Shown piece after piece: positions 1 through 64,000 of a DNA stretch of 64,000 nucleotides. Location of the stretch: the NCBI RefSeq assembly GCF_014863355.1, contig NZ_JACZEP010000001.1:1178001-1242000 (forward strand), written 5' to 3'. Numbering within the stretch: position 1 is the stretch's first letter; each line of letters begins with the position of its first letter. The notes below the pieces were generated by a model, which ran no database searches, was not told where the DNA came from, and worked only from the letters and a program-made list of their open reading frames with translations. A program made the position numbers and the translations under genes. Source of the stretch: Aminobacter carboxidus. GTDB taxonomy: Bacteria; Pseudomonadota; Alphaproteobacteria; Rhizobiales; Rhizobiaceae.

Positions 1-10
1 GCCTGAGCGC

Positions 11-43
11 CGGAATGCCGTTACCCCCACAGAACGCATTCCG
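11..43. repeat. Inverted repeat at the window edge
   Basis: CGGAATGC (11-18) is repeated as its reverse complement GCATTCCG (36-43) with a 17-base spacer. It lies just past the stop codon of the minus-strand protease gene and could be a weak hairpin at the end of that transcript, but there is no T-run. Nothing else is recognisable in the first 63 bases. Confidence 0.3.
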
Positions 44-63
44 ACAGGAGTACTAAGGAGCGG

Positions 64-1740
64 TCAGGGACCAAGCACCGCTGCGACCGCCTTGCCGGCA
101 TCGAGCAGGCCGGCGCCGAAATAATACGTCTTGCCCTTCGCCGGTTCGTTGTCGGCGTTCATCGGATCGGGTGTGAGCGGCGTTGCCCCCGGCTTCACCG
201 CGGCGTTCTGGTCGCAGGCGGCGATGAGGTTGGCCTTGGACGCCATGCCGTCGAGCTTGGCTATGGGGCCATGTCTTGCCTTGTGGGCACGCGCTGTCAG
301 CGCGGCGACGCCTGCTACAAGAGCAGCCGCGCCGGAGGTTCCGCCAAAGGTGGTGTAGTAGCCGCCGCCGATACCCTGGTTGTCGAGTGGCGGCAGGATC
401 GACGAGTAGGGATCGGAGCCGCCGGCATAGCCGAACGTGCCGGGCAGGTCGGTGGTCAGCAGCGAGAAATGGCTGTGCGGGATCACCTTGCCCTTGCCCG
501 GATGGTAGTGGTGCTGGTCGACCATCGGGTCGGTGCGGTCGACGCGCAACTGGTGGCGGGTGTAGATCTCGAAATCGTCGGAAGGCGCCACGAGCGTCAG
601 CTTGGCGCCGTAGTTGCTGTAGCCCGAGCGGTAGCCATTCGGCGTAACGGCTCCAACCGCGATCACACCGTTGTTGGCGGCAGCAAGGCTGGCGGGGTAA
701 ATCATCTGGCTTTCGCCGTCGTTGCCGGCCGCGCAGACGACCGGCACTTTGCGGCTGATGGCGACGATGAGCTTGGCCAGGATGTTCCAGGCAACTTCGC
801 GATTGCCGGTCTTGCCGACCGCATGCGGCCTGAGCTCGCTTGCCGGCGGCGTCGCCTCCTCGAGACGGGCGAAGAGGTCGGCACGCTCCCAGTTTGCCCG
901 GTCGTCGAGGTCTTGCGACAATTCGGGCTTGGCGTTGAGGACGCTGCGCGCGGGATCCGGGATGCCGCGTGGCAGCAGGATCACGTCGGCGCCATTGGCA
1001 AAGGCATAAAGGAACGCCGCGATGAATTGGTCTGGCTGCTGCTCGAAGCCGGTCCTGATCGAGATCAGCCGCGACAGCGGGTCGACGCCGAAATAGGGCA
1101 GCGTGTTGCGGTTCGGGTTTGGCACGGCACTGCCATCGTCGGCGATCAGCACGTCGGGCAGGGCAATGGCAGGGTTGGGCGCAACGGTTGCGGCAGGCTC
1201 TCCGACGACCAGGCCCGCGACGGCCGTGCCGTGGCTGCCAAAGGTCTCGTCGCCCTCGATCAGCGTGTGCAGGACGCCTTCGGAGGCCACGAGTTCTGTA
1301 ATCAGGCTGCCAAGATAGGCCGTTTCGGGGCCGGTCAGGTTGAGCGTGCCCAGTCCTGCTGTGGACAGTCCGCTGAAGAAGGCGGCCTTGACCTCCGGGT
1401 CGTAGGGGCTCGCGGCAGGCGCCGCGACGTATTTGGCGCCATAGGGATGGCTCACCAGGTCGATGGACTTCACCGCGTCGAGCCGGCTCTTGAGGTTGGG
1501 ATGGCTACGACTGACGCCGACGTCGATCAAGGCGACAGTTGCGGGCGTTGTCGCTGCCGGGAACGCCTCGGTGATCGTGTCCCAGACGGTGCCGTTGATG
1601 GTGGGTGACGAAAGATCGGTCTCGCCGCCCGGTGTCAGCGGCCCGAAGGTGGCGTCGATCACGCCAAGGGCCGTAAGGTGCCAGAGGTAGTAATAGGACT
1701 GTGGTGGCTGGAAGGAAAATTGCTGGTTGCCGTTTGCCAT
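64..1740 (-). CDS. S8 family subtilisin-like serine peptidase
   Basis: Subtilisin-type endopeptidase of 558 residues. Counting from the chosen ATG, the triad is Asp73 (ALIDVGVS), His170 (FGSHGTAVAG) and Ser469 (FGGTSGAAALVAG), with the oxyanion Asn340 in CAAGNDGES. No signal peptide or membrane segment is visible (the N-terminus is MANGNQQFSF), so I infer a cytosolic enzyme or an unusual export route. The start at 1740 is preferred because GAGGGGGCG lies just upstream and because extension to 1902 would run into the preceding gene. It is the last gene of a three-gene unit, 10 bp behind a PAP2-family gene and downstream of a SARP-like regulator. Its substrate is unknown. Confidence 0.9.
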   Translation of the reverse strand: MANGNQQFSFQPPQSYYYLWHLTALGVIDATFGPLTPGGETDLSSPTINGTVWDTITEAFPAATTPATVALIDVGVSRSHPNLKSRLDAVKSIDLVSHPYGAKYVAAPAASPYDPEVKAAFFSGLSTAGLGTLNLTGPETAYLGSLITELVASEGVLHTLIEGDETFGSHGTAVAGLVVGEPAATVAPNPAIALPDVLIADDGSAVPNPNRNTLPYFGVDPLSRLISIRTGFEQQPDQFIAAFLYAFANGADVILLPRGIPDPARSVLNAKPELSQDLDDRANWERADLFARLEEATPPASELRPHAVGKTGNREVAWNILAKLIVAISRKVPVVCAAGNDGESQMIYPASLAAANNGVIAVGAVTPNGYRSGYSNYGAKLTLVAPSDDFEIYTRHQLRVDRTDPMVDQHHYHPGKGKVIPHSHFSLLTTDLPGTFGYAGGSDPYSSILPPLDNQGIGGGYYTTFGGTSGAAALVAGVAALTARAHKARHGPIAKLDGMASKANLIAACDQNAAVKPGATPLTPDPMNADNEPAKGKTYYFGAGLLDAGKAVAAVLGP

Positions 1741-1750
1741 GATCGCCCCC

Positions 1751-2728
1751 TCAGATCCATTCGCGCTGTGCCGCGAGATAATTCGCCATGAAAGCGTCCC
1801 TGAGATAGGGCTGGAAGCGCTGCGCCAGCGCCCGTCCGCCATTGGTGTCGCTCGGATAGTGCAGACCGGCCCATTCCCGGTTTTCGGCCACCTTGCGGGC
1901 AATGCGCGACAGCTCTTCCGTCGCCGAATGCTCGGGCAGGATGGCGTTGAAGGCGAACGCGATCGAATGACACTGGAACGAGTGGTTGCTCGGATAGGCC
2001 TGGTGCGCCGGATTGGGCAGCATCAGGCGCAGGCGTGGCTCGACCTGGTTGGGTCGGGTGCGGTTGAACTTTGCCTTGTAGATCAGCCCGACATATTCGC
2101 AGGCCGTCAGGATCGCCTGGAACAGGCCTTCCGTCTGGTCGAAGCCGCTGATCCCGTCGATGCCCAGCGGCTTGGTGAAATCCGAGACGTCGAGGCTCGC
2201 TTCGCGCTCGATGTCCTCCTTGCGGCGTGAGCGTTCGCGGTCGCGCGACTGGAGTGAAAGCAGCACCGTCGTTTCCAGCCGGGTGACGTCGGGCCCGGGC
2301 GGCAGCAGAATGTCGAGTTGTTCCCAGGTGAATTTGCGCGCCGCCGTGAACGCATGCGGCGAGGGCGAAGTGTGCAGGCGCCTGAGCTCGAAGGCCGGGA
2401 TCATGCTGCTTTGTGAGCCGCTGCCCGAACCTGTTTGAAGGCCGCTGCCCTTGTTCTTGTTTTTGTTCTTATTTTTGTTCTTGTTCTTGTTGAGCGAGGC
2501 CTTGTTCAGCACGCCGGCGCTCATCACGGCACTGGCGACGCCTGCCGCCATTACCATCGCCTCGGCGCCGGATGCGAGTTTCGTTTCCAGCACGATTGGA
2601 GGCCGATCCGTGGCCGCGCAAGGCAGCACGTCGTCGCCGGCGATCTTGAAACGATACTGATCGAGAAAGTGTGAAAAACCGCCCTCAACAGGCGCAATAC
2701 TGTCGTTGCCAGACACTGAATTCCCCAT
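1751..2728 (-). CDS. PAP2-family phosphatase / vanadium haloperoxidase-like protein
   Basis: 325 residues. The three parts of the acid phosphatase/vanadium haloperoxidase site are present: K218-x6-R225-P226 (KAKFNRTRP), PSNH at 246-249 (the usual Gly of PSGH is Asn) and R284-x5-H290-x3-D294 (REWAGLHYPSD). Known members bind phosphate or vanadate with these residues; sequence alone does not decide between phosphatase and peroxidase. There are no PAP2-type membrane helices and no signal peptide, so it looks soluble. Residues 80-93 are seven Asn-Lys dipeptides followed by a Gly/Ser-rich linker. No clear ribosome binding site precedes the ATG. It lies 36 bp downstream of the regulator and 10 bp before the protease. 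Confidence 0.8.
   Translation of the reverse strand: MGNSVSGNDSIAPVEGGFSHFLDQYRFKIAGDDVLPCAATDRPPIVLETKLASGAEAMVMAAGVASAVMSAGVLNKASLNKNKNKNKNKNKNKGSGLQTGSGSGSQSSMIPAFELRRLHTSPSPHAFTAARKFTWEQLDILLPPGPDVTRLETTVLLSLQSRDRERSRRKEDIEREASLDVSDFTKPLGIDGISGFDQTEGLFQAILTACEYVGLIYKAKFNRTRPNQVEPRLRLMLPNPAHQAYPSNHSFQCHSIAFAFNAILPEHSATEELSRIARKVAENREWAGLHYPSDTNGGRALAQRFQPYLRDAFMANYLAAQREWI
2450..2491 (-). repeat. Hexanucleotide microsatellite encoding (Asn-Lys)7
   Basis: On the coding strand seven AAC/AAT-AAG/AAA hexamers follow one another inside the PAP2-family gene. Copy number change by slippage would alter the protein by whole Asn-Lys units without breaking the frame. The tract is much richer in A than its surroundings. 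Confidence 0.85.
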
Positions 2729-2764
2729 TGATTTGATCGAATTTTGCGGTGCTCGGCGCGCCGG

Positions 2765-4708
2765 TCATGTTTTTTTGACACCGGCTTTGATCAGGCCGGA
2801 GATCAGATTGGCGCCGCCCTCGGTGCGCATGATCGGGTAACGGGCGTCGATCAGAGAACTGATCGAGAAATTGGGTTCGACGACGTTGAGGCGGTCAAGC
2901 AGCGTGCGGGCCGCGCGGACGTCGCCGAGCTGGGCGTGGCTCGCCACGAGGTAGCGCAGCAGCGAATTGAAGTCGGGCCGCTCGCGCAGCGCCTGTTCGC
3001 CCGCCTCGACGGCGACGCGGTGATTGCCGGCGAGCGTCGCATTGATCAGCCGCGAGGTGTCGAAATAGTAGCGGTAGGGGCTGTAAGCGCCGAGATGGCG
3101 CGCCCAGTTGGCAAGGCTGAGGCCCTTGTCCGGCTGGCCGGCATAGGCATGCAGCATCGAGTAGAGATCCCAGCCGAGTACCTGGGTCGGGTTGGCGCGG
3201 ATGGCGCGCTCGAATAGCCCCGATGCGTAGTCGTATTCGCCAAACAGGAACGAATGCACATGGCCGACCAGGGCCAGGGTGACCGAATTGCTGGAGTCGA
3301 GCTCCAGCGCCTTGCGGGCATAATGCTGGGCCTGCTCGATGGCGACGGCGGAGTCGGAAAAACGCTGGCCAACCTGGAAGGTCATCAGGAAGGCGAGCCA
3401 GGCATAGGCCTGCGATGACGGCCGCTGGGCAATGATGCGCCGGAGTGACGCCTCAGACATGACGAGGTCGTTGCGCGACAGCCGGAACATGGCGTTGACG
3501 GCGGCATAGAGGCTCTCGGCCTCGACGGCGTCGTCGGTCTGTTCGGAGCGCGCGATGAAGTATTTGCGCAACTCGTCCATCGCTTCGTTGATGAGTTGAT
3601 GGGCAGCGGATGTTTCGCCCGCTTCGACGGCGCGCCGTTCGAGCGTGGCACCGCCCATCCACAGCAGGCTGCGATCTGCGGTGCGATGAACGCTGACGCT
3701 GATATAGGCCTGGTGAGCCGAAAAGCGGTAGCGGACCTGCATTGCGAGCGCCACCGACTCGAATGCTGCATCCGGCTCCTGAGTCTTGGAAAGATCCGGA
3801 CGCGACAGATCGCAGACGGCAAGTTCGCCGCCTTCGAGCAGCGAGCGGACAAGCAGCTCCGCAAACATGTCGGGCAACGATTCCGCTTCGAAGGCGTCAC
3901 CCGATATCGACGGCGGCAGAAGCGCCACCGACCAGCCGGTCCGGCCGCCGTTCAATGGCAAGGACTTGCGGTTGCCGCCGTCGGAGGAATCCGGGCCGGG
4001 CTTTTGGCCATGTGTCGGGATGAGGCCGTTGCTGCGTCTGTCCTTGGGGCTGACGTCGCGCTGTCCGAGCGCGCTTTCGAGTCGGCCTTGCCAGACCTGG
4101 CGCTCGAGCATCAGCCATTCCTCGAACTCGGGGTCGCCGATGTCGAGGCCTTCGAGCAGCTCCGGCCAGGATTCGAGCTCGGCCTCGCTCGGCACCGACT
4201 GGCGCGACGGGTCGAGCAGTTGCAGCGCATCGACCGACACGCGGTTGAGATCGAGCGAGATCGTGTGGTTGTCCGAAATGATGATGCTGTCGGCGATCGT
4301 GCCCAATGACTTGCGTACGTCGACGAGCGCCTGTCTCAGGCTCGCGGCGGCCTGTTCTTCGCCACGGTCGCTCCACAGCTTGTCGCGAAGCCAGATGCGC
4401 GAGCGGGCGCCGCGTGGCGCAAGCGCCAGCATCGCCACAAGCGCGCGCGATTTCTGCGCCTTGGGTGTACACGTAGCGCCGCCGGCATCGGTGACGGCCA
4501 GCGCCCCGAACAGGTAGATATTGCAAAGCGTACTGGCGTCGTCACCAGCCATCGTGCGGACCTTCGCTGCAGGTCGTCCATGCCCCCAAAGAGGGTACCA
4601 CAGGTCGAATCGCCCGCGGCCCTCGCAACTTGCGTCGGGATCATACAACGACATTCCGGCAAGTGCGCGTGCTTGTATGCTTTTGGCACCGGGCAAGACC
4701 TGCAGCAT
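2765..4708 (-). CDS. Winged-helix (BTAD/SARP-like) transcriptional regulator with TPR region
   Basis: About 647 residues. An OmpR/SARP-type winged helix begins near residue 60 (IYLFGALAV, then KAQKSRALVAMLAL and RIWLRDKLWSD), followed by a BTAD-like helical segment (VDALQLLDPS). The middle has a stretch like those beside TolB-like domains (WSVALLPP), and the C-terminal third is alpha-helical with TPR character (GLFERAIRANP, AGEQALRERP). No ATPase motif is present. The start is uncertain: ATG 4708 has GAGGA eight bases upstream; ATG 4552 (about ten residues before the winged helix) is the best alternative. First gene of a unit with the PAP2-family and protease genes, which it probably controls (inference). 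Confidence 0.75.
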   Translation of the reverse strand: MLQVLPGAKSIQARALAGMSLYDPDASCEGRGRFDLWYPLWGHGRPAAKVRTMAGDDASTLCNIYLFGALAVTDAGGATCTPKAQKSRALVAMLALAPRGARSRIWLRDKLWSDRGEEQAAASLRQALVDVRKSLGTIADSIIISDNHTISLDLNRVSVDALQLLDPSRQSVPSEAELESWPELLEGLDIGDPEFEEWLMLERQVWQGRLESALGQRDVSPKDRRSNGLIPTHGQKPGPDSSDGGNRKSLPLNGGRTGWSVALLPPSISGDAFEAESLPDMFAELLVRSLLEGGELAVCDLSRPDLSKTQEPDAAFESVALAMQVRYRFSAHQAYISVSVHRTADRSLLWMGGATLERRAVEAGETSAAHQLINEAMDELRKYFIARSEQTDDAVEAESLYAAVNAMFRLSRNDLVMSEASLRRIIAQRPSSQAYAWLAFLMTFQVGQRFSDSAVAIEQAQHYARKALELDSSNSVTLALVGHVHSFLFGEYDYASGLFERAIRANPTQVLGWDLYSMLHAYAGQPDKGLSLANWARHLGAYSPYRYYFDTSRLINATLAGNHRVAVEAGEQALRERPDFNSLLRYLVASHAQLGDVRAARTLLDRLNVVEPNFSISSLIDARYPIMRTEGGANLISGLIKAGVKKT

Positions 4709-4938
4709 TCCAGCGTTCCTCACCACTCTTGCCGGAGGTGATTCCGGCCTGATTTCGGTAGGACGTTAGGGAGGCGGGGTGATTGCGGCGTGAGTGAAAC
4801 GTCAAAACAGTCGTGAAATGCCGTTCTGACGGGTCATCTGATCGGGCGGCCTACTTCACACGCCAAATGGTTTGGCAATCGCCCTGGCGATCGCGATGAG
4901 CAGACCATGCCCCGGTCGCGTCGCCAGTTCGTGATGAT

Positions 4939-5130
4939 TCAGCGTCCCGATGAACTGTGGCGGCGGGGGCCGGCGAGCTCTTTGCCGAGCGCCAGTGCTT
5001 CCTGCAGATCGGTTGCATATTTGGCTGTATCTTCGAGGCCGCCGAAATAATTGAGGCGGATGGTTTCCCCACGTTTGCTCATGACCACGCCGATGCTCCG
5101 CAGGCTCTCACGCACATCTGAAAATCGCAT
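4939..5130 (-). CDS. Small conserved-looking hypothetical protein
   Basis: 63 residues starting MRFSDVRESL and containing GVVMSKRGETIRLNYFGG. The ATG at 5130 has a good Shine-Dalgarno (GGAGAAG, seven bases upstream), and the codon use matches neighbouring genes. Short cytosolic proteins of this look occur in related rhizobia, as far as I recall, without known function. It stands alone between the regulator and glsA. The 220 bases between it and the regulator start hold nothing I recognise. Confidence 0.6.
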   Translation of the reverse strand: MRFSDVRESLRSIGVVMSKRGETIRLNYFGGLEDTAKYATDLQEALALGKELAGPRRHSSSGR

Positions 5131-5405
5131 ATCGCAACTTCTCCGTTTGGTGGGTTGAGTGAACATTAGAAGTCGCTTGTAACAGTCCCGTGTTGACGCA
5201 ACGTGAGGGATACGTGAATCGCGGCTACAAAAGTTTCAGTTCGCGCACATCTTTATCGATTCCGTTGCGACTGCGGCACGAGCGGTGCCGTAAACAGATG
5301 GTTCTGCCGATGGGCCAATGAAGGGCGATACGGGTGGCGGCGCGCGCGACTTGATGTAGAACGGCGTTCCGGTTCGAGCCGGACGAAGAGCTTGCAGGAA
5401 GTGCC

Positions 5406-6338
5406 ATGTCCAGCCTCCAGGATACGTTAAACGAGATCGTCGCCGAAATGGCGGCGCAGACCGAGCGCGGCGCGGTTGCCTCCTATATTCCCGAACTCGG
5501 CAAGGTCGATCCGGCCAAGTTCGCCATTGCGGTGGTCGGAAACGACGGCGAGGTGGCATCGGCCGGTGACGCCGACGAGCCGTTTTCGATCCAGAGCATC
5601 TCCAAGGTATTCACGCTGGCGCTGGCGCTCGGCCGTGTCGGCGATCAGCTGTGGAACCGCGTCGGGCGCGAGCCGTCGGGCACGGCCTTCAACTCCATCG
5701 TCCAGCTCGAGCTCGAGCATGGCATTCCGCGCAATCCCTTCATCAATGCCGGCGCGATTGTCGTCTCCGACGTGCTTTTGTCAGGACATCAGCCGCGCGA
5801 GGCGATCGGCGAGGTGCTGAGCTTCATGCGCACCGTGGCCGACGACGACTCGGTCATCATCGATCGCGACGTGGCTAATTCCGAGCGCGCCACCGGCTTC
5901 CGCAATTTCGCGCTGGCGAACTACCTCAAAGGCTTTGGCAACCTGAACCACGCCCCTGAGATGACGCTGGGGGTCTATTTCCACCACTGTGCGGTAGCCA
6001 TGAGCTGCCTGCAGTTGGCCAATGCCGGGCGATTCCTTGCCAACGCTGGACGCATCGAATCGTCTGGCCATTCGATCGTGTCGAGCGAGCGCGCCCGCCG
6101 TATCAACGCGCTGATGCTGACCTGCGGCCATTATGACGGCTCGGGCGAATTCGCCTTCCGCGTCGGCATTCCCGGCAAAAGTGGGGTCGGCGGTGGCATA
6201 TTGGCGATCGTGCCCGGCGTGGCGTCGATCGCTGTCTGGTCACCGGGGCTCAATGCGCGCGGCAACTCGATGCTAGGCTCGATCGCGCTGGAACGGCTGA
6301 CCAAGCGGATGAACTGGTCGATCTTCGCCTCGCGCTGA
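5406..6338 (+). CDS. glsA: Glutaminase
   Basis: Hydrolyses L-glutamine to glutamate and ammonia. 310 residues, the normal bacterial GlsA length, with the serine-dependent beta-lactamase-like fold. The catalytic Ser64-x-x-Lys67 lies in [11 protein letters not shown]; also visible are NPFINAGAI and, near the C-terminus, [12 protein letters not shown], both family signatures. AGGA lies eight bases before the ATG. It is transcribed alone. A doubtful minus-strand ORF overlaps its last 66 bases. Confidence 0.95.
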
Positions 6339-6617
6339 GCAGTCCATGCCGGCCAGCTGTCGTGCAGCCACTTTTTTGGTCTGACGGCGGCCTTTCAGGT
6401 TGGCCCAGACGATATCGCGCCCGAACACCATAACCTCGCGGTCCGCGCCGACGATCACCCATGACCATCGGCCGTCGGCGAGATTCCGCAATTTCACCTT
6501 CATGCCGATCAGCGTGGTGCTTTCGCCATTGGCGCGGATCATCTCGTCATGCGGCGCGATGGAACTGATCTCGTGGCGCGGCAGAAGGTCGGCGGCATGA
6601 TTCGACTGGAAGCGCAT
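6273..6617 (-). CDS. Doubtful hypothetical protein, possibly the tail of a decayed gene
   Basis: An open frame of 114 codons from ATG 6617, with a protein-like central part ([33 protein letters not shown]). Its 3' end runs 66 bases into the end of glsA on the other strand, which is unusual for a real gene, and no good ribosome binding site precedes the start. Protein-like text continues upstream in another reading frame up to about 6900, which suggests a frameshifted remnant. I do not recognise a family. Confidence 0.35.
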
Positions 6618-7088
6618 CGCGATGTCGCGCCTCGTCCTGGCTGGGCAGGGTGCCGCCGCGCAGGGTGAGATCCATCCTGACGAATCCCTTGAGCTTGCCG
6701 GAAGGGGCGATACAGCACTGATAAGCTCGCCGCCCAAGCCTGCATTGCGCTTGTCGGTGCGCTCCATGCGAACGAGCAGGGGCACTTTCGCCGTCGACCT
6801 CGACGGGACCCTGCTCGACGTTTGCATAGCCAGCAGGAACGGGCAGGGCTTCCAGGGCCTTGTGGCGACACTCCCGCGAGCAGAGCCTAGCGGGCGAACA
6901 GCCTGAGTCGCAATGGTGTGTAAGACCGATCAATACTGATGGGCGCTGCAGCAGCCGAAATGCACGCGATCCGCGCCAGGGATGAGGTGTGAGAATGCAG
7001 GAAGGATTTGCGCTGCGATGCGTACCGCAGCCGCGACCTCGCCGTGGCGAGACAGTTATTGAGCTTTCAATGCATTTTGAGAATGAAG
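6618..7088. other. Gene-poor stretch between a doubtful ORF and tRNA-Asn
   Basis: No intact gene is supported. On the minus strand, fragments in two frames read like one former protein (RHKALEALPVPAGYANVEQ in one frame, LLVRMERTDKRNAGLGGEL in the next, with the switch near 6785). The part from 6900 to 7088 shows no further signal. Confidence 0.4.
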
Positions 7089-7163
7089 TGGCTCCCCGGG
7101 CCGGATTCGAACCAGCGACCAACCGGTTAACAGCCGGTTGCTCTACCACTGAGCTACCGGGGA
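7089..7163 (-). tRNA. tRNA-Asn (anticodon GTT)
   Basis: The minus strand folds as a standard cloverleaf. The acceptor stem TCCCCGG pairs with CCGGGGA, the anticodon arm CCGGCTGTTAACCGG carries GTT, the T arm contains GGTTCGAATCC, and the 3' CCA is encoded (7089-7091). 75 nt. Confidence 0.97.
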
Positions 7164-7189
7164 ACAGCGCTCTGGTGTGAACGAGGCGG

Positions 7190-7217
7190 CGTATAGCAAC
7201 GGTAATCCGATTTGCAA
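7190..7217 (-). promoter_or_regulatory. Putative sigma-70-type promoter of tRNA-Asn
   Basis: On the minus strand TTGCAA (7212-7217) and TATACG (7190-7195) are separated by 16 bases and stand about 27 bases before the tRNA 5' end. Confidence 0.5.
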
Positions 7218-7365
7218 AGCGCTAATCGAACTTTTTGCGAGTTTTTCCCAGGCAGCTTTCTGGTAATCACACCGGGACAGCCTCATATGTCCGCTTTGCC
7301 AAGCCTTTTTGCCGGCTTGGCGCGGCATTCGGGCGCACAGGTTTCACCGGACATATGCAGGGATA

Positions 7366-7629
7366 ATGACAAGCCCCAGACCCCAGCAGCCACCCAAACG
7401 CAAGATTTCCATCTTCGGTCGCGAATTCGCCATGCCGCGCTCGCGCGGGGTGCGTATCGGCATCGGCGTCGCGCTCTGTTTCTTCGGCCTTCTGGGCTTC
7501 CTGCCGGTGCTTGGCTTCTGGATGATTCCGCTCGGGCTTCTGGTTTTGTCGCACGAATTCCATGTCGTGCGCCGTGTGCGCCGCAGGCTGATCATCTGGT
7601 GGGAGCGGCGCAAGCGCCCCGCCAGCTAA
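7366..7629 (+). CDS. Small membrane protein, PGPGW-like
   Basis: 87 residues. A basic N-terminus (residues 1-27) precedes a hydrophobic hairpin from about residue 28 to 62 containing LGFWMIPLGLLVLSHEF, then an Arg-rich tail (VRRVRRRLIIWWERRKR). The layout and the W-x-IPLGLLxLS-x-EF motif resemble putative transmembrane PGPGW proteins, whose role is unknown. ATG 7366 has CAGGGATA directly upstream; the longer reading from 7309 lacks this. It lies between two tRNA genes. Confidence 0.7.
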   Translation: MTSPRPQQPPKRKISIFGREFAMPRSRGVRIGIGVALCFFGLLGFLPVLGFWMIPLGLLVLSHEFHVVRRVRRRLIIWWERRKRPAS

Positions 7630-7853
7630 CGTCAGACGAACCGCACGGATTCGCCGTCGGTCGTGGGGCGCCGGAACCCGCGCCAAGGGATTCGGGCAGG
7701 GCAGGCCGGTCGGGGTATCCCAGGGCTTTGGTACCGGGGATGTTGGTGCAGGGGACGTTGGCTCGCTCACCAGGAATTCGCACGGTGGGCACTGTTTCAT
7801 CGAATCCTGCGGCGCAGCCTTCACCAAAACCCCCGGGAAAGATTCTTCCCCGC

Positions 7854-7882
7854 TTGACGGCGGAATCCTGGCAACCTATTGG
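7854..7882 (+). promoter_or_regulatory. Putative sigma-70-type promoter of tRNA-Cys
   Basis: TTGACG (7854-7859), a 17-base spacer and TATTGG (7877-7882), 26 bases before the mature tRNA 5' end. The rest of 7630-7853 holds no gene I can support. Confidence 0.55.
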
Positions 7883-7908
7883 AGCCGTGTAGACGCCCGA
7901 AGCGGCGA

Positions 7909-7982
7909 GGCCTCGTGGCGGAGTGGTTACGCAGAGGACTGCAAATCCTTGCACCCCGGTTCGATTCCGGGCGAGGCCTCCA
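7909..7982 (+). tRNA. tRNA-Cys (anticodon GCA)
   Basis: 74 nt cloverleaf. The acceptor GGCCTCG pairs with CGAGGCC, the anticodon loop is ACTGCAAAT, the T arm is CCCGGTTCGATTCCGGG, and CCA is encoded at 7980-7982. Confidence 0.97.
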
Positions 7983-8066
7983 GCTTCCTCGGCAACCGCC
8001 GCCGGGGACCCATTCGGGTACAGTCATATTTTGCGCATCACGCGCCGAAGGCGGGCCCGGTTGAAC

Positions 8067-8741
8067 ATGAACGCTGATTTTTCCGAACGTCGCGTGAAGA
8101 TGGTGGACGGCCAGGTCCGCACCACTGATGTGACCGATGCTGCCATCCTCTCCGCCATGTTGTCGGTGCCGCGCGAGGAATTCGTCGATAATGGCCAGCG
8201 TGAGCTCGCTTACATCGATGAGGACCTGCGCTATGGCGTAACGGCCGATGCCGATCAGCCGCGTTATCTGATGGAGCCGTCGCCCTTCGCCAAGCTGGCG
8301 CAGCTGGCCGAAATCCTGCCTGGCGATTTCGTTCTCGATGTCGGCTGCGGCACGGGCTATTCCTCGGCGGTGCTGTCGCGCCTCGCAAGCTCGGTGATCG
8401 CTCTCGAAAGCGACACAACGCTTGCCGCAAAGGCAAGCTCGACACTTTCGTCGCTTGGCTATGACAATGTCGTGGTGGTTTCCTCCGCGCTCGCCGCTGG
8501 TTATCCTTCGCAGGGGCCTTACGATGTCATCTTCGTCGGCGGCAGCGTCGAGCAGGTACCCGAGGCGCTGCTTGGCCAGCTCAAGGAAGGCGGCCGGCTG
8601 GTCGTCGTCGAAGGGCGCGGCAATGCCGGTGTCGCCAGCGTCTTTCTCAATGCGGGCTCCGTAGTAACGGCGCGCCGTGCTTTCAATGCGGCAGTAAAGC
8701 CACTACCGGGCTTCAATCGCACACACGAATTTGAGTTCTGA
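8067..8741 (+). CDS. Protein-L-isoaspartate O-methyltransferase family protein
   Basis: SAM-dependent methyltransferase of 224 residues, the length of PCMT enzymes, which methylate damaged isoaspartyl residues. The SAM-binding motif I is VLDVGCGTGYSSAVL, near residue 92. The N-terminal part (RRVKMVDGQVRTTDVTD, then LSVPREEFV) is of the type seen in a divergent PCMT-like subgroup in rhizobia, so the true substrate is uncertain; a second, more typical pcm is at 34682. The ATG at 8067 has only a weak ribosome binding site. It stands between tRNA-Cys and the TolC-type gene. Confidence 0.85.
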   Translation: MNADFSERRVKMVDGQVRTTDVTDAAILSAMLSVPREEFVDNGQRELAYIDEDLRYGVTADADQPRYLMEPSPFAKLAQLAEILPGDFVLDVGCGTGYSSAVLSRLASSVIALESDTTLAAKASSTLSSLGYDNVVVVSSALAAGYPSQGPYDVIFVGGSVEQVPEALLGQLKEGGRLVVVEGRGNAGVASVFLNAGSVVTARRAFNAAVKPLPGFNRTHEFEF

Positions 8742-8837
8742 CTTCCTTTTTCTTGCGGCGGGCAATGCGTCGTGATGATCTAAGGAGCGGACGGGGGTGA
8801 TTGATTCTGGACTTTTCGAGTCTGGAATAGTCGCTTG

Positions 8838-8867
8838 TTGTCGGTTTCGGCGAGGGGCATCTATAGC
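8838..8867 (+). promoter_or_regulatory. Possible promoter of the TolC-type gene
   Basis: TTGTCG (8838-8843) and TATAGC (8862-8867) with an 18-base spacer, about 40 bases before the GTG start. Weak match. Confidence 0.35.
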
Positions 8868-8908
8868 TGTCATCAGGCAGCTCGCCGCAGAATGAATGAG
8901 GGACGCGC

Positions 8909-10288
8909 GTGTCGTTTTTCCGTAAAAGTGTGTTTGCCGTAGCCTTGGTCTCCGCGACGGCGCTTTCGCCGCTGTCGGCCTCCGCGGAAACGATCCTCGG
9001 AGCTTTGGCAAAGGCCTATCAGAACAATTCCACTCTCAATTCGGCCCGCGCGGGTGTGCGCGTCACCGATGAAGGCGTGGCGATCGCCAAGTCGGGCTGG
9101 CGCCCGACGATCAATGGCTCTGCCAGTATCGACTATTCGACGACGCGGCGGGACTCCACGAGCCATCTGACGACCGGCTCGTTCGGCATCGAGATCAAGC
9201 AGTCGTTGTTCGACGGTTTCCAGACCAAGAACAATGTCGCTGCTGCCGAAGCGCGTGTACGCGCCCAGAACCAGAGCCTGCGCAACACCGAGCAGAACAT
9301 CCTGTTCGATGCGGCCAGCGCCTATATGGACGTGATCCGCGACCGCCAGATCGCCGCGCTGCGGGAACGCAATCTGCAGTTCCTTGGCGAGCAGGTTCGC
9401 GCTGCGCGCTCGCGCTTCGACGTGGGTGAGGGCACCCGTACTGACGTGGCGCAGGCCGATGCCTCGCGTTCGGCGGCACTGGCGCAACTGGCCGCGGCCC
9501 GCGCTGCGGCTCTGTCCAGCGCTGCCACTTATCGCAAGCTCGTCGGCGAGGAGCCGAAGAACCTGAAGGGAGCAGCGCCGCTCGCCAAGCTTCTGCCCAA
9601 GAGCCTCGATAGTGCGGCCGCCCTGGCGGCTGAACAGCATCCGGCGATCCAGGCCACCGAGCATCTGGCCGACGCTGCGGGCTTTTCGGTGAAATCGGCC
9701 GAGGGCGCACTGCTGCCGCAGGTGTCGGCATCGGCGGGGATTTCCCAGACGCATCGCGACAATTCGCCCAACAGCATCACTTCGCCGGACGGCTGGACGA
9801 CTTCGGCCAACATCGGCGCCACGCTTGTAGTGCCGATCTATCAGGGCGGCCGTGCGTCGGCGACAGTGCGCCAGTCCAAGGAGTCGCTTGGCCAGGCCCG
9901 CATCGAAATCGACGTCAATCGTGACCTGGTCCGCCAGGCGGTAACCTCCGCCTGGACGCAGTACACCGCAGCACGTGAAGCGGTGGCGGCGAACCGCGAA
10001 GTGATTTCGGCAGCCCAGCTGGCGCTCAACGGCGTCATCGAGGAGCGCAATGTCGGTCAGCGCACGACACTCGACGTGCTCAATTCGCAGCGCGACGTCA
10101 TCGACGCCCAGATCAACCTGGCGACCGCCGAGCGCGATGTCGTGGTGGCGAGCTACGCAATCCTGTCGGCTGCCGGCTATCTCTCGGTCGAGCGGCTCAA
10201 CCTGCAGGTCACCAAGTACAAGCCGGAAGAGCACTACAACGCCGTCAAGGACAAGTGGATCGGTCTCCGGACCCCGGACGGCCGCTGA
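8909..10288 (+). CDS. tolC: TolC family outer membrane channel protein
   Basis: Outer membrane exit duct of type I secretion and tripartite efflux systems. 459 residues. A Sec signal peptide (SVFAVALVSATALSPLSASA, cut near residue 26) is followed by the duplicated helical and beta repeats of the family; examples are GVAIAKSGWRPTINGSASI in the first half and AEGALLPQVSASAGISQ in the second. GTG start with GAGGG seven bases upstream. A terminator follows at 10312. No inner membrane partners lie beside it, as is common for a shared TolC. Confidence 0.92.
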   Translation: MSFFRKSVFAVALVSATALSPLSASAETILGALAKAYQNNSTLNSARAGVRVTDEGVAIAKSGWRPTINGSASIDYSTTRRDSTSHLTTGSFGIEIKQSLFDGFQTKNNVAAAEARVRAQNQSLRNTEQNILFDAASAYMDVIRDRQIAALRERNLQFLGEQVRAARSRFDVGEGTRTDVAQADASRSAALAQLAAARAAALSSAATYRKLVGEEPKNLKGAAPLAKLLPKSLDSAAALAAEQHPAIQATEHLADAAGFSVKSAEGALLPQVSASAGISQTHRDNSPNSITSPDGWTTSANIGATLVVPIYQGGRASATVRQSKESLGQARIEIDVNRDLVRQAVTSAWTQYTAAREAVAANREVISAAQLALNGVIEERNVGQRTTLDVLNSQRDVIDAQINLATAERDVVVASYAILSAAGYLSVERLNLQVTKYKPEEHYNAVKDKWIGLRTPDGR

Positions 10289-10311
10289 GCTTCAGCGGCT
10301 ACTGAATCAGG

Positions 10312-10346
10312 CGGGTGCCTGCTCCGATGGAGCTGGCGCCCGTTTT
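10312..10346 (+). terminator. Rho-independent terminator after tolC
   Basis: CGGGTGCC (10312-10319) pairs with GGCGCCCG (10335-10342) with one G-T pair, followed by TTTTCGTTTT. Confidence 0.7.
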
Positions 10347-10517
10347 CGTTTTGCCGACCAAGTAGAAGTCGCCGGAACACTGTATTCTGTTGAAATCGCC
10401 GGGGGTGCCCGATTGGGGATTCTCTAAGGGGAATCAGTCAGCTACGCTTGGGCTCTGATTCGAAGCCCGTTTTGGCGGGCTCATTTGTATCCTGTCACAA
10501 AGGCGGCGGATGTGACG

Positions 10518-11282
10518 ATGGCCCAGGCTAGCAGCGCTCAGCGCGAACCCTCGATGGAAGAGATACTCGCTTCCATCCGCAGGATCATCGAAGACAACGA
10601 CACCGGACGCCGTCCGGCCGTCGACTTCGAGCAGATGCGGCCGGAACCTGAAGACGACCGCAGTGAACGCAACATCATCGAAGTCGAAGCATTCCGGGCC
10701 GAGTTCCAGGCACCGAAGCCCGCTGAAGCTAAGCCGCTCGAAGTGACGCCCGCAACTGCCAAGCTCGAAACCGTCCGACGTGACGAGCCTGCCTCCGCGC
10801 GTTGGCCGTCGGCGGAGCCGAAGGCGTCGTCCGTCGCGGCAATGCCTTTGCGGGCGCCCGTTGCCGAGACGCCAGCACCGGCACCTGTTGTCGAAGCGCC
10901 GGCAGCACAGCGCGCCTCGGCGGCAAGCTGGGCGCCGCAGTCGACCATTGCGGTGGAGCAGATGGAGCGCCTGGCCGGCCCAGTGCGCGAGGCCGAAAAG
11001 GTCGAGCCACAAGTTGCGGCACCCGCTGCGGAACCCGTTGTCGTCGAAGAGACGCTGGCGCCCAAGTCGGCGATCATTTCGGAGCAGGCCGGCCGCCAGG
11101 TTTCAGCGGCCTTTGGCGAGCTCAACGACGCTTATGCGGCGCGCAGCCGCAAGTCGTTCGACGACATCGCCACCGAGATGCTGCGGCCGATGCTGCAGGA
11201 CTGGCTCGACAACAACCTGCCGACGCTGGTCGAACGGCTGGTACGCGAAGAGATTGAACGCGTGGCGCGCGGCGCGCAGTGA
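10518..11282 (+). CDS. popZ: Polar organizing protein PopZ (DUF2497)
   Basis: Pole-organising scaffold of alphaproteobacteria that multimerises at a cell pole and anchors the centromere and cell-cycle proteins. 254 residues with the two family ends: N-terminal PSMEEILASIRRIIEDN for partner binding, and C-terminal helices DWLDNNLPTLVERLVREEI for oligomerisation. They are joined by a long Pro/Ala/Glu-rich disordered linker. ATG 10518 gives the family N-terminus; an in-frame TTG at 10485 would only add 11 unlike residues. It lies between tolC and valS, with its own terminator at 11306. Confidence 0.9.
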   Translation: MAQASSAQREPSMEEILASIRRIIEDNDTGRRPAVDFEQMRPEPEDDRSERNIIEVEAFRAEFQAPKPAEAKPLEVTPATAKLETVRRDEPASARWPSAEPKASSVAAMPLRAPVAETPAPAPVVEAPAAQRASAASWAPQSTIAVEQMERLAGPVREAEKVEPQVAAPAAEPVVVEETLAPKSAIISEQAGRQVSAAFGELNDAYAARSRKSFDDIATEMLRPMLQDWLDNNLPTLVERLVREEIERVARGAQ

Positions 11283-11305
11283 TTTCGGCTCTGCCGACAT
11301 GAAAG

Positions 11306-11327
11306 CGCCGCCTTCGGGCGGCGTTTT
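11306..11327 (+). terminator. Rho-independent terminator after popZ
   Basis: CGCCGCC, loop TTCG, GGCGGCG, then TTTTCGTTT. Confidence 0.85.
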
Positions 11328-11422
11328 CGTTTCCGGCTGCGGCTGGCCGCGCTGTTGACTTGGCCGCACCCATCCGATTTACACCGGACCAACAAATCCG
11401 GACCAAAACGGAACCAATTCCG

Positions 11423-14206
11423 ATGCTTGAGAAGACCTACGACGCCAAGACCGTCGAACCCAAAATTGCCAAGGCCTGGGAAGATGCCGATGCCTTCAAG
11501 GCGGGCGCTGGCGCTCCCGAGGGTGCCGAACCGTTCACCATCGTCATCCCGCCGCCCAACGTCACCGGTTCGCTGCATATGGGCCATGCGCTGAACAACA
11601 CGTTGCAGGACATCCTCGTTCGCTTCGAACGCATGCGCGGCAAGAACGTGCTGTGGCAGCCGGGCATGGACCATGCCGGTATCGCCACTCAGATGGTCGT
11701 CGAGCGCAAGCTGATGGAAAAGCAGATCCATCGTCGCGACCTGACGCGCGAGCAGTTCGTCGACAAGGTCTGGGAGTGGAAGGACGAGTCCGGCGGCATG
11801 ATCTTCAACCAGCTGAAGCGGCTGGGGGCGTCCTGCGACTGGTCGCGCGAGCGCTTCACCATGGACGAGGGCCTGTCCAAGGCCGTCGTCGAGGTGTTCG
11901 TGACGCTGCACAAGCAGGGCCTGATCTACAAGGACAAGCGCCTTGTGAACTGGGATCCGAAGCTCCTGACCGCGATCTCGGACCTCGAGGTCGAGCAGCA
12001 CGAGATCAACGGCAATCTCTGGCACTTCCGCTACCCGGTCGAAGGCGAGGTCTACGATCCGGAGAACCCTGCTACCTACATCACGGTTGCGACCACGCGG
12101 CCCGAGACGATGCTCGGCGATACCGCCGTTGCCGTCCATCCCGAAGACGAGCGTTATGCAGCACTCGTCGGTAAGAACGTCATCCTGCCGATCGTCGGGC
12201 GCAAGATCCCCATCGTCGCCGATGAATATTCCGATCCGGAAAAGGGTTCGGGCGCGGTCAAGATCACGCCGGCGCACGACTTCAACGACTTCGAGGTCGG
12301 CAAGCGCCACAACCTGCCGCAGATCAACATCCTGACCATCGAAGCCAACATCAACATCGTCGACAACGACGAGTTCCTGGAAGGCGTCGAACGTACCGAA
12401 ATGCGCGATGGCGTGTGGGCACAGTTGCATGGCCTCGACCGGTTCGCTGCGCGCAAGCTCGTCGTCCAGATCATGGAAGAGGGCGGTTTCCTCGACAAGA
12501 TCGAGCCGCACAAGCACATGGTGCCGCATGGCGACCGCGGCGGCGTGCCGATCGAACCCTTCCTGACCGACCAGTGGTATGTCAACGCGGCCGAAATGGC
12601 CAAGCCCGCGCTGCGCTCGGTGCGCGAGGGGCGCACCAACTTCGTGCCCAAGAACTGGGAGAAGACCTACTTCGACTGGATGGAGAACATCCAGCCCTGG
12701 TGCGTGTCGCGCCAGCTGTGGTGGGGTCACCAGATCCCGGCCTGGTATGGCCCCGACGGCCAGGTCTTTGTCGAACGCAGCGAAGAAGAAGCGCTCGATG
12801 CGGCCGTGCAGCACTACCTGGCCCTTGAAGGCCCGTGGAAGGCATGGGTCGAGGAGCGCCTCGAGAATTTCGAGCCTGGCAAGATCCTGACCCGCGACGA
12901 GGATGTGCTCGACACCTGGTTCTCGTCGGCGCTGTGGCCGTTCTCGACGCTCGGCTGGCCCGACAAGACGCCGGAGCTCGACACCTATTACCAGACCGAC
13001 GTGCTGGTGACCGGTTTCGACATCATCTTCTTCTGGGTTGCCCGCATGATGATGATGGGCCTGCATTTCATGGAAGAAGAGCCGTTCCACACGGTCTACG
13101 TCCATGCGCTGGTTCGCGACAAGAACGGCCAGAAGATGTCGAAGTCCAAGGGCAACGTCATCGACCCGCTCGAACTGATCGACGAGTATGGCGCCGACGC
13201 GCTGCGTTTCACGCTGGCGATCATGGCAGCGCAGGGGCGCGACGTGAAGCTCGATCCGGCGCGCATCGCTGGCTACCGCAATTTCGGCACCAAGCTGTGG
13301 AATGCCACGCGCTTTGCCGAGATGAACGGTGTTGCGCGCAATGACGCGTTCTGGCTCAACGATGCCAAGCTGACGGTCAACCGCTGGATCCTGACCGAAC
13401 TGACCCGCGCGACGCGTGAGGTGACGGCGGCGATCACCACCTACCGCTTCAACGAAGCGGCGGGCGCTGCCTATCGCTTCGTCTGGAACACCTTCTGCGA
13501 CTGGTACCTCGAACTGCTCAAGCCGATCTTCATGGGCGACGACGAGGCTGCCAAGACGGAAAGCCAGGCGGTCGCGGCCTTCGTGCTCGACGAGATCTAC
13601 AAGCTGCTGCATCCGATGATGCCGTTCATGACCGAGGAGCTGTGGGCGCACACAGCGGGCGAGGGCAAGGAGCGCACGTCGCTTCTGTGCCATGCCGCCT
13701 GGCCGGCGCCTGATTTCGAGGACGTGGATGCGGCTGCCGAGATCAACTGGCTGGTCGACTTGGTCTCAGGCATTCGCTCGGTGCGCTCGGAGATGAACGT
13801 GCCGCCGGCAGCGATCGCGCCGCTGGTCTTCGTCGGCGCCAACGACGAGACGCTGGAGCGTCTGAAGCGTCACAATTCGGCGATTGCGCGCCTGGCCCGT
13901 GTCGGCGAGATCACCCATGAGGCGGCCGCACCCAAAGGCGCTGCGCAGATCGTTGCCGGCGAGGCCACGGCCTGCCTGCCGCTCGGCAGCTTGATCGATC
14001 TGTCCGCGGAAGCGGCGCGCCTGCAAAAGGAGCTCGCCAAGACGACCGAGGAGATCGCCCGGCTGCACAAGAAGCTGTCGAACGAGAAGTTCGTGGCTTC
14101 GGCGCCCGAGGAGATTGTTGCGGCCGAGCGCGAAAAGCTCGAGGACTACCGCCGGACGCAGGAAAAACTCGACACCGCGCTGTCGCGCGTGCGCGACGCC
14201 GGCTGA
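11423..14206 (+). CDS. valS: Valyl-tRNA synthetase
   Basis: Class I aminoacyl-tRNA synthetase that charges tRNA-Val and edits mischarged threonine. 927 residues. The HIGH signature is HMGH at 52-55 ([13 protein letters not shown]) and KMSKS is at 571-575. Between them lie the CP1 editing region ([17 protein letters not shown]) and the [13 protein letters not shown] motif. The C-terminus has the ValS coiled-coil arm ([18 protein letters not shown]). ATG 11423 gives the usual MLEKTYD start; an in-frame TTG at 11360 is less likely. A strong terminator follows. Confidence 0.97.
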
Positions 14207-14219
14207 CGATTCGAAGCTC

Positions 14220-14254
14220 AAAACCTGCCGCGCGATGACGTCGCGGCAGGTTTT
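14220..14254 (+). terminator. Rho-independent terminator after valS
   Basis: A 13-base perfect stem, AAAACCTGCCGCG (14220-14232) with CGCGGCAGGTTTT (14242-14254). Because both ends are A/T-rich it could act on either strand. Confidence 0.9.
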
Positions 14255-14346
14255 GCTTGTGCTGCCAGAAATGGCATGTCGCTGCGTAAATTGTGGCCAA
14301 TGTAACTATTTTGCGCCCGATTGTTGCCATAATGTAACAAGCCTCC

Positions 14347-14374
14347 AAAACAGCCCGATTTCGGGCTGTTTTTG
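14347..14374 (+). terminator. Second terminator-like hairpin before the porin gene
   Basis: AACAGCCCGA, a two-base TT loop and TCGGGCTGTT followed by TTT. It lies in the 366-base gap between valS and the FadL-like gene. The rest of that gap shows no gene and no clear promoter. Confidence 0.6.
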
Positions 14375-14572
14375 CATTGGGGATCCGGATTTCCTTGGAA
14401 ATTCAGGATCGATCGGCGCGGATTTGGCTGAAATTGACGTTTGCGTAAGCGGAAGGCGATGGCCCTGCCACGCTGCCGCCGCAGGGCGGCTATTGTTTGC
14501 AAAAAATCAATGTTGCGTGAGCAGGATGAATTCGTTCAATTCTCATCACGAGGCATTCGGGAGAGGACAACC

Positions 14573-15715
14573 ATGAACATTTCGCGTCTCAAAGCGCTGC
14601 TGGGGGCAACGGCGCTGACGATCGTTGCGGCAGGCGCAGCTCAGGCCGGCGGCTTTTCGCGCGGCACGGCCGATACGGATATCCTGTTTGAGCAGGGCAA
14701 TTTTAACCTGCGGACCAGCGTTGTCGTGGTCAAGCCGAACCGCGAATTCACTGTCAATCCTTATCCGGATGGGACGGGTTACAACTTTGCGGACACCTAT
14801 GTCGTCCCTTCGGCTGCGGTGAAGTTCAAGTTTTTCGACCAGCTTTCCTGCGCGGGAACAGTGAGCCAGCCTTATGGCGGTGGCGTCACCTATCGTGCCC
14901 CGGGCAATGGAACGCTGGCGAAGCTCGAAGAAGATTTTACGGTCACGGAATACGGCGCCACCTGCGCCTTCAAGTATGACCTGGGCAAGGGAAGCCTATC
15001 GTTCCTCGGCGGGCTTTTTGTCGAAAACGTCGACTACACTCTGCTTGGCGGTAGCGGTACCGTTTCAGTTAAACTGAAGGACAACGATATCGGTTGGCGT
15101 GCTGGACTTGCATACGAAATTCCGGAAATCGCACTGCGCGCTCAGTTGATGTACCGCTCCGGTACCGATGTGGCAGCAGAGGGTACTACCAACGGAGTAC
15201 CAGTTGCGCAGGGCTTTGCGGAGCTTCCCCAGAGCGTTGAGTTGAAGGTTCAGTCCGGCATCGCTCCAGGTTGGCTCGCATACGGTAGCGTGAAGTGGAC
15301 AGACTGGTCGGTGAACGAGCGGCTCTTGCTTGTTCTAAACAAGTTCAATCCCGCTCCCACCACTCGAGTTAATACCTACAATTGGCAGGACGGCTGGACG
15401 GTCACGGGTGGTATTGGCCACGCTTTTACCGATGCGATTTCCGGCACCGTCTTTGCGACCTGGGATCGTGGCGTCGGTACCGGTTGGGATCTCCAGAGCG
15501 ACACCTATACGGTCGGCGCTGGCGTTTCGATGAAGGACAAGATTGGCGGCGAACTCCGCGCGGGCGTTGGGCTTAGCTACCTAACCGCTGTAGAGGAAAC
15601 TCAGTACAATGATGCTTTCGTTCCCAACAGTCCCGATCCGCGCAATGGCTTCAATCGTGCCGTCGGCAACGACTGGTCCGTCGCAGTCTCCGCTGGCTAC
15701 AGCGTGAAGTGGTAA
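14573..15715 (+). CDS. OmpP1/FadL-like outer membrane protein
   Basis: 380-residue beta-barrel protein with a Sec signal peptide (ALLGATALTIVAAGAAQA, cut before GGFSRG near residue 25). The body is rich in alternating aromatic and Gly strands (GSVKWTDWSVNERL, GWTVTGGIGHAFTDAISG) and ends in the typical barrel terminus SAGYSVKW. It resembles rhizobial outer membrane transport proteins of the FadL/OmpP1 family, which take up hydrophobic compounds. It is shorter than E. coli FadL, and the ligand is unknown. GAGAGGACAACC precedes the ATG. It is a single-gene unit with terminator. Codon use at 15050-15400 is somewhat more relaxed than in neighbouring genes. Confidence 0.8.
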   Translation: MNISRLKALLGATALTIVAAGAAQAGGFSRGTADTDILFEQGNFNLRTSVVVVKPNREFTVNPYPDGTGYNFADTYVVPSAAVKFKFFDQLSCAGTVSQPYGGGVTYRAPGNGTLAKLEEDFTVTEYGATCAFKYDLGKGSLSFLGGLFVENVDYTLLGGSGTVSVKLKDNDIGWRAGLAYEIPEIALRAQLMYRSGTDVAAEGTTNGVPVAQGFAELPQSVELKVQSGIAPGWLAYGSVKWTDWSVNERLLLVLNKFNPAPTTRVNTYNWQDGWTVTGGIGHAFTDAISGTVFATWDRGVGTGWDLQSDTYTVGAGVSMKDKIGGELRAGVGLSYLTAVEETQYNDAFVPNSPDPRNGFNRAVGNDWSVAVSAGYSVKW

Positions 15716-15737
15716 CCTCCACAACCTGATCCAGAAC

Positions 15738-15764
15738 AAGCCGGGCCTCGTGCCCGGCTTTTTT
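15738..15764 (+). terminator. Rho-independent terminator after the porin gene
   Basis: AAGCCGGGC (15738-15746), loop CTCGT, GCCCGGCTT (15752-15760), then TTTT. Confidence 0.9.
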
Positions 15765-16424
15765 GTGCCTGGGCTGCTGGACTGCTCGTTTGCCTTTTGG
15801 AAACCATGGCGCGGCAAGTCGGCAACAGTTGTGACGAATCGGCAACACTTTTTAATCAAGCTATCGGCTAATGAACATGACGGGGACATTGCCAATTTCC
15901 CGCCATAAACCCGGCGCACCTCGAATGGGTCTTCGGACCAGCGCCCGGTTGCGGCAGGCTGGCAATGAACCAACAGCAAGGCCGCGATGTTGCGGCAGGA
16001 ACAGAAATGAACGCCAAGGCGACCTTCATGGCCAAGCTGCCCAGCCGTCGAAAGACGGCCGCATCGGCCATTGGACGCCGCTTTTCCTGCCATGCTCTGA
16101 GTGTTCGCTTCGCCGGCGGAAGTATTGGCGCCATCACACACTCCCGGGCGACGTCCGCGCAGTTGGCCGCCGATCACGATTTCTTGCAGGGCCTTGGCCG
16201 TAGTTTGGTCGAAAACAACGCGCATCTTGATGTGATCGATGTCGTGGACTTGGCGCCGATGGCCGCAGAGGCTGATCTGGCGCGGTTCGACTGCGAAAGC
16301 GTGGAGAGGGCGAAAGAATGGAATCCGGGTCCGGCTGATCAGTCGGGCGCGATGTGGAATTGTGCCCGAGCCGCATGGCGAGGGCACGGTCACCCACCGA
16401 GGTGGGCGAGAGAAACGAACTGCT
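15765..16424. other. 660-base region before exoR without a supported gene
   Basis: Long open frames exist on both strands (15965-16438 plus; 15581-16537 minus), but they overlap the neighbouring genes, lack convincing starts and read like no protein family. I see no transposon ends and no tRNA. The region may hold a long exoR leader, a small RNA or degraded coding sequence; the sequence does not tell which. Confidence 0.5.
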
Positions 16425-17243
16425 ATGCGCATATCTGAGTTGGTAAGAGCATCAGCCTTTTCGGCGCTTGTCGCGGCCTCCCTGTTGGGCGCCGCCGGCG
16501 AAGCGCTGGCGTTCGACGACAAGGTGTTCGACGACAAGACTGGCGTGAAGCCGGAATCAAGCCCTTGGGCGGTGTTCCAGTTCGGCTTTTCCGCCTACAA
16601 GAGCGGTCACAAGGACCAGGCCGTCGAAGCCTATCGCTACGCTGCCGAAAACGGCCAGATCGGTGCCACCTGGAAGCTCGCGCGCATGTATGCCGAAGGC
16701 GACGGCGTTGCCCAGAACGACTATGAGGCGTTCAAGTTCTTCACCGAGATTGCCGAACAGGACGTCGAGCCCGGCTCGCCCGAGGAGAGCTATGTCTCCG
16801 ACGCGCTGGTGGCGCTCGGCGGCTATATGAAACATGGCATTCCCGGCAGCCCGGTGTCGGCCAACCCGGTCGCCGCGCAGGAATATTACATGCGCGCGGC
16901 CGCCAATTACCGCAATGCCAACGCCCAGTACGAGATGGGCAAGATGTTCCTCAAGGGGGACGGTGGCGTGAAGGCTTCGGTCAAGCAGGCCGGCCGTTGG
17001 CTGCAGCTTGCGGCTGAAAAGGGCCATGCAGGCGCGCAGGCGACGCTTGGCAACTTGCTGTTTGAGAGCGGCAAGGTGGTACGTGGCCTCGCCATGATGA
17101 CGGCAGCGCTCGAGCGCGCCCAACCTTCCGACCAGCCCTGGATCCGCGGCATGCAGGAAGAGGCGTTTGCCCTTGCCGACGAATCCGATCGCCGCACCGC
17201 GATCTCGCTCGCCGAAGACATCCTGACCAAGGGCAACCAGTAG
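16425..17243 (+). CDS. exoR: ExoR-type periplasmic regulator with Sel1 repeats
   Basis: Periplasmic repressor of the ExoS-ChvI two-component system in rhizobia, where it governs succinoglycan, motility and acid or host responses. 272 residues, matching Sinorhizobium ExoR. The signal peptide (ASAFSALVAASLLGAAGEALA) is cut near residue 29, before FDDKVFDDK. Sel1-like TPR repeats follow (YRYAAENGQIGATWKLARMY, MGKMFLKGDGGVKASV, LQLAAEKGHAGAQATLGNL). The start at 16425 gives the signal peptide; an upstream frame to 16239 does not look coding. exoS and chvI are not in the window. It is convergent with xthA. Confidence 0.93.
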   Translation: MRISELVRASAFSALVAASLLGAAGEALAFDDKVFDDKTGVKPESSPWAVFQFGFSAYKSGHKDQAVEAYRYAAENGQIGATWKLARMYAEGDGVAQNDYEAFKFFTEIAEQDVEPGSPEESYVSDALVALGGYMKHGIPGSPVSANPVAAQEYYMRAAANYRNANAQYEMGKMFLKGDGGVKASVKQAGRWLQLAAEKGHAGAQATLGNLLFESGKVVRGLAMMTAALERAQPSDQPWIRGMQEEAFALADESDRRTAISLAEDILTKGNQ

Positions 17244-17363
17244 GCGGCGCGATTGCTGCGGCTGGAATGCATGCGCCCGTCTGCGAGACCGCCATGGGCG
17301 CCGCCCGTTAATTTCCTGAAGATGATGTTGTAAGCGCGCCAGAGCCGAAGCTCTGGCAGTGCC

Positions 17364-18155
17364 TCATGCCGCCTGAAGGTTGAGGTCGATAGCCACCGGC
17401 ACGTGGTCCGACGGCTTTTCCCAGGCGCGCACGTGTTTTTCGATTGTCGCCGAAGCAAAGCGGTTCGCGGCTTCGGGCGACAACAGCAGGTGATCGATGC
17501 GGATGCCGTTGTTCTTCTGCCAGGCGCCGGCCTGGTAATCCCAAAAGGTGTAGACGTCACGCTGGTCGGTCACCGAACGTACGGCCTCGGTGAAGCCGAG
17601 GTTCACCAGCCGGCGGAACGCCTGGCGCGTCTCTGGCTGGTACAGCGCGTCGCCCAGCCACATCTCGATGTTGCGGGCGTCGATGGCTTCAGGGATGACG
17701 TTGTAGTCGCCCGCGAGCACCAGCGCCTCTTCCAGCGCCAGACGCTCCGCCGCCCAGCGCTCAAGCCGCGCCATCCATGACAGCTTGTAGGGGAATTTTT
17801 CGGTGCCGACGGGATTACCGTTGGGCAGGTAGAGCGACACGACGCGCAACACGCCGTTGTCGGTCGAGAACACGCCTTCGATGAAGCGCGCCTGCTCGTC
17901 GGCGGCATCGCCCGGCAGGCCGCGATTGACCTCGTCGAAGCGCAGCTTGGACAGGATGGCGACGCCGTTGAAGCCCTTTTGGCCGTGGGTTTCGACATTG
18001 TAGCCGAGCGCTTCGATCTCGAAACGCGGAAAGCCTTCGTCGACCGTCTTGATTTCCTGCAGGCAGACGATGTCCGGGGCGCTTTCCCTAAGCCAATGCA
18101 CCAGGTTTTCGATGCGGGCGCGGACACCATTGATGTTCCAGGTCACGATCTTCAT
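17364..18155 (-). CDS. xthA: Exodeoxyribonuclease III
   Basis: AP endonuclease/3'-5' exonuclease of base excision repair, endonuclease/exonuclease/phosphatase fold. 263 residues. Visible signatures are KIVTWNINGVRAR at the start, the metal ligand Glu34 in CLQEIKT, AGDYNVIP with the catalytic Asp/Asn, and the C-terminal SDHVPV. ATG 18155 (MKIVTWNIN) is the family start; a GTG nine bases upstream adds only three residues. Confidence 0.96.
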   Translation of the reverse strand: MKIVTWNINGVRARIENLVHWLRESAPDIVCLQEIKTVDEGFPRFEIEALGYNVETHGQKGFNGVAILSKLRFDEVNRGLPGDAADEQARFIEGVFSTDNGVLRVVSLYLPNGNPVGTEKFPYKLSWMARLERWAAERLALEEALVLAGDYNVIPEAIDARNIEMWLGDALYQPETRQAFRRLVNLGFTEAVRSVTDQRDVYTFWDYQAGAWQKNNGIRIDHLLLSPEAANRFASATIEKHVRAWEKPSDHVPVAIDLNLQAA

Positions 18156-18293
18156 GAATTTCACGCGATGATTTCAAATAATTCTTGATAGCCTGCACGG
18201 CGGTTCCAGACGATCCTGCACCATCCCTAGGGAGAAGGGAACCGGTCCTCTTCGGCATTCTTCGGACCGGCTGGCAAAAGGGGAACAAATGCC

Positions 18294-19778
18294 ATGTCTA
18301 ACAGTACTCATCCTGTGGACGAGGTGCTTCCAGCGCCTCGCCTAGCCGCGCTCGGCATCCAGCATGTGCTGGTCATGTATGCCGGTGCAATCGCGGTACC
18401 GCTCATCATCGGACGGGCCCTGAAGCTCGATCCGGAGCAGGTCGCCTTCCTGATCTCGGCTGATCTTTTCGTCTGCGGCCTCGTCACCATCATCCAATCC
18501 TTCGGCGCCACTCAATGGTTCGGCATCAAGTTGCCGGTCATGATGGGCGTCACCTTCGCCGCCGTCGGCCCGATGGTCGCCATGGCCAACGCCAATCAAG
18601 GCCCCGATGGCGCCCGCATGATCTTCGGCGCCATCATAGGTGCTGGCATCGTGGCTTTCCTGATCGCGCCGCTGGTCAGCCGCATGCTCAGGTTCTTTCC
18701 GCCCGTTGTCACCGGCACCATCATCGTTGTCATCGGCGCATCGCTGATGCGCATCGGCATCAACTGGATCTTTGGCAATCCTTTCGGCCCGACCGCGCCA
18801 AGGCTCGTTGCGCCCGAGCATGCCGAATGGCTGAAGGCGGTGACCGACATGGCTGCGGCCACCGGCTCCACCATCCCGCCGATCCCGGCCAAGCTGGCGC
18901 TCGCCGCGACCGCGCCGAACGCCGCTTATGCGCCGCTTGTCAATGTCGGCATTTCAGCGGTCGTGCTGGCCTCGATCCTGATCATCGCCAGGTTCGGCAA
19001 GGGCTTTTTGGCCAACATCGCCGTGTTGCTCGGCATCGTCATTGGCGGTGTGCTGACGGCGTCGCTCGGCATGATGCATTTTGACAAGGTGGCGTCCGCC
19101 GGCTGGTTCGAACTGATCACGCCGTTTCGCTTCGGCATGCCGATCTTCGACCCGATTCTCATCGTCACGATGGTGCTGGTGATGATCGTGGTGATGATCG
19201 AATCGACCGGCATGTTTTTGGCACTTGGTGACATGACGGGCAGAAAGGTGACCCAGCCGATGCTTTCGGCTGGCCTGCGCACCGACGGTCTCGGCACCAT
19301 CATCGGCGGCCTGTTCAACACCTTTCCGTACACCAGCTTCTCGCAGAATGTCGGTCTTGTCGGCGTCACCGGCGTCAAGAGCCGCTTCGTCTGCGTTGCT
19401 GGCGGCGTGATCCTGCTGATCCTGGGACTGGTGCCCAAGATGGGTGCATTGGTCGAAGCGCTTCCGACCGTGGTGCTGGGCGGTGCAGGACTGGTGATGT
19501 TCGGCATGGTGGCGGCGACAGGCATCCGCATCCTGTCCAATGTCGACTTCAAGACCAACCGCAACAATTTGTTCGTGGTCGCGGTTTCCATCGGCTTCGG
19601 CATGATCCCGCTCGTCGCCCCCGACTTCAAGATGTGGATGCCGCACGACATCCATCCGCTGATCGAGTCGGGCATCCTTCTGGCGTCGGTTTCGGCGGTG
19701 GTGCTGAACGCCTTCTTCAACGGCACCAAGGCCAATGAGGCCGAGATCCGCGAAGCGGCGATGGCATCAGAGGCATAG
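18294..19778 (+). CDS. Nucleobase:cation symporter-2 family permease (xanthine/urate/uracil type)
   Basis: Proton-coupled purine or pyrimidine importer of the inner membrane. 494 residues with about 12-14 hydrophobic segments. The NAT signature is FSQNVGLVGVTGVKSR, and the conserved acidic position is in MIVVMIESTGMFLALGDM. The ELPTV-like end of the family reads EALPTVVLGGAGLVMFGMV. Purine (xanthine or uric acid) transport is more likely than uracil, judging from the QNVG-x-x-x-x-TG-x-KSR variant, but this is inference. An AGGGG lies upstream of the ATG. It is divergent from xthA and monocistronic. Confidence 0.88.
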   Translation: MSNSTHPVDEVLPAPRLAALGIQHVLVMYAGAIAVPLIIGRALKLDPEQVAFLISADLFVCGLVTIIQSFGATQWFGIKLPVMMGVTFAAVGPMVAMANANQGPDGARMIFGAIIGAGIVAFLIAPLVSRMLRFFPPVVTGTIIVVIGASLMRIGINWIFGNPFGPTAPRLVAPEHAEWLKAVTDMAAATGSTIPPIPAKLALAATAPNAAYAPLVNVGISAVVLASILIIARFGKGFLANIAVLLGIVIGGVLTASLGMMHFDKVASAGWFELITPFRFGMPIFDPILIVTMVLVMIVVMIESTGMFLALGDMTGRKVTQPMLSAGLRTDGLGTIIGGLFNTFPYTSFSQNVGLVGVTGVKSRFVCVAGGVILLILGLVPKMGALVEALPTVVLGGAGLVMFGMVAATGIRILSNVDFKTNRNNLFVVAVSIGFGMIPLVAPDFKMWMPHDIHPLIESGILLASVSAVVLNAFFNGTKANEAEIREAAMASEA

Positions 19779-19801
19779 CGCTGGCTACTTGAAACAAGGC
19801 G

Positions 19802-19824
19802 AGGGCCCCGCGAGGGGCCCTTTG
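19802..19824 (+). terminator. Terminator between converging permease and acetyltransferase genes
   Basis: AGGGCCCC, loop GCGA, GGGGCCCT followed by TTTG; the symmetric stem could serve both converging transcripts. Confidence 0.65.
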
Positions 19825-19828
19825 CAAT

Positions 19829-20314
19829 TCAGGCGTCCAGCCGATGAACGTAGAACTTGGTGTCGACAAACACGACCGGGAAGCTTGCCGGAAGGTCTGA
19901 CCTGGCCACCTCTGCAAAGCCGTTCTTCTCGTAGAAGCGATGGGCGGCAAGGAACCTGTCGGTCGTCCCGAGATAGACCGCCCGAATGCCGCGTTCGCGT
20001 GCCGTGGCGAGCAAAACACCCAGCAGCTTCGCGGCGGTTCCATGCTCGTGGCCACGCCATTCGGCTGCGACGAACATCTTGCGCAAGGCGGCGAGCCCAG
20101 CGCCGATGTCGACGAGGCCGATCGTTCCGACGATCCTGCCATCGGCCTCGGCGACCCAGAATTCACCGAGATCACGCTGGTAGAACTCCGGGATTATCCG
20201 CAGGTCTGGCTGGTCGTCGACAGTGACGTCAAAGCCGAATTCGTCTCGCTGGATGGGCAGGATGACGTTCACCACGGCACCGAAGTCACGCGGTTCAAAT
20301 CGACGGATCTGCAT
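19829..20314 (-). CDS. GNAT family N-acetyltransferase
   Basis: 161 residues. The acetyl-CoA binding motif A is KMFVAAEWRGHEHGTAAKLL, and motif B has YEKNGFAEV near the end. The acceptor is unknown. ATG 20314 (MQIRRFEPRD) is preceded by AAGGGAAACAGC, whereas an extended start at 20419 reads unlike the family. It lies downstream of the VOC gene on the same strand, with an 88-base gap, so co-transcription is possible. Confidence 0.85.
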   Translation of the reverse strand: MQIRRFEPRDFGAVVNVILPIQRDEFGFDVTVDDQPDLRIIPEFYQRDLGEFWVAEADGRIVGTIGLVDIGAGLAALRKMFVAAEWRGHEHGTAAKLLGVLLATARERGIRAVYLGTTDRFLAAHRFYEKNGFAEVARSDLPASFPVVFVDTKFYVHRLDA

Positions 20315-20402
20315 GCTGTTTCCCTTATGCTCAGAATCTTTGAACGCCTGGGGGCAGCGGCGCATCGCGACGAGATGGAATGGTTCGGAGGAAGGCGCAA
20401 GC

Positions 20403-20780
20403 CTATCTGCGCTCGACAAGACCGATGGTGTTGCCTGCCGGATCCTTCAGGAATGCCATCCATTCAGATTCGCCAGCGGGCCCGAACTCGCCCGCCGCAT
20501 CGCGATGGACGAGCGTGGGCGCGGTGGTAAACGCCACGCCATTGTCGGATGCGATTTCGTAGAAGGAGTCGAGGTCGTCTATGTCGAGATAGACTGTCGC
20601 CTGGGGGATGCCGCCGGTGAAGAACAGCCTGACGCCGCCGACGACGATGAAGGCGATGCCGGGCGGGTCGTAGCGGGCATGTACGGGCAGACCGAGGACA
20701 TCGAGCCAGAAGGCGAGCGTCGCGTCGATGTCGCGACCGGCCGCAAGCGCCACCTGACGGAGCGCTTGCGGCCTGCGCAT
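20403..20780 (-). CDS. VOC (glyoxalase/bleomycin resistance) superfamily protein
   Basis: 125 residues with one pair of beta-alpha-beta-beta-beta modules: FWLDVLGLPVHARYD in the first half and VYLDIDDLDSFYEIASDNG, FLKDPAGNTIGLVE in the second. The last is the usual metal-ligand end. Members include lyases, dioxygenases and antibiotic-binding proteins; the activity here cannot be assigned. It starts two bases after the erpA stop, so it is probably in the same operon. Confidence 0.85.
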   Translation of the reverse strand: MRRPQALRQVALAAGRDIDATLAFWLDVLGLPVHARYDPPGIAFIVVGGVRLFFTGGIPQATVYLDIDDLDSFYEIASDNGVAFTTAPTLVHRDAAGEFGPAGESEWMAFLKDPAGNTIGLVERR

Positions 20781-20782
20781 GG

Positions 20783-21130
20783 CTAGATGGAGAAACTGGT
20801 GCCGCAGCCGCAGCCGGCGACCGCGTTGGGGTTCTTGATCTGGAACGACTGGCCCATCAGGTCGTCGACGAAATCGACGACTGAGCCGCCCATGTAGACG
20901 AGCGACAGGTCATCGACCAGCAACGTCGCGCCGTCGCGCTCGATGGCCACGTCATCGTCATTGCGGCCGTCGACGAGGTCGAACTTGTAGGAAAAGCCGG
21001 AGCAGCCGCCGCCTTCGACCGAAATTCGCAGCGCGATCTTGCCCGGATCGCCGGCGACGATCTTAGCTATCCGCTTCGCGGCGGCTTCGGTCATGTCGAC
21101 CTTCATGGCAGTCTTGGCATCAGCGCCCAT
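20783..21130 (-). CDS. erpA: A-type iron-sulfur carrier (ErpA/IscA family)
   Basis: Delivers Fe-S clusters to target proteins. 115 residues with the three conserved cysteines Cys43 (GGGCSGF), Cys107 and Cys109 ([10 protein letters not shown]). The GCSGF-Y-KF signature is present. ATG 21130 has AAGGTG upstream and is preferred over a GTG nine bases earlier. It is divergent from dgt across 71 bases, an arrangement I recall as common in rhizobia. Confidence 0.93.
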
Positions 21131-21201
21131 CGGCGTCACCTTGCTTTCGGTTTCTTATGATAGGTATGAAGCCACCTGGGGCAAGTCAACAGGTGGGGAG
21201 T

Positions 21202-22422
21202 ATGGCAGGCGAACGGCAACTTGGCGATATCGGCTTCGGCTACCGGCCGCGCGCCGCCTATGCCTGCGACCCCGCACGGTCGCGCGGGCGCCTGTTTGAC
21301 GAGGTCGAGAGCCCGACGCGCACGCCGTTCCAGCGCGACCGCGACCGCATCATCCATTCGACAGCCTTTCGCCGCCTCAAGCACAAGACGCAAGTGTTTG
21401 TGGCGCATGAGGGCGATCATTTCCGCACCCGGCTGACACACACCATCGAAGTCGCCCAGATTGCCCGCGCTTTGGCGCGCGCCTTGCGCTGCGACGAAGA
21501 TCTCGCCGAGGCAATCGCTCTGGTCCATGATTTCGGCCACACGCCTTTCGGCCATACCGGCGAAGACGCGCTCAACGAAAAGATGGCGGCCTGGGGCGGC
21601 TTCGACCACAACGCCCAGTCGCTGCGCGTGGTGACACGGCTCGAAAGCCGCTACGCCGAGTTCGACGGCCTCAACCTGACCTGGGAAACGCTGGAGGGGC
21701 TGGTCAAGCATAATGGCCCGCTGACCGATGCCGCCGGCAAGGGCCTGAAAGGCCCGGTGCCGCAGGCGATCCGCGATTATTCCGAACTGCATGACCTCGA
21801 ACTCGACCGCTTCGCCAGCCTGGAAGCGCAATGCGCGGCGATTGCCGACGATATCGCCTACAACACCCATGACATCGACGATGGGTTACGCGCCGGCCTC
21901 TTGACGCTCGACATGCTCGACGGTGTCGGCCTGCCGGCGCAGATTTTGCGCGGCGTGCGCGAGCGCTACCCCGCGCTCGACGCGATGCGCACCGGCCACG
22001 AGCTGATGCGGCGGCAGATCACCATCTTCGTCGAGGACGTGATTTCCACCGCCACCGCACGGATCGCCCTTCTGGCGCCGCAGAGTGCCGACGAGGTGAG
22101 GGCGGCGGGCGAGGCGATGGTGACCTTCTCGGAGCAGATGGCTGCGTCGGAGAAGGAGCTCAAGGCCTTTTTGTACCGCAACATGTACCGCCATTCCGAA
22201 GTGATGCGGGTGCGGGCCGATGCCGACAAGATCGTGCGCGATCTTTTTGACGTCTATTTCGCGGATCCGCGTGCCATGCCGGAAGGCTGGCGTGAGGGGC
22301 TCGATCGGGCAGAGGACCGCATCAAGGCGCGCGCCGTCGCCGACTTTCTGGCCGGCATGACCGACACTTATGCGATCAAGGAACACCGGCGCTTGTTTGA
22401 CCATACGCCCGATTTGAGTTAG
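21202..22422 (+). CDS. dgt: Deoxyguanosinetriphosphate triphosphohydrolase-like protein
   Basis: HD-domain dNTPase that removes triphosphate from dNTPs. 406 residues. The metal site is visible as His80 (RLTHTIEV) and His109-Asp110 ([16 protein letters not shown]), with a later Asp in [13 protein letters not shown]. The N-terminus has the family's R[31 protein letters not shown] block. The ATG at 21202 is chosen because upstream codons do not fit the family. argS follows 62 bases downstream. Confidence 0.92.
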
Positions 22423-22484
22423 GCCGAGCGAAATTTCCGGCATATTTTGCCGGTTGCCATGCAATGCCAGCCAGAGCCGAGCAC

Positions 22485-24242
22485 ATGAACATTTTCGCCG
22501 ATTTCAGCGAGCGGATTACCAAAGCCGTCGAAGCGCTTGAATTGACTCCAAAAGATGGCGGTGCACTCGACCTGACACGCATTGCCGTCGAGCCGCCGCG
22601 CGACGCCACCCATGGCGATCTCGCGACCAACGCGGCGATGGTGCTGGCGAAGCCGACCGGGCAGAACCCGCGCGCGCTGGCTGAACGGCTGGTCGCCGAG
22701 CTCGCCAAGGACGCCGACGTGGTCAAGGCCGAGGTTGCAGGCCCAGGCTTCGTCAACCTCAAGCTCAAGGATGCGTTCTGGCAGAAGCATTTGGCCGACC
22801 TTCTGTCGCGCGGCACCGAATATGGCCGCTCCGGCTACGGCAACAAGAAGCGCGTCAATGTCGAATATGTCTCGGCCAATCCGACCGGGCCGATGCATGT
22901 CGGCCATTGCCGCGGTGCGGTTGTCGGCGATGCGCTGGCCAACATCTTGGGCTTTGCCGGCTACGACGTGACCAAGGAATATTACATCAACGACGCCGGC
23001 GTGCAGATCGACGTGCTCGGCCGCTCGGTGATGCTGCGTTATCGCGAGGCACTTGGCGATGAGATCGGCGAGATCCCGGCGGGGCTTTATCCCGGCGACT
23101 ATCTCGTGCCGGTCGGCCAGTCGCTGGCCAAGGAATTCGGCCGCGACCTGCTGCAAAAGCCCGAGGATGAGGCGCTTTCCATCATCAAGGACCGCACCAT
23201 CGACGCGATGATGGTGATGATCCGCGAGGACCTGGCGCTGCTCAATGTGCGCCACGAGGTGTTCTTCTCCGAACGCACGCTGCATGAAGACAACGCCAAG
23301 GCGATCCGCTCGGCGATCAGCGACCTGACGCTGAAGGGCCACATCTACAAGGGCAAGCTGCCGCCGCCCAAGGGCGAAAAGCCCGACGATTGGGAAGACC
23401 GCGAACAGACCTTGTTCCGCTCGACCGAGGTCGGCGATGATATGGATCGCCCGCTGGTCAAGTCGGACGGCGCCTTCACCTATTTCGCAGCCGACGTCGC
23501 CTATCTCAAGGACAAGGTCGACCGCGGCTTCGAGGAACTGGTGTTCGTGCTCGGCGCCGATCATGGCGGCTACGTCAAGCGCATGGAAGCGCTGGCGCGT
23601 GCCGTGACCGACGGTGCGGTCAAGCTTGATGTGCTGCTGTGCCAACTGGTCAAGCTGTTCCGCGATGGCGAGCCGGTGCGCATGTCGAAGCGGGCAGGGG
23701 AATTTATCACCTTGCGTGAGGTCGTCGAGGAAGTCGGTCGCGATGCGATTCGCTTCATGATGCTCTATCGCAAGAGCGATGCGCCGCTGGATTTCGATTT
23801 TGCCAAGGTGACCGAGCAGTCCAAGGACAATCCGGTGTTCTACGTGCAATACGCATCTGCGCGCTGCCACTCGGTGTTCAGGCAGGCGAAGGAGCAGCTC
23901 GGCCAAGCAGAATTCGCACGCCCCGGCCTGATCGGTGCTGTCGAAAGGCTTACCGACGAAGGCGAGATCGCTATCGTCAAGAAGCTCGCCGAGTATCCGC
24001 GCCTGATCGAGTCGGCTGCGCAGTCGATGGAGCCGCACAGGCTGGCGTTCTACCTCTACGACCTCGCAAGCACCTTCCACGGACATTGGAATCGCGGCAC
24101 CGACAACCATGACTTACGGTTTGTTAAGGTTAACGATCCAGAATTGACCTATGCCAGACTCGGGCTGGTGCAGGCTGTTTCGGACGTTTTGACGTCAGGC
24201 CTGGCGTTGATCGGAGCGGATGCTCCGACCGAAATGCGCTAG
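22485..24242 (+). CDS. argS: Arginyl-tRNA synthetase
   Basis: Class I synthetase charging tRNA-Arg. 585 residues. The N-terminal Arg-tRNA synthetase domain (residues 1-95) is followed by the HIGH motif HVGH at 138-141 ([11 protein letters not shown]). The KMSKS equivalent is RMSKRAGEF, and the C-terminal DALR-type anticodon domain begins at about 470 ([14 protein letters not shown]). ATG 22485 (MNIFADF) is the family start. It precedes the SPOR gene by 106 bases, as in other rhizobia. Confidence 0.96.
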
Positions 24243-24348
24243 GTTTTCCGGAGCTGAATGTCACCTTTTGCCCACATTGCGCTGGTAAGGGCCAACCTTA
24301 CGCGACGTTCATTGCGTCCGAAAAAAGTGCGAGAGTTCGGGAAAAAGA

Positions 24349-27300
24349 ATGGCAGACAGAACCCAGCTGAAGATCGCAGACAAGAATGATTTCGCCGACG
24401 AAGATCCCTTCGCCGAATTGACGAGGATCATGGGCTTCGATCCGCGCCAGCCAGTGGTGCGCCAGGATGTTGGCGCCCCCGCTGACCGCGTCGAGCCGAC
24501 TGTTGACGACGACTTTGGCATTGATCTGGAAAAGGAACTGCTTGGCGAATTGGCTGGCGACGATCTCCTCGCCGAGCCGGAGCAAACTGCACCAGCAGTT
24601 TACGTCGAGGCCGATGAGCCCGTCGCTTACGCGCCCGTAGAAGCACCCGTTGCCTATACGCCGGCTGACGATCGCGACCATGAGCCGGAATTTGCTTCCG
24701 CTGCGTCGTTCGACGATGCGGTTGCTGCAAGCTTCGAGGATTTTTCGCTCGAGGACGAACTGCTTCGCTCCGAGGAGCCGGCTTATGCCGCAGCGCCTGC
24801 CTACGAACCGGCGCCTGAAGTCAATTTTGCCCCGGAGCCTGCCTTCGCGTCCGAGCCAGCTTTTGCGCCCGAACCCGATTTCGACGATGCGGTCGCTGCG
24901 TCCTTCGAGCAGGACTTCGCGATGGAAGACGAGCTGCTGGCGGCCGAGGAGCCTGCCGAGCAGATCGCAACACCGGTTGCTTATGCCGCTTCGAGCGAGG
25001 TCGATCTCGATGCCGAATTCGACATTGCCCTTGCCGATGTCGACATGAATTTCGCGGCTGTCGAAGAAGAAACCTATGAAGCCGAGGCCGACGATCAACT
25101 GACGCTCAGCGACTACCAGCCGGCCCAGCCCGAGGTCGCGTTCTCGCAGGCCGATCTTGTCGAGGAGCCGCAAGCGGCTGCCGCACCTGTCGCGCAGGCC
25201 GAAGAATATGACGAGTTCGAGCGCCGCCTGCAGGACGCGCTGCGCGACGAAGAGCCGGCCTATGAAGCTGCCGTTGCCTATCAGGAACCGGCTTTTGAGC
25301 CGGTGATCGAAGCGCCGGTCCATGAACCCGAGGTCGCTCAGGTTGCCGCCGTCGAGGACACCAGCCTCGAAGACGAACTGAATGCGCTGCTCGGCAACAT
25401 GAGCAGCCAGGCCAAGGCTTTGTCCGAGCCAGTGCCGCTGCGCGTCGTCGAGCCGATCGCTGTCGAACCCGAGCCGACATTCGCAAGCTCGCTGTGGGCG
25501 CCCGAGCAGCCTGCCGAGGAACCGGTGCAGTCCTATGAAGACACCGACTATGCGTCGTCCTACGACGCGCCGGTCGAGGAGTTCGTAACCGCCGAGGAAG
25601 CGGCTCCCATCCTGGCTGATGCCGGCTATTCCGAGCCGAGCTACGATCATCAGGCCGACATTGATGTCAGCTTCGACGACGACGCCTTCGACATGGCGCT
25701 TGAGCGCAGTGCCGTGGCTGAAGTCGCAGCACCCGCAGTTGCCGTTGTCGCAGCCGCTGCTGTAGCAGCCCCGATGCGGCCGCTTGCTGCCTCGCGCTAC
25801 GAGCAGGCCCGTAGCTGGGGTCTGGGCACGCCGGTTGCGCCGCGCGTCGCAGCACCTGTCGTAGCCGCCCAGTCGAGCTACCAGCCGGAAGCGATCGAGA
25901 AGCCTGATGCCTATGTGCCGGTGGCGCCGACCTATATGCCGCAAGCCGAGCCCGAGGCCTATGTGCCCGAAGCTTATGCACAGCAGGCTGAACCCGAGGC
26001 ATATGCGCAGGCAGATCCTGCCGTAGACGATCTGGAAGCCGAGCTTTTCGCTGCCGTGTCGTCCTTCGACGATGCGCCCGATATCGAGACCGTCGACGTG
26101 CCGGAAAAGGCAGTCGCGCTTGCCGACGACCTCGACATTCCTGAACTGTCGTTCGAGGACGATGCGCCGCCGGCGCCGGCCTATGACGATCTCGACGGCG
26201 AATTCTCGAACCTGATGAACGAGATGAATGCGCCTGAGGCAAGCAAGCAACTCGGGTCGACCAACTATGAGTCGAACCCCTACGCCACCGGCTTTGACCG
26301 CAAGACTTTGCGCGATGGCGATGTTTCGCAGCCGATCGAACTGGCAGGTGCTGCCGCAGCGGGTGCTGCCGCCATGTATGCCGGCCGCCAGCAGGCCGAC
26401 GACCGTCTGGGTGGCTTCGACCTCGGCGGCATGCAGCACAGCCAGGCAAATGCGCCGCGCCAGCAGGGCCAGGCCGACGAGTTCGACTACGATCCCGATT
26501 TCGACGAGGCGATGGAAGCGCTGCCCGGATCGGCGGCACCCCGTCCGGCGCGTCGCGGCATGATGATTGCCGCAATCGTCGGTGCGGTTGCCGTTGTCGG
26601 TGGCATCGGTGCCTTCGCGCTGTCGTTTGGTGGCGGCGAGGGGGCAGGTGCACCTGTCATCGTCAAGGCCGACGAGAGCCCGATCAAGGTCAAGCCGGAG
26701 AATCCGGGCGGCGCTACCGTGCCGAACCAGGACAGCAAGGTTTATGACCGTGTTGCAGGCGGCTCGACCAACGGTGCCCCGGCACAGGACAAGCTTGTCA
26801 CCAACGCGGAAGAGCCGGTCGACCTCGCGGCGCAGGATGCCGAGGCGAACATGCCTGAAAACATGCCGCTCAATGGAGACGACGTTGCGGCCGAACCGGC
26901 GACCGCGAAGTCGGAAGAGCGCGTCGCCCAGGCACCGCAGGCAGATCAGCCGGATGCGACCACCGAGACCGCTGCTGTCGCCCCTCGCAAGGTCCGCACC
27001 ATGGTGGTGAGGCCAGATGGCACGCTGGTGCCGCGCGAAGAGCCGGCGCCGGCCGCAGTTGCCGCGACCGAGCCGACCGATCCGGCACCGCAGCGTGTTG
27101 CCGAGCCGGCAAGCGAAGCCACCGGCACCGTGCCCGCCCAGCCCGCGCTGGCGCCGGTCGCCAAGCCGGTGCAATCGGCCAATACCCCGTCCACCGCGCC
27201 GATCGCGCCGCAGCGCCCGTCCGAGCAGCCGGTTGATGTCGTTGGCGAGGTCAAGCCTGACCAGGTCGCCGCCGTTGCGCCGTCGGCACCGACGACTGCC

Positions 27301-27552
27301 GCCGCTTCCGGTGCCTGGGCAATGCAGATTGCCTCGCAGCCGAGCGAAGCCGCTGCGAAGTCGACCTATGCCGATCTCGCCCGCCGCTATGGCAGCGTGC
27401 TCAACGGCCGCGAAGTCAGCATCGTCAAGGCCGACATCGCCGGCAAGGGCACGTTCTGGCGCGTTCGCGTGCCGGCTGGCACGCGCAACGACGCGGTCAG
27501 CCTGTGCGAAAGCTACAAGGCCGCTGGCGGCAACTGCTTCGTTTCGAAGTAG
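24349..27552 (+). CDS. Large acidic SPOR-domain membrane protein
   Basis: 1067 residues. Residues 1-735 are a long, very acidic, Pro/Ala-rich and probably disordered region facing the cytoplasm. One membrane helix follows at about 738-760 (MMIAAIVGAVAVVGGIGAFAL), then a Pro-rich periplasmic linker and a C-terminal SPOR domain at about 987-1067 (GAWAMQIASQPSEAAAKSTY, FWRVRVPAG). SPOR domains bind denuded septal glycan, so a role in division or envelope growth is inferred. FDDAVAASFE occurs twice (121-130 and 178-187), each followed by an EDELL motif; related motifs occur at about 60 (LEKELL) and 344 (LEDELN). AGAATG precedes the ATG with little Shine-Dalgarno. Confidence 0.88.
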   Translation: MADRTQLKIADKNDFADEDPFAELTRIMGFDPRQPVVRQDVGAPADRVEPTVDDDFGIDLEKELLGELAGDDLLAEPEQTAPAVYVEADEPVAYAPVEAPVAYTPADDRDHEPEFASAASFDDAVAASFEDFSLEDELLRSEEPAYAAAPAYEPAPEVNFAPEPAFASEPAFAPEPDFDDAVAASFEQDFAMEDELLAAEEPAEQIATPVAYAASSEVDLDAEFDIALADVDMNFAAVEEETYEAEADDQLTLSDYQPAQPEVAFSQADLVEEPQAAAAPVAQAEEYDEFERRLQDALRDEEPAYEAAVAYQEPAFEPVIEAPVHEPEVAQVAAVEDTSLEDELNALLGNMSSQAKALSEPVPLRVVEPIAVEPEPTFASSLWAPEQPAEEPVQSYEDTDYASSYDAPVEEFVTAEEAAPILADAGYSEPSYDHQADIDVSFDDDAFDMALERSAVAEVAAPAVAVVAAAAVAAPMRPLAASRYEQARSWGLGTPVAPRVAAPVVAAQSSYQPEAIEKPDAYVPVAPTYMPQAEPEAYVPEAYAQQAEPEAYAQADPAVDDLEAELFAAVSSFDDAPDIETVDVPEKAVALADDLDIPELSFEDDAPPAPAYDDLDGEFSNLMNEMNAPEASKQLGSTNYESNPYATGFDRKTLRDGDVSQPIELAGAAAAGAAAMYAGRQQADDRLGGFDLGGMQHSQANAPRQQGQADEFDYDPDFDEAMEALPGSAAPRPARRGMMIAAIVGAVAVVGGIGAFALSFGGGEGAGAPVIVKADESPIKVKPENPGGATVPNQDSKVYDRVAGGSTNGAPAQDKLVTNAEEPVDLAAQDAEANMPENMPLNGDDVAAEPATAKSEERVAQAPQADQPDATTETAAVAPRKVRTMVVRPDGTLVPREEPAPAAVAATEPTDPAPQRVAEPASEATGTVPAQPALAPVAKPVQSANTPSTAPIAPQRPSEQPVDVVGEVKPDQVAAVAPSAPTTAAASGAWAMQIASQPSEAAAKSTYADLARRYGSVLNGREVSIVKADIAGKGTFWRVRVPAGTRNDAVSLCESYKAAGGNCFVSK

Positions 27553-27576
27553 GCAAGCCTTACTCAAATCGGAAAG

Positions 27577-27601
27577 CGGCGCAGCCAGGCTGCGCCGTTT
27601 T
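27577..27601 (+). terminator. Rho-independent terminator after the SPOR gene
   Basis: CGGCGCAG (27577-27584), loop CCAGG, CTGCGCCG (27590-27597), then TTTT. Confidence 0.85.
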
Positions 27602-27664
27602 CGTTTTCAGGCCCCGGCAATGCGCAAGATTCTATCGCCGGTCAAAAGGCGCTAAGCTGGCAGC

Positions 27665-27868
27665 ATGACCGAATCACCGCCTGACACGTTGGGGACGCGG
27701 CTTTCTGGGGATTACCGGGCAAAGACCGCGGCAATCCTTGCGGCGGATGCCGAACTTGTCCTTCACTGCAAAATCGCTGGCCACTGCAAAATCGCCGGCA
27801 ACTTGCATGCGCGCGCTGAAACCGTGCCGCAGGCGGAATTCGGACATTATTTCGAGGCAGTTGCATAG
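27665..27868 (+). pseudogene. nagZ: nagZ remnant (beta-N-acetylhexosaminidase, internal deletion)
   Basis: In rhizobia as I recall them, nagZ sits here between the SPOR gene and scpA. What remains is a 67-codon frame. It begins MTES, as many NagZ proteins do, and then jumps to what reads like the NagZ C-terminus: LSGDYRAKTAAILAADAELVLHC, comparable with the family's ALSGxFxxK-x-x-x-LFxAGxDxxLHCNG, then GNLHARAETVP. An imperfect 18-base tandem duplication (CACTGCAAAATCGCTGGC, 27764-27799) inserts six residues. About 260 codons including the active site are missing, so no enzyme can be made. The assignment is by eye and by synteny. Confidence 0.55.
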
Positions 27869-27892
27869 CCTCTCAAGGAGAAGGCACGGATT

Positions 27893-28735
27893 TTGGCGGA
27901 AGCATTGGAAAGCAAGGCGCAAAAGCCAGCACCGATGGACCGTCTGTGGGCGGAGAACGCCGACGACCGCATGACGGACGATCCGTCGCTGGTCGTCGAC
28001 GTCGCCGGCTTCGAAGGCCCGCTCGATCTTCTGTTGCACCTGGCACGCAGCCAGCGCGTCGACCTGTCCCGCATCTCCATCCTGGCACTTGTCGAGCAGT
28101 ACCTGACCTTTGTCTCTCAGGCGCGGGCGCTGAGGCTGGAGCTTGCCGCCGACTATCTGGTCATGGCGGCATGGCTCGCCTTCCTCAAGTCGAAATTGCT
28201 GATCCCCAAGCTGCCGGGCGACGAGGGTGAGAGCGGCGAAGAACTGGCTGCCGTGCTGCAATTCCGGCTGAAGCGGCTCGAGGCGATGCGCGATGCCGCC
28301 TCGCGGCTGGTCAATCGCAACCGGCTTGGTCGCGATGTCTTCCAGCGCGGTGCGCCCGAACTGGTGATCATCGACAAGCGCAACGAGTATTCGGCCTCGC
28401 TGTTCGATCTGCTGAGCGCCTATGCCGGCCAGCGCCAGCGCCAGGCGATCACCAATGTGCAGATCGCCAAGCGCGGTGTCTGGTCGCTCAAGCAGGCGCG
28501 GGACATCCTGACCCGAATGGTGGGAGAGCTGAAGGACTGGACCGCGCTCGATCATTTCCTGCTGCGCTACATGACTGGCCCGGAAGAGCGTGCAACGGCG
28601 ATCGCAAGTTCCTTTGCCGCAAGCCTTGAGATGGTCCGCGACGGCAGCGTCGAAATCCGTCAGCACGAACCGTTCGCGCCGATCTATCTGCGCGAACGCC
28701 GGGCCCCGGGCCCGCAGACCGAAGGTGTGTCATGA
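27893..28735 (+). CDS. scpA: Segregation and condensation protein A
   Basis: Kleisin subunit of the SMC-ScpAB condensin. 280 residues. The N-terminal kleisin motif is FEGPLDLLLHLARSQRVDL, followed by YLVMAAWLAFLKSKLLIPK, and the C-terminal winged helix covers about the last 80 residues. The start is a TTG (27893) behind AAGGAGAAGG; an internal ATG at 27935 (MDRLWAEN) is possible. The stop overlaps the scpB start in ATGA, so translation is probably coupled. Confidence 0.92.
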   Translation: MAEALESKAQKPAPMDRLWAENADDRMTDDPSLVVDVAGFEGPLDLLLHLARSQRVDLSRISILALVEQYLTFVSQARALRLELAADYLVMAAWLAFLKSKLLIPKLPGDEGESGEELAAVLQFRLKRLEAMRDAASRLVNRNRLGRDVFQRGAPELVIIDKRNEYSASLFDLLSAYAGQRQRQAITNVQIAKRGVWSLKQARDILTRMVGELKDWTALDHFLLRYMTGPEERATAIASSFAASLEMVRDGSVEIRQHEPFAPIYLRERRAPGPQTEGVS

Positions 28736-29466
28736 CCGAAGGATCGAATGTCGTCCCGTTCTCCCTCGACGACGAGGACGGCGAGACCGTGGAACACAAC
28801 CCTGCGGCCCGGCTGCACCTGGCCGAAGCCGTGCGCATGGCCGAAGCCATCGTCTTCGCCAGTGCCGAGCCGGTGAGCGAGCGGCAGCTCGTCGCCCGGC
28901 TGCCGGAAGGCATCGACGTGCCCGCCGCCATGGCCGAGTTGCAGCGCATCTACGAACGGCGCGGCGTCAATCTGATCAAGGTTGCCGATTCCTGGGCCTT
29001 CCGCACCGCTGGCGACCTGGCCTTCCTGATGAGCCGTGACACCATCCAGCAAAAGAAGCTGTCGCGCGCCGCCCTCGAAGTGCTGTCGGTGATCGCCTAC
29101 CACCAGCCGGTGACCCGCGCCGAGATCGAAGACATCCGTGGCGTCGAGACCTCGAAGGGCACCCTCGACACACTGATGGAAACCGAATGGGTGCGCATGC
29201 GCGGCCGCCGCAAGACGCCCGGCCGGCCGGTCACCTACGGCACCACTGACAAGTTCCTCGATCATTTCGGCCTCGAGGAGATACGCGACCTGCCCGGCAT
29301 GGAAGAGCTCAAGGGGGCAGGACTGCTGTCGTCGCGCATGCCAGCCGGCTTCTCGGTGCCGCTGCCGCCGTCCGATCCAGACCTGCTCACCGACGACGAG
29401 GACCCGCTCACCGACATCGATCTGGAAGAGCTTGGCCTGTTGACACCCCGCGTTACAGATGATTGA
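28732..29466 (+). CDS. scpB: Segregation and condensation protein B
   Basis: Winged-helix partner of ScpA in the SMC complex. 244 residues with the signature AALEVLSVIAYHQPVTRAEIEDIRGV and GRPVTYGTTDKFLDHFGL. The C-terminal tail is acidic (DDEDPLTDIDLEELGL). It is translationally coupled to scpA by a 4-base overlap. Confidence 0.95.
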   Translation: MTEGSNVVPFSLDDEDGETVEHNPAARLHLAEAVRMAEAIVFASAEPVSERQLVARLPEGIDVPAAMAELQRIYERRGVNLIKVADSWAFRTAGDLAFLMSRDTIQQKKLSRAALEVLSVIAYHQPVTRAEIEDIRGVETSKGTLDTLMETEWVRMRGRRKTPGRPVTYGTTDKFLDHFGLEEIRDLPGMEELKGAGLLSSRMPAGFSVPLPPSDPDLLTDDEDPLTDIDLEELGLLTPRVTDD

Positions 29467-29505
29467 CCCGCGCCGGTGTGGAACCGGCAGCAGAAGGTCC
29501 ATCCT

Positions 29506-30609
29506 GTGACGACAAATCAGGCCCAGACGGCATCCCGGGTTACTGCGGGTGTGACCTTTGCCGCACGGCTGGCCTTTGAGAACATCCGCCATTCCTTCGG
29601 CAACGGGTCGGAGACGCTGCGCGACGTCAGCCTTGCCGCCGAGCCGGGTGAGGTCCTGTGTCTGCTTGGGCCGTCCGGATCGGGCAAGACGACGTTGCTC
29701 AGGATTGCCGCCGGCATCGAGGCGCAGACCACGGGGCGCGTGTTGCTGAACGGCAAGGAGATCGCGGGGCCGTCAGTGTTCCTGCCGCCGGAACAGCGTT
29801 CGATAGGCCTGGTGTTCCAGGATTTCGCGCTGTTTCCGCATCTGACGATCCTTGACAACGTACGCTTTGGGCTGACCGCGCTGTCTCGCGAGGAGGGCAA
29901 GCGCGAGGCGCTGATCGCGCTCGCGCGCGTCGGCCTCGAGCATTACGCCGACAATTATCCGCATGCCCTGTCCGGCGGCGAGCAGCAGCGGGTGGCGCTT
30001 GCCCGGGCGCTGGCGCCACGGCCGGCGGTGCTGTTGATGGATGAGCCGTTTTCGGGCCTTGATTCGCGCCTCAAGGATTCGGTGCGGGCCGAAACGCTGG
30101 CGATCCTGCGCGAAAGCCGCGCGACCGCCATCGTCGTCACCCACGATGCCGAAGAAGCCATGCGAATGGGCGACCGCATCGCGCTATTGAAGGATGGCAA
30201 GCTGGTGCAGACCGGCAGGGCGGACGACCTCTACCTCAGGCCCGCAAACCTGTTCGTCGCGGGCTTCTTCTCCGAACTCAATGTCTTTGCGGCCAAGGTT
30301 GTCGATGGTTATGCCGCGACCCCGGTGGGCGAGGTCGAAACCGACATATCTGAGGGCGCAGAGGTGCAGGTGGCGGTGCGACTGACCGGTATCGATGTCA
30401 GTGAAGACACCGGCGAAACCCAGGCACGCATCATTTCGCGGCGCTATCTCGGCGTTGTGGAATTGCTCGAGCTTGCCGTGCCGGGCACCGACCTGCCGGT
30501 GAGGGCGCGCATACGCTGCGGCGCTTTGTCCGCAAAAGCACGTGATATATGGCTGTCGCTTCGGAAAGCGGATGTTCTAGTGTTTGAATCCGGAAGCGAA
30601 AGAGCCTAG
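29506..30609 (+). CDS. ABC transporter ATP-binding protein, FbpC/PotA-like, without partner genes
   Basis: 367 residues. All ATPase motifs are present: Walker [11 protein letters not shown]-loop FQDFALFPH, signature LSGGEQQR, Walker B LLMDEP, and the switch His in [15 protein letters not shown]-like C-terminal domain of about 120 residues ([18 protein letters not shown]) is typical of iron(III), molybdate and polyamine importer ATPases. No permease or binding protein is encoded nearby. GTG 29506 has AGAAGG upstream; GTG 29476 has none. It sits between scpB and tatA on the same strand. Confidence 0.82.
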
Positions 30610-30644
30610 ATCAATCGCAGGGAAACTGTTCAAGAGAGAGTTCA

Positions 30645-30863
30645 ATGGGTTCGTTTTCAATCTGGCACTGGCTGATCGTCCTGGTCGTCGTGCTGCTGCT
30701 GTTTGGTCGTGGCAAGATCCCGGAATTGATGGGCGACATGGCCAAGGGCATCAAGAGCTTCAAGAAGGGTATGTCGGACGACGAAGCCGATGACTCCAAG
30801 ACGGTCGAGCATCGCAATGATGAAACAGTGAACTCGACCAAGGAAAAGGCCGGCAAGAGCTGA
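30645..30863 (+). CDS. tatA: Twin-arginine translocase subunit TatA
   Basis: 72 residues. One N-terminal membrane helix ([16 protein letters not shown]) is followed by the [23 protein letters not shown] amphipathic helix and an acidic tail, all diagnostic for TatA. It forms the export pore for folded proteins. First of the tatABC set, with 138 bases to tatB. Confidence 0.96.
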
Positions 30864-31001
30864 GGCCCTTACTCCTGATGCAGCGCTGCGCGTCCGACCG
30901 GACGCGCAAGGCACGCTGTACGCTTCTTGAATTTGTGCGGGGTCCCTTGCAGAAACCGGCGACGGTTTTCGAGAGGCCTGCACTAGCCGGATCGCATCGA
31001 C

Positions 31002-31676
31002 ATGTTTGAAATCGGCTGGACCGAAATGCTGGTGATCGCGGTCGTCATGATCGTGGTTGTCGGCCCGAAGGATTTGCCCAAGATGCTCCGCACCATGGGG
31101 CGGATGATGGCCAAGGCACGTTCCATGGCCGGCGATTTTCAGCGCCAGTTCAACGATGCACTGAAAGAGGCCGAGCTCGACGACGTCAAGAAATCGGTCG
31201 ACGAGCTCCGCGGCCTCAATCCGGCGAACGAGATCAGGAAGCAGCTGAACCCGTTTGAAAAGGCAGCCGCCGACGTGCGCGCCGGTCTCGATACAGCGAT
31301 GAAGCCAAAGCCCGCTGCACCGCCGGCCGAATCCGTTTCGGAAGTCATACATCCGGCCGAGCCGTTGAAGAATGGCGCAACCGCCATGCCTGGTGTTTCA
31401 GGACCCGAGACCATGCCGGCAGCACCGGTGTTCCCGGCAACTGAGGTCAAGGCCACGCCGGTGCCTGCCGCTGCCAAAGTGGTGGACAAGCCAAAGGCGA
31501 CCGCAAAGCCCAAGGCAACGCCAGAACCCACCGCCAAGGCAAGCGCAGCACCGGCCAAGTCCAAGGCGGCAGCCGCACCGACCATGCCCGGCCCAGCGAA
31601 GGCTGCGCCGGCAAAGGCTGCCGCGCCCAAGAAGACCGTTGCCAAGTCGACGACCAAAGCAGGAAAAGCCTCGTGA
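31002..31676 (+). CDS. tatB: Sec-independent translocase subunit TatB
   Basis: 224 residues. It starts MFEIGWTEMLVIAVVMIVVVGP with the TatB-type Glu in the helix, then DLPKMLRTMGRMMAKARSMA. A long Ala/Pro/Lys-rich tail beyond residue 110 is typical of rhizobial TatB. With TatC it forms the twin-arginine signal receptor. The stop overlaps the tatC GTG start by four bases. Confidence 0.95.
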   Translation: MFEIGWTEMLVIAVVMIVVVGPKDLPKMLRTMGRMMAKARSMAGDFQRQFNDALKEAELDDVKKSVDELRGLNPANEIRKQLNPFEKAAADVRAGLDTAMKPKPAAPPAESVSEVIHPAEPLKNGATAMPGVSGPETMPAAPVFPATEVKATPVPAAAKVVDKPKATAKPKATPEPTAKASAAPAKSKAAAAPTMPGPAKAAPAKAAAPKKTVAKSTTKAGKAS

Positions 31677-32563
31677 GCGCCGAAGACGACGAAATCGAAA
31701 AGTCCTCGGCCCCACTGATGGAGCACCTCATCGAGCTGCGCACGCGGCTGATGTGGTCGATCGGCGGCTTCTTCGTCGCCTTCCTGGTCTGCTTCTTCTT
31801 TGCCAAGCAACTGTTCAACCTGCTGGTCATCCCGTTCAAATGGGCGACAGACTGGGCCGGCCTTGACCCGCACAAGGTCGAGCTGATCTACACCGCGCCG
31901 CAGGAATTCTTCTTCACCCAGATCAAGCTCGCCATGTTCGGCGGCCTGGTCATCGCGTTCCCGGTGATTGCAGCACAGATCTACAAGTTTGTGGCGCCCG
32001 GCCTCTACAAGAACGAACGCGCCGCCTTCCTGCCGTTCCTGATCGCCTCGCCGGTGCTGTTCCTGCTCGGTGCGTCGCTGGTCTATTTCTTCTTCACCCC
32101 GATGGTGATGTGGTTCTTCCTTGCCATGCAGCAGGCCGGCACCGACGACCAGGTGCAGATTTCGCTGCTGCCCAAGGTGTCGGAATATCTCAGCCTGATC
32201 ATGACGCTGATCTTCTCCTTCGGCCTGGTGTTTCAGCTGCCGGTGGTGACGACGCTGATGGCGCGCGTCGGGATGGTCTCCTCGCAAGGTTTGGCCGACA
32301 AGCGCAAATGGGCGATCGTGATTGCGTTCGTGGTGGCAGCCGTGCTGACGCCGCCCGATCCGGTCAGCCAGATCGGCCTTGCCCTTCCCACGATCCTTCT
32401 TTACGAGATTTCCATCTGGACCGCCCGGATGATCGAAAAGAAGCGCGAGCAGGAGCGTGTGGCACGCGAGAAGCAGGATGCGGACGAAAGCGCCGCTGAA
32501 GAGCAATCGCAAGCAGCATCGAGCTCGCTCGAAGGCACAGGCAGCGGCACCAACGCCAGCTGA
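31673..32563 (+). CDS. tatC: Sec-independent translocase subunit TatC
   Basis: 296 residues with six membrane helices. The N-terminal motif LMEHLIELRTRLMWSI is the conserved TatC cytoplasmic entry; FVAPGLYKNERAAFLPF and LTPPDPVSQIGLALPTILLYE are further signatures. The C-terminal 40 residues are a charged tail. GTG start overlapping the tatB stop (GTGA). Confidence 0.96.
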   Translation: MSAEDDEIEKSSAPLMEHLIELRTRLMWSIGGFFVAFLVCFFFAKQLFNLLVIPFKWATDWAGLDPHKVELIYTAPQEFFFTQIKLAMFGGLVIAFPVIAAQIYKFVAPGLYKNERAAFLPFLIASPVLFLLGASLVYFFFTPMVMWFFLAMQQAGTDDQVQISLLPKVSEYLSLIMTLIFSFGLVFQLPVVTTLMARVGMVSSQGLADKRKWAIVIAFVVAAVLTPPDPVSQIGLALPTILLYEISIWTARMIEKKREQERVAREKQDADESAAEEQSQAASSSLEGTGSGTNAS

Positions 32564-32620
32564 CAGCCCGATCCGCCGTCGCGGTCGTTCGACCAACTGC
32601 CGCGACCGGAACCTTTTTAA

Positions 32621-33925
32621 ATGCTTGATACCAAATGGATTCGCGAGAACCCTGAAGCTCTGATCGAAGCGCTGATGAAGCGCGGTCAATCGACGGATGC
32701 GGCCAAGTCGACGGTCGAGGACCTGATTGCCAGGGACGAGGCGCGCCGCGCCCATGTCTCCAAGCTGCAGGAGGCGCAGGAGCGCCGCAATGCCGCGTCC
32801 AAGGAAATCGGCAACGCCATGCGCAATGGTGATTCCGCCCTTGCCGAGAAGCTGAAGACCGAAGTCGCCGAGATTAAGGGCTTCATCCAGGACGGCGAAG
32901 GCCGCGAGCGCGAGCTCGACAAGGCGCTCGACGCAGCCCTTGCCGTGATCCCGAACGTGCCGTTTGAAGACGTGCCGGTTGGCCGGGACGAAACCGGCAA
33001 TGTCGTGTTGCGCACGGTCGGCAAGGTGCTGCCGCGCCCGAACTGGGTCAAGGAGCATTTCGAGATCGGCGAGGCGCTCGGCCTGATGGATTTCGAGCGC
33101 GCCGCAAAGCTCTCCGGATCGCGCTTCACCGTGCTCAAGGGCCAGCTTGCCCGGCTCGAGCGCGCGCTCGGCCAGTTCATGCTCGACCTGCACACTTCGG
33201 AACACGGCTACATGGAAGTGCAGCCGCCGCTTCTGGTGCGCGACGAGGTGCTGTTCGGCACCAACCAGCTGCCGAAGTTCGAGGAGGACCTGTTCTTCGT
33301 GCCGCATGGCGACAGCCGGCTCGGCCTGATCCCGACCGCAGAGGTGCCGCTGACCAATCTGGTGCGTGAGGAAATTCTGGCAAACGAGCAGCTGCCGCTG
33401 CGCATGACGGCGCTGACGCCTTGCTTCCGTTCGGAGGCTGGTTCGGCTGGTCGCGATACGCGCGGCATGCTGCGCCAGCACCAGTTCTACAAGGTCGAGC
33501 TGGTTTCGATCGTTGATGCCGAAAGCGCGCTCGCCGAGCATGACCGCATGACCGAATGCGCCGAAGAGGTGCTCAAGCGCCTCGGCCTGCCGTTCCGTAC
33601 CATGGTGCTGTGTACCGGCGACATGGGCTTCGGCGCGCGCAAGACCCACGATATCGAGGTCTGGCTTCCCGGCCAGAATACCTATCGCGAGATTTCGTCC
33701 TGCTCGGTTTGCGGCGACTTCCAGGCGCGCCGCATGGACGCCCGCTACCGTCCGAAGGAAGAGAAGGGCACGCGTTTTGTGCACACGCTCAACGGTTCGG
33801 GCGTCGCCGTCGGCCGCGCGCTGATCGCCGTCATCGAGAATTACCAGAACGAGGATGGCAGCGTAACGATTCCTGAAGCGCTGCTGCCTTATATGGGTGG
33901 CCTGACCAAGATCGAAGCGAAGTGA
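32621..33925 (+). CDS. serS: Seryl-tRNA synthetase
   Basis: Class II synthetase, 434 residues. The N-terminal antiparallel coiled-coil arm (about 30-100) binds the long variable arm of tRNA-Ser. Motif 2 reads [25 protein letters not shown] and motif 3 [22 protein letters not shown] 32621 gives [12 protein letters not shown], the family start. surE begins one base after its stop. Confidence 0.96.
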
Positions 33926-33926
33926 C

Positions 33927-34685
33927 ATGCGCATTCTGCTGACCAACGACGACGGCATCCACGCCGAAGGCCTTGCTGTCCTGGAGCGGATCGCCAACCA
34001 GCTGTCGGACGACGTCTGGGTGGTGGCACCGGAGACCGACCAGTCGGGCTATGCGCATTCGCTGTCGATCTCGGAGCCGCTTCGGCTGCGCAAGATCAGC
34101 GACAAGCACTATGCGGTCAACGGCACGCCGACCGATTGCGTCATCATGGGCGCACGCAAGATCCTGCCCGAGCCGCCGGACCTGATCCTGTCGGGCATCA
34201 ATTCGGGCCTCAATGTCGCCGACGACGTGACCTATTCGGGGACCGTGGCGGGTGCCATGGAAGGCGCGCTGATCGGCATCCGCTCGATTGCGTTGAGCCA
34301 GGCCTACATCTACGAAAACGACGAGCGCATCGTGCCATACCAAACGGCCGAGGCGCTGGCGCCAGCGCTGCTGCGCAAGCTGATCGCCACCGAACTGCCG
34401 ATCGGCGTCCTGCTCAACGTCAATTTCCCCAATTGCCCACCTGAAGAGGTCACCGGACCTGTGGTGGCGAGCCAGGGCAAGCTGGCCTACGGCATCTGGG
34501 TCGAGGAACGCCGCGACGGCCGCAGCCTGCCTTACTACTGGCTGCGTTTTGGACGCGATGAGCCGGAAGTGAAGCCCGGAACCGACCTGCATGCAGTGCG
34601 CAACAAGCAGATTTCGGTCACCCCGCTCAAGCTCGACATGACGGCGCATGAACTGCGCGATCAATTGGCCAAGGCTATTGCATGA
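33927..34685 (+). CDS. surE: 5'/3'-nucleotidase SurE
   Basis: Metal-dependent nucleoside monophosphate phosphatase linked to stationary-phase survival. 252 residues. The N-terminal [15 protein letters not shown] holds the Asp-Asp metal site, and [26 protein letters not shown] is the second signature. It is coupled to serS (one-base gap) and to pcm (4-base ATGA overlap), a conserved set. Confidence 0.96.
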
Positions 34686-35335
34686 ACATGATGCCGGACG
34701 ACCGTGAAGGCTTCGCCGCCTTTCTTCTTCGCCTGCGCGGGCGCGGCATCGTTCCGAAAAATCTGATCGCTGCCTTTGAGGCAACACCCCGGCGCGATTT
34801 TCTCGCCGGACAGTTCCATTCCATCGCCTGGACGGACCGCATGCTGCCGATCGAATGCGGCGAGGCGATCGAAGGTGCCGACCTGCAGACGGCGGTGATT
34901 TCCGCACTCAACCTCGAGCCTGGCAACCGCGTGCTCGAAGTCGGCACGGGTTCGGGCTACACGGCGGCTGTCATGGCGCGGCTGGCCGGCCGCGTCGTCA
35001 CCGTCGAGCGCTTCAAGACGCTGACCGATCTGGCGCGCCAGCGCTTCGAGATGCTCGGCCTTGGCAACGCGCTGGTCCGCCAGGCCGACGGCTCGAACGG
35101 TTTGCCGGGTGAGGGGCCGTTTGATCGAATCGTCGTCTGGGCCGCCTTCGACAGCCATCCGCGCATGTTCGTCGACCAATTGTCGAGCGGCGGCACCATG
35201 ATTGCGCCGATCGGCCCGGAGGAGGGCGAGCAGGTGCTTTGCAAGCTGACCAAGATTGGCAGCCGCTTCGAGCGCGAGGATCTTGGCGTCGTCCGCCTGC
35301 AGCCGCTGGCCCGCGGCGTCGCCGCCGTCATCTAG
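34682..35335 (+). CDS. pcm: Protein-L-isoaspartate O-methyltransferase
   Basis: Repairs isoaspartyl damage in proteins. 217 residues. The SAM motif is [18 protein letters not shown], and [20 protein letters not shown] contains the motif II region. The N-terminus places a conserved loop ([20 protein letters not shown]). It overlaps surE by four bases, the classical surE-pcm pair. The gene at 8067 is a more distant paralogue. Confidence 0.95.
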
Positions 35336-35515
35336 GCCAGCCACCACTACATCCTTGGCAATGTGCGCGCGAGCCGGGCTTCCAGCCTGCCCTCGGCGCG
35401 CGTCTGCTCACCGTCTGACGAAGCATTTGATTTATTTGATCCCCTTAACCGACCAGTAACATTAACGCGCTTTAATCAAGCCTAGTTGGTATCGGGTAAA
35501 GCGCGGGTCAGTGCG

Positions 35516-36802
35516 ATGCGTTTCAGTATTTTGAAGGCGAATAAACGCTCTCTGGCGCGCGGTGGCGCCGTTCTGCTGGTTGCCGGCATGGCAGCAGGGT
35601 GCAGTTCCGGAGTGTCGCGATTTGGCGGCGGTGGTGTCGATGACATCTTCACCGCATCGACGCCGAACCAGCGTTCGATCATCAATAATCAGCCACAGCA
35701 GCAGCCGTTCCCTGGTGACGCCCAGATGGCAGCCCCGATGGCGTCGGCCAGTGCCGGATCGGTCAGCCGCGGCAGCCTGCAACCGGTGTCGTCGCAGCCT
35801 CTGCCGGCGCCTGTCGCCCAGGCGCCGGCACTTGCTCCGGCTCCCGTCCAGACGGCACAGGCTCCTGCATTGGCGCCTGCCGTCGATCGCACCACGACCG
35901 GTACAGTTGCTCAGCCGGCGACGGCGGATCAGAACACACTCAAGCTGCCGGGCAAGAATCCGCAGCCTGCCACCTTGCCAAGCAACAAGGTCGCGGTGCT
36001 GCCGCAGCAGCCCAAGACCAAGGAAGCCGCAACAGCGCAGCTCGGCTCGCCAGCGGATAACAACGCCAAGCCAGCAGGCGCCGGCGGCTACAAGGTCGTC
36101 GAGGGCGACACGCTCAACCGCATCGCCAAGAAGCTTGGCGTGACGACGACGGCACTGAAGGAGGCCAACAGCCTGCAGGACGGCCGAATCCGCATCGGCC
36201 AGACCTTGAAGGTGCCGGGTGCCGGTGCGACCTCGGCTGTTGCCAAGGCCACGCCCGCCGTTGATCCGGTGGTCACCGCAACCGCTGCCACGGCTGCTCC
36301 GAAGCCTGCCGTTGCCGCAGCCAAGCCTGCAGCCGCAGCTCCCGCAGTTGCTGCCTACACGCCGCCGAAGAAAGACAAGTTGGTGCAGCAGGCCGAGGAA
36401 TCGGCCGAAGCAGCGCCGAACTCCACCGGCATCGACCGTATGCGCTGGCCGGTACGTGGTCGTGTCGTTGCCAACTACGGCAAGGGCGGCGGCAAGTCGA
36501 ACGATGGTATCGACATCTCGGTGCCGGAAGGCACGCCGGTGAAGGCTGCCGAAAACGGCGTCGTCATCTATGCCGGCGACGGTCTCAAGGAATTCGGCAA
36601 CACCGTTCTGGTGCGCCACGAGAATGGCCTCGTGACCGTCTATGGTCACGCAAGCTCGCTCAAGGTCCAGCGCGGCCAGAAGGTCAAGCGTGGCGACGAG
36701 ATCGCACTTTCAGGCATGAGCGGTTCGACCGATGCGCCGAAGCTGCATTTCGAAGTGCGCAAGAACTCCACGCCGGTCGATCCGAGCGGCTACCTCGAAT
36801 AG
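35516..36802 (+). CDS. NlpD-like lipoprotein with LysM and degenerate LytM (M23) domain
   Basis: 428 residues. The lipoprotein signal ends at Cys29 (LLVAGMAAGCSS). After a Pro/Ala/Gln-rich stretch comes a LysM domain at about 191-235 (GGYKVVEGDTLNRIAKKLGV). The C-terminal M23 domain covers about 308-428 (WPVRGRVVANYG, then VYGHASSL and LHFEVR). The first metal ligand His of active M23 peptidases is Asn here (SNDGIDI), as in NlpD and EnvC, so I infer an amidase activator rather than a peptidase. ATG 35516 gives the lipoprotein signal. It follows the surE-pcm pair across 180 bases. Confidence 0.88.
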   Translation: MRFSILKANKRSLARGGAVLLVAGMAAGCSSGVSRFGGGGVDDIFTASTPNQRSIINNQPQQQPFPGDAQMAAPMASASAGSVSRGSLQPVSSQPLPAPVAQAPALAPAPVQTAQAPALAPAVDRTTTGTVAQPATADQNTLKLPGKNPQPATLPSNKVAVLPQQPKTKEAATAQLGSPADNNAKPAGAGGYKVVEGDTLNRIAKKLGVTTTALKEANSLQDGRIRIGQTLKVPGAGATSAVAKATPAVDPVVTATAATAAPKPAVAAAKPAAAAPAVAAYTPPKKDKLVQQAEESAEAAPNSTGIDRMRWPVRGRVVANYGKGGGKSNDGIDISVPEGTPVKAAENGVVIYAGDGLKEFGNTVLVRHENGLVTVYGHASSLKVQRGQKVKRGDEIALSGMSGSTDAPKLHFEVRKNSTPVDPSGYLE

Positions 36803-36886
36803 CCGATGCCAGGTTTGCGCATCGGGCCTGTTTTCGGGCCGATGCGGCAGCGAGGTGCCCTGACCTCCATCAGTCCCGCCATATCA

Positions 36887-36914
36887 GCCCGTCCCTGTCA
36901 GGGGCGGGCGTTTT
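36887..36914 (+). terminator. Rho-independent terminator after the NlpD-like gene
   Basis: GCCCGTCCCT (36887-36896) pairs with AGGGGCGGGC (36900-36909) around a three-base loop, then GTTTT. Confidence 0.85.
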
Positions 36915-36926
36915 CATTTGGAGGGT

Positions 36927-37799
36927 TCAGTCCTTGAGCGGCTTGCCGAGGCGTCCGGCAAGGTCCTGGATGAACTGCCAGGCGACGCGGCCTGAGCGGC
37001 TGCCGCGGGTCGTTGCCCATTCCAGCGCCTCGGCCCGCAAGGTCTCGGGATCATTGTCGAAGCCGTGGTAGCGGGCGTAGCCGTTGACCATGTCGAGATA
37101 TTCGTCCTGCGAGCATTTGTGAAAGCCGAGCCACAGACCGAAGCGATCGGACAGCGAGACCTTTTCCTCGACGGCTTCCGACGGGTTGATGGCGGTCGAA
37201 CGCTCGTTGTCGATCATGTCCCGGGGCAAAAGGTGCCTGCGGTTCGACGTCGCGTAGAAGATGACATTGTCTGGCCGGCCCTCGACGCCGCCTTCAAGTG
37301 CTGCCTTGAGCGACTTGTAGGAAGTGTCGTCATGGTCGAACGACAGGTCGTCGCAGAAAAGGATGAACCGGTAGTGCGCTGCCTTGAGCAGGTTCATGAG
37401 CTTGGGCAGCGTGTCGATATCCTCGCGATGGATCTCGATCAGCTTGAGCGGAGCTGCCGTCTTGCCCGAGGCGTTGATCGAGGCGTGTGCCGCCTTGACC
37501 AGCGACGACTTGCCCATGCCGCGTGCGCCCCATAACAGGACATTGTTGGCGGGCAGGCCGGCAGCGAAGCGCTCGGTGTTGTCGACGAGGATGTCGCGGA
37601 CCCGGTCGACGCCCTTGATCAGGCCGATGTCGACGCGGTTGACTCGGTGTACGGGTTCGAGAAAGCCCGGATCGGACGCCCAGACATAGCAGTCTGCGGT
37701 GCTGATGTCTGTTTCGGGAACGGGCGGAGGCGCCAGCCTGGCTACCGCAGCGATCAGAAGATCCAGCTTGGAGTTGAGCGCTTCGATGGTCTTTTCCAT
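36927..37799 (-). CDS. DUF815 family AAA-type ATPase
   Basis: 290 residues. Walker A is GARGMGKSS at 91-99, and the Walker B region is FILFCDDLSFD. Further DUF815 landmarks are TSNRRHLLPRDMIDNE and the sensor-like DRFGLWLGF. The N-terminal 30 residues form a helical segment (IEALNSKLDLLIAAVARL). The biochemical role is unknown. It is convergent with the NlpD-like gene. Confidence 0.9.
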   Translation of the reverse strand: MEKTIEALNSKLDLLIAAVARLAPPPVPETDISTADCYVWASDPGFLEPVHRVNRVDIGLIKGVDRVRDILVDNTERFAAGLPANNVLLWGARGMGKSSLVKAAHASINASGKTAAPLKLIEIHREDIDTLPKLMNLLKAAHYRFILFCDDLSFDHDDTSYKSLKAALEGGVEGRPDNVIFYATSNRRHLLPRDMIDNERSTAINPSEAVEEKVSLSDRFGLWLGFHKCSQDEYLDMVNGYARYHGFDNDPETLRAEALEWATTRGSRSGRVAWQFIQDLAGRLGKPLKD

Positions 37800-37979
37800 G
37801 GCAATCCCGTTAGTCTCTAGCTATTACCTGTGCGCGACGCTGTAACACGCTCAAATTGCGCGGAAAAGCGCAGCGGCTTGGGCCAAGCGTAGTTGCATTG
37901 GTGGCATGAGCGACTATATTCCGCGCACATTTCCGGGGTTCCGATGTGCGGTATCCCGATACTTTCTCAGGAGACATTC

Positions 37980-38318
37980 ATGTTCGTAACGCCGGCATAC
38001 GCACAGGCCGCTGGAGCAACGCCCGACGTTCTCATCAGCATTTTGCCGTTTGTACTGATCTTCGTGGTCATGTATTTTCTGATCATCCGTCCGCAGCGCA
38101 CGCAGCTCAAGAAGCGTGGCGAGATGCTCTCGGCGATCCGCCGCGGCGATACGGTCGTCACCGGCGGTGGTTTCGTCGGCAAGGTGAGCAAGGTCATCGA
38201 CGACCATGAGCTCGAGATCGACCTGGGCAACGGTCTGAAGGTGACGGCGCTGCGTGCGACGATTTCCGACGTTCGGGTCAAGGGCGAGCCGATCGCCAAC
38301 CAGAACGCCAAGAAATAA
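37980..38318 (+). CDS. yajC: Sec translocase accessory subunit YajC
   Basis: 112 residues. One membrane helix (VLISILPFVLIFVVMYFLII) is followed by the RPQRTQLKKRGEMLSAIRRGD and VTGGGFVGKVSKV signatures. AGGAGA precedes ATG 37980. It stands before secDF, forming the SecDF-YajC complex that helps export driven by the proton motive force. Confidence 0.95.
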   Translation: MFVTPAYAQAAGATPDVLISILPFVLIFVVMYFLIIRPQRTQLKKRGEMLSAIRRGDTVVTGGGFVGKVSKVIDDHELEIDLGNGLKVTALRATISDVRVKGEPIANQNAKK

Positions 38319-38369
38319 CCGCTAGCGAGGCGACACGCACCGCTTTCTTGCCTTAACGGACGAGGCCAA

Positions 38370-40931
38370 ATGCTCTATTTCTCGCGCTGGAAGACAATCT
38401 CGATCTGGGCCGCCGTGCTCCTCGGGATAATCTTCACCATCCCGAACATGCTGACCCAGTCTCAGCTCGATTCCCTTCCGGGGTGGTTTCCCAAGCGCGC
38501 GCTGACGCTTGGCCTCGACCTGCAGGGCGGTTCGCACATCCTGCTTTCGATCGACCGGCAGGACCTCGTCGATGAGCGCCTCCAGGCGACCCGCGACGAC
38601 ATCCGCACACTGCTGCGCGATGCCAAGATCGGTTACACCGGTCTGACCGGCACCGGCACTACCGTACAGGTGCGGATCACCGATCCGGCCGAGGTCGAGG
38701 CTGCCAAGACGGCACTTGCCGCGCTGGTGGCGCCGCTTTCGTCGGGCATGTTCGGCTCGGGTACGGTGAGCGAGCTGTCGCTCGAGGAGCCCGAGGCCGG
38801 CCTGCTGCGCTACACGCTGACCGACGCCGGCATCGACTATCGCGTCAACAATGCCGTCACCCAGTCGATCGAGGTCATCGGCCGCCGCGTCAACGAACTA
38901 GGCACCACCGAGCCGATCATCCAGCGTGCCGGTGCTGACCGCATCCTCGTGCAGGTTCCGGGCCTTCAGGACCCGACACGCCTCAAGGAAATTCTTGGCA
39001 AGACCGCCAAGCTGACCTTCCAGATGGTCGACCAGTCGATGTCGCCGCAGGATGCCCTGCAGGGCCGCCCGCCGGCAGGCTCGACGGTGATGTATTCGCA
39101 AGACGATCCGCCCGTTCCCTACCTGATCGAAAACCGCGTCATCGTGTCGGGTGAAAACCTCACCGATGCGCAGGCGACCTTCGACCAGCGTACGTCCGAG
39201 GCTGTGGTTTCGTTCCGCTTCGACGGCAAGGGCGCATCACGCTTCGGCCAGGCCACCCAGCAGGGCGTCGGCCGTCTGTTTGCTATCATCCTCGACAACC
39301 AGGTGATCTCGGCACCACGCATCAATGAGCCAATCCTCGGCGGTTCGGGCCAGATTTCCGGCAGCTTCACCGCCGAGAGCGCCAATGACCTTGCCGTGCT
39401 GCTGCGCGCCGGTGCATTGCCAGCCGACCTGACGATCGTTGAAGAGCGCACCGTCGGCCCAAGCCTTGGCGCCGACTCGATCGCCGCCGGCAAATTCGCC
39501 TCCGTAATCGCGGGCATCCTCGTCATTGGCTTCATGCTGGTTGCCTATGGCACACTTGGCATCATCGCCAACATTGCGCTGGCCGCCAACGTGGCGCTGA
39601 TCATCGCGATCCTCTCCATCCTCGGCGCAACGCTGACGATGCCAGGCATCGCCGGTATCGTGCTGACCGTCGGCATGGCGGTCGACTCCAATGTCATCAT
39701 CTACGAACGCGTGCGTGAAGAGCGGCAACTCGGCCGATCGCTGGTGCAGTCGCTCGATTCAGGTTTCTCGCGCGCGCTGGCGACCATCGTCGACGCCAAC
39801 TTCACCACCTTCATTGCAGCGCTGATCCTGTTTTATCTCGGTTCAGGACCGGTTCGCGGTTTTGCGGTTACGCTTGCTATCGGTATCGTGACGACCGTCT
39901 TCACCGCCTTCACCCTGACCCGCTGGCTGGTTTCGATCTGGCTGCGCCGCGCCAAGCCCAAGGAACTGCCCAAGGGCCTGTTGCGTTTCGTTCCCGACAA
40001 CACCTCGTATTCGTTCATGGCCTTGCGCCGCTACGCCTTTACGCTGTCCGCAGCGGCGTCGGTTGCGGCGATGACCTTGTTCTTCACCGTCGATATGAAC
40101 TACGGAATCGATTTCAAGGGCGGCACCAGCCTCGAGGTCCAGGCCAAGAACGGTGAAGCCAACTCGTCCGAGGTGCGTGCGCGGTTGAGCGAACTCAACA
40201 TCGGTGATGTTCAGGTCCAGGAATTCGGCTCCGCCAGCACGTTGCTGATCCGGGTCGAAGGCCAGAACGCCGGTGACAATGCCGAGCAGAGCGTGGTCGA
40301 GAAGGTGCGTGGCGAACTCGCCAACGACTATGACTTCCGCCGTGTCGAATCGGTCGGACCGACGGTTTCGAGCGAACTCGCCTTCTACGGAACGCTCGGC
40401 GTGGTGACCGCGATGCTGGCGATGCTGATCTACATCTGGTTCCGCTTCGAGTGGCAGTTCGGCCTAGGCGCGATCCTCGCCACCATCCACGACGTGACCA
40501 TGATGGTCGGCCTCTATGTCATCACCGGCATCGAGTTCAACCTGACCAGTATCGCGGCGATCCTGACTATCGTCGGCTATTCGATCAACGATACCGTCGT
40601 CGTCTATGACCGCGTCCGTGAAAATCTGCGCAAGTACAAGAAGATGCCGATCGAGCAATTGCTTGACCTGTCGATGAACCAGACGCTGTCGCGTACGGTT
40701 CTGACCGGTCTGACCACGCTGCTCGCTCTGATTTCACTCTACCTGTTCGGTGGCGAGGTCATCCGGTCCTTCACGCTGGCAATGATCTTCGGCATCGTGG
40801 TCGGCACCTACTCGTCGATCTTCGTCGCTGGTCCGCTGCTCATCCTGTTCAGGCTGCGGCCTGAAGGGTTCGAGTCCGAGGACAAGGGCAAGCCGGCGGT
40901 GCCGGCTGGTGCCCAGCCGACCAAGTCGTAA
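38370..40931 (+). CDS. secDF: Fused protein translocase subunit SecDF
   Basis: 853 residues. The SecD half (about 1-545) has GLDLQGGSHILL, the large periplasmic domain and GMAVDSNVIIYERVREE. The SecF half (about 546-853) has DFKGGTSLEVQ and GYSINDTVVVYDRVREN, giving about 12 membrane helices. The fusion of SecD and SecF into one chain is known from several Hyphomicrobiales and from Bacillus. It is one operon with yajC (51-base gap) and the following DUF498-like gene (3-base gap). Confidence 0.95.
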   Translation: MLYFSRWKTISIWAAVLLGIIFTIPNMLTQSQLDSLPGWFPKRALTLGLDLQGGSHILLSIDRQDLVDERLQATRDDIRTLLRDAKIGYTGLTGTGTTVQVRITDPAEVEAAKTALAALVAPLSSGMFGSGTVSELSLEEPEAGLLRYTLTDAGIDYRVNNAVTQSIEVIGRRVNELGTTEPIIQRAGADRILVQVPGLQDPTRLKEILGKTAKLTFQMVDQSMSPQDALQGRPPAGSTVMYSQDDPPVPYLIENRVIVSGENLTDAQATFDQRTSEAVVSFRFDGKGASRFGQATQQGVGRLFAIILDNQVISAPRINEPILGGSGQISGSFTAESANDLAVLLRAGALPADLTIVEERTVGPSLGADSIAAGKFASVIAGILVIGFMLVAYGTLGIIANIALAANVALIIAILSILGATLTMPGIAGIVLTVGMAVDSNVIIYERVREERQLGRSLVQSLDSGFSRALATIVDANFTTFIAALILFYLGSGPVRGFAVTLAIGIVTTVFTAFTLTRWLVSIWLRRAKPKELPKGLLRFVPDNTSYSFMALRRYAFTLSAAASVAAMTLFFTVDMNYGIDFKGGTSLEVQAKNGEANSSEVRARLSELNIGDVQVQEFGSASTLLIRVEGQNAGDNAEQSVVEKVRGELANDYDFRRVESVGPTVSSELAFYGTLGVVTAMLAMLIYIWFRFEWQFGLGAILATIHDVTMMVGLYVITGIEFNLTSIAAILTIVGYSINDTVVVYDRVRENLRKYKKMPIEQLLDLSMNQTLSRTVLTGLTTLLALISLYLFGGEVIRSFTLAMIFGIVVGTYSSIFVAGPLLILFRLRPEGFESEDKGKPAVPAGAQPTKS

Positions 40932-40934
40932 GTG

Positions 40935-41321
40935 ATGGCTGGACTGATCATTCGCGAGGCGCATTTCCCCGGGCGGGCACCCGTCGACGCCTATGGCGAC
41001 GGCGGCTTCCGTTTCGCCGACATGTCGCATCGCGGATCGATCCTGTGTCTGCCATCGGGCATCTATGGCTGGCAGCCCGCTGACCCACTGGCACTCCAGC
41101 CTGCGGATTTCGAACGGCTGTTCGCCGAAGCCGGCGATGTTGAGATCCTGATCGTCGGCATGGGCAAGGAGTTACGCCGGCTGCCGGAAGCACTGCGTAC
41201 CGCACTGAAGGTAACCAGGATTTCGGCCGATCCGATGTCGACGGGGGCTGCGGTGCGCACCTACAACGTCTTGCTTGCCGAAGACCGCGCAGTGGCGGCA
41301 GCTTTCATCGCTGTCGACTGA
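40935..41321 (+). CDS. Mth938-like (DUF498/NDUFAF3-like) domain protein
   Basis: 128 residues of the Mth938-like fold. Signatures are FPGRAPVDAYGDGGFRFAD at the start, HRGSILCLPSGIYGW, and VEILIVGMGKELRRLP. The human family member NDUFAF3 is an assembly factor of respiratory complex I. ATG 40935 lies three bases after the secDF stop; a GTG at 40932 would add one residue. The next gene follows its stop by one base. Confidence 0.87.
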   Translation: MAGLIIREAHFPGRAPVDAYGDGGFRFADMSHRGSILCLPSGIYGWQPADPLALQPADFERLFAEAGDVEILIVGMGKELRRLPEALRTALKVTRISADPMSTGAAVRTYNVLLAEDRAVAAAFIAVD

Positions 41322-41322
41322 C

Positions 41323-42156
41323 GTGCACCAAGCGAACGATCCGGCGAAGGCTCTGATGGATGCGGTGCGCGTTGCCGACCGCGACCGCTATCTCGCCGCA
41401 CTCTATGCACCCGAAGACAAGCGCCCGGCACTTCTGGCGCTTTACGCCTTCAACGCCGAGATTGCGGCCATCCGCGACCGCGTCAGCGAGCCGATGCCGG
41501 GCGAGATCAGGCTGCAATGGTGGCGCGACATCATCGCGTCAGGCACCAAGCAACTGGGGGCAGGGCATCCGCTCGCCACAGCGCTGATGACGGCGATCGA
41601 AACCTATCGTCTGCCTGCTGCGGCCTTCGACAACTATCTCGAAGCTCGGATATTCGACCTCTACGATGATCCGATGCCCTCGCGCACCGATCTCGAGGGC
41701 TATTGCGGCGAGACCGCTTCGGCGATGATCCAACTGGCGGCCCTCATACTCGACGCGCCAGAGGCACCGAGGCACGCGGAGCTGTCCGGCCATGCCGGCT
41801 GCGCCCAGGCGATATCAGGATTGCTGCGGCTGCTGCCGAAGCATCGCGCACGCGGCCAATGCTACGTGCCCAAGGACATCCTTGCTGCTGCCGGCCTGAC
41901 GCCGGAAGAGTTCGTCGCCGGCGGCCACGATCCCAGAGCGGCGGTTGCGGTCCAGGCGATGATCGCCCTGGCGCGCGAGCATCTCCGCGCCTTTGAACGG
42001 GGCGCCAAGGCGCTGCCGGCCACGTTGCGGCCGGCCTTCCTGCCCTTGTCGCTGACGCCTGCCTATCTCGACCGTGTCGAGCGCGGCAAGGATGGCATGT
42101 CCACGCTGCGCAAGCATTTCACCATACTCGCGACCGCTTCCCGCGGCTGGCGCTAG
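41323..42156 (+). CDS. Squalene/phytoene synthase family protein (NDUFAF6-like)
   Basis: About 277 residues of the isoprenoid synthase fold. The first Asp-rich motif region of active synthases is altered: the chain reads LYAFNAEIAAIRDRVSEPMPGEIRLQWWRD, and the second (YCGETASAMIQ) also lacks the usual DxxxD. It is therefore probably not a terpene synthase. The human relative NDUFAF6 assists complex I assembly. GTG 41323 directly after the preceding stop gives the usual N-terminus; ATG 41356 is an alternative. Confidence 0.78.
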   Translation: MHQANDPAKALMDAVRVADRDRYLAALYAPEDKRPALLALYAFNAEIAAIRDRVSEPMPGEIRLQWWRDIIASGTKQLGAGHPLATALMTAIETYRLPAAAFDNYLEARIFDLYDDPMPSRTDLEGYCGETASAMIQLAALILDAPEAPRHAELSGHAGCAQAISGLLRLLPKHRARGQCYVPKDILAAAGLTPEEFVAGGHDPRAAVAVQAMIALAREHLRAFERGAKALPATLRPAFLPLSLTPAYLDRVERGKDGMSTLRKHFTILATASRGWR

Positions 42157-42160
42157 ACTG

Positions 42161-42182
42161 TCGTTGACGTAAACGTCAACGA
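42161..42182. promoter_or_regulatory. Perfect 22-bp palindrome, probable operator (MerR/LiuR-like)
   Basis: TCGTTGACGT, AA, ACGTCAACGA: two perfect 10-base arms with a two-base centre. The core TTGACGTAAACGTCAA resembles sites I recall for MerR-family LiuR regulators of branched-chain amino acid and fatty acid catabolism in proteobacteria. It lies 58 bases before the start of the following two-gene unit. Confidence 0.65.
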
Positions 42183-42239
42183 TGCTAGTCTGCCGAAGAA
42201 ATCGCCCCAATGCGCGGTTTCGGGAGGATATTTAGTATC

Positions 42240-42677
42240 ATGAGCCTGTCAGTTCTGGTGGCGATGGTCGTCGTCGGCATAGCCGCCGTGGTCGCCGCCG
42301 TGCATCTCAGCGGCGGTAGCGCCAAGGCGCGATTGTCGGGCACCGACCATGCACTTGACCGATTTGCCGCGGATTTTCCTGACAGCACCACCCGCGCGGT
42401 GTTCCTGACCGAGGGCAGCGAGGCAGCTTTCCTGCTGCTCGACAATGACGCCGTCGGCATCGTCCGCGGCATCGGCGACAAGTTCCTCACCCGCATCGTG
42501 GCAGGGGCCGACGTCGTCGCCCTCAGCGCCCTTGACGACACGACCGTCTCGCTTCGCTTGCGCGACTTCACCTGGAAGGGCGGCGATTTCCGGTTCGCAG
42601 ATACGGAGGCAGCCGGCGCCGTAGTGGCAACGCTTTCGGGACATGTCGGCGCATATGGCACCAGAGAGAATGGGTGA
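42240..42677 (+). CDS. Small membrane-anchored hypothetical protein
   Basis: 145 residues. An N-terminal helix (SLSVLVAMVVVGIAAVVAAVHL) anchors a soluble domain with no family I recognise (LSGTDHALDRFAADFPDS, FRFADTEAAGAVVATL). ATG 42240 has GGGAGGA about ten bases upstream; ATG 42210 is an alternative. Its TGA overlaps the ATG of the sterol desaturase gene, so the two are coupled. Both lie downstream of a large palindrome. Confidence 0.75.
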   Translation: MSLSVLVAMVVVGIAAVVAAVHLSGGSAKARLSGTDHALDRFAADFPDSTTRAVFLTEGSEAAFLLLDNDAVGIVRGIGDKFLTRIVAGADVVALSALDDTTVSLRLRDFTWKGGDFRFADTEAAGAVVATLSGHVGAYGTRENG

Positions 42678-43678
42678 TGGACAGTTATGACTTTCCCAAG
42701 GTGACGGAACTTGCGATTCCGTTCTTCGTGGTAGCGATCCTGATCGAGCTTTGGCTGGTCCGCACCGGGCGGGCGAAAGGCGCTTTCGAAACCCGTGACA
42801 CGTTGACCAGCCTGATGATGGGCACCGGCAACGTGGTCGCCGGCTTGCTGCTCGGCGTTGTGTCTTACTGGGCGCTGCTCTGGGTCTGGCAATTCAGGTT
42901 CTTCGACCTCGGCTTGTCGGTCTGGGTCTTCATCGCCGCTTTCCTGCTCGATGACATGCGTTACTACTGGTACCACCGCATCGCTCACCGCGTGCGCTGG
43001 GTCTGGGCCGAGCACGTCAACCACCACTCGAGCCAGCATTACAATCTGTCCACCGCGCTCAGGCAGAGCTGGACCGGGTTGTTCACCGGCATGTTCATCC
43101 TGCAGGTACCACTGGTCCTGCTCGGCTTCCATCCGGCGGTCATCGCTTTCGTCTTCGGCTTCAATCTCGTCTGGCAGTTCTGGATCCACACCGAGGCGAT
43201 CGGCAGGATGTGGGCGTGGTTCGAGTTCATTTTCAACACGCCGTCGCATCATCGGGTGCATCACGCCACCAACCCACGCTATCTCGACGCCAACTTTGCC
43301 GGCACGCTGATTATCTGGGACCGCATGTTCGGCACCTTCGTCGAGGAGAGGGAGGAGGACCTGCCGCGCTACGGTATCGTCCACAACATCGGCACCTTCA
43401 ATCCGGTCCGTGTCGCCTTCCACGAATGGATCGGCATGTTCAAGGATGCGGCCGCGCCCGGGCTTAGCCTGCGGCAGCGGCTGGGCTACCTGTTCATGCC
43501 GCCGGGGTGGAGCCATGACGGTTCGCGCGAAACATCGGAGAGCCTGAAGGTTGCCTATGTCAGGCGCAATCCCGAAGAGGCCGGCAAGCCCGGGCTGCCG
43601 GGATGGAACACAAGAAGCGAGCTTGATTCTGGAGCTGCCGATGAAGCGGCTGACGCGCGACGTCGTGGCGCTGGGTAG
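42677..43678 (+). CDS. Sterol desaturase / fatty acid hydroxylase superfamily protein
   Basis: 333-residue integral membrane di-iron enzyme. The histidine clusters are HRIAH, HVNHHSSQH and HHRVHHATN, with a further His before them (YYWYHRIAH). About four hydrophobic segments surround them (IPFFVVAILIELWLV, LFTGMFILQVPLVLLGF). It oxidises a lipid; the substrate is unknown. The ATG overlaps the stop of the preceding gene (TGATG). Confidence 0.88.
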   Translation: MDSYDFPKVTELAIPFFVVAILIELWLVRTGRAKGAFETRDTLTSLMMGTGNVVAGLLLGVVSYWALLWVWQFRFFDLGLSVWVFIAAFLLDDMRYYWYHRIAHRVRWVWAEHVNHHSSQHYNLSTALRQSWTGLFTGMFILQVPLVLLGFHPAVIAFVFGFNLVWQFWIHTEAIGRMWAWFEFIFNTPSHHRVHHATNPRYLDANFAGTLIIWDRMFGTFVEEREEDLPRYGIVHNIGTFNPVRVAFHEWIGMFKDAAAPGLSLRQRLGYLFMPPGWSHDGSRETSESLKVAYVRRNPEEAGKPGLPGWNTRSELDSGAADEAADARRRGAG

Positions 43679-43787
43679 CAGGCCGCCTGCGACCCAAAGG
43701 GGACACCACCCAGACGATCGCTCTCGGATACAATTGACTACTTCAAGAACTGATGCACATTTTGTGCGCCTCACCGCTCGGGGGGCG

Positions 43788-43885
43788 ATGGCAATGCCTG
43801 TTGAAGCCTTCCCGTCGTGCTTCTGGCGGCGGTCATGCATGCCATTTGGAACGCGCTTCTGAAGGCAGGTGGCGACCGGGGGCTA
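43788..43885 (+). pseudogene. Frameshifted N-terminal fragment of an EamA-type transporter
   Basis: ATG 43788 opens MAMPVEAF and shifts frame near 43810. The next frame reads PVVLLAAVMHAIWNALLKAGGDRGL, which is the first helix of EamA/DMT-family exporters (LLAAxxHAxWNALLKxGGDR). After about 30 codons the similarity stops where the 3' end of the minus-strand acetyltransferase gene begins. Nothing of the remaining roughly 260 codons is present. The 110 bases upstream hold no gene. Confidence 0.5.
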
Positions 43886-43894
43886 ACGCCGGCG

Positions 43895-44416
43895 TCATGC
43901 ACCTTCTGCGTGCTGGTCGCGTCCGGTAAAAAAGAAGAAGCGGTCGAGGCCGCGAGCATTGACGTAGGAACGGACGTCGCGATGCAGGCGTTTGGCAACG
44001 CTTGCCGAGGCGACATTGTCGGGGGCGACGATCGAGCCGATTTCCAATTCGTTCGTTGCGGCAAAGCCGTATGCCATCGCCGCGCGCGCGGCTTCGAGTG
44101 CGATGCCGCGACCGCGCCATGCCGGTGCGACATGGTAGCCGATTTCGAGCGCGCGCGGTCCGCCGATATCCTGCCAGGTCGGACCGCAATCACCGATCAG
44201 CGCACCGCTTGCCTTGTCGATGATCGCCCACAGGCCGAACCCGTCGCGCTGGTAGCGGTCAAGATTCCTTGCGATCCATTCGCCCGCGGCACTTTCGGTC
44301 GTCATCTCGGGGTAGAAGTGTCGGGCGTAGTCGTCGGCGAAGACCGCCAGGATCTCCGCCGAATCGCCAGCTTGCATCTCCCTCAAGATCAGACGCGCGG
44401 TCTCGGGAGGAACCAT
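43895..44416 (-). CDS. GNAT family N-acetyltransferase (RimJ/RimL-like)
   Basis: 173 residues. It starts TARLILREMQAGD, the classical RimJ/L opening. Acetyl-CoA motif A is YHVAPAWRGRGIALEAARAA, followed by SIVAPDNVASASVAKRL. It probably acetylates a protein or small-molecule amine; the target is unknown. It starts 14 bases after the trmFO stop, so it may be co-transcribed with it. Its 3' end marks the break of the EamA remnant. Confidence 0.85.
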   Translation of the reverse strand: MVPPETARLILREMQAGDSAEILAVFADDYARHFYPEMTTESAAGEWIARNLDRYQRDGFGLWAIIDKASGALIGDCGPTWQDIGGPRALEIGYHVAPAWRGRGIALEAARAAMAYGFAATNELEIGSIVAPDNVASASVAKRLHRDVRSYVNARGLDRFFFFTGRDQHAEGA

Positions 44417-44430
44417 CTTGTGCCCCGTTG

Positions 44431-45840
44431 CTATTCCGCCGCTTGTGCCGCTTCGGCGATGCCAAGCCAGGCGCGACAGTCGACGAGCGCGCGCCCGGTC
44501 ATCGCTTTTTTCTTGGCGACGGTCTTTTCCTTGCCGCGCAGGCGCTTGCCTTCGACTTTTGGCGCTTCCATAACCGGGAACAGGCCGAAATTGACGTTCA
44601 TTGGTTGGAACGAGCGCTTGCCCGGCTCATCGTCCGATACGATGTGGCCGCCGGTGATGTGGTTGAGCAGCGCGCCGAAGGCGGTGGTGACGGGCGGAGC
44701 GCTGATTTGCTGTCCCAGACGTTCGGCAGCAGCGAAGCGGCCGGCCAAGAGGCCGATGGCAGCACTTTCGACATAACCCTCGCAGCCGGTGATCTGGCCG
44801 GCGAAACGCAGGCCGTGCCGCGACTTGAGCTGCAGAGTCGGGTCGAGCAAGGTCGGCGAGTTGAGGTACGTGTTGCGGTGCAGGCCGCCGAGACGGGCGA
44901 ATTCGGCATTTTCCAGGCCCGGAATCATGCGCAGCACGTCGACCTGCTCGCCATGCTTCAGCTTGGTCTGGAAACCGACCATGTTGTAGAGCGTGCCCAG
45001 TGCATTGTCCTGACGCAGCTGGACAACCGCATAGGCTTTGACAGTCGGATTGTGGGCGTTGGTCAGGCCCATCGGCTTCATCGGGCCGTGGCGCAAGGTT
45101 TCGCGGCCACGCTCGGCCATCACTTCGATCGGCAGGCAGCCGTCGAAATAGGGCGTGCCTTCCCACTGTTTGAACTCGGTCTTCTGGCCATCGAGCAACG
45201 CCTGGACGAAGGCATCGTACTGTTCCTTGTCCATCGGGCAGTTGATGTAGTCCTTGCCGGTGCCGCCGGGGCCGACCTTGTCGTAGCGCGACTGGAACCA
45301 GCAGACATTCATGTCGATACTGTCGAAATGGATGATCGGCGCAATCGCATCGAAAAAGGCAAGCGCGTCAGCGCCGGTGCTGGCGGCGATGGCTTCGGCC
45401 AGCGACGGTGCGGTCAGTGGGCCGGTGGCGATGATCGTCTGATCCCAGTCCTCAGGCGGCAGGCCGGTGATTTCCTCGCGCACGATGGTGATCAACGGAT
45501 GCGCATCGAGCCGGGCTGTGACGGCATTGGAAAAGCCGTCGCGGTCGACGGCGAGCGCGCCGCCGGCCGGAACCTGATTGGCGTCGCCGGCGCTCATGAT
45601 CAGCGAGCCGGCGAGCCGCATTTCGGCGTGCAATAGGCCAACAGCGTTGGTTTCGGCGTCATCCGAACGGAACGAGTTGGAACAGACCAACTCGGCTAGG
45701 CCATCGGTCTTGTGCGCGTCGGTGCCGCGCACCCCGCGCATTTCATGCAGGATGACCGGCACCCCGGCCGAAGCCACCTGCCATGCCGCTTCCGATCCGG
45801 CGAGACCGCCGCCGATGATGTGAATAGGTTTTGTGCTCAT
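44431..45840 (-). CDS. trmFO: Methylenetetrahydrofolate-tRNA-(uracil-5-)-methyltransferase TrmFO
   Basis: FAD- and folate-dependent enzyme that makes 5-methyluridine 54 in the T loop of tRNA. 469 residues. The FAD dinucleotide motif is [16 protein letters not shown] at 6-21; [34 protein letters not shown] and [22 protein letters not shown] are family signatures. The ATG is at 45840. It is divergent from the secreted-protein gene across 90 bases, which hold a small inverted repeat (TCCCTT-GGCT-AAGGGA, 45854-45869). Confidence 0.95.
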
Positions 45841-45930
45841 CGCGCCGGAATAATCCCTTGGCTAAGGGAATGCAACGATGGGGCGGCTTGCGAGTTGCAC
45901 CCGATGCGGGACAGTCACTAGGATATCACC

Positions 45931-46521
45931 ATGACGAGACGTTCGATCACCCTGTTTGCCGGCCTCGTTTCCGTCATGGTCGGCGGTCCAGCCACGGATC
46001 GTGCCGCTGCCGCAGTGGCCATCGACATCTGCCATGGTTATGGCTGCGCGTTTCGTTCGCGCCTCGATCTTGGCGCCGGCGAAGACAGAAAATTCGCGTC
46101 GATCCTTTCTGCCGGCCGCGCTTCGCCCGAAGCCGAGCGCAAGGCGATCGCCAAGGCGGTCAGCTATTTCGAGAAGCGGGCGCAACAGGTGACCGGCGTA
46201 CGCGACCAGCCACGTTCGGAGTTCGGCGCCTCGAAAATTCGGGGGCAGATGGATTGCGTCGACGAGTCAAGCAACACTGATGCGCTGCTGCGCTATCTCG
46301 CGCGTCGCGGCCTGCTCAGGCACCACAAGGTTGAAGCCAGGGATTCCAGGGGTTTCCTGCTCGATGGCCGCTATCCGCACTGGACGGCGGTAATCCGGGC
46401 ACCCGACGGCGTCAAATGGGTGGTCGATTCCTGGTATGCACCAATGGGTGGCGCGCCCGACATCATTCGGCTCGGCGACTGGAAGTCACGCGGCGTGCTG
46501 GAAAGCGGTGCGCTTAACTAG
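45931..46521 (+). CDS. Secreted hypothetical protein with possible Cys-His-Asp triad
   Basis: 196 residues with an N-terminal signal peptide (SITLFAGLVSVMVGGP, cut before about residue 29). Cys109 (GQMDCVDES), His150 (RYPHWTAVI) and Asp166 (KWVVDSWYA) have the order and context of transglutaminase-like or papain-like catalytic residues. Two further cysteines (34 and 39) lie near the mature N-terminus. I do not recognise the family by name; similar secreted proteins occur in rhizobia as far as I recall. It is a single gene; the RNA-rich locus on the other strand begins 40 bases past its stop. Confidence 0.7.
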   Translation: MTRRSITLFAGLVSVMVGGPATDRAAAAVAIDICHGYGCAFRSRLDLGAGEDRKFASILSAGRASPEAERKAIAKAVSYFEKRAQQVTGVRDQPRSEFGASKIRGQMDCVDESSNTDALLRYLARRGLLRHHKVEARDSRGFLLDGRYPHWTAVIRAPDGVKWVVDSWYAPMGGAPDIIRLGDWKSRGVLESGALN

Positions 46522-46561
46522 ACCGGATTTCTCTAGAGGTCGAAGGCCTGAACCAGGCTCC

Positions 46562-46668
46562 AAAACGACAACACCCGCCGGGGGAGGACCGGCGGGTGTC
46601 GTTTTGGGTGGTCAGCTTATCGGGAGGAAGAAGCTGACCTATTCGCCGTTGTCGGGGAGGAGGTCGAC
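46562..46668 (-). ncRNA. Anti-Shine-Dalgarno hairpin RNA, unit A (distal)
   Basis: Read on the minus strand this unit folds into three hairpins: GTCG/CGAC (46651-46668), GTCAGCTT/AAGCTGAC (46611-46638) and ACACCCGCC/GGCGGGTGT (46571-46599). The last is extended by AAAACG/CGTTTT and so terminator-like. The loops show CCTCCTCCCC, TTCCTCCCG and TCCTCCCCC, complementary to ribosome binding sites. It is the third copy in transcript order after the two DUF1127 genes and resembles CcsR/cuckoo small RNAs. Confidence 0.7.
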
Positions 46669-46714
46669 GCAGGCTGAATTCTGTTCGCCAGTCAAAGAGA
46701 ACTGGGCTCTCGGG

Positions 46715-46821
46715 GTAACAACACCTGCCGGGGGAGGAGGTCCGGCAGGTGTCGTTTTGGGTGGTCAGCTTATCGGGAGGAAGAAGCTGACCTATTCGCC
46801 TTTGTCGGGGAGGAGGTCGAC
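46715..46821 (-). ncRNA. Anti-Shine-Dalgarno hairpin RNA, unit B (middle)
   Basis: Same three-hairpin plan: GTCG/CGAC (46804-46821), GTCAGCTT/AAGCTGAC (46764-46791) and ACACCTGCC/GGCAGGTGT (46721-46752). In the last stem a C-to-T change relative to unit A (ACACCCGCC to ACACCTGCC) is matched by G-to-A on the other arm, a compensatory pair that supports selection for the fold. The loops again show CCTCCTCCCC or TTCCTCCCG on the minus strand. Confidence 0.7.
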
Positions 46822-46870
46822 GCAGGCTGAATTCTCTTCGCCAATCGAAGAGGGCGAAACTCTCCGGGGT

Positions 46871-46975
46871 AACGACACCCGCCAGGGGAGGAGGTCTGGC
46901 GGGTGTGTTAAGGTGGTCAGCTCATCGGGAGGAAGAAGCTGACCGGATCCGTCCAGGTCGGGGAGGAGGTCGACC
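46871..46975 (-). ncRNA. Anti-Shine-Dalgarno hairpin RNA, unit C (next to DUF1127)
   Basis: Hairpins GGTCG/CGACC (46956-46975), GTCAGCT/AGCTGAC (46916-46943) and ACACCCGCCA/TGGCGGGTGT (46875-46906), with minus-strand loops CCTCCTCCCC, TTCCTCCCG and CCTCCTCCCC. It begins 18 bases after the stop of the second DUF1127 gene in transcript order, so a shared primary transcript that is later processed is likely. It lacks the AAAACG/CGTTTT outer stem of unit A. Confidence 0.7.
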
Positions 46976-46992
46976 CTGACGGAAGCTCTGAA

Positions 46993-47133
46993 TTAGATAG
47001 CGCGGCGGGCGATCGACTGGATCTCGCCACGATTGATGCCGAGATCGGCAAGCTGGCGGTTCGACAGACGGCCAAGCTCGTTCACCGTCTCGCGATAAGC
47101 GCGCCAGTTACGGTAAGTGCGGAGCAAGTTCAT
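46993..47133 (-). CDS. DUF1127 microprotein, second copy
   Basis: 46 residues, MNLLRTYRNWRAYRETVNEL followed by GRLSNRQLADLGINRGEI and ending ARRAI. This is the DUF1127 pattern: a basic, aromatic N-terminal helix and the S-N-R-x-L-x-D-L-G-I motif. Arg-rich DUF1127 proteins bind RNA in Rhodobacter (CcaF1) and affect phosphate, carbon and stress functions in Agrobacterium. It is too short for many gene finders. It lies between the first DUF1127 gene (51-base gap) and the structured-RNA units. Confidence 0.9.
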   Translation of the reverse strand: MNLLRTYRNWRAYRETVNELGRLSNRQLADLGINRGEIQSIARRAI

Positions 47134-47184
47134 TTTAGTTCTCTTTTCGGTTCGGACAGGTAGGTCGGGTAGATCGGCTTCGGT

Positions 47185-47325
47185 TTAGATCGCCTTGCGA
47201 GCGACGAAGTGGATGTCGCTGCGGGTAATGCCGAGGTCGGTCAGTTCACGGTTCGACAGGCGGCTCAGCTCGGAGACAGTGTCACGGTAGCGGCGCCAGT
47301 TGCGGTAATTGCGGATCAGGTTCAT
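47185..47325 (-). CDS. DUF1127 microprotein, first copy
   Basis: 46 residues, MNLIRNYRNWRRYRDTVSEL followed by SRLSNRELTDLGITRSDI and ending ARKAI. It is a close paralogue of the neighbouring copy, so a tandem duplication. AAGGG lies about ten bases before ATG 47325; the longer reading to 47421 crosses the promoter and is unlikely. It heads the minus-strand unit of two DUF1127 genes and three RNA units. Confidence 0.9.
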   Translation of the reverse strand: MNLIRNYRNWRRYRDTVSELSRLSNRELTDLGITRSDIHFVARKAI

Positions 47326-47370
47326 CTTCGTTTTCCCTTCGTCTTCTTTTCTCTTCTGTGTACGGGGCGT

Positions 47371-47399
47371 AGATAGGATGCCCTTGCCTAAAATTGAAG
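47371..47399 (-). promoter_or_regulatory. RpoH-like promoter for the DUF1127/RNA unit
   Basis: On the minus strand CTTCAA (47394-47399), a 17-base spacer and CTATCT (47371-47376). This is one mismatch in each box from the CTTGAA/CTATAT pattern of alphaproteobacterial RpoH. It leaves a leader of about 40 bases before ATG 47325. Confidence 0.5.
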
Positions 47400-47417
47400 C
47401 GCTATGCTCGCATGGCA

Positions 47418-47438
47418 GCAATGCGTTTTGTGCATTGC
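47418..47438. repeat. Inverted repeat upstream of the DUF1127 promoter
   Basis: GCAATGC (47418-47424), seven-base spacer, GCATTGC (47432-47438). It sits just upstream of the putative -35 box and may be a regulator site. Confidence 0.45.
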
Positions 47439-47459
47439 AACATTAATGGGCATTAAGCC

Positions 47460-47481
47460 TTCGGTCATAATTGTGACCGAA
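47460..47481. promoter_or_regulatory. Palindromic operator candidate in the divergent intergenic region
   Basis: TTCGGTCA (47460-47467), TAATTG, TGACCGAA (47474-47481): perfect 8-base arms. It lies between the minus-strand DUF1127 unit and the plus-strand DUF2157 gene (67 bases before its start) and could serve either. The regulator is not identifiable. Confidence 0.5.
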
Positions 47482-47548
47482 TCTGAAATTCGCCATGATG
47501 ACAACGGCTTGGCCTTGATACGGTCCGCCGGGCAGGGGGAAGCGACAT

Positions 47549-48652
47549 ATGGCGAGCTACGCCACCAAGGTGAAGAATGACATCGGCCGTTGGGTCGAGA
47601 GCGGACTTGTCGACCGCGCGACCGGCGACGCGCTTGTTCGCGATGTCGAGGCCAACGAGCGCAACGGGCTCAATTTCGGTTCGATCCTCGCCATTATGGC
47701 GGCACTGCTGTTTGCGGCAGCGATCCTGATCCTCGTCGCGGCCAATTGGGAAGCGATACCGCGCGCTGCGCGCGTATGCGCGTTGTTTGCCGTGATCTTT
47801 GTGGGCTACGTCGGCGGCGCCGTGCTCAAGCAGCGTGACCATGGCGGCTTTGCCGAAGCCTTGTGGCTGATCGGTGCCGCGGCCTTTGGCGGTTCCATCG
47901 CGCTGATCGGCCAGATGTATCATTTTTCCGGCGACGAGGCCTCGGCCGTCGTCACCTGGAGCATCGGCACAGCCATCGCCGCAGCGGCACTGCGCTCCAA
48001 TGCGCTGACCGTGGCCGCCGTCGGCATCGCCGACGCATGGCTGGTGATGAAGGGCTTCGAGCTGTTCCGTCGCTCGGAGTTCCCGCATCTCTTTATAACA
48101 TTCATGGCAGTGTTCTGGGCGCTGTCGTTCTGGACGCAGAGCCGCGCTGCCCGGCATCTGATCGCGCTTTCGGTCATTCTATATGCAGTGCTGCTCGGCT
48201 TTCACTACGAGTCGCTCGAGGTCGGGCTGGTGCTTGCGCTGGTCTCGGCGGCACTTCTTGCCGTTGCAGCGCTTGCGCCTGCGGCCTCGGAGCATATTGC
48301 CCAGCTTGGCGGGCGACTGCCCCTGCATGCGCTGATCGGATTCCTCTCCGGCATGGGCATGGTGCAACTCGACCAGATCGATGACGGCGGCTTTGTCATC
48401 GCGGCCGCCGTTGCGCTGGCGGTCATTGCAACAGTGATTGTATTTCTTGGCCGCGAGGGCCGTGGCTTGCGCTGGATCGCCTATGTCGGCTTCGCCTTCG
48501 AACTTGCCGTCATCTACCTGGTGACGGTCGGCTCCATGCTCGGCACGGCGGGCTTCTTCTTCGCAGCTGCACTCATTCTCGCCGGCCTCGCCTATGCGAT
48601 CATCCGCATTGAACGGCGCATGAAATCACAGCCAGCTCAGGGAGCAGCATGA
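47549..48652 (+). CDS. DUF2157 domain membrane protein
   Basis: 367 residues. A cytoplasmic N-terminal helix-rich segment (DIGRWVESGLVDRATGDALVRDVEA) is the DUF2157 opening, followed by about ten membrane helices. AANWEAIPRAARV and GQMYHFSGDEA are further family marks. Function is unknown. GGGGGAA precedes ATG 47549. Its stop overlaps the start of a GDYXXLXY protein gene; the two families are commonly paired. Confidence 0.87.
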   Translation: MASYATKVKNDIGRWVESGLVDRATGDALVRDVEANERNGLNFGSILAIMAALLFAAAILILVAANWEAIPRAARVCALFAVIFVGYVGGAVLKQRDHGGFAEALWLIGAAAFGGSIALIGQMYHFSGDEASAVVTWSIGTAIAAAALRSNALTVAAVGIADAWLVMKGFELFRRSEFPHLFITFMAVFWALSFWTQSRAARHLIALSVILYAVLLGFHYESLEVGLVLALVSAALLAVAALAPAASEHIAQLGGRLPLHALIGFLSGMGMVQLDQIDDGGFVIAAAVALAVIATVIVFLGREGRGLRWIAYVGFAFELAVIYLVTVGSMLGTAGFFFAAALILAGLAYAIIRIERRMKSQPAQGAA

Positions 48653-49257
48653 TGGCCCGCTACAAGCTCGTTGTCGCCGCCATCGTACTGGCACTGGCGC
48701 AGATCGGCTTCCTCGGCTGGATGATCGTTGGGCGCGCGGCGATATTGCGCGATGGCAAGGAGGTCCTGCTCAAGGTTGAACCAGTCGATCCGCGCGACCT
48801 GTTGCGCGGCGATTATGTCCGGCTCGGCTACGACATTTCGCGCATAGAGGTGGAAAAGATTGCCAACCTGCCGCAGGGCGAAGCCGCGACCGCGGAAGGC
48901 CCAATCATCGTGCGCCTGAAAAAGGATGCCGACGGCTTTTGGCGGGCGACGTCAGCTTGGCTCGGAGCGGCCACGACTCCCGCACCAGATGATGAGGTCG
49001 ATCTGCTGGGCCAGGTCTCCAATGGCTGGAGCCTGACGCCTGGTTCAACCATCAGTGTCGACTACGGCATCGAACGGTTCTACGTGCCCGAAGGCGAGGG
49101 GCTGGCGATCGAGGAGGAGATGCGCAAGCGAAACGCCGGCGCGGAGCCCGAACTGCGCAGCTTCGGGATCAAGGTAGCGGTGGCGAGCGACGGCAGCGGC
49201 CAGATCAAGGCGCTGATGGACGGCGACACCATGCTTTTCGTAGAGCCGCTTTACTAG
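48649..49257 (+). CDS. GDYXXLXY-domain protein
   Basis: 202 residues. One N-terminal membrane helix (LVVAAIVLALAQIGFLGWMIV) is followed by a periplasmic domain with the name-giving motif LLRGDYVRLGYDIS near residue 57. FYVPEGEGLAIEEEMR is conserved too. Function is unknown; the pairing with DUF2157 suggests a joint membrane complex. The start overlaps the preceding stop (ATGATG). Confidence 0.87.
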   Translation: MMARYKLVVAAIVLALAQIGFLGWMIVGRAAILRDGKEVLLKVEPVDPRDLLRGDYVRLGYDISRIEVEKIANLPQGEAATAEGPIIVRLKKDADGFWRATSAWLGAATTPAPDDEVDLLGQVSNGWSLTPGSTISVDYGIERFYVPEGEGLAIEEEMRKRNAGAEPELRSFGIKVAVASDGSGQIKALMDGDTMLFVEPLY

Positions 49258-49280
49258 GACAGAGCAACGCCCCTGATGCT

Positions 49281-50858
49281 TTACCAGGGGACGTGCAGTA
49301 CTTCGATCTTGGGCAGGCCGAGCGGAACGATGCCGAGATCCTTGGCAAGCGCCGCAAAGCCTTCGGTCTCGAGCAGGAACTTGTAGGGAATTTCCGGGAA
49401 ATTGAGCCCACCGCGATGCAGTGCTGCATCGACAAGCAGCATTGCACCACCAACGCCGTCGAGATTGACGCTTTCGACGTCGCGCAGATCGCTGAGATAC
49501 AACCGCCGCCCGCCCTTGGCCGGAGGCTGATAGAGCCCGTTTCGCATCGCCCGCCAGTAGCGGTAGTCTCGCTGATGGCTGGTGGTGACGAAGCTGTTGA
49601 GGTCGAAGCTGCCCTCGCCGGAGACTTTTGTGCAGTCCGGCGTCACGATCCGCCGTCCTGTCTCGGTCAGTCGCGCGACGATGTCGGTCGGGTATCGCCA
49701 TACGTCGATGTCGATCCACAGCGCCCAGTCGTCGCTTTCGTCGAGGCCATGCTCAATAAGGTGATTGCGTATGGCGGCGATTCCAGCGCGCCGCACGCGT
49801 TGCAAGTGGGGCTTCCAACGTTTCGAGCGATCTAGTTTTTTGCCCAGAGACTTCCTGAGCAAGATCACGTCGCGGTATAGGTCCTTAAGCGGCGCTGTCG
49901 CTTCCTTCAGTCGCTCCCAGCTTCCATCGGTGCTGTCGCCTTCGCAGAACACCAGCTTGATGCACTCCTTAGGGTGCTCCAGACGCGCCAACGCTGCCAG
50001 GCTTGGACCGATATGGTCGGCGGCGTCTCTGAGTGGGATAAGGATGGCAAGGTTTTTTCCGGAAGGCGGCAGGCGTTTGACGACTGCCGGGTCCACTGCG
50101 GCTTGAGCTGCCGCCATGTCCATCTGCGCGCCCTTGGTGAGCTCATGGCGAATGCGATAAAATGCGCTCCTTAGGTGCTCCAGAACCGATGGTGGTTTGC
50201 TGCGAATCCACCAGGTTCCACTCCAGTGGTGGATCGACAGTGTTGGCGAAGAGGCTGTCGGGTCAATCGCGGCGGTGCCGTTTCTGTCGGTTGGGGCGAA
50301 CAGGGCGCTGGGATGGATCGTCAAGGCGCCTTGGTCGGCATAGCTGAGTTGAGCGCCCGTGAGCATGCACGGCCCCGTAGCGTCGAGCACGTCGCGAGCG
50401 TTTCGCATCGCCGGCAAGCCCGCGATAAGATGCTCCCAGAAAGGATGCGCTTTAGGGCTCGCCATCGTGCCGTTGAACAACAAATAGGGCAGATTGCGGA
50501 CGCGGATCTGATCCTGTGCATGGATATCGGGCTCCTTGCACAAGACGACACGATCTTCGTGCATGATCGCTTCGAAAGGCCCGATGCACTCGCAATCGAG
50601 GTCAGCATAGACGCCACCGAAATGGTGCAGCAGCATGTAGCGTGCGGCGTCTGCGCGCTGAACGCCATTCCAATAGCTGCAATAAGTTGGCAGATACTGG
50701 GGATAATGCTCGGCGACAAAGTCGAGAAGCATCCTGTCGCTCCACAAGATGTGACGCCAACCCGGGTTATGTTTTTCCCAACTCTTCGACCAGGCGAGGA
50801 AATTCTCGGGAATGCTATCGGTCTTCCAAGTCTGGTGAAGAATTTTGGGAATTGTCAT
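49281..50858 (-). CDS. Two-domain glycosyltransferase (GT32-like plus Anp1/GT-A-like)
   Basis: 525 residues, apparently two catalytic domains. Residues 1-215 match the sugar-binding GT32/OCH1-like type: IPKILHQTWKTDSIP, RADAARYMLLHHFGGVYADLDCE with the DxD at 86-88. Residues 265-525 form a second GT-A domain (LAILIPLRDAADHIGPSLAAL, FCEGDSTDGSWE) with DxD at 383-385 (WALWIDIDVWRYP) that reads like Anp1-type mannosyltransferases. Both DxD pairs are intact, so both could be active. It probably builds a surface polysaccharide or glycolipid. The next gene upstream on the same strand is a GT4 enzyme (91-base gap). Confidence 0.78.
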   Translation of the reverse strand: MTIPKILHQTWKTDSIPENFLAWSKSWEKHNPGWRHILWSDRMLLDFVAEHYPQYLPTYCSYWNGVQRADAARYMLLHHFGGVYADLDCECIGPFEAIMHEDRVVLCKEPDIHAQDQIRVRNLPYLLFNGTMASPKAHPFWEHLIAGLPAMRNARDVLDATGPCMLTGAQLSYADQGALTIHPSALFAPTDRNGTAAIDPTASSPTLSIHHWSGTWWIRSKPPSVLEHLRSAFYRIRHELTKGAQMDMAAAQAAVDPAVVKRLPPSGKNLAILIPLRDAADHIGPSLAALARLEHPKECIKLVFCEGDSTDGSWERLKEATAPLKDLYRDVILLRKSLGKKLDRSKRWKPHLQRVRRAGIAAIRNHLIEHGLDESDDWALWIDIDVWRYPTDIVARLTETGRRIVTPDCTKVSGEGSFDLNSFVTTSHQRDYRYWRAMRNGLYQPPAKGGRRLYLSDLRDVESVNLDGVGGAMLLVDAALHRGGLNFPEIPYKFLLETEGFAALAKDLGIVPLGLPKIEVLHVPW

Positions 50859-50949
50859 GCAATGCCGATCAAACTCGTCTTTCAGTCATGCTGCGAGTCA
50901 TGACATTATTAGTCGAGGCTGATCAAGCTGTTATCGAGGGTTTCTCGGA

Positions 50950-52302
50950 TCAAACGAGACTGGACCTGACGGCGGCCGCGATGGCTTGCGGACCAAAGCG
51001 TTGCGAGACCGTTTCGCGGGCGCGCCGCCGCCGCGCCTGAAGCCAGCCGGGATCGCTGCACAATGCGACTGTGCGTGCCGCGAGTTCGTCGTCGGTCTCG
51101 GCAAAGTCGATGTCGACGCCGTCAACCAGACCGAGGCCCTCCGCTGCCAGCCGGGTGGCGATGACCGGCAGGCCCCAGGCCATCGCTTCCAGTATCTTGA
51201 GGCGCGTGCCGCCGCCGCTGACGAGCGGCACGACGGCCAGGTGCGCGCGGCGATAAAGCTCCGCCAGATCGTCTGGATTGGCGATGAGTTCGACATCGGG
51301 CAGGGCGGCCACGTCGGCAAGGCTGCGGTGGGGGCTGCGTCCGGCGATGATCAGCTTTACGCCGCCGAGTGCGGTTTGCATCCGCGGCAGAATCTGCGTT
51401 GCCAGCCTGCGCGCCGCTTCGAGGTTGGGAGGGTAGTTGAGGTGGCCGATGAACAGTAGCGTCGGCTGGCCATGGGCCATTGCGGGCTGGTCGGCCAATT
51501 GTTCGGGGATGAGGTCGAACCGGGGGACGCCATTTGGAATGACATCGGCATTGGCACGGCCGCCGGACAAGCCGCGCAGCCTTTCGCGATCCTGCTCCGA
51601 GCAGACCCAGACCTTGTCCACCAAGCGCAGCGACCGCAACTCCATGTCTCGCATGCGCCTGACATGGCGGGTCTTCTTCGAAAACAGCCTGGCCAGCCAG
51701 CCGGACTCCGGCATCATCTGCCGCGCAAGGTCGGATTCGATGTTGTGCATGTCGAGCACGAGTGTCGGCGCCAGCGGCCGCAGATGCGAAAGCAGGGGAA
51801 ACAGCGGAATGCCCTCGACGACTATGGTGTCGGGCTTGAAGTCGCGCGCCACCGCCAAGAGGCGCGAAAGCGCAATTTGGGGGATGCGCGTGTCAAGGGG
51901 GGTCTGGCGCTTGGTGAGGCGCGGCGAAGTCGCAGCCTCGGCGGGGTTGGTGAGGGCCAGTGTCGTGATGCGGCTGTCGTCGAGCTTCGCCGGTGCAGAT
52001 GCTTCACGCACCGAAATCACCAACACGTCGCCAAGCGTGGCCAGTGCCTGGGCATTCTGCCAGTTGCGCAGATCTCCGCCCGAGACGGGCGGCCAGACGG
52101 CGTCGGACGCGACGAGCAGGGTGCGTCGGGAAGCCGACAGACTGTTGCTGTCGACTGTTGTAGCGGCGCCTATGGGATTTGTCGGTGCGTGCACGGCTGG
52201 ATCACTCTCGTTCAGAGGTTTCAGGTCCGCCGGGCAGAGCGAGTTGGATGCGGTCGAATAGCAGAAACGGCAGGGGCCGTCACCTGATTCCGCCGTTTGC
52301 AC
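50950..52302 (-). CDS. Glycosyltransferase family 4 protein
   Basis: GT-B fold transferase, about 450 residues. The N-terminal half begins TLLVASDAVWPPVSGGDLRN, and the nucleotide-sugar part carries GVPRFDLIP, LLFIGHLNYPPNLEAARRL and SGGGTRLKILEAMAWGLPVIAT with the catalytic-site Glu. The start is uncertain: GTG 52302 has no ribosome binding site, and about 60 residues before the fold look unstructured; GTG 52194 is an alternative. It lies with the two-domain transferase on the minus strand. Confidence 0.83.
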   Translation of the reverse strand: MQTAESGDGPCRFCYSTASNSLCPADLKPLNESDPAVHAPTNPIGAATTVDSNSLSASRRTLLVASDAVWPPVSGGDLRNWQNAQALATLGDVLVISVREASAPAKLDDSRITTLALTNPAEAATSPRLTKRQTPLDTRIPQIALSRLLAVARDFKPDTIVVEGIPLFPLLSHLRPLAPTLVLDMHNIESDLARQMMPESGWLARLFSKKTRHVRRMRDMELRSLRLVDKVWVCSEQDRERLRGLSGGRANADVIPNGVPRFDLIPEQLADQPAMAHGQPTLLFIGHLNYPPNLEAARRLATQILPRMQTALGGVKLIIAGRSPHRSLADVAALPDVELIANPDDLAELYRRAHLAVVPLVSGGGTRLKILEAMAWGLPVIATRLAAEGLGLVDGVDIDFAETDDELAARTVALCSDPGWLQARRRRARETVSQRFGPQAIAAAVRSSLV

Positions 52303-52358
52303 ATGTCATTGCCATTTGAGCGATGCCTCCAATCGGGAGGGTAACCAGATTGGCGGAG

Positions 52359-53261
52359 CTACAGCGCTCCCTCGGAACTCGCCTGCATCAGGTGGCGACG
52401 GAGCAGGGCCGAGGCGAAGCTGTAGTCCCCCGACTCGATCGCGCGCAGTATCGAAAGATGGTCCCCGGCGGACTCGCGCAGCCGCGATTCGCTGAGATGC
52501 GAGAAGTCGCTTAGCTCGGTCATGTGGCGCAGGCTGTTCTGGCGCTGCAGGCTCTGCACCAGGAAACGGTTGTTCGACCACGAGACGATGGTTTCGTGAA
52601 AACGCGCATTGACCGTGAACCACTCGTTGCGGCTGATCTCGTGGATCGGGCGGTTCAGCATGGCCGTCTGTTCACGCTCGATCACGTGCAACTGGTCCAT
52701 TTTCGGCGCGTAGCCGGGAACAAGCAGCGCGTTGCATTCGACGATCAGGCGGAATTCGTAGCTTTCATCGACGGCCTCCTTGCTGACCAGGGCTTCCGCG
52801 AACTGCCAGCCATGGCCGGCCCTGCGGGCAACAAGGCCCTCCGTCGACATTCGCATGAGCGTGCGCCTGACAGCGCCGCGTGTCGTTGAAAACTGCTCCA
52901 GCAGCTCGGTTTCAGAGACTTCCTCGGCGATCCTGCCGGAGGCGCGCGCCTCCATGATCTGATTGTAGAGGTTTTCCGTCTCCGACTGGCCGATGATCTC
53001 GCCGACGGCATCGTTGCCAGGTTCCCGGGCAAGTTGCAGGCCGCGGGTCGGCGAGTGTTCGATGAGCCCCTCGTTCACAAACAGTTGCAATGCCTGTCGT
53101 AGCGGTGTGCGCGACACGCCGAGCTCGCGCGCCAGCGCGGTCTCAGAAATACGCTCCTTCACCGACCAGCGCCCCTGGTTGATCAGTGCAAGCACCTTCT
53201 GCGCCACGTCGGCCTGCAGATTGCTGAGCGTCGCAGCGTGTTCCAGAGGTTCCGTCTCCAT
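52359..53261 (-). CDS. GntR family regulator with two winged-helix segments and FCD domain
   Basis: 300 residues. A GntR winged helix at about 20-80 (RISETALARELGVSRTPLRQ, LFVNEGLIEHSPTRGLQL) is followed by a second, similar segment at about 100-165 (EVSETELLEQFSTTRGAVRR, MSTEGLVARRAGHGWQF). An FCD ligand domain follows (EFRLIVECNALL, FHETIVSWSNNRFLV, HLSILRAIESGDYSFASALL). ATG 53261 has GAGG upstream. It is divergent from the C45-ABC-amidase operon and very probably its regulator. Confidence 0.85.
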   Translation of the reverse strand: METEPLEHAATLSNLQADVAQKVLALINQGRWSVKERISETALARELGVSRTPLRQALQLFVNEGLIEHSPTRGLQLAREPGNDAVGEIIGQSETENLYNQIMEARASGRIAEEVSETELLEQFSTTRGAVRRTLMRMSTEGLVARRAGHGWQFAEALVSKEAVDESYEFRLIVECNALLVPGYAPKMDQLHVIEREQTAMLNRPIHEISRNEWFTVNARFHETIVSWSNNRFLVQSLQRQNSLRHMTELSDFSHLSESRLRESAGDHLSILRAIESGDYSFASALLRRHLMQASSEGAL

Positions 53262-53383
53262 GCTGCCTCGTCTGCCCATCCCGCAGCGGTTCTGCGCTGC
53301 ATCCAGATGGACTATATGGCGGCGGCATAGGCAAAACAAGTGTACCTATAGAATGCAAAATCCATAAAATTAACGATGGAGTG

Positions 53384-53412
53384 TGGACATCGGTTTTTTG
53401 TAGCGATATAGA
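53384..53412 (+). promoter_or_regulatory. Sigma-70-type promoter of the C45/ABC/amidase operon
   Basis: TGGACA (53384-53389), 17 bases, TATAGA (53407-53412), 26 bases before the ATG. A related A/T-rich sequence occurs twice in the divergent gap: TATAGAATGCAAAAT (53347-53361) and TATAGAACTGAAAT (53407-53420). The second overlaps the -10 box and both are candidate operator half-sites. The 177-base gap is clearly richer in A+T than the surrounding genes. Confidence 0.6.
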
Positions 53413-53438
53413 ACTGAAATGAACTTTACGGAGCAGGC

Positions 53439-54602
53439 ATGCAAGTCGACCCCTTTCCTCTCGTGACATTGTCGGGTGGCGCCTATGAGCGCGGGCGGCA
53501 GTACGGCGCACTGCTAACGGGCAGGATCGCGCTCAGCGCTAAGCTTTACGGCGGGGCGCTGGAGAAGATCGGCTTTGCCGACGACCGCCGCATCGCGCTT
53601 ATCCGGTCTTATGCCGATCGCATTGCCGAGTTCGACGAAAGCTATGTCGAGGAAATGCGTGGCATCGCCGATGGCTCGGGCATCGCCTTCGAAGACATCG
53701 TGATGATCAACGCGCGGACCGAGATCGTGGCTGCGGCGGGCGCCGAGATGGGCGTCGACGAAGATCCCGACGACGGCTGCACCGGTGTGATCGTCATGCC
53801 GGAGCGCAGCACGACCGGCACCTTGCTTCACGCCCAGAACTGGGACTGGCGCGTCGAGTGTGCGGAAACGGGTGTCGTGCTTCGCGTCCGGAGCGGCGAT
53901 CGGGGTCCGGATTTCCTGACCTTCGTCGAGGCGGGTGGCCTTGCCCGCAGTGGCTTCAATGCGGCCGGAACGTCGATTACGGCAAACTACCTCGAGTGTG
54001 AGCGCGACTTCACCCAGCAAGGCGTGCCGCTCGGCGCCATCCGCCGCAAGGTGCTGGAGGGCGAGCATTTCGCCAAAGCGATCAAGGCTGTCGCCACCAC
54101 GCCGAAGTCGTGCTCGAACAACATCATGATCGCGTCGTCCGCGGGCTTCGGCATCGACTTCGAATGTGCGCCGGACGAAGCGTTTCCCCTCTACCCACAG
54201 GATGGGCTTCTCGTTCACGCCAATCACTGGGTGAGCCCTGTTGCCCTGTCGAAGCTGCGCGACACCGGCATCCCGCACGTGCCGGAAAGCCATTATCGCG
54301 ACTGGCGGGTGAAGCGTATTCTCGACGAGCGCGGCGACAAACTCGGGCGCGGCGACCTGAAGGCCGCGCTGTTCGACGACTTCCTCGCACCTTACTCCGT
54401 ATGCCGCCCGCCGCGGGAAAACGAGTCGAACAACATCTCGACCACGGTCGCCATGATCGTGATCGATTCCTCCCGGGGCTTCATGGAAATCGCGCCGCTG
54501 CCGGCGCTCAACAAGAATTTCCGGACCTACGCCCTCGACGATGCCCATCTGCTGCCCGACGACGCCGCGCCGCGGGCCGAGTCGCTGCAGGTTGGAAGCT
54601 AG
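53439..54602 (+). CDS. C45 family autoproteolytic acyltransferase/hydrolase
   Basis: Ntn-hydrolase of the acyl-CoA:6-aminopenicillanate acyltransferase (IAT) family. 387 residues. Family IAT cuts itself at a Gly-Cys bond and the new N-terminal Cys is the nucleophile; here this is Gly113-Cys114 in DDGCTGVIVM. The pro-part (1-113) has SGGAYERGRQYGAL and GIAFEDIVMINARTEI. HAQNWDWRVE and SNNIMIASSAGFGIDFE follow the nucleophile, as in the family. No signal peptide. It probably breaks or forms an amide with an acyl group. First gene of the operon, two bases from the permease gene. Confidence 0.88.
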   Translation: MQVDPFPLVTLSGGAYERGRQYGALLTGRIALSAKLYGGALEKIGFADDRRIALIRSYADRIAEFDESYVEEMRGIADGSGIAFEDIVMINARTEIVAAAGAEMGVDEDPDDGCTGVIVMPERSTTGTLLHAQNWDWRVECAETGVVLRVRSGDRGPDFLTFVEAGGLARSGFNAAGTSITANYLECERDFTQQGVPLGAIRRKVLEGEHFAKAIKAVATTPKSCSNNIMIASSAGFGIDFECAPDEAFPLYPQDGLLVHANHWVSPVALSKLRDTGIPHVPESHYRDWRVKRILDERGDKLGRGDLKAALFDDFLAPYSVCRPPRENESNNISTTVAMIVIDSSRGFMEIAPLPALNKNFRTYALDDAHLLPDDAAPRAESLQVGS

Positions 54603-54604
54603 CC

Positions 54605-55549
54605 ATGCTGCGTTTTGCGCTCGCACGGCTGGCCATGGCGATACCGACATTGCTGCTCGTCGCGGTGACGGTGTTCGTGCTCATCCGTCTCATCCCCGGC
54701 GATCCGGCGGCGATGATGCTCGGCGACGCGTCCGACGCACAAGGGCTGGCGGCGCTGCGCGAGCGGCTCGGTCTCGACCGCAGCATCCCCGAACAGTTCC
54801 TGATCTGGGCGTCGCTGCTGCTCCAGGGCGATCTCGGCAAGTCCATCGTCTCGGGACAGGACGTGCTGCCGACCATCCTCGATCGCTTTTCAGTCAGCGT
54901 CCAGATCGTCATTCCGGCTGTTTTGCTGGCGACCCTTGTCGCCGTGCCGATGGGCATGTTTGCCGCCTGGAAACAGAACAGCCTGCGCGACATATCGCTG
55001 GTCAGTTGTGCGACGTTGATGCTGTCCATCCCGGCGTTCTGGATGGGCATGCTGCTGTTGCTGCTGTTCGGGCTGAAGCTGCGCTGGCTGCCGGTGGTTG
55101 GCTACGTCAACTTTTCCGAGGATCCGAAGGCCGCATTCGTCTATCTCATCCTGCCCGTCGCCACCCTGTTCTTGCACGAGGTCGGCGTGATCCTGCGCAT
55201 GGCGCGCGCCTCGACTCTGGAAGTGCTCAACCTCGAATACATCACCCATGCCCGGGCAAAGGGCCTGCCCGAAAGTGCAGTGATGTGGCGGCACGCTTTC
55301 CGTAATGCCTTCGGCCCGACCTGGACGTTGCTGGGTCTCATCCTCGGCAACCTTTTGGCCGGAGTGGCGATCATCGAGACCGTGTTCACCATTCCCGGTC
55401 TCGGCCGCCTGCTCGTCGATGCGATCTTTGCCCGCGACTACCCGGTCATCCAGGGCTGCCTGCTGTTCATCGCCTCCATCTACATCCTGGTCAATCTGGT
55501 GGTTGACCTGCTGTACCCCATCTTCGACCCGAGGATTGCTGCGCAATGA
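54605..55549 (+). CDS. ABC transporter permease, DppB/OppB type
   Basis: 314 residues with six membrane helices. It begins LRFALARLAMAIPTLLLVAV with RLIPGDPA, the DppB opening. The EAA loop reads EYITHARAKGLPESAVMWRHAFRNA. It forms the importer channel with the next gene, whose ATG overlaps its stop. Confidence 0.92.
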   Translation: MLRFALARLAMAIPTLLLVAVTVFVLIRLIPGDPAAMMLGDASDAQGLAALRERLGLDRSIPEQFLIWASLLLQGDLGKSIVSGQDVLPTILDRFSVSVQIVIPAVLLATLVAVPMGMFAAWKQNSLRDISLVSCATLMLSIPAFWMGMLLLLLFGLKLRWLPVVGYVNFSEDPKAAFVYLILPVATLFLHEVGVILRMARASTLEVLNLEYITHARAKGLPESAVMWRHAFRNAFGPTWTLLGLILGNLLAGVAIIETVFTIPGLGRLLVDAIFARDYPVIQGCLLFIASIYILVNLVVDLLYPIFDPRIAAQ

Positions 55550-56364
55550 GACGGCTCCCGCTCAATCTCCTCATCGGTGGTGTGCTCATCACGGTGCTCG
55601 CGGCCATGGCGCTGATCGGCATGGTCTGGACGCCTTACGATCCGCTGGCGATGAACTTCGCCGCCACGCTTTCGCCGCCGAGCGCCAGCCACTGGCTGGG
55701 AACCGATGAGTTCGGGCGCGACCAGTTGAGCCGGTTGATGACCGGAGCCGGCACCAGCGTTCGCACCAGCGCCCTTACTGTGCTGCTGGCGGTGTCCGCC
55801 GGAACGCTGTTCGGTGTCGTCAGCGGCTTCATGCGCGGTTGGCCCGACCGGATCATCATGACCCTCAACGATGTGCTGCTCGCCTTTCCCGGGCTGCTGT
55901 TCGCGCTCGGTCTGCTTGCCGTCCTGGGCGCAACGGAAGGCGGCATCATCCTGTCGCTCGGGCTGATCTACATGTCCTCGGTCGTTCGCGTCGTGCGGGG
56001 CACGGTGCTCGGACTGCGGGCGAGGGAATTCGTCGAGGCATCAGCCGTGATGGGCAATTCGCGCCTTTACACCATGTGGCGCCACGTTCTGCCCAACTGC
56101 ATCGCGCCGCTTACGGTGCTGGCCACATCCATCTGCGGCTGGGCCATGCTGGCGGAAAGCTCGCTGAGCTTCCTTGGCCTTGGCGTTGCGCCGCCGTCGC
56201 CGACCTGGGGCAATATGCTGTCCGGCAGCCGGGCCTTCCTGGATCAGGCGGTGTGGCTGGTGATCTTTCCCGGCCTTTCCATCTCGGCGTCGCTGCTCGG
56301 CATCAATCTCCTGGGCGATGCGCTGCGCGACATGCTCGACCCCCGCATGAGGATCCGCGCATGA
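55546..56364 (+). CDS. ABC transporter permease, DppC/OppC type
   Basis: 272 residues. It carries LGTDEFGRDQLSRLMTGAGTS, the DppC signature, and the EAA loop REFVEASAVMGNSRLYTMWRHVLPN. Five to six helices. It overlaps both neighbours by four bases (ATGA). Confidence 0.92.
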   Translation: MRRLPLNLLIGGVLITVLAAMALIGMVWTPYDPLAMNFAATLSPPSASHWLGTDEFGRDQLSRLMTGAGTSVRTSALTVLLAVSAGTLFGVVSGFMRGWPDRIIMTLNDVLLAFPGLLFALGLLAVLGATEGGIILSLGLIYMSSVVRVVRGTVLGLRAREFVEASAVMGNSRLYTMWRHVLPNCIAPLTVLATSICGWAMLAESSLSFLGLGVAPPSPTWGNMLSGSRAFLDQAVWLVIFPGLSISASLLGINLLGDALRDMLDPRMRIRA

Positions 56365-58010
56365 CCACGGCCCCGCTTCTCGAGATCGAGAACCTGTCGC
56401 TTGCGGTGCCTGCGGCCGGGCTCACCATCGTCCGCCAGGCAAGCATTGCCATCGCGCCGGGCGAGATCGTCGGCATCGTTGGCGAGTCCGGTTCCGGCAA
56501 GACCATGCTCGGGCGTGCCGTAATCGGCCTTTCTCCACCGCCGGTGAAGCATGCCGGCGGCGACATCCGCTACCTCGGTCGCGCTTTTTCATCGATGAGC
56601 GAAGCCGAACTGCGCTCCATCCGCGGCACTGGCGTCGCCATGATCTTCCAGGAGCCGATGACCTCGCTGAATCCGTCGATGACCATCGGCCGCCAGATGG
56701 AGGAGGGGCTGGCGCTGCACGGCGGCATCACTGCCCCGGAACGGCGAAAGCGCGTCCTGGCGATGCTGGAGCGGGTTGGCATCGGCGCCGACGAGCGCTT
56801 GCTGAGTGCTTATCCGCACGAGTTCTCAGGCGGCATGAGGCAGCGCATCATGATCGCCAGCGCCATGTTGCTGCGCCCGGCACTGCTCGTTGCCGACGAG
56901 CCGACAACCGCGCTCGACGCCGTGACTCAGCGCGATATCATGGATCTGCTTGTCGAACTGACCCGCGAGCACAAGACCGCGGTCATGCTCATCAGCCACG
57001 ACCTACCGATGGTCGCGCGCTATGCCGGCCGGATCGTCGTCATGCAGAACGGCTCGATCGTCGAGCAGGGCCTAACGTCCGAACTGCTGGCAGCGCCGCA
57101 GCACGACTACACTAAAAGGCTGCTGTCTTCGTTGCCTACCCGCGGGCCGGCGCGGCCCGTGGCCAAGGGTGACGCTCTGATTTCGGTCGATAAGCTGGTC
57201 GTCGAGTTCCGCAAGAACGGCGGCCTGTTCAAGCGCGCCAGCACCAAGGCGGCGGTGCGAAACGTCAGCCTGGACATTCGTCCCGGCGAGGTCGTTGCTG
57301 TGGTTGGCGGATCAGGTTCCGGCAAGACCACTCTTGCCCGGGCGATCGCCGGACTGACGACATTTCAGGGCGGCAGCGTCACGTTCCGCGGACAGGCGAT
57401 GTCAAACGGCGATGCGGCCTCGCGCAGGGACTATCGCAAGCATTGCCACATGGTCTTCCAGGATCCGTTTTCGTCGCTGGACCCGCGCATGAAAGTTGGC
57501 GCGCTGGTAGGCGAGAGCCTGCGCGCATTGCCCGAGATCCCCAGGTCCGCTCATGGACGGCTCATCGAAGAGGCGCTCGTCGACGCCTCGCTGGATCCGA
57601 TACTGGCAAGCCGCTTTCCCCATGAGCTGTCGGGCGGGCAGCGGCAGCGCGTGGCCATTGCCCGCGCGCTCGTGCGCCGCCCAGCCTTCGTCATCGCCGA
57701 CGAGGCCGTGTCGGCGCTCGATGTCACCGTACGCGCCCAGATATTGTCGCTGCTGGCCGAACTGCAGAAGAAGCTCGACTTCGCCTGCCTGTTCATCACC
57801 CACGACCTTGCCGTGGTCGAGCAGATCGCCGATCGCGTCATCGTCATGCAGGATGGCGTGATCGTCGAGGAGGGCAGTCGCGACGCCATTCTCGACAACC
57901 CCAGCCATCCCTACACCCGCAAGCTTCTGAGCGCGATCCCGCTGCTCGAACCGACGACGGCCGGCGGCCTGCGCCTCAAGTGGCGTCACGCCGACGCCGC
58001 GATGCAATGA
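56361..58010 (+). CDS. ABC transporter ATP-binding protein, fused DppD-DppF type
   Basis: 549 residues with two complete ATPase domains. The first has Walker A GESGSGKTM, signature FSGGMRQR and Walker B LLVADEP. The second begins near residue 270 and has [17 protein letters not shown] and FVIADEA (Ala replaces the common Pro after the Walker B Glu, a conservative change). Peptide-importer Q-loops are FQEPMTSLNP and FQDPFSSLDP. The chain is of GsiA type, giving both ATP sites of the importer. Confidence 0.93.
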   Translation: MTTAPLLEIENLSLAVPAAGLTIVRQASIAIAPGEIVGIVGESGSGKTMLGRAVIGLSPPPVKHAGGDIRYLGRAFSSMSEAELRSIRGTGVAMIFQEPMTSLNPSMTIGRQMEEGLALHGGITAPERRKRVLAMLERVGIGADERLLSAYPHEFSGGMRQRIMIASAMLLRPALLVADEPTTALDAVTQRDIMDLLVELTREHKTAVMLISHDLPMVARYAGRIVVMQNGSIVEQGLTSELLAAPQHDYTKRLLSSLPTRGPARPVAKGDALISVDKLVVEFRKNGGLFKRASTKAAVRNVSLDIRPGEVVAVVGGSGSGKTTLARAIAGLTTFQGGSVTFRGQAMSNGDAASRRDYRKHCHMVFQDPFSSLDPRMKVGALVGESLRALPEIPRSAHGRLIEEALVDASLDPILASRFPHELSGGQRQRVAIARALVRRPAFVIADEAVSALDVTVRAQILSLLAELQKKLDFACLFITHDLAVVEQIADRVIVMQDGVIVEEGSRDAILDNPSHPYTRKLLSAIPLLEPTTAGGLRLKWRHADAAMQ

Positions 58011-58031
58011 ACTGACAGGGAGGGAACAGCG

Positions 58032-58892
58032 ATGGCTGGACATATTCAGCGCACGTCGAGGCAGGGACACGGCATCAAGCTGAGCTACTATGATTTTGGC
58101 GCGACGCCGTTCTTTGCCTGCCAGATGGATCAGCGCTTCAGCTACTGCCTTCATGTGCCTGAGGGATATAGCGAAACGGACGCAAAGATCTACAATCTTG
58201 CGGTCATCGTCCATGGTACAGGGCGCACCGCGACATGGTATCGCGACCGCTTCGCGGATTTCGCCGACAACAATGACTGCATCATTCTCGCGCCGCTCTT
58301 TCCGGTGGGAATCATCGAGCCGGGCGAGTTGTCGAACTACAAGCGCATCGATTTTCACGGCATCCGCTACGATCACATCCTGCTGTCGATGGTCGACGAG
58401 GTGTGCGCCAAGTACCGCGTCCGCGACGATGGCTTCCTCATGTACGGCTATTCCGGCGGCGGGCAGTTTTGCCAGCGCTTCTTCATGCTGCATCCGCAGC
58501 GGCTGCGTGCCGTTTCGATCGGCGCCCCCGGCGTCGTGACGCTGCTCAATGCCGACTACGACTGGTGGGTCGGTGTGCGCGACATCGAACAGCGCTTCGG
58601 CCACCGCATCAACCTCGAGGCGATGCGGCGCGTGGAAGTGCAGACCGTCATCGGCAGCGAAGACACCCAGACCTGGGAGATCACCATCCCGCGCGACAGC
58701 AAGCTGTGGATGGATGGCGCCGAATTGCAGGGCGAGAACCGTCTCGATCGCATCGAGGCGCTCGCCGGATCGTTCGAGGCCGGTGGAATTCGCGTGCGCA
58801 GGGACGTCGTCTCTGGAATTGCGCACTCGCCCTTCGATATGGCCGGACCGGCCGAGGAATTCTTCACCACCGTAATCAGCAAAACAAAATAA
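58032..58892 (+). CDS. Alpha/beta hydrolase
   Basis: 286 residues. The likely triad is Ser141 (YGYSGGGQF), Asp211 (GSEDTQTW) and His265 (GIAHSPFD). HGTGRT at 61-66 supplies the oxyanion site. No signal peptide, so a cytosolic hydrolase acting on the imported compound or its product is inferred. GGGAGGGAA precedes the ATG. It lies between the ATPase gene (21 bases) and the binding-protein gene (26 bases). Confidence 0.85.
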   Translation: MAGHIQRTSRQGHGIKLSYYDFGATPFFACQMDQRFSYCLHVPEGYSETDAKIYNLAVIVHGTGRTATWYRDRFADFADNNDCIILAPLFPVGIIEPGELSNYKRIDFHGIRYDHILLSMVDEVCAKYRVRDDGFLMYGYSGGGQFCQRFFMLHPQRLRAVSIGAPGVVTLLNADYDWWVGVRDIEQRFGHRINLEAMRRVEVQTVIGSEDTQTWEITIPRDSKLWMDGAELQGENRLDRIEALAGSFEAGGIRVRRDVVSGIAHSPFDMAGPAEEFFTTVISKTK

Positions 58893-58918
58893 CAGCAACG
58901 ACTTAGGGGAACAAAGCA

Positions 58919-60478
58919 ATGCAGACCATCAAGCAACTGTCGGTCCTCGCGATCCTGCTCGGAACCGCCGCTTCGGCAACGTCGTCCTTGGCCAACGAAG
59001 CAGGGACACTGCGCGTCGCCATCCATTCGGACATCGCCAGCCTCAATCCCGGGGTCAATCGTGACGCCAATTCGGACATGGTGCTCGCCCATGTGGTGGA
59101 AGGGCTCGTCGGCTTCGGCGACGACCTGACGGTTAAGCCGATGCTCGCCGACAGCTGGACGACAAACGACGATGCAACCGTCTATGAATTCAAGCTGCGG
59201 GACGGGGTGAAATTCCACGACGGCAAGCCACTGACCGCCGAGGACGTGGTCTGGAACTTCAACCGCTACCTCGAACCAGCCACGACCTTCCAGTGCGTCG
59301 GGCGCTATGACGGCCAGGTCGGGCCGAAGCTCGCCAAGATCGAGGCAGTGGATGCTGGGACGGTGCGTTTCAGCTTCGACGCACCGGCACCGAATTTCCT
59401 GATTACGCTGGCGACCATCCAATGCACGCCGTGGATCCTGAGCCGCTCGTCCGTCGACGAAAACGGAGCCTTCGCCAAGCCGGTTGGCACCGGGCCATTC
59501 GCCTTCGACACGCAGCAGAGCGGCCGCTTCCTCGATCTCGTGCGTTTCAAGGAATACGCAGCACTGCCCGGCAAGCCTGACGGCTATGTCGGCAACAAGA
59601 CCGCCAATCTCGAGCGCGTGCGCTTCATGGTCGTACCTGATGCCAGCACGCGATCGAACGGTCTTCAGTCAGGCGAAATCGACGTGATCGACGAGGTCGA
59701 GCCATCGGTCATCGAGTCGCTGCGCACCTCCAAGATGACAGTCGACATTCAGCCGACACCGGCATGGATGACGCTGCAGCTGCAGACCACGGCGCCTGCG
59801 CTTTCCGACCCGAAGATGCGCCGGGCGATCGCCCACGCCATCGATCTGACGCAGTTATCGGCGGCCCTCGGTGGCGGGCTTTACACGCCAAACCCGTCGG
59901 TTCTGGCCAAGGACACCTATTACTACGACAACTCGGCAGCCGCCTGGCCTGCCTACGATGTCGAACTTGCGCGCAAGCTGGCAGGCGAAGCTGGCTACAA
60001 GGGCGAGGAGATCAGCGTGCTGGTTGCCAATCGGCAGAACCGCGTGCAGGTCGCGACGATCATCCAGGCGATGCTGTCGCAGGCCGGCATCAAGATCCGC
60101 CTCGACGTGCGCGATTGGGCGACGCAACTCGACCAGTATCGCGCCGGCAAATACGAGCTCGCCGTCTTTGCCTATTCGGCCCGTCTCGATCCGCTGCTCA
60201 GCTACCAGTCCTATATCGGCGACAAGAAAGCCGAGCCGACCCGCATGTGGGACGACGCGCGCGCCACTGAACTGCTCGCCAAGGTCTCGACACTTCGCCA
60301 GCCCGAAGAGCGCAAGAAGGTGTTTTCGGAGCTGAACGCGGAAATGGGCAAGCAGGTGCCGATCCTCGGCCTGTTCAATATCCCGAGCGTGACAGCGCTT
60401 TCTCCTGGGGTGAAGGACTTTGCCGGCTGGCAGGGCGGCACCAACCGCTTCTGGGGCGTCACCAAGGTCGCCGACTGA
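58919..60478 (+). CDS. ABC transporter substrate-binding protein, SBP_bac_5 family
   Basis: 519 residues. The signal peptide (LSVLAILLGTAASATSSLA) is cut near residue 25. The peptide/nickel binding-protein pattern is AHVVEGLVGFGDDLTVKPMLADSW, FKLRDGVKFHDGKPLTAEDVVWNF and VGTGPFAF. It delivers substrate to the permease pair upstream. Members bind peptides, opines, glutathione or sugars, so the ligand is open. AGGGGAA lies ahead of the ATG. Confidence 0.92.
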   Translation: MQTIKQLSVLAILLGTAASATSSLANEAGTLRVAIHSDIASLNPGVNRDANSDMVLAHVVEGLVGFGDDLTVKPMLADSWTTNDDATVYEFKLRDGVKFHDGKPLTAEDVVWNFNRYLEPATTFQCVGRYDGQVGPKLAKIEAVDAGTVRFSFDAPAPNFLITLATIQCTPWILSRSSVDENGAFAKPVGTGPFAFDTQQSGRFLDLVRFKEYAALPGKPDGYVGNKTANLERVRFMVVPDASTRSNGLQSGEIDVIDEVEPSVIESLRTSKMTVDIQPTPAWMTLQLQTTAPALSDPKMRRAIAHAIDLTQLSAALGGGLYTPNPSVLAKDTYYYDNSAAAWPAYDVELARKLAGEAGYKGEEISVLVANRQNRVQVATIIQAMLSQAGIKIRLDVRDWATQLDQYRAGKYELAVFAYSARLDPLLSYQSYIGDKKAEPTRMWDDARATELLAKVSTLRQPEERKKVFSELNAEMGKQVPILGLFNIPSVTALSPGVKDFAGWQGGTNRFWGVTKVAD

Positions 60479-60499
60479 CTTGTCGGAAAGGGAGAGGGA

Positions 60500-61936
60500 A
60501 TGTCCTTGCACGCGTTCGACTATGCCACCTCAGATGCAATGAGCGTGGCACAGGCAATCGCGGACGGTGTGCTGACACCGTCCGAGGCTGTCGCTGAAGC
60601 ATTTGCCGCGATCGATCGCGTCAACCCCGTGCTGAACGCCGTGATCCTGGAAATGCGTGACGCCGCGCAGGACCAGCTTGCGGCCTTGCCCGAAACCGGG
60701 CCGCTGCGAGGGGTGCCGACCCTGCTGAAGGACGATTGCCCCTCATTTGCCGGTGCGGCCATGTCGTATGGTTGTCGCGCCGCGCGCGGAAATGTGTCGC
60801 ACCAGGACCACGAGATCGTCTCTCGCTACCGCGCGGCCGGGCTGGTGGTCGTCGGCAAGACCAACCTGCCGGAAATGTCGTGCAACATCGCCACCGAGCC
60901 GACATTGCACGGGCCTGCCCTCAACCCGTGGAGCCTCAGCCGCAGCGTCGGCGGCTCTTCGGGCGGTGCCGCGGCGGCCGTCGCGGCGGGGGTGGTGCCC
61001 TTCGCCTATGGCAATGACGGCGCCGGATCGATCCGCATCCCGTCTTCCAACACCGGCCTGTTTGGCCTCAAGCCGTCGCGGGGGCGCACGCCGTGCGGCC
61101 CCGTTTCCTCCGAAAACTGGGGCGGTTTGGTCTGCCACCATGTCCTGACCCGCAGCGTCAGGGATTCGGCTGTCATGCTCGACCTGACCTCTGCCCAGGA
61201 GCCGGGATCGCTCTATGTCGCACCTTTCGAGGCCCAGTCGTTTCTTGCGGCGGCGGGCAGGCGCCCGGGACCACTTCGCATCGGCCTGGTCGATCGCTCC
61301 GACCTCGATATCGCAGTGGAGCCGCAGGTGCGCGCCGCACTAGAACGTGCCGCGGCCAGGATCGAGACGCTCGGCCACAAGGTCGTGCCCGTCTCCTTTG
61401 CCCATGACAGCGTTGCCCTCGCGCAGGCGGTGACCGACCTGATCGCCGCCTACACCGCGATCGAGGTCGACGACATCGCACTCGAAATGTCGTGCCCGGT
61501 CGACGATTTGCATTTCGAACCGGTGAATATCGGCCTTGCCGAATATGGCCACAGCCTTGGCGGTACCGATGTGTTGCGGGCGCGTGGCCGTGCCAACGCC
61601 ACGTCGCGTGCCTTCGCCGGAGTCTTTGCCGGCGTCGACCTGGTGATGAGCCCGGTCACCCCGTGCCTGCCGCAACCGCTCGGCACGTTCGACGTGCGCA
61701 GCAGCGACTGGAAAACGTTCATCGGTAGCGTCATGGCGGCGAGCGTCTTCACCCATCCGGCGAATGCGGCAGGAATCCCCGCCATGAGCGTGCCGATGGA
61801 GCAGAGCGACGACGGGTTGCCGATAGGGATCCAGTTCCTGGCGCCCTATGGCGCAGAAGCGCTACTGCTGTCGGTGGCTGCCGAGATCGAGCGCACCTAT
61901 CCATGGTCGCAGCGCCGGCCGTCGATCCACGCTTGA
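60500..61936 (+). CDS. Amidase signature family amidase
   Basis: 478 residues. The Ser-cis-Ser-Lys triad is visible: Lys77 (GVPTLLKDDCPS), cis-Ser153 or 154 (SVGGSSGGAAAAV) and nucleophile Ser177 (NDGAGSIRIPSS). It hydrolyses a carboxamide. No signal peptide. With the C45 enzyme it gives two different amide-directed enzymes in one operon. GGGAGAGGGA precedes the ATG. Confidence 0.92.
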   Translation: MSLHAFDYATSDAMSVAQAIADGVLTPSEAVAEAFAAIDRVNPVLNAVILEMRDAAQDQLAALPETGPLRGVPTLLKDDCPSFAGAAMSYGCRAARGNVSHQDHEIVSRYRAAGLVVVGKTNLPEMSCNIATEPTLHGPALNPWSLSRSVGGSSGGAAAAVAAGVVPFAYGNDGAGSIRIPSSNTGLFGLKPSRGRTPCGPVSSENWGGLVCHHVLTRSVRDSAVMLDLTSAQEPGSLYVAPFEAQSFLAAAGRRPGPLRIGLVDRSDLDIAVEPQVRAALERAAARIETLGHKVVPVSFAHDSVALAQAVTDLIAAYTAIEVDDIALEMSCPVDDLHFEPVNIGLAEYGHSLGGTDVLRARGRANATSRAFAGVFAGVDLVMSPVTPCLPQPLGTFDVRSSDWKTFIGSVMAASVFTHPANAAGIPAMSVPMEQSDDGLPIGIQFLAPYGAEALLLSVAAEIERTYPWSQRRPSIHA

Positions 61937-61944
61937 GGTTTCAA

Positions 61945-62571
61945 ATGCTTTATACCAAGCCCTATTTCGATCCGCACGATGCGGCCGAGATCCACGACCT
62001 CGTCGACCGTGTCGTGCTCGGCACGCTGATCACGCCGCATAAGGGCGGCTTGGCGATCTCGCACCCGGTGTTCATGATGGACCGGGCGCGGAACTGCCTT
62101 GTTTCACATGTCGCCGCCAACAACAGCCACGCCGACCTGATCCGCAATGGGCTTCCGTCAGTTGCTGTCCTGATGGACCGCGGCAGCTACATTTCGTCCT
62201 CGTGGTATCCGGCGGCACCCGCCCGCGACAGCGCGCCGACGTGGAACTTCATGGTCGTGCACATTCACGGCACGCCGGTCCTGATGTCGCAGGCGCAGAC
62301 CGCCAGGCATCTGCATGACCTTGTCAGGCACATGGAAGAAGGCCGCGAGGACCCGTGGCAACTGGGCGAACTGGGGCCTGGGGGGCTCGAGCGCCGGCTT
62401 CCCAACATTGTCGGCTACGAATTGCCGATTGCTCGCGTCGAGGCTCGGTTCAAGCTCGGGCAGGACGAACGTCGGCGCGACATGGTTGCCGCCGAACATC
62501 GGTTGCGCCAAGCGGGCAAAGACGGCCTTGCCAAAATCATGTCGCGATACTGCCCGGTGGAGCCTGAGTAG
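61945..62571 (+). CDS. FMN-binding PaiB-like protein
   Basis: 208 residues of the PaiB/FMN-binding split-barrel type. Marks are MLYTKPYFDPHDAAEIHDLV at the start, GLAISHPVFMM, HVAANNSHAD, SSSWYP, PTWNFMVVHIHG and LPNIVGYEL. Bacillus PaiB is described as a negative regulator of proteases, but most members are undescribed flavoproteins. ATG 61945 has GAGG seven bases upstream. Last gene of the operon, eight bases after the amidase. Confidence 0.88.
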   Translation: MLYTKPYFDPHDAAEIHDLVDRVVLGTLITPHKGGLAISHPVFMMDRARNCLVSHVAANNSHADLIRNGLPSVAVLMDRGSYISSSWYPAAPARDSAPTWNFMVVHIHGTPVLMSQAQTARHLHDLVRHMEEGREDPWQLGELGPGGLERRLPNIVGYELPIARVEARFKLGQDERRRDMVAAEHRLRQAGKDGLAKIMSRYCPVEPE

Positions 62572-62603
62572 GCGGGAAGCGATGCAGTAAGGCCGCTGGC
62601 CGG

Positions 62604-62620
62604 TGCTCCAAAGGGGAGCA
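62604..62620 (-). terminator. Hairpin downstream of tRNA-Leu and the operon
   Basis: TGCTCC (62604-62609), five-base loop, GGAGCA (62615-62620). It lacks a T-run, so this is a weak candidate for ending either transcript. Confidence 0.3.
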
Positions 62621-62622
62621 TC

Positions 62623-62707
62623 TGGTGCGGATGATAGGAGTCGAACCTACACGCCTCTCGGCACTGGAACCTAAATCCAGGGCGTCTACCAGTTCCGCCA
62701 CATCCGC
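62623..62707 (-). tRNA. tRNA-Leu (anticodon TAG)
   Basis: 85 nt with a class II long variable arm. The acceptor GCGGATG pairs with CATCCGC, the anticodon loop is ATTTAGGT, the T arm is TAGGTTCGACTCCTA, and CCA is encoded at 62623-62625. Confidence 0.96.
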
Positions 62708-62716
62708 ATGCGACCG

Positions 62717-62745
62717 CCAATCCCATGCCGCCATCATTCTGTCAA
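62717..62745 (-). promoter_or_regulatory. Putative promoter of tRNA-Leu
   Basis: On the minus strand TTGACA (62740-62745), 17 bases and GATTGG (62717-62722), about ten bases before the tRNA 5' end. The 304 bases from 62746 to the tig start contain no gene; they are A/T-richer around 62860-62910, probably tig promoter and leader. Confidence 0.5.
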
Positions 62746-63049
62746 TCTCGGAGCCGAAATGACACCGGCCGGGAGAAACCGCGAAGATAGTTGAAAATTG
62801 GCCCCGCCTGTGACAAAAGGCCTGTCAAATAGGATGGGACGCAAGGGACCGTCTTTCAAAGACACGATAAGAAGTCGGAAAAACAATAACTTATCGGACT
62901 TTTGGAAGAAGGCGAAACCAAACGGGCCGCAACGGCGGGCCAGGATGGCGATTTGCGAACTTGAAGCCACCCCCGGCAAACGAATTCCGGCAGGCTGAAC
63001 GGCAGGACGCCGTCCAAGCCGCGCCATACGTGAAAACAAAGGTTTGATG

Positions 63050-64000
63050 ATGCAGGTCACCGAAACGCTCAACTCCGGCCTCAAGCGCGAGATCAAGGTC
63101 TCGGTTCCTGCCGGCGACATGGAAGCCCGCCTCGAGAAGCGGCTTTCGGCTGCCAAGGACAAGGTCCGCATCAACGGCTTCCGCCCCGGCAAGGTGCCGA
63201 TGCAGCACATCCGCAAGATGTACGGCAAGTCCTTCATGGCCGAAGTGGTCAACGAGATCCTGACCGACTCGACGCGCTCGATCATCGCCGAGCGCGGCGA
63301 AAAGGCTGCGATGCAGCCCGACGTCGTGATGACCGAGGACGAGAAGGAAGCCGAGAAGATCCTCGCCGGCGGCGTCGATTTCGAGTTCTCGCTGAGCTAC
63401 GAAGTGATCCCGGCGATCGAGATCAAGGACTTCACCGACATCAAGGTGTCGCGTCCCGTCTACGACGTTCCGGAAAGCGAAATCGACGAGCAGGTCAACC
63501 GCGTCGCCGAATCGGCCCGCACCTACGAGCCCAAGACCGGCAAGGCCTCTGACGGCGACCGCGTTACCATCGACTATGTCGGCAAGATCGACGGTGTTGC
63601 CTTCGACGGCGGCACGGGCGGCGACCAACCGCTGGTGCTCGGCTCGAAGGAATTCATCCCCGGCTTCGAAGACCAACTGATCGGTGCCAAGGTCGGCGAC
63701 GAAAAGCTCGTCACCGTGACCTTCCCGGAAAACTACCAGGCCGCGCATCTGGCCGGCAAGGAAGCGACCTTCGATGTCACCGTCAAGGAAATCGCAGCCC
63801 CCGGCAAGCTCGAGGTCAATGACGAGACCGCCAAGAACCTCGGCCTCGAGTCACTCGAGAAGCTGCGTGACATCGTTCGCGGCCAGATCGAGAACCAGTT
63901 CGGTGCCATGACGCGCCAGAAGGTCAAGCGCCAGTTGCTCGACCAACTCGACGGTTCGTATCAGTTCGAAGCGCCTTCCAAGCTCGTCGAAGCCGAATTC
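63050..64000 (+). CDS. tig: Trigger factor (partial at window end)
   Basis: Ribosome-bound chaperone and peptidyl-prolyl isomerase. 317 residues are visible and the gene runs off the window. The N-terminal ribosome-binding domain has [21 protein letters not shown], with the conserved GFRxGKxP loop. The FKBP-type domain covers about 150-245 ([32 protein letters not shown]), and the C-terminal chaperone arms begin thereafter. ATG 63050 lies seven bases after AAAGG; ATG 63047 is possible. Confidence 0.96.

What the first reader, a model, noticed from the sequence alone, without database searches (positions are those of the whole stretch)
46562..46975. Three-unit array of nine hairpins with anti-Shine-Dalgarno loops
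Three units spaced 150 and 154 bases apart each contain the same three stem-loops. Read on the minus strand every loop carries a CCTCC core (mostly CCTCCTCCCC), able to pair with ribosome binding sites. The stems tolerate paired changes (ACACCCGCC/GGCGGGTGT against ACACCTGCC/GGCAGGTGT), which points to selection on structure. The locus lies downstream of DUF1127 genes, as do the CcsR1-4 small RNAs of Rhodobacter sphaeroides and, as I remember, the 'cuckoo' RNAs of Rhizobiales. Three hairpins per unit and three units in tandem make an unusually large set; it may act as a translation-titrating sponge.
Basis: partly seen in the sequence, partly recalled or inferred. Interest (0 to 1): 0.85.

Follow-up and report, generated by a model that had tools for sequence, protein, structure and literature searches.

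The report
Tandem cuckoo small RNAs after DUF1127
This is a run of three copies of a known family of bacterial small RNAs whose hairpin loops can block the ribosome-binding sites of messenger RNAs, sitting behind two tiny protein genes in an Aminobacter-like bacterium; it is a good example of a known kind of locus rather than something new.

Summary
The array is three tandem copies of Rfam family ar14 (RF02344; alpha-r14 or "cuckoo" small RNAs) on the minus strand, scoring 79.6, 69.1 and 54.5 bits against a cut-off of 58.8. The genus is inferred to be Aminobacter. The array starts 4 nt after the second of two DUF1127 genes and keeps its neighbours in 10 of 10 genus genomes searched, with three units in 8 and two in 2. 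Stems covary and loops are conserved. DUF1127 with cuckoo/CcsR-like RNAs is already named the "CIN1 locus".

Three units is not exceptional: two of 80 TrmFO-linked loci hold four and six. Nothing here supports a general translation sponge. Better supported: a DUF1127 transcript cut into ~120-nt RNAs whose redundant loops silence chosen mRNAs (inferred from papers on relatives).

A useful extra: the promoter region matches two published LsrB/VtlR operator patterns, at about -70 to -57 from the predicted start, where LsrB binds at the alpha-r14 RNA NfeR1. This predicts LsrB/VtlR control of the whole operon. Expression was not testable.

The parts
47412..47434 (-). Predicted LsrB/VtlR operator: TGCA-N6-GCAT (47434-47421) overlapping GCAT-N3-TG-N3-T (47424-47412)
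   Evidence: Sequence; both published patterns matched exactly here; the site is kept in the 10 genus loci aligned. Binding not tested.
47371..47399 (-). Predicted sigma-70-type promoter CTTCAA-N17-CTATCT; start expected near 47364
   Evidence: Read by eye; -10 identical in 10 of 10 genus loci, -35 in 9 of 10; the E. coli-type consensus scan found none.
47185..47325 (-). DUF1127 gene 1 (46 aa)
   Evidence: PF06568, E 5e-17.
46993..47133 (-). DUF1127 gene 2 (46 aa)
   Evidence: PF06568, E 6e-17.
46870..46988 (-). Cuckoo/ar14 unit 1 (first transcribed); hairpins 46948-46983, 46915-46944, 46875-46906
   Evidence: RF02344, 79.6 bits, over the cut-off of 58.8; folds; hairpins.
46716..46834 (-). Cuckoo/ar14 unit 2; hairpins about 46794-46832, 46763-46792, 46717-46756
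   Evidence: RF02344, 69.1 bits; folds.
46566..46681 (-). Cuckoo/ar14 unit 3 (last); hairpins about 46641-46679, 46610-46639, 46568-46602, followed by a short T-rich stretch that may end transcription
   Evidence: RF02344, 54.5 bits, below the cut-off of 58.8 but E 6.5e-9 over all three hairpins; folds. The terminator scan gave no minus-strand site.

Best explanation
The array is the 3' part of a DUF1127 operon. Inferred chain: the LysR-type activator LsrB/VtlR binds at about -70 to -57 and switches on a sigma-70-type promoter; the transcript runs through two DUF1127 genes into three cuckoo units; RNase cleavage in the linkers frees ~120-nt RNAs; their exposed CCUCC loops pair with Shine-Dalgarno sequences of chosen mRNAs and block translation. 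Several units in series most simply raise the dose. Shown here: three units of a known family on the minus strand, with conserved structure, loops, gene order and operator-like sequence. From papers on relatives: silencing through redundant loops; co-transcription with DUF1127 and RNase E processing; LsrB/VtlR control of an alpha-r14 RNA and, separately, of small DUF1127 genes. Not shown anywhere here: transcription, cleavage, targets, protein binding.
For: Rfam ar14 matches. First unit begins 4 nt after the DUF1127 stop codon. Order DUF2157, DUF1127, DUF1127, array, ORF196, trmFO in 10 of 10 genus genomes. 28 genus units: 96.5% of cells paired, 9 of 31 pairs with changes on both sides, sliding gives 28-50% and 0-3. 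33 wider units: 26 of 28 predicted pairs with a double change; entropy 0.11 bits in loops, 0.97 in stems. G-U over A-C 21 to 2 and 61 to 14 on the minus-strand reading. Of 80 TrmFO loci, 50 have a unit within 2.5 kb and 48 of those a co-directional DUF1127. LsrB and VtlR patterns in 27 and 20 of 48 unit-bearing loci against 72 and 110 of 4000 random stretches. Papers, passages: PMC10746234, PMC10253847, PMC7486931, PMC12595884, PMC11975290.
Against: No expression data. In S. meliloti only one of six NfeR1-type copies was detected by Northern blot in the conditions tested (PMC7143759, passages), so these copies might be silent. The other three ar14 copies of this genome have no DUF1127 within about 1.5 kb. 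The operator patterns are loose: in the window alone the LsrB pattern occurs 4 times and the VtlR pattern 11 times, and 21 of 48 unit-bearing loci lack the LsrB pattern. In 20 of 48 loci a unit comes before DUF1127, not after it. The R. sphaeroides operon uses RpoHI/RpoHII instead. Further pair types did not exceed shuffles (18 against 21.5). Another study favours protein contacts for DUF1127 (PMC12501420, passages).
Confidence: 0.8

Rival explanations
1. A general translation sponge: the nine loops mimic the 16S rRNA tail and titrate ribosome-binding sites at large, damping overall translation under stress.
For: All nine loops hold CCUCC; loop sequence is far more conserved than stems; several copies per genome (6 here).
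Against: The alpha-r14 RNA NfeR1 silences named mRNAs and is linked to nitrogen control (PMC10746234, passages). No dose or abundance evidence here. Unit number varies from one to six among loci, so nine loops are not essential.
Confidence: 0.1
2. A cis element: the hairpins protect or terminate the DUF1127 mRNA and have no role in trans.
For: The array starts 4 nt after the DUF1127 stop codon; strong stems.
Against: A 3' protector needs no invariant CCUCC loops. In 20 of 48 loci a unit lies before DUF1127, and ar14 copies without nearby DUF1127 exist (3 of 3 others in this genome; 13 of 30 wider loci).
Confidence: 0.08
3. The plus strand is the functional one: GGAGG loops, terminators for ORF196, or the open frame 46436-46942.
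For: Two terminator-like sites on the plus strand at third hairpins of two units; a plus-strand ORF of 168 aa is open.
Against: The family model matches the minus strand only; 89 of 89 matches in related loci run in the direction of trmFO; pairs vary through G-U more than A-C as read on the minus strand, though the structures were predicted on that strand.
Confidence: 0.02

Closest known systems
Rfam RF02344 ar14 / cuckoo RNAs (SmelA075, NfeR1 of Sinorhizobium meliloti)
   Same: Three hairpins per unit, CCUCCUCCC-type loops, variable stems, several copies per genome.
   Different: Three units in tandem behind DUF1127; 4 of 9 loops shortened or altered to TTCCUCCC/UCCUCCC; the last unit scores below the cut-off.
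CIN1 locus / CcaF1-CcsR1-4 operon of Rhodobacter sphaeroides
   Same: DUF1127 gene followed by a tandem run of anti-SD hairpin RNAs (passages).
   Different: Two DUF1127 genes here; three-hairpin units; sigma-70-type promoter by eye instead of RpoHI/RpoHII; CcsR1 model match 32.8 bits against a cut-off of 65.3.
VtlR/LsrB-activated small DUF1127 genes (Brucella, Agrobacterium atu1667)
   Same: Small DUF1127-type genes with the same kind of operator (passages).
   Different: The passages I saw do not mention cuckoo RNAs behind those genes.

Membership tests
RF02344 ar14 / cuckoo | Score over the curated cut-off (58.8 bits) | tested here: met
   Met by 2 of 3 units (79.6, 69.1); the third scores 54.5.
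RF02344 ar14 / cuckoo | Three hairpins per unit | tested here: met
   3 of 3 units.
RF02344 ar14 / cuckoo | CCUCCUCCC in every loop | tested here: inconclusive
   5 of 9 loops in full, CCUCC in 9 of 9.
RF02344 ar14 / cuckoo | Expressed trans-acting RNA | not testable with these tools
   No expression data.
CIN1 locus (DUF1127 with cuckoo/CcsR-like RNAs) | Short DUF1127 gene next to and co-directional with the RNAs | tested here: met
   The paper that names the locus was not held; the definition is taken from PMC10253847, passages.
CcsR1 (RF02791) | Score over the curated cut-off (65.3 bits) | tested here: not met
   32.8 bits, one match.
LsrB/VtlR regulon | Published operator pattern upstream | tested here: met
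   Both patterns, overlapping, at 47412-47434; both patterns are loose (4 and 11 matches in the window).
LsrB/VtlR regulon | Protein binding and activation | not testable with these tools
   Needs EMSA and a mutant; presence of an lsrB gene in this genome was not searched.

The most novel reading that the evidence does not exclude
LsrB/VtlR directly drives one operon carrying both DUF1127 proteins and a variable number (one to six) of cuckoo RNAs in Rhizobiales such as Aminobacter, Mesorhizobium and Aurantimonas. Part of what is credited to DUF1127 genes in that regulon would then come from the RNAs behind them, with unit number tuning the dose.
Probability: 0.45. Interest if true: 0.4.

Novelty: new member of a known kind. 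Interest (0 to 1): 0.25.

Why it matters
It turns a striking repeat into a named, testable locus. It shows DUF1127-cuckoo clusters upstream of trmFO in 48 of 80 Rhizobiales-type loci sampled, with one to six units, and it joins two literatures, LsrB/VtlR control of DUF1127 genes and of alpha-r14 RNAs, through one shared operator pattern.

Tried and rejected
A loose CCTCC-hairpin matcher did not separate signal from chance and was dropped. Weak Rfam matches to 6C, mir-BART12, CC3664 and anti-hemB were all below their cut-offs and were set aside as look-alikes. The E. coli-type promoter scan found none; the promoter was read by eye. Two searches for the 16S 3' end in this genome found nothing, so the match of the loops to its own rRNA tail is assumed. 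A third operator-like site (L152) lies before what I read by eye as a transporter gene; that locus holds a cobalamin riboswitch and no ar14 match; not pursued. Concerted evolution of units: mean identity of units 2 and 3 within a genome is 0.90, between genomes 0.82 (unit 2) and 0.84 (unit 3), but for 18 of 24 units the nearest neighbour is the same-numbered unit of another genome, so at most partial homogenisation; the two two-unit arrays were left out of the means and of the 24. PMC12218461 was opened for cuckoo, CcsR and anti-SD terms: none found. The 15-base operator core used was taken from these loci and is circular (28 of 48 unit-bearing loci, 2 of 21 others, reversed core 0 of 69); only the two published patterns are independent.

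Full report
What is there. On the minus strand, 46566-46988 holds three consecutive matches to Rfam RF02344 (ar14). The first two transcribed (46870-46988 and 46716-46834) pass the curated score; the third (46566-46681) scores 54.5 against 58.8. Each unit folds into three stem-loops far more stable than its shuffles. All nine loops hold CCUCC; five hold CCUCCUCCC. The CcsR1 model matches once, weakly and below its cut-off.

Where it sits. The first unit begins 4 nt after the stop codon of the second of two 46-residue DUF1127 genes. The genus is inferred to be Aminobacter: genome G003 of the same genus has a contig of the same length (999,464) as the Aminobacter anthyllidis record of L064, whose TrmFO is 97% identical. 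The genome has six ar14 matches, three of them here; the other three have no DUF1127 within about 1.5 kb. In 10 of 10 genus genomes (this one included) the order DUF2157 gene, DUF1127, DUF1127, array, ORF196, trmFO is kept; 8 arrays have three units and 2 have two. Of 121 genomes searched in the family (this one included), 116 have a match at E <= 0.001 and 108 one over the cut-off; that search used stricter filters, which lose weak matches. Of the 30 wider loci fetched, 4 have DUF1127 upstream, 13 downstream and 13 none within about 1.5 kb (close matches only).

Wider synteny. The two without are L069, cut off by the contig end, and L130. Unit counts: 0 in 30, 1 in 22, 2 in 23, 3 in 3, 4 in 1 (L135) and 6 in 1 (L113), the last two named Aurantimonas. 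In 28 of 48 loci DUF1127 comes first, in 20 a unit does. Three units is therefore not exceptional.

Selection on structure. On 28 genus units and 31 pairs, 96.5% of cells pair (0 of 500 shuffles reach it), 9 pairs have changes on both sides (3 of 500), and sliding the partners gives 28-50% and 0-3 pairs. One measure went the other way: further pair types, 18 against a shuffled mean of 21.5. The structure came from a unit of this set, which favours it, and the units are related. Across 33 units (3 of this array, 30 from the wider family) 26 of 28 predicted pairs have a double change. Loop positions carry 0.11 bits of entropy against 0.97 in stems. G-U exceeds A-C by 21 to 2 on the genus set, four pairs with poor alignment left out, and by 61 to 14 on the wider set. 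This fits the minus strand being the RNA, although the structures were predicted on that strand.

Control. Upstream of DUF1127 gene 1 I read CTTCAA-N17-CTATCT; in the 10 genus loci the -10 is identical and the -35 differs in one. Just upstream lies TGCACAAAACGCATTGCTGCCAT. It holds the LsrB site TGCA-N6-GCAT reported for NfeR1 (PMC10746234, passages) and the VtlR box GCAT-N3-TG-N3-T (PMC7486931, passages), and resembles the Brucella motif quoted in PMC12595884 (passages). LsrB and VtlR are names of one regulator (PMC11975290, passages). From a predicted start near 47364 the LsrB site lies at -70 to -57, against -72 to -57 for NfeR1. Of 48 loci with units and DUF1127, 27 have the LsrB pattern and 20 the VtlR box within 320 nt; of 21 with DUF1127 and no unit, 3 and 6; of 4000 random stretches, 72 and 110. 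Against this: each pattern alone is loose, with 4 and 11 matches in the window. A 22-base pattern made from this site, with up to three mismatches, occurs three times in the genome and its reversed control never: here, 57 nt before the stand-alone ar14 copy L001 (two mismatches, without the exact GCAT), and at L152.

Mechanism. Papers report that alpha-r14 loops are redundant and silence mRNAs such as ntrB at the ribosome-binding site (PMC10746234, passages); that the CcsR operon is processed by RNase E with the DUF1127 protein CcaF1, and that DUF1127 with CcsR-like RNAs was labelled CIN1 locus (PMC10253847, passages); and that RNAs with three and four such hairpins were suggested to be one family with a varying number of modules (PMC3927594, section 2.7). 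Against ready expression, only one of six NfeR1-type copies was detected by Northern blot in S. meliloti (PMC7143759, passages). Another DUF1127 study favours protein-protein contacts (PMC12501420, passages). I infer an LsrB/VtlR-driven DUF1127-cuckoo operon whose units act as separate silencers. A general sponge is possible but has no support here.

Novelty. The RNA family, its loops, its several copies and its tie to DUF1127 are in print. I did not find the joint statement that LsrB/VtlR drives a DUF1127-cuckoo operon in the listings of two searches of an open-access library that lacks the original cuckoo, CcsR and CcaF1 papers, so it may well be in print elsewhere.

Noticed in passing
45931-46521 (+): ORF196 has no Pfam match and lies antiparallel between array and trmFO in 10 of 10 genus genomes. 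In several Mesorhizobium loci the last unit ends about 75-160 nt before trmFO, leaving no room for it there.
   Followed up: partly
TrmFO loci L064-L143: Co-directional DUF1127 genes lie within 2.5 kb upstream of trmFO in 69 of 80 loci, with or without cuckoo RNAs; the reason for this linkage is unclear.
   Followed up: no
L113:5088-5893 and L135:2192-2687: Six and four tandem cuckoo units behind one DUF1127 gene in two records named Aurantimonas: larger sets than the one in the window.
   Followed up: partly
L152: An operator-like site resembling the LsrB/VtlR box before what looks like a transporter gene, on a stretch that also holds a cobalamin riboswitch.
   Followed up: no
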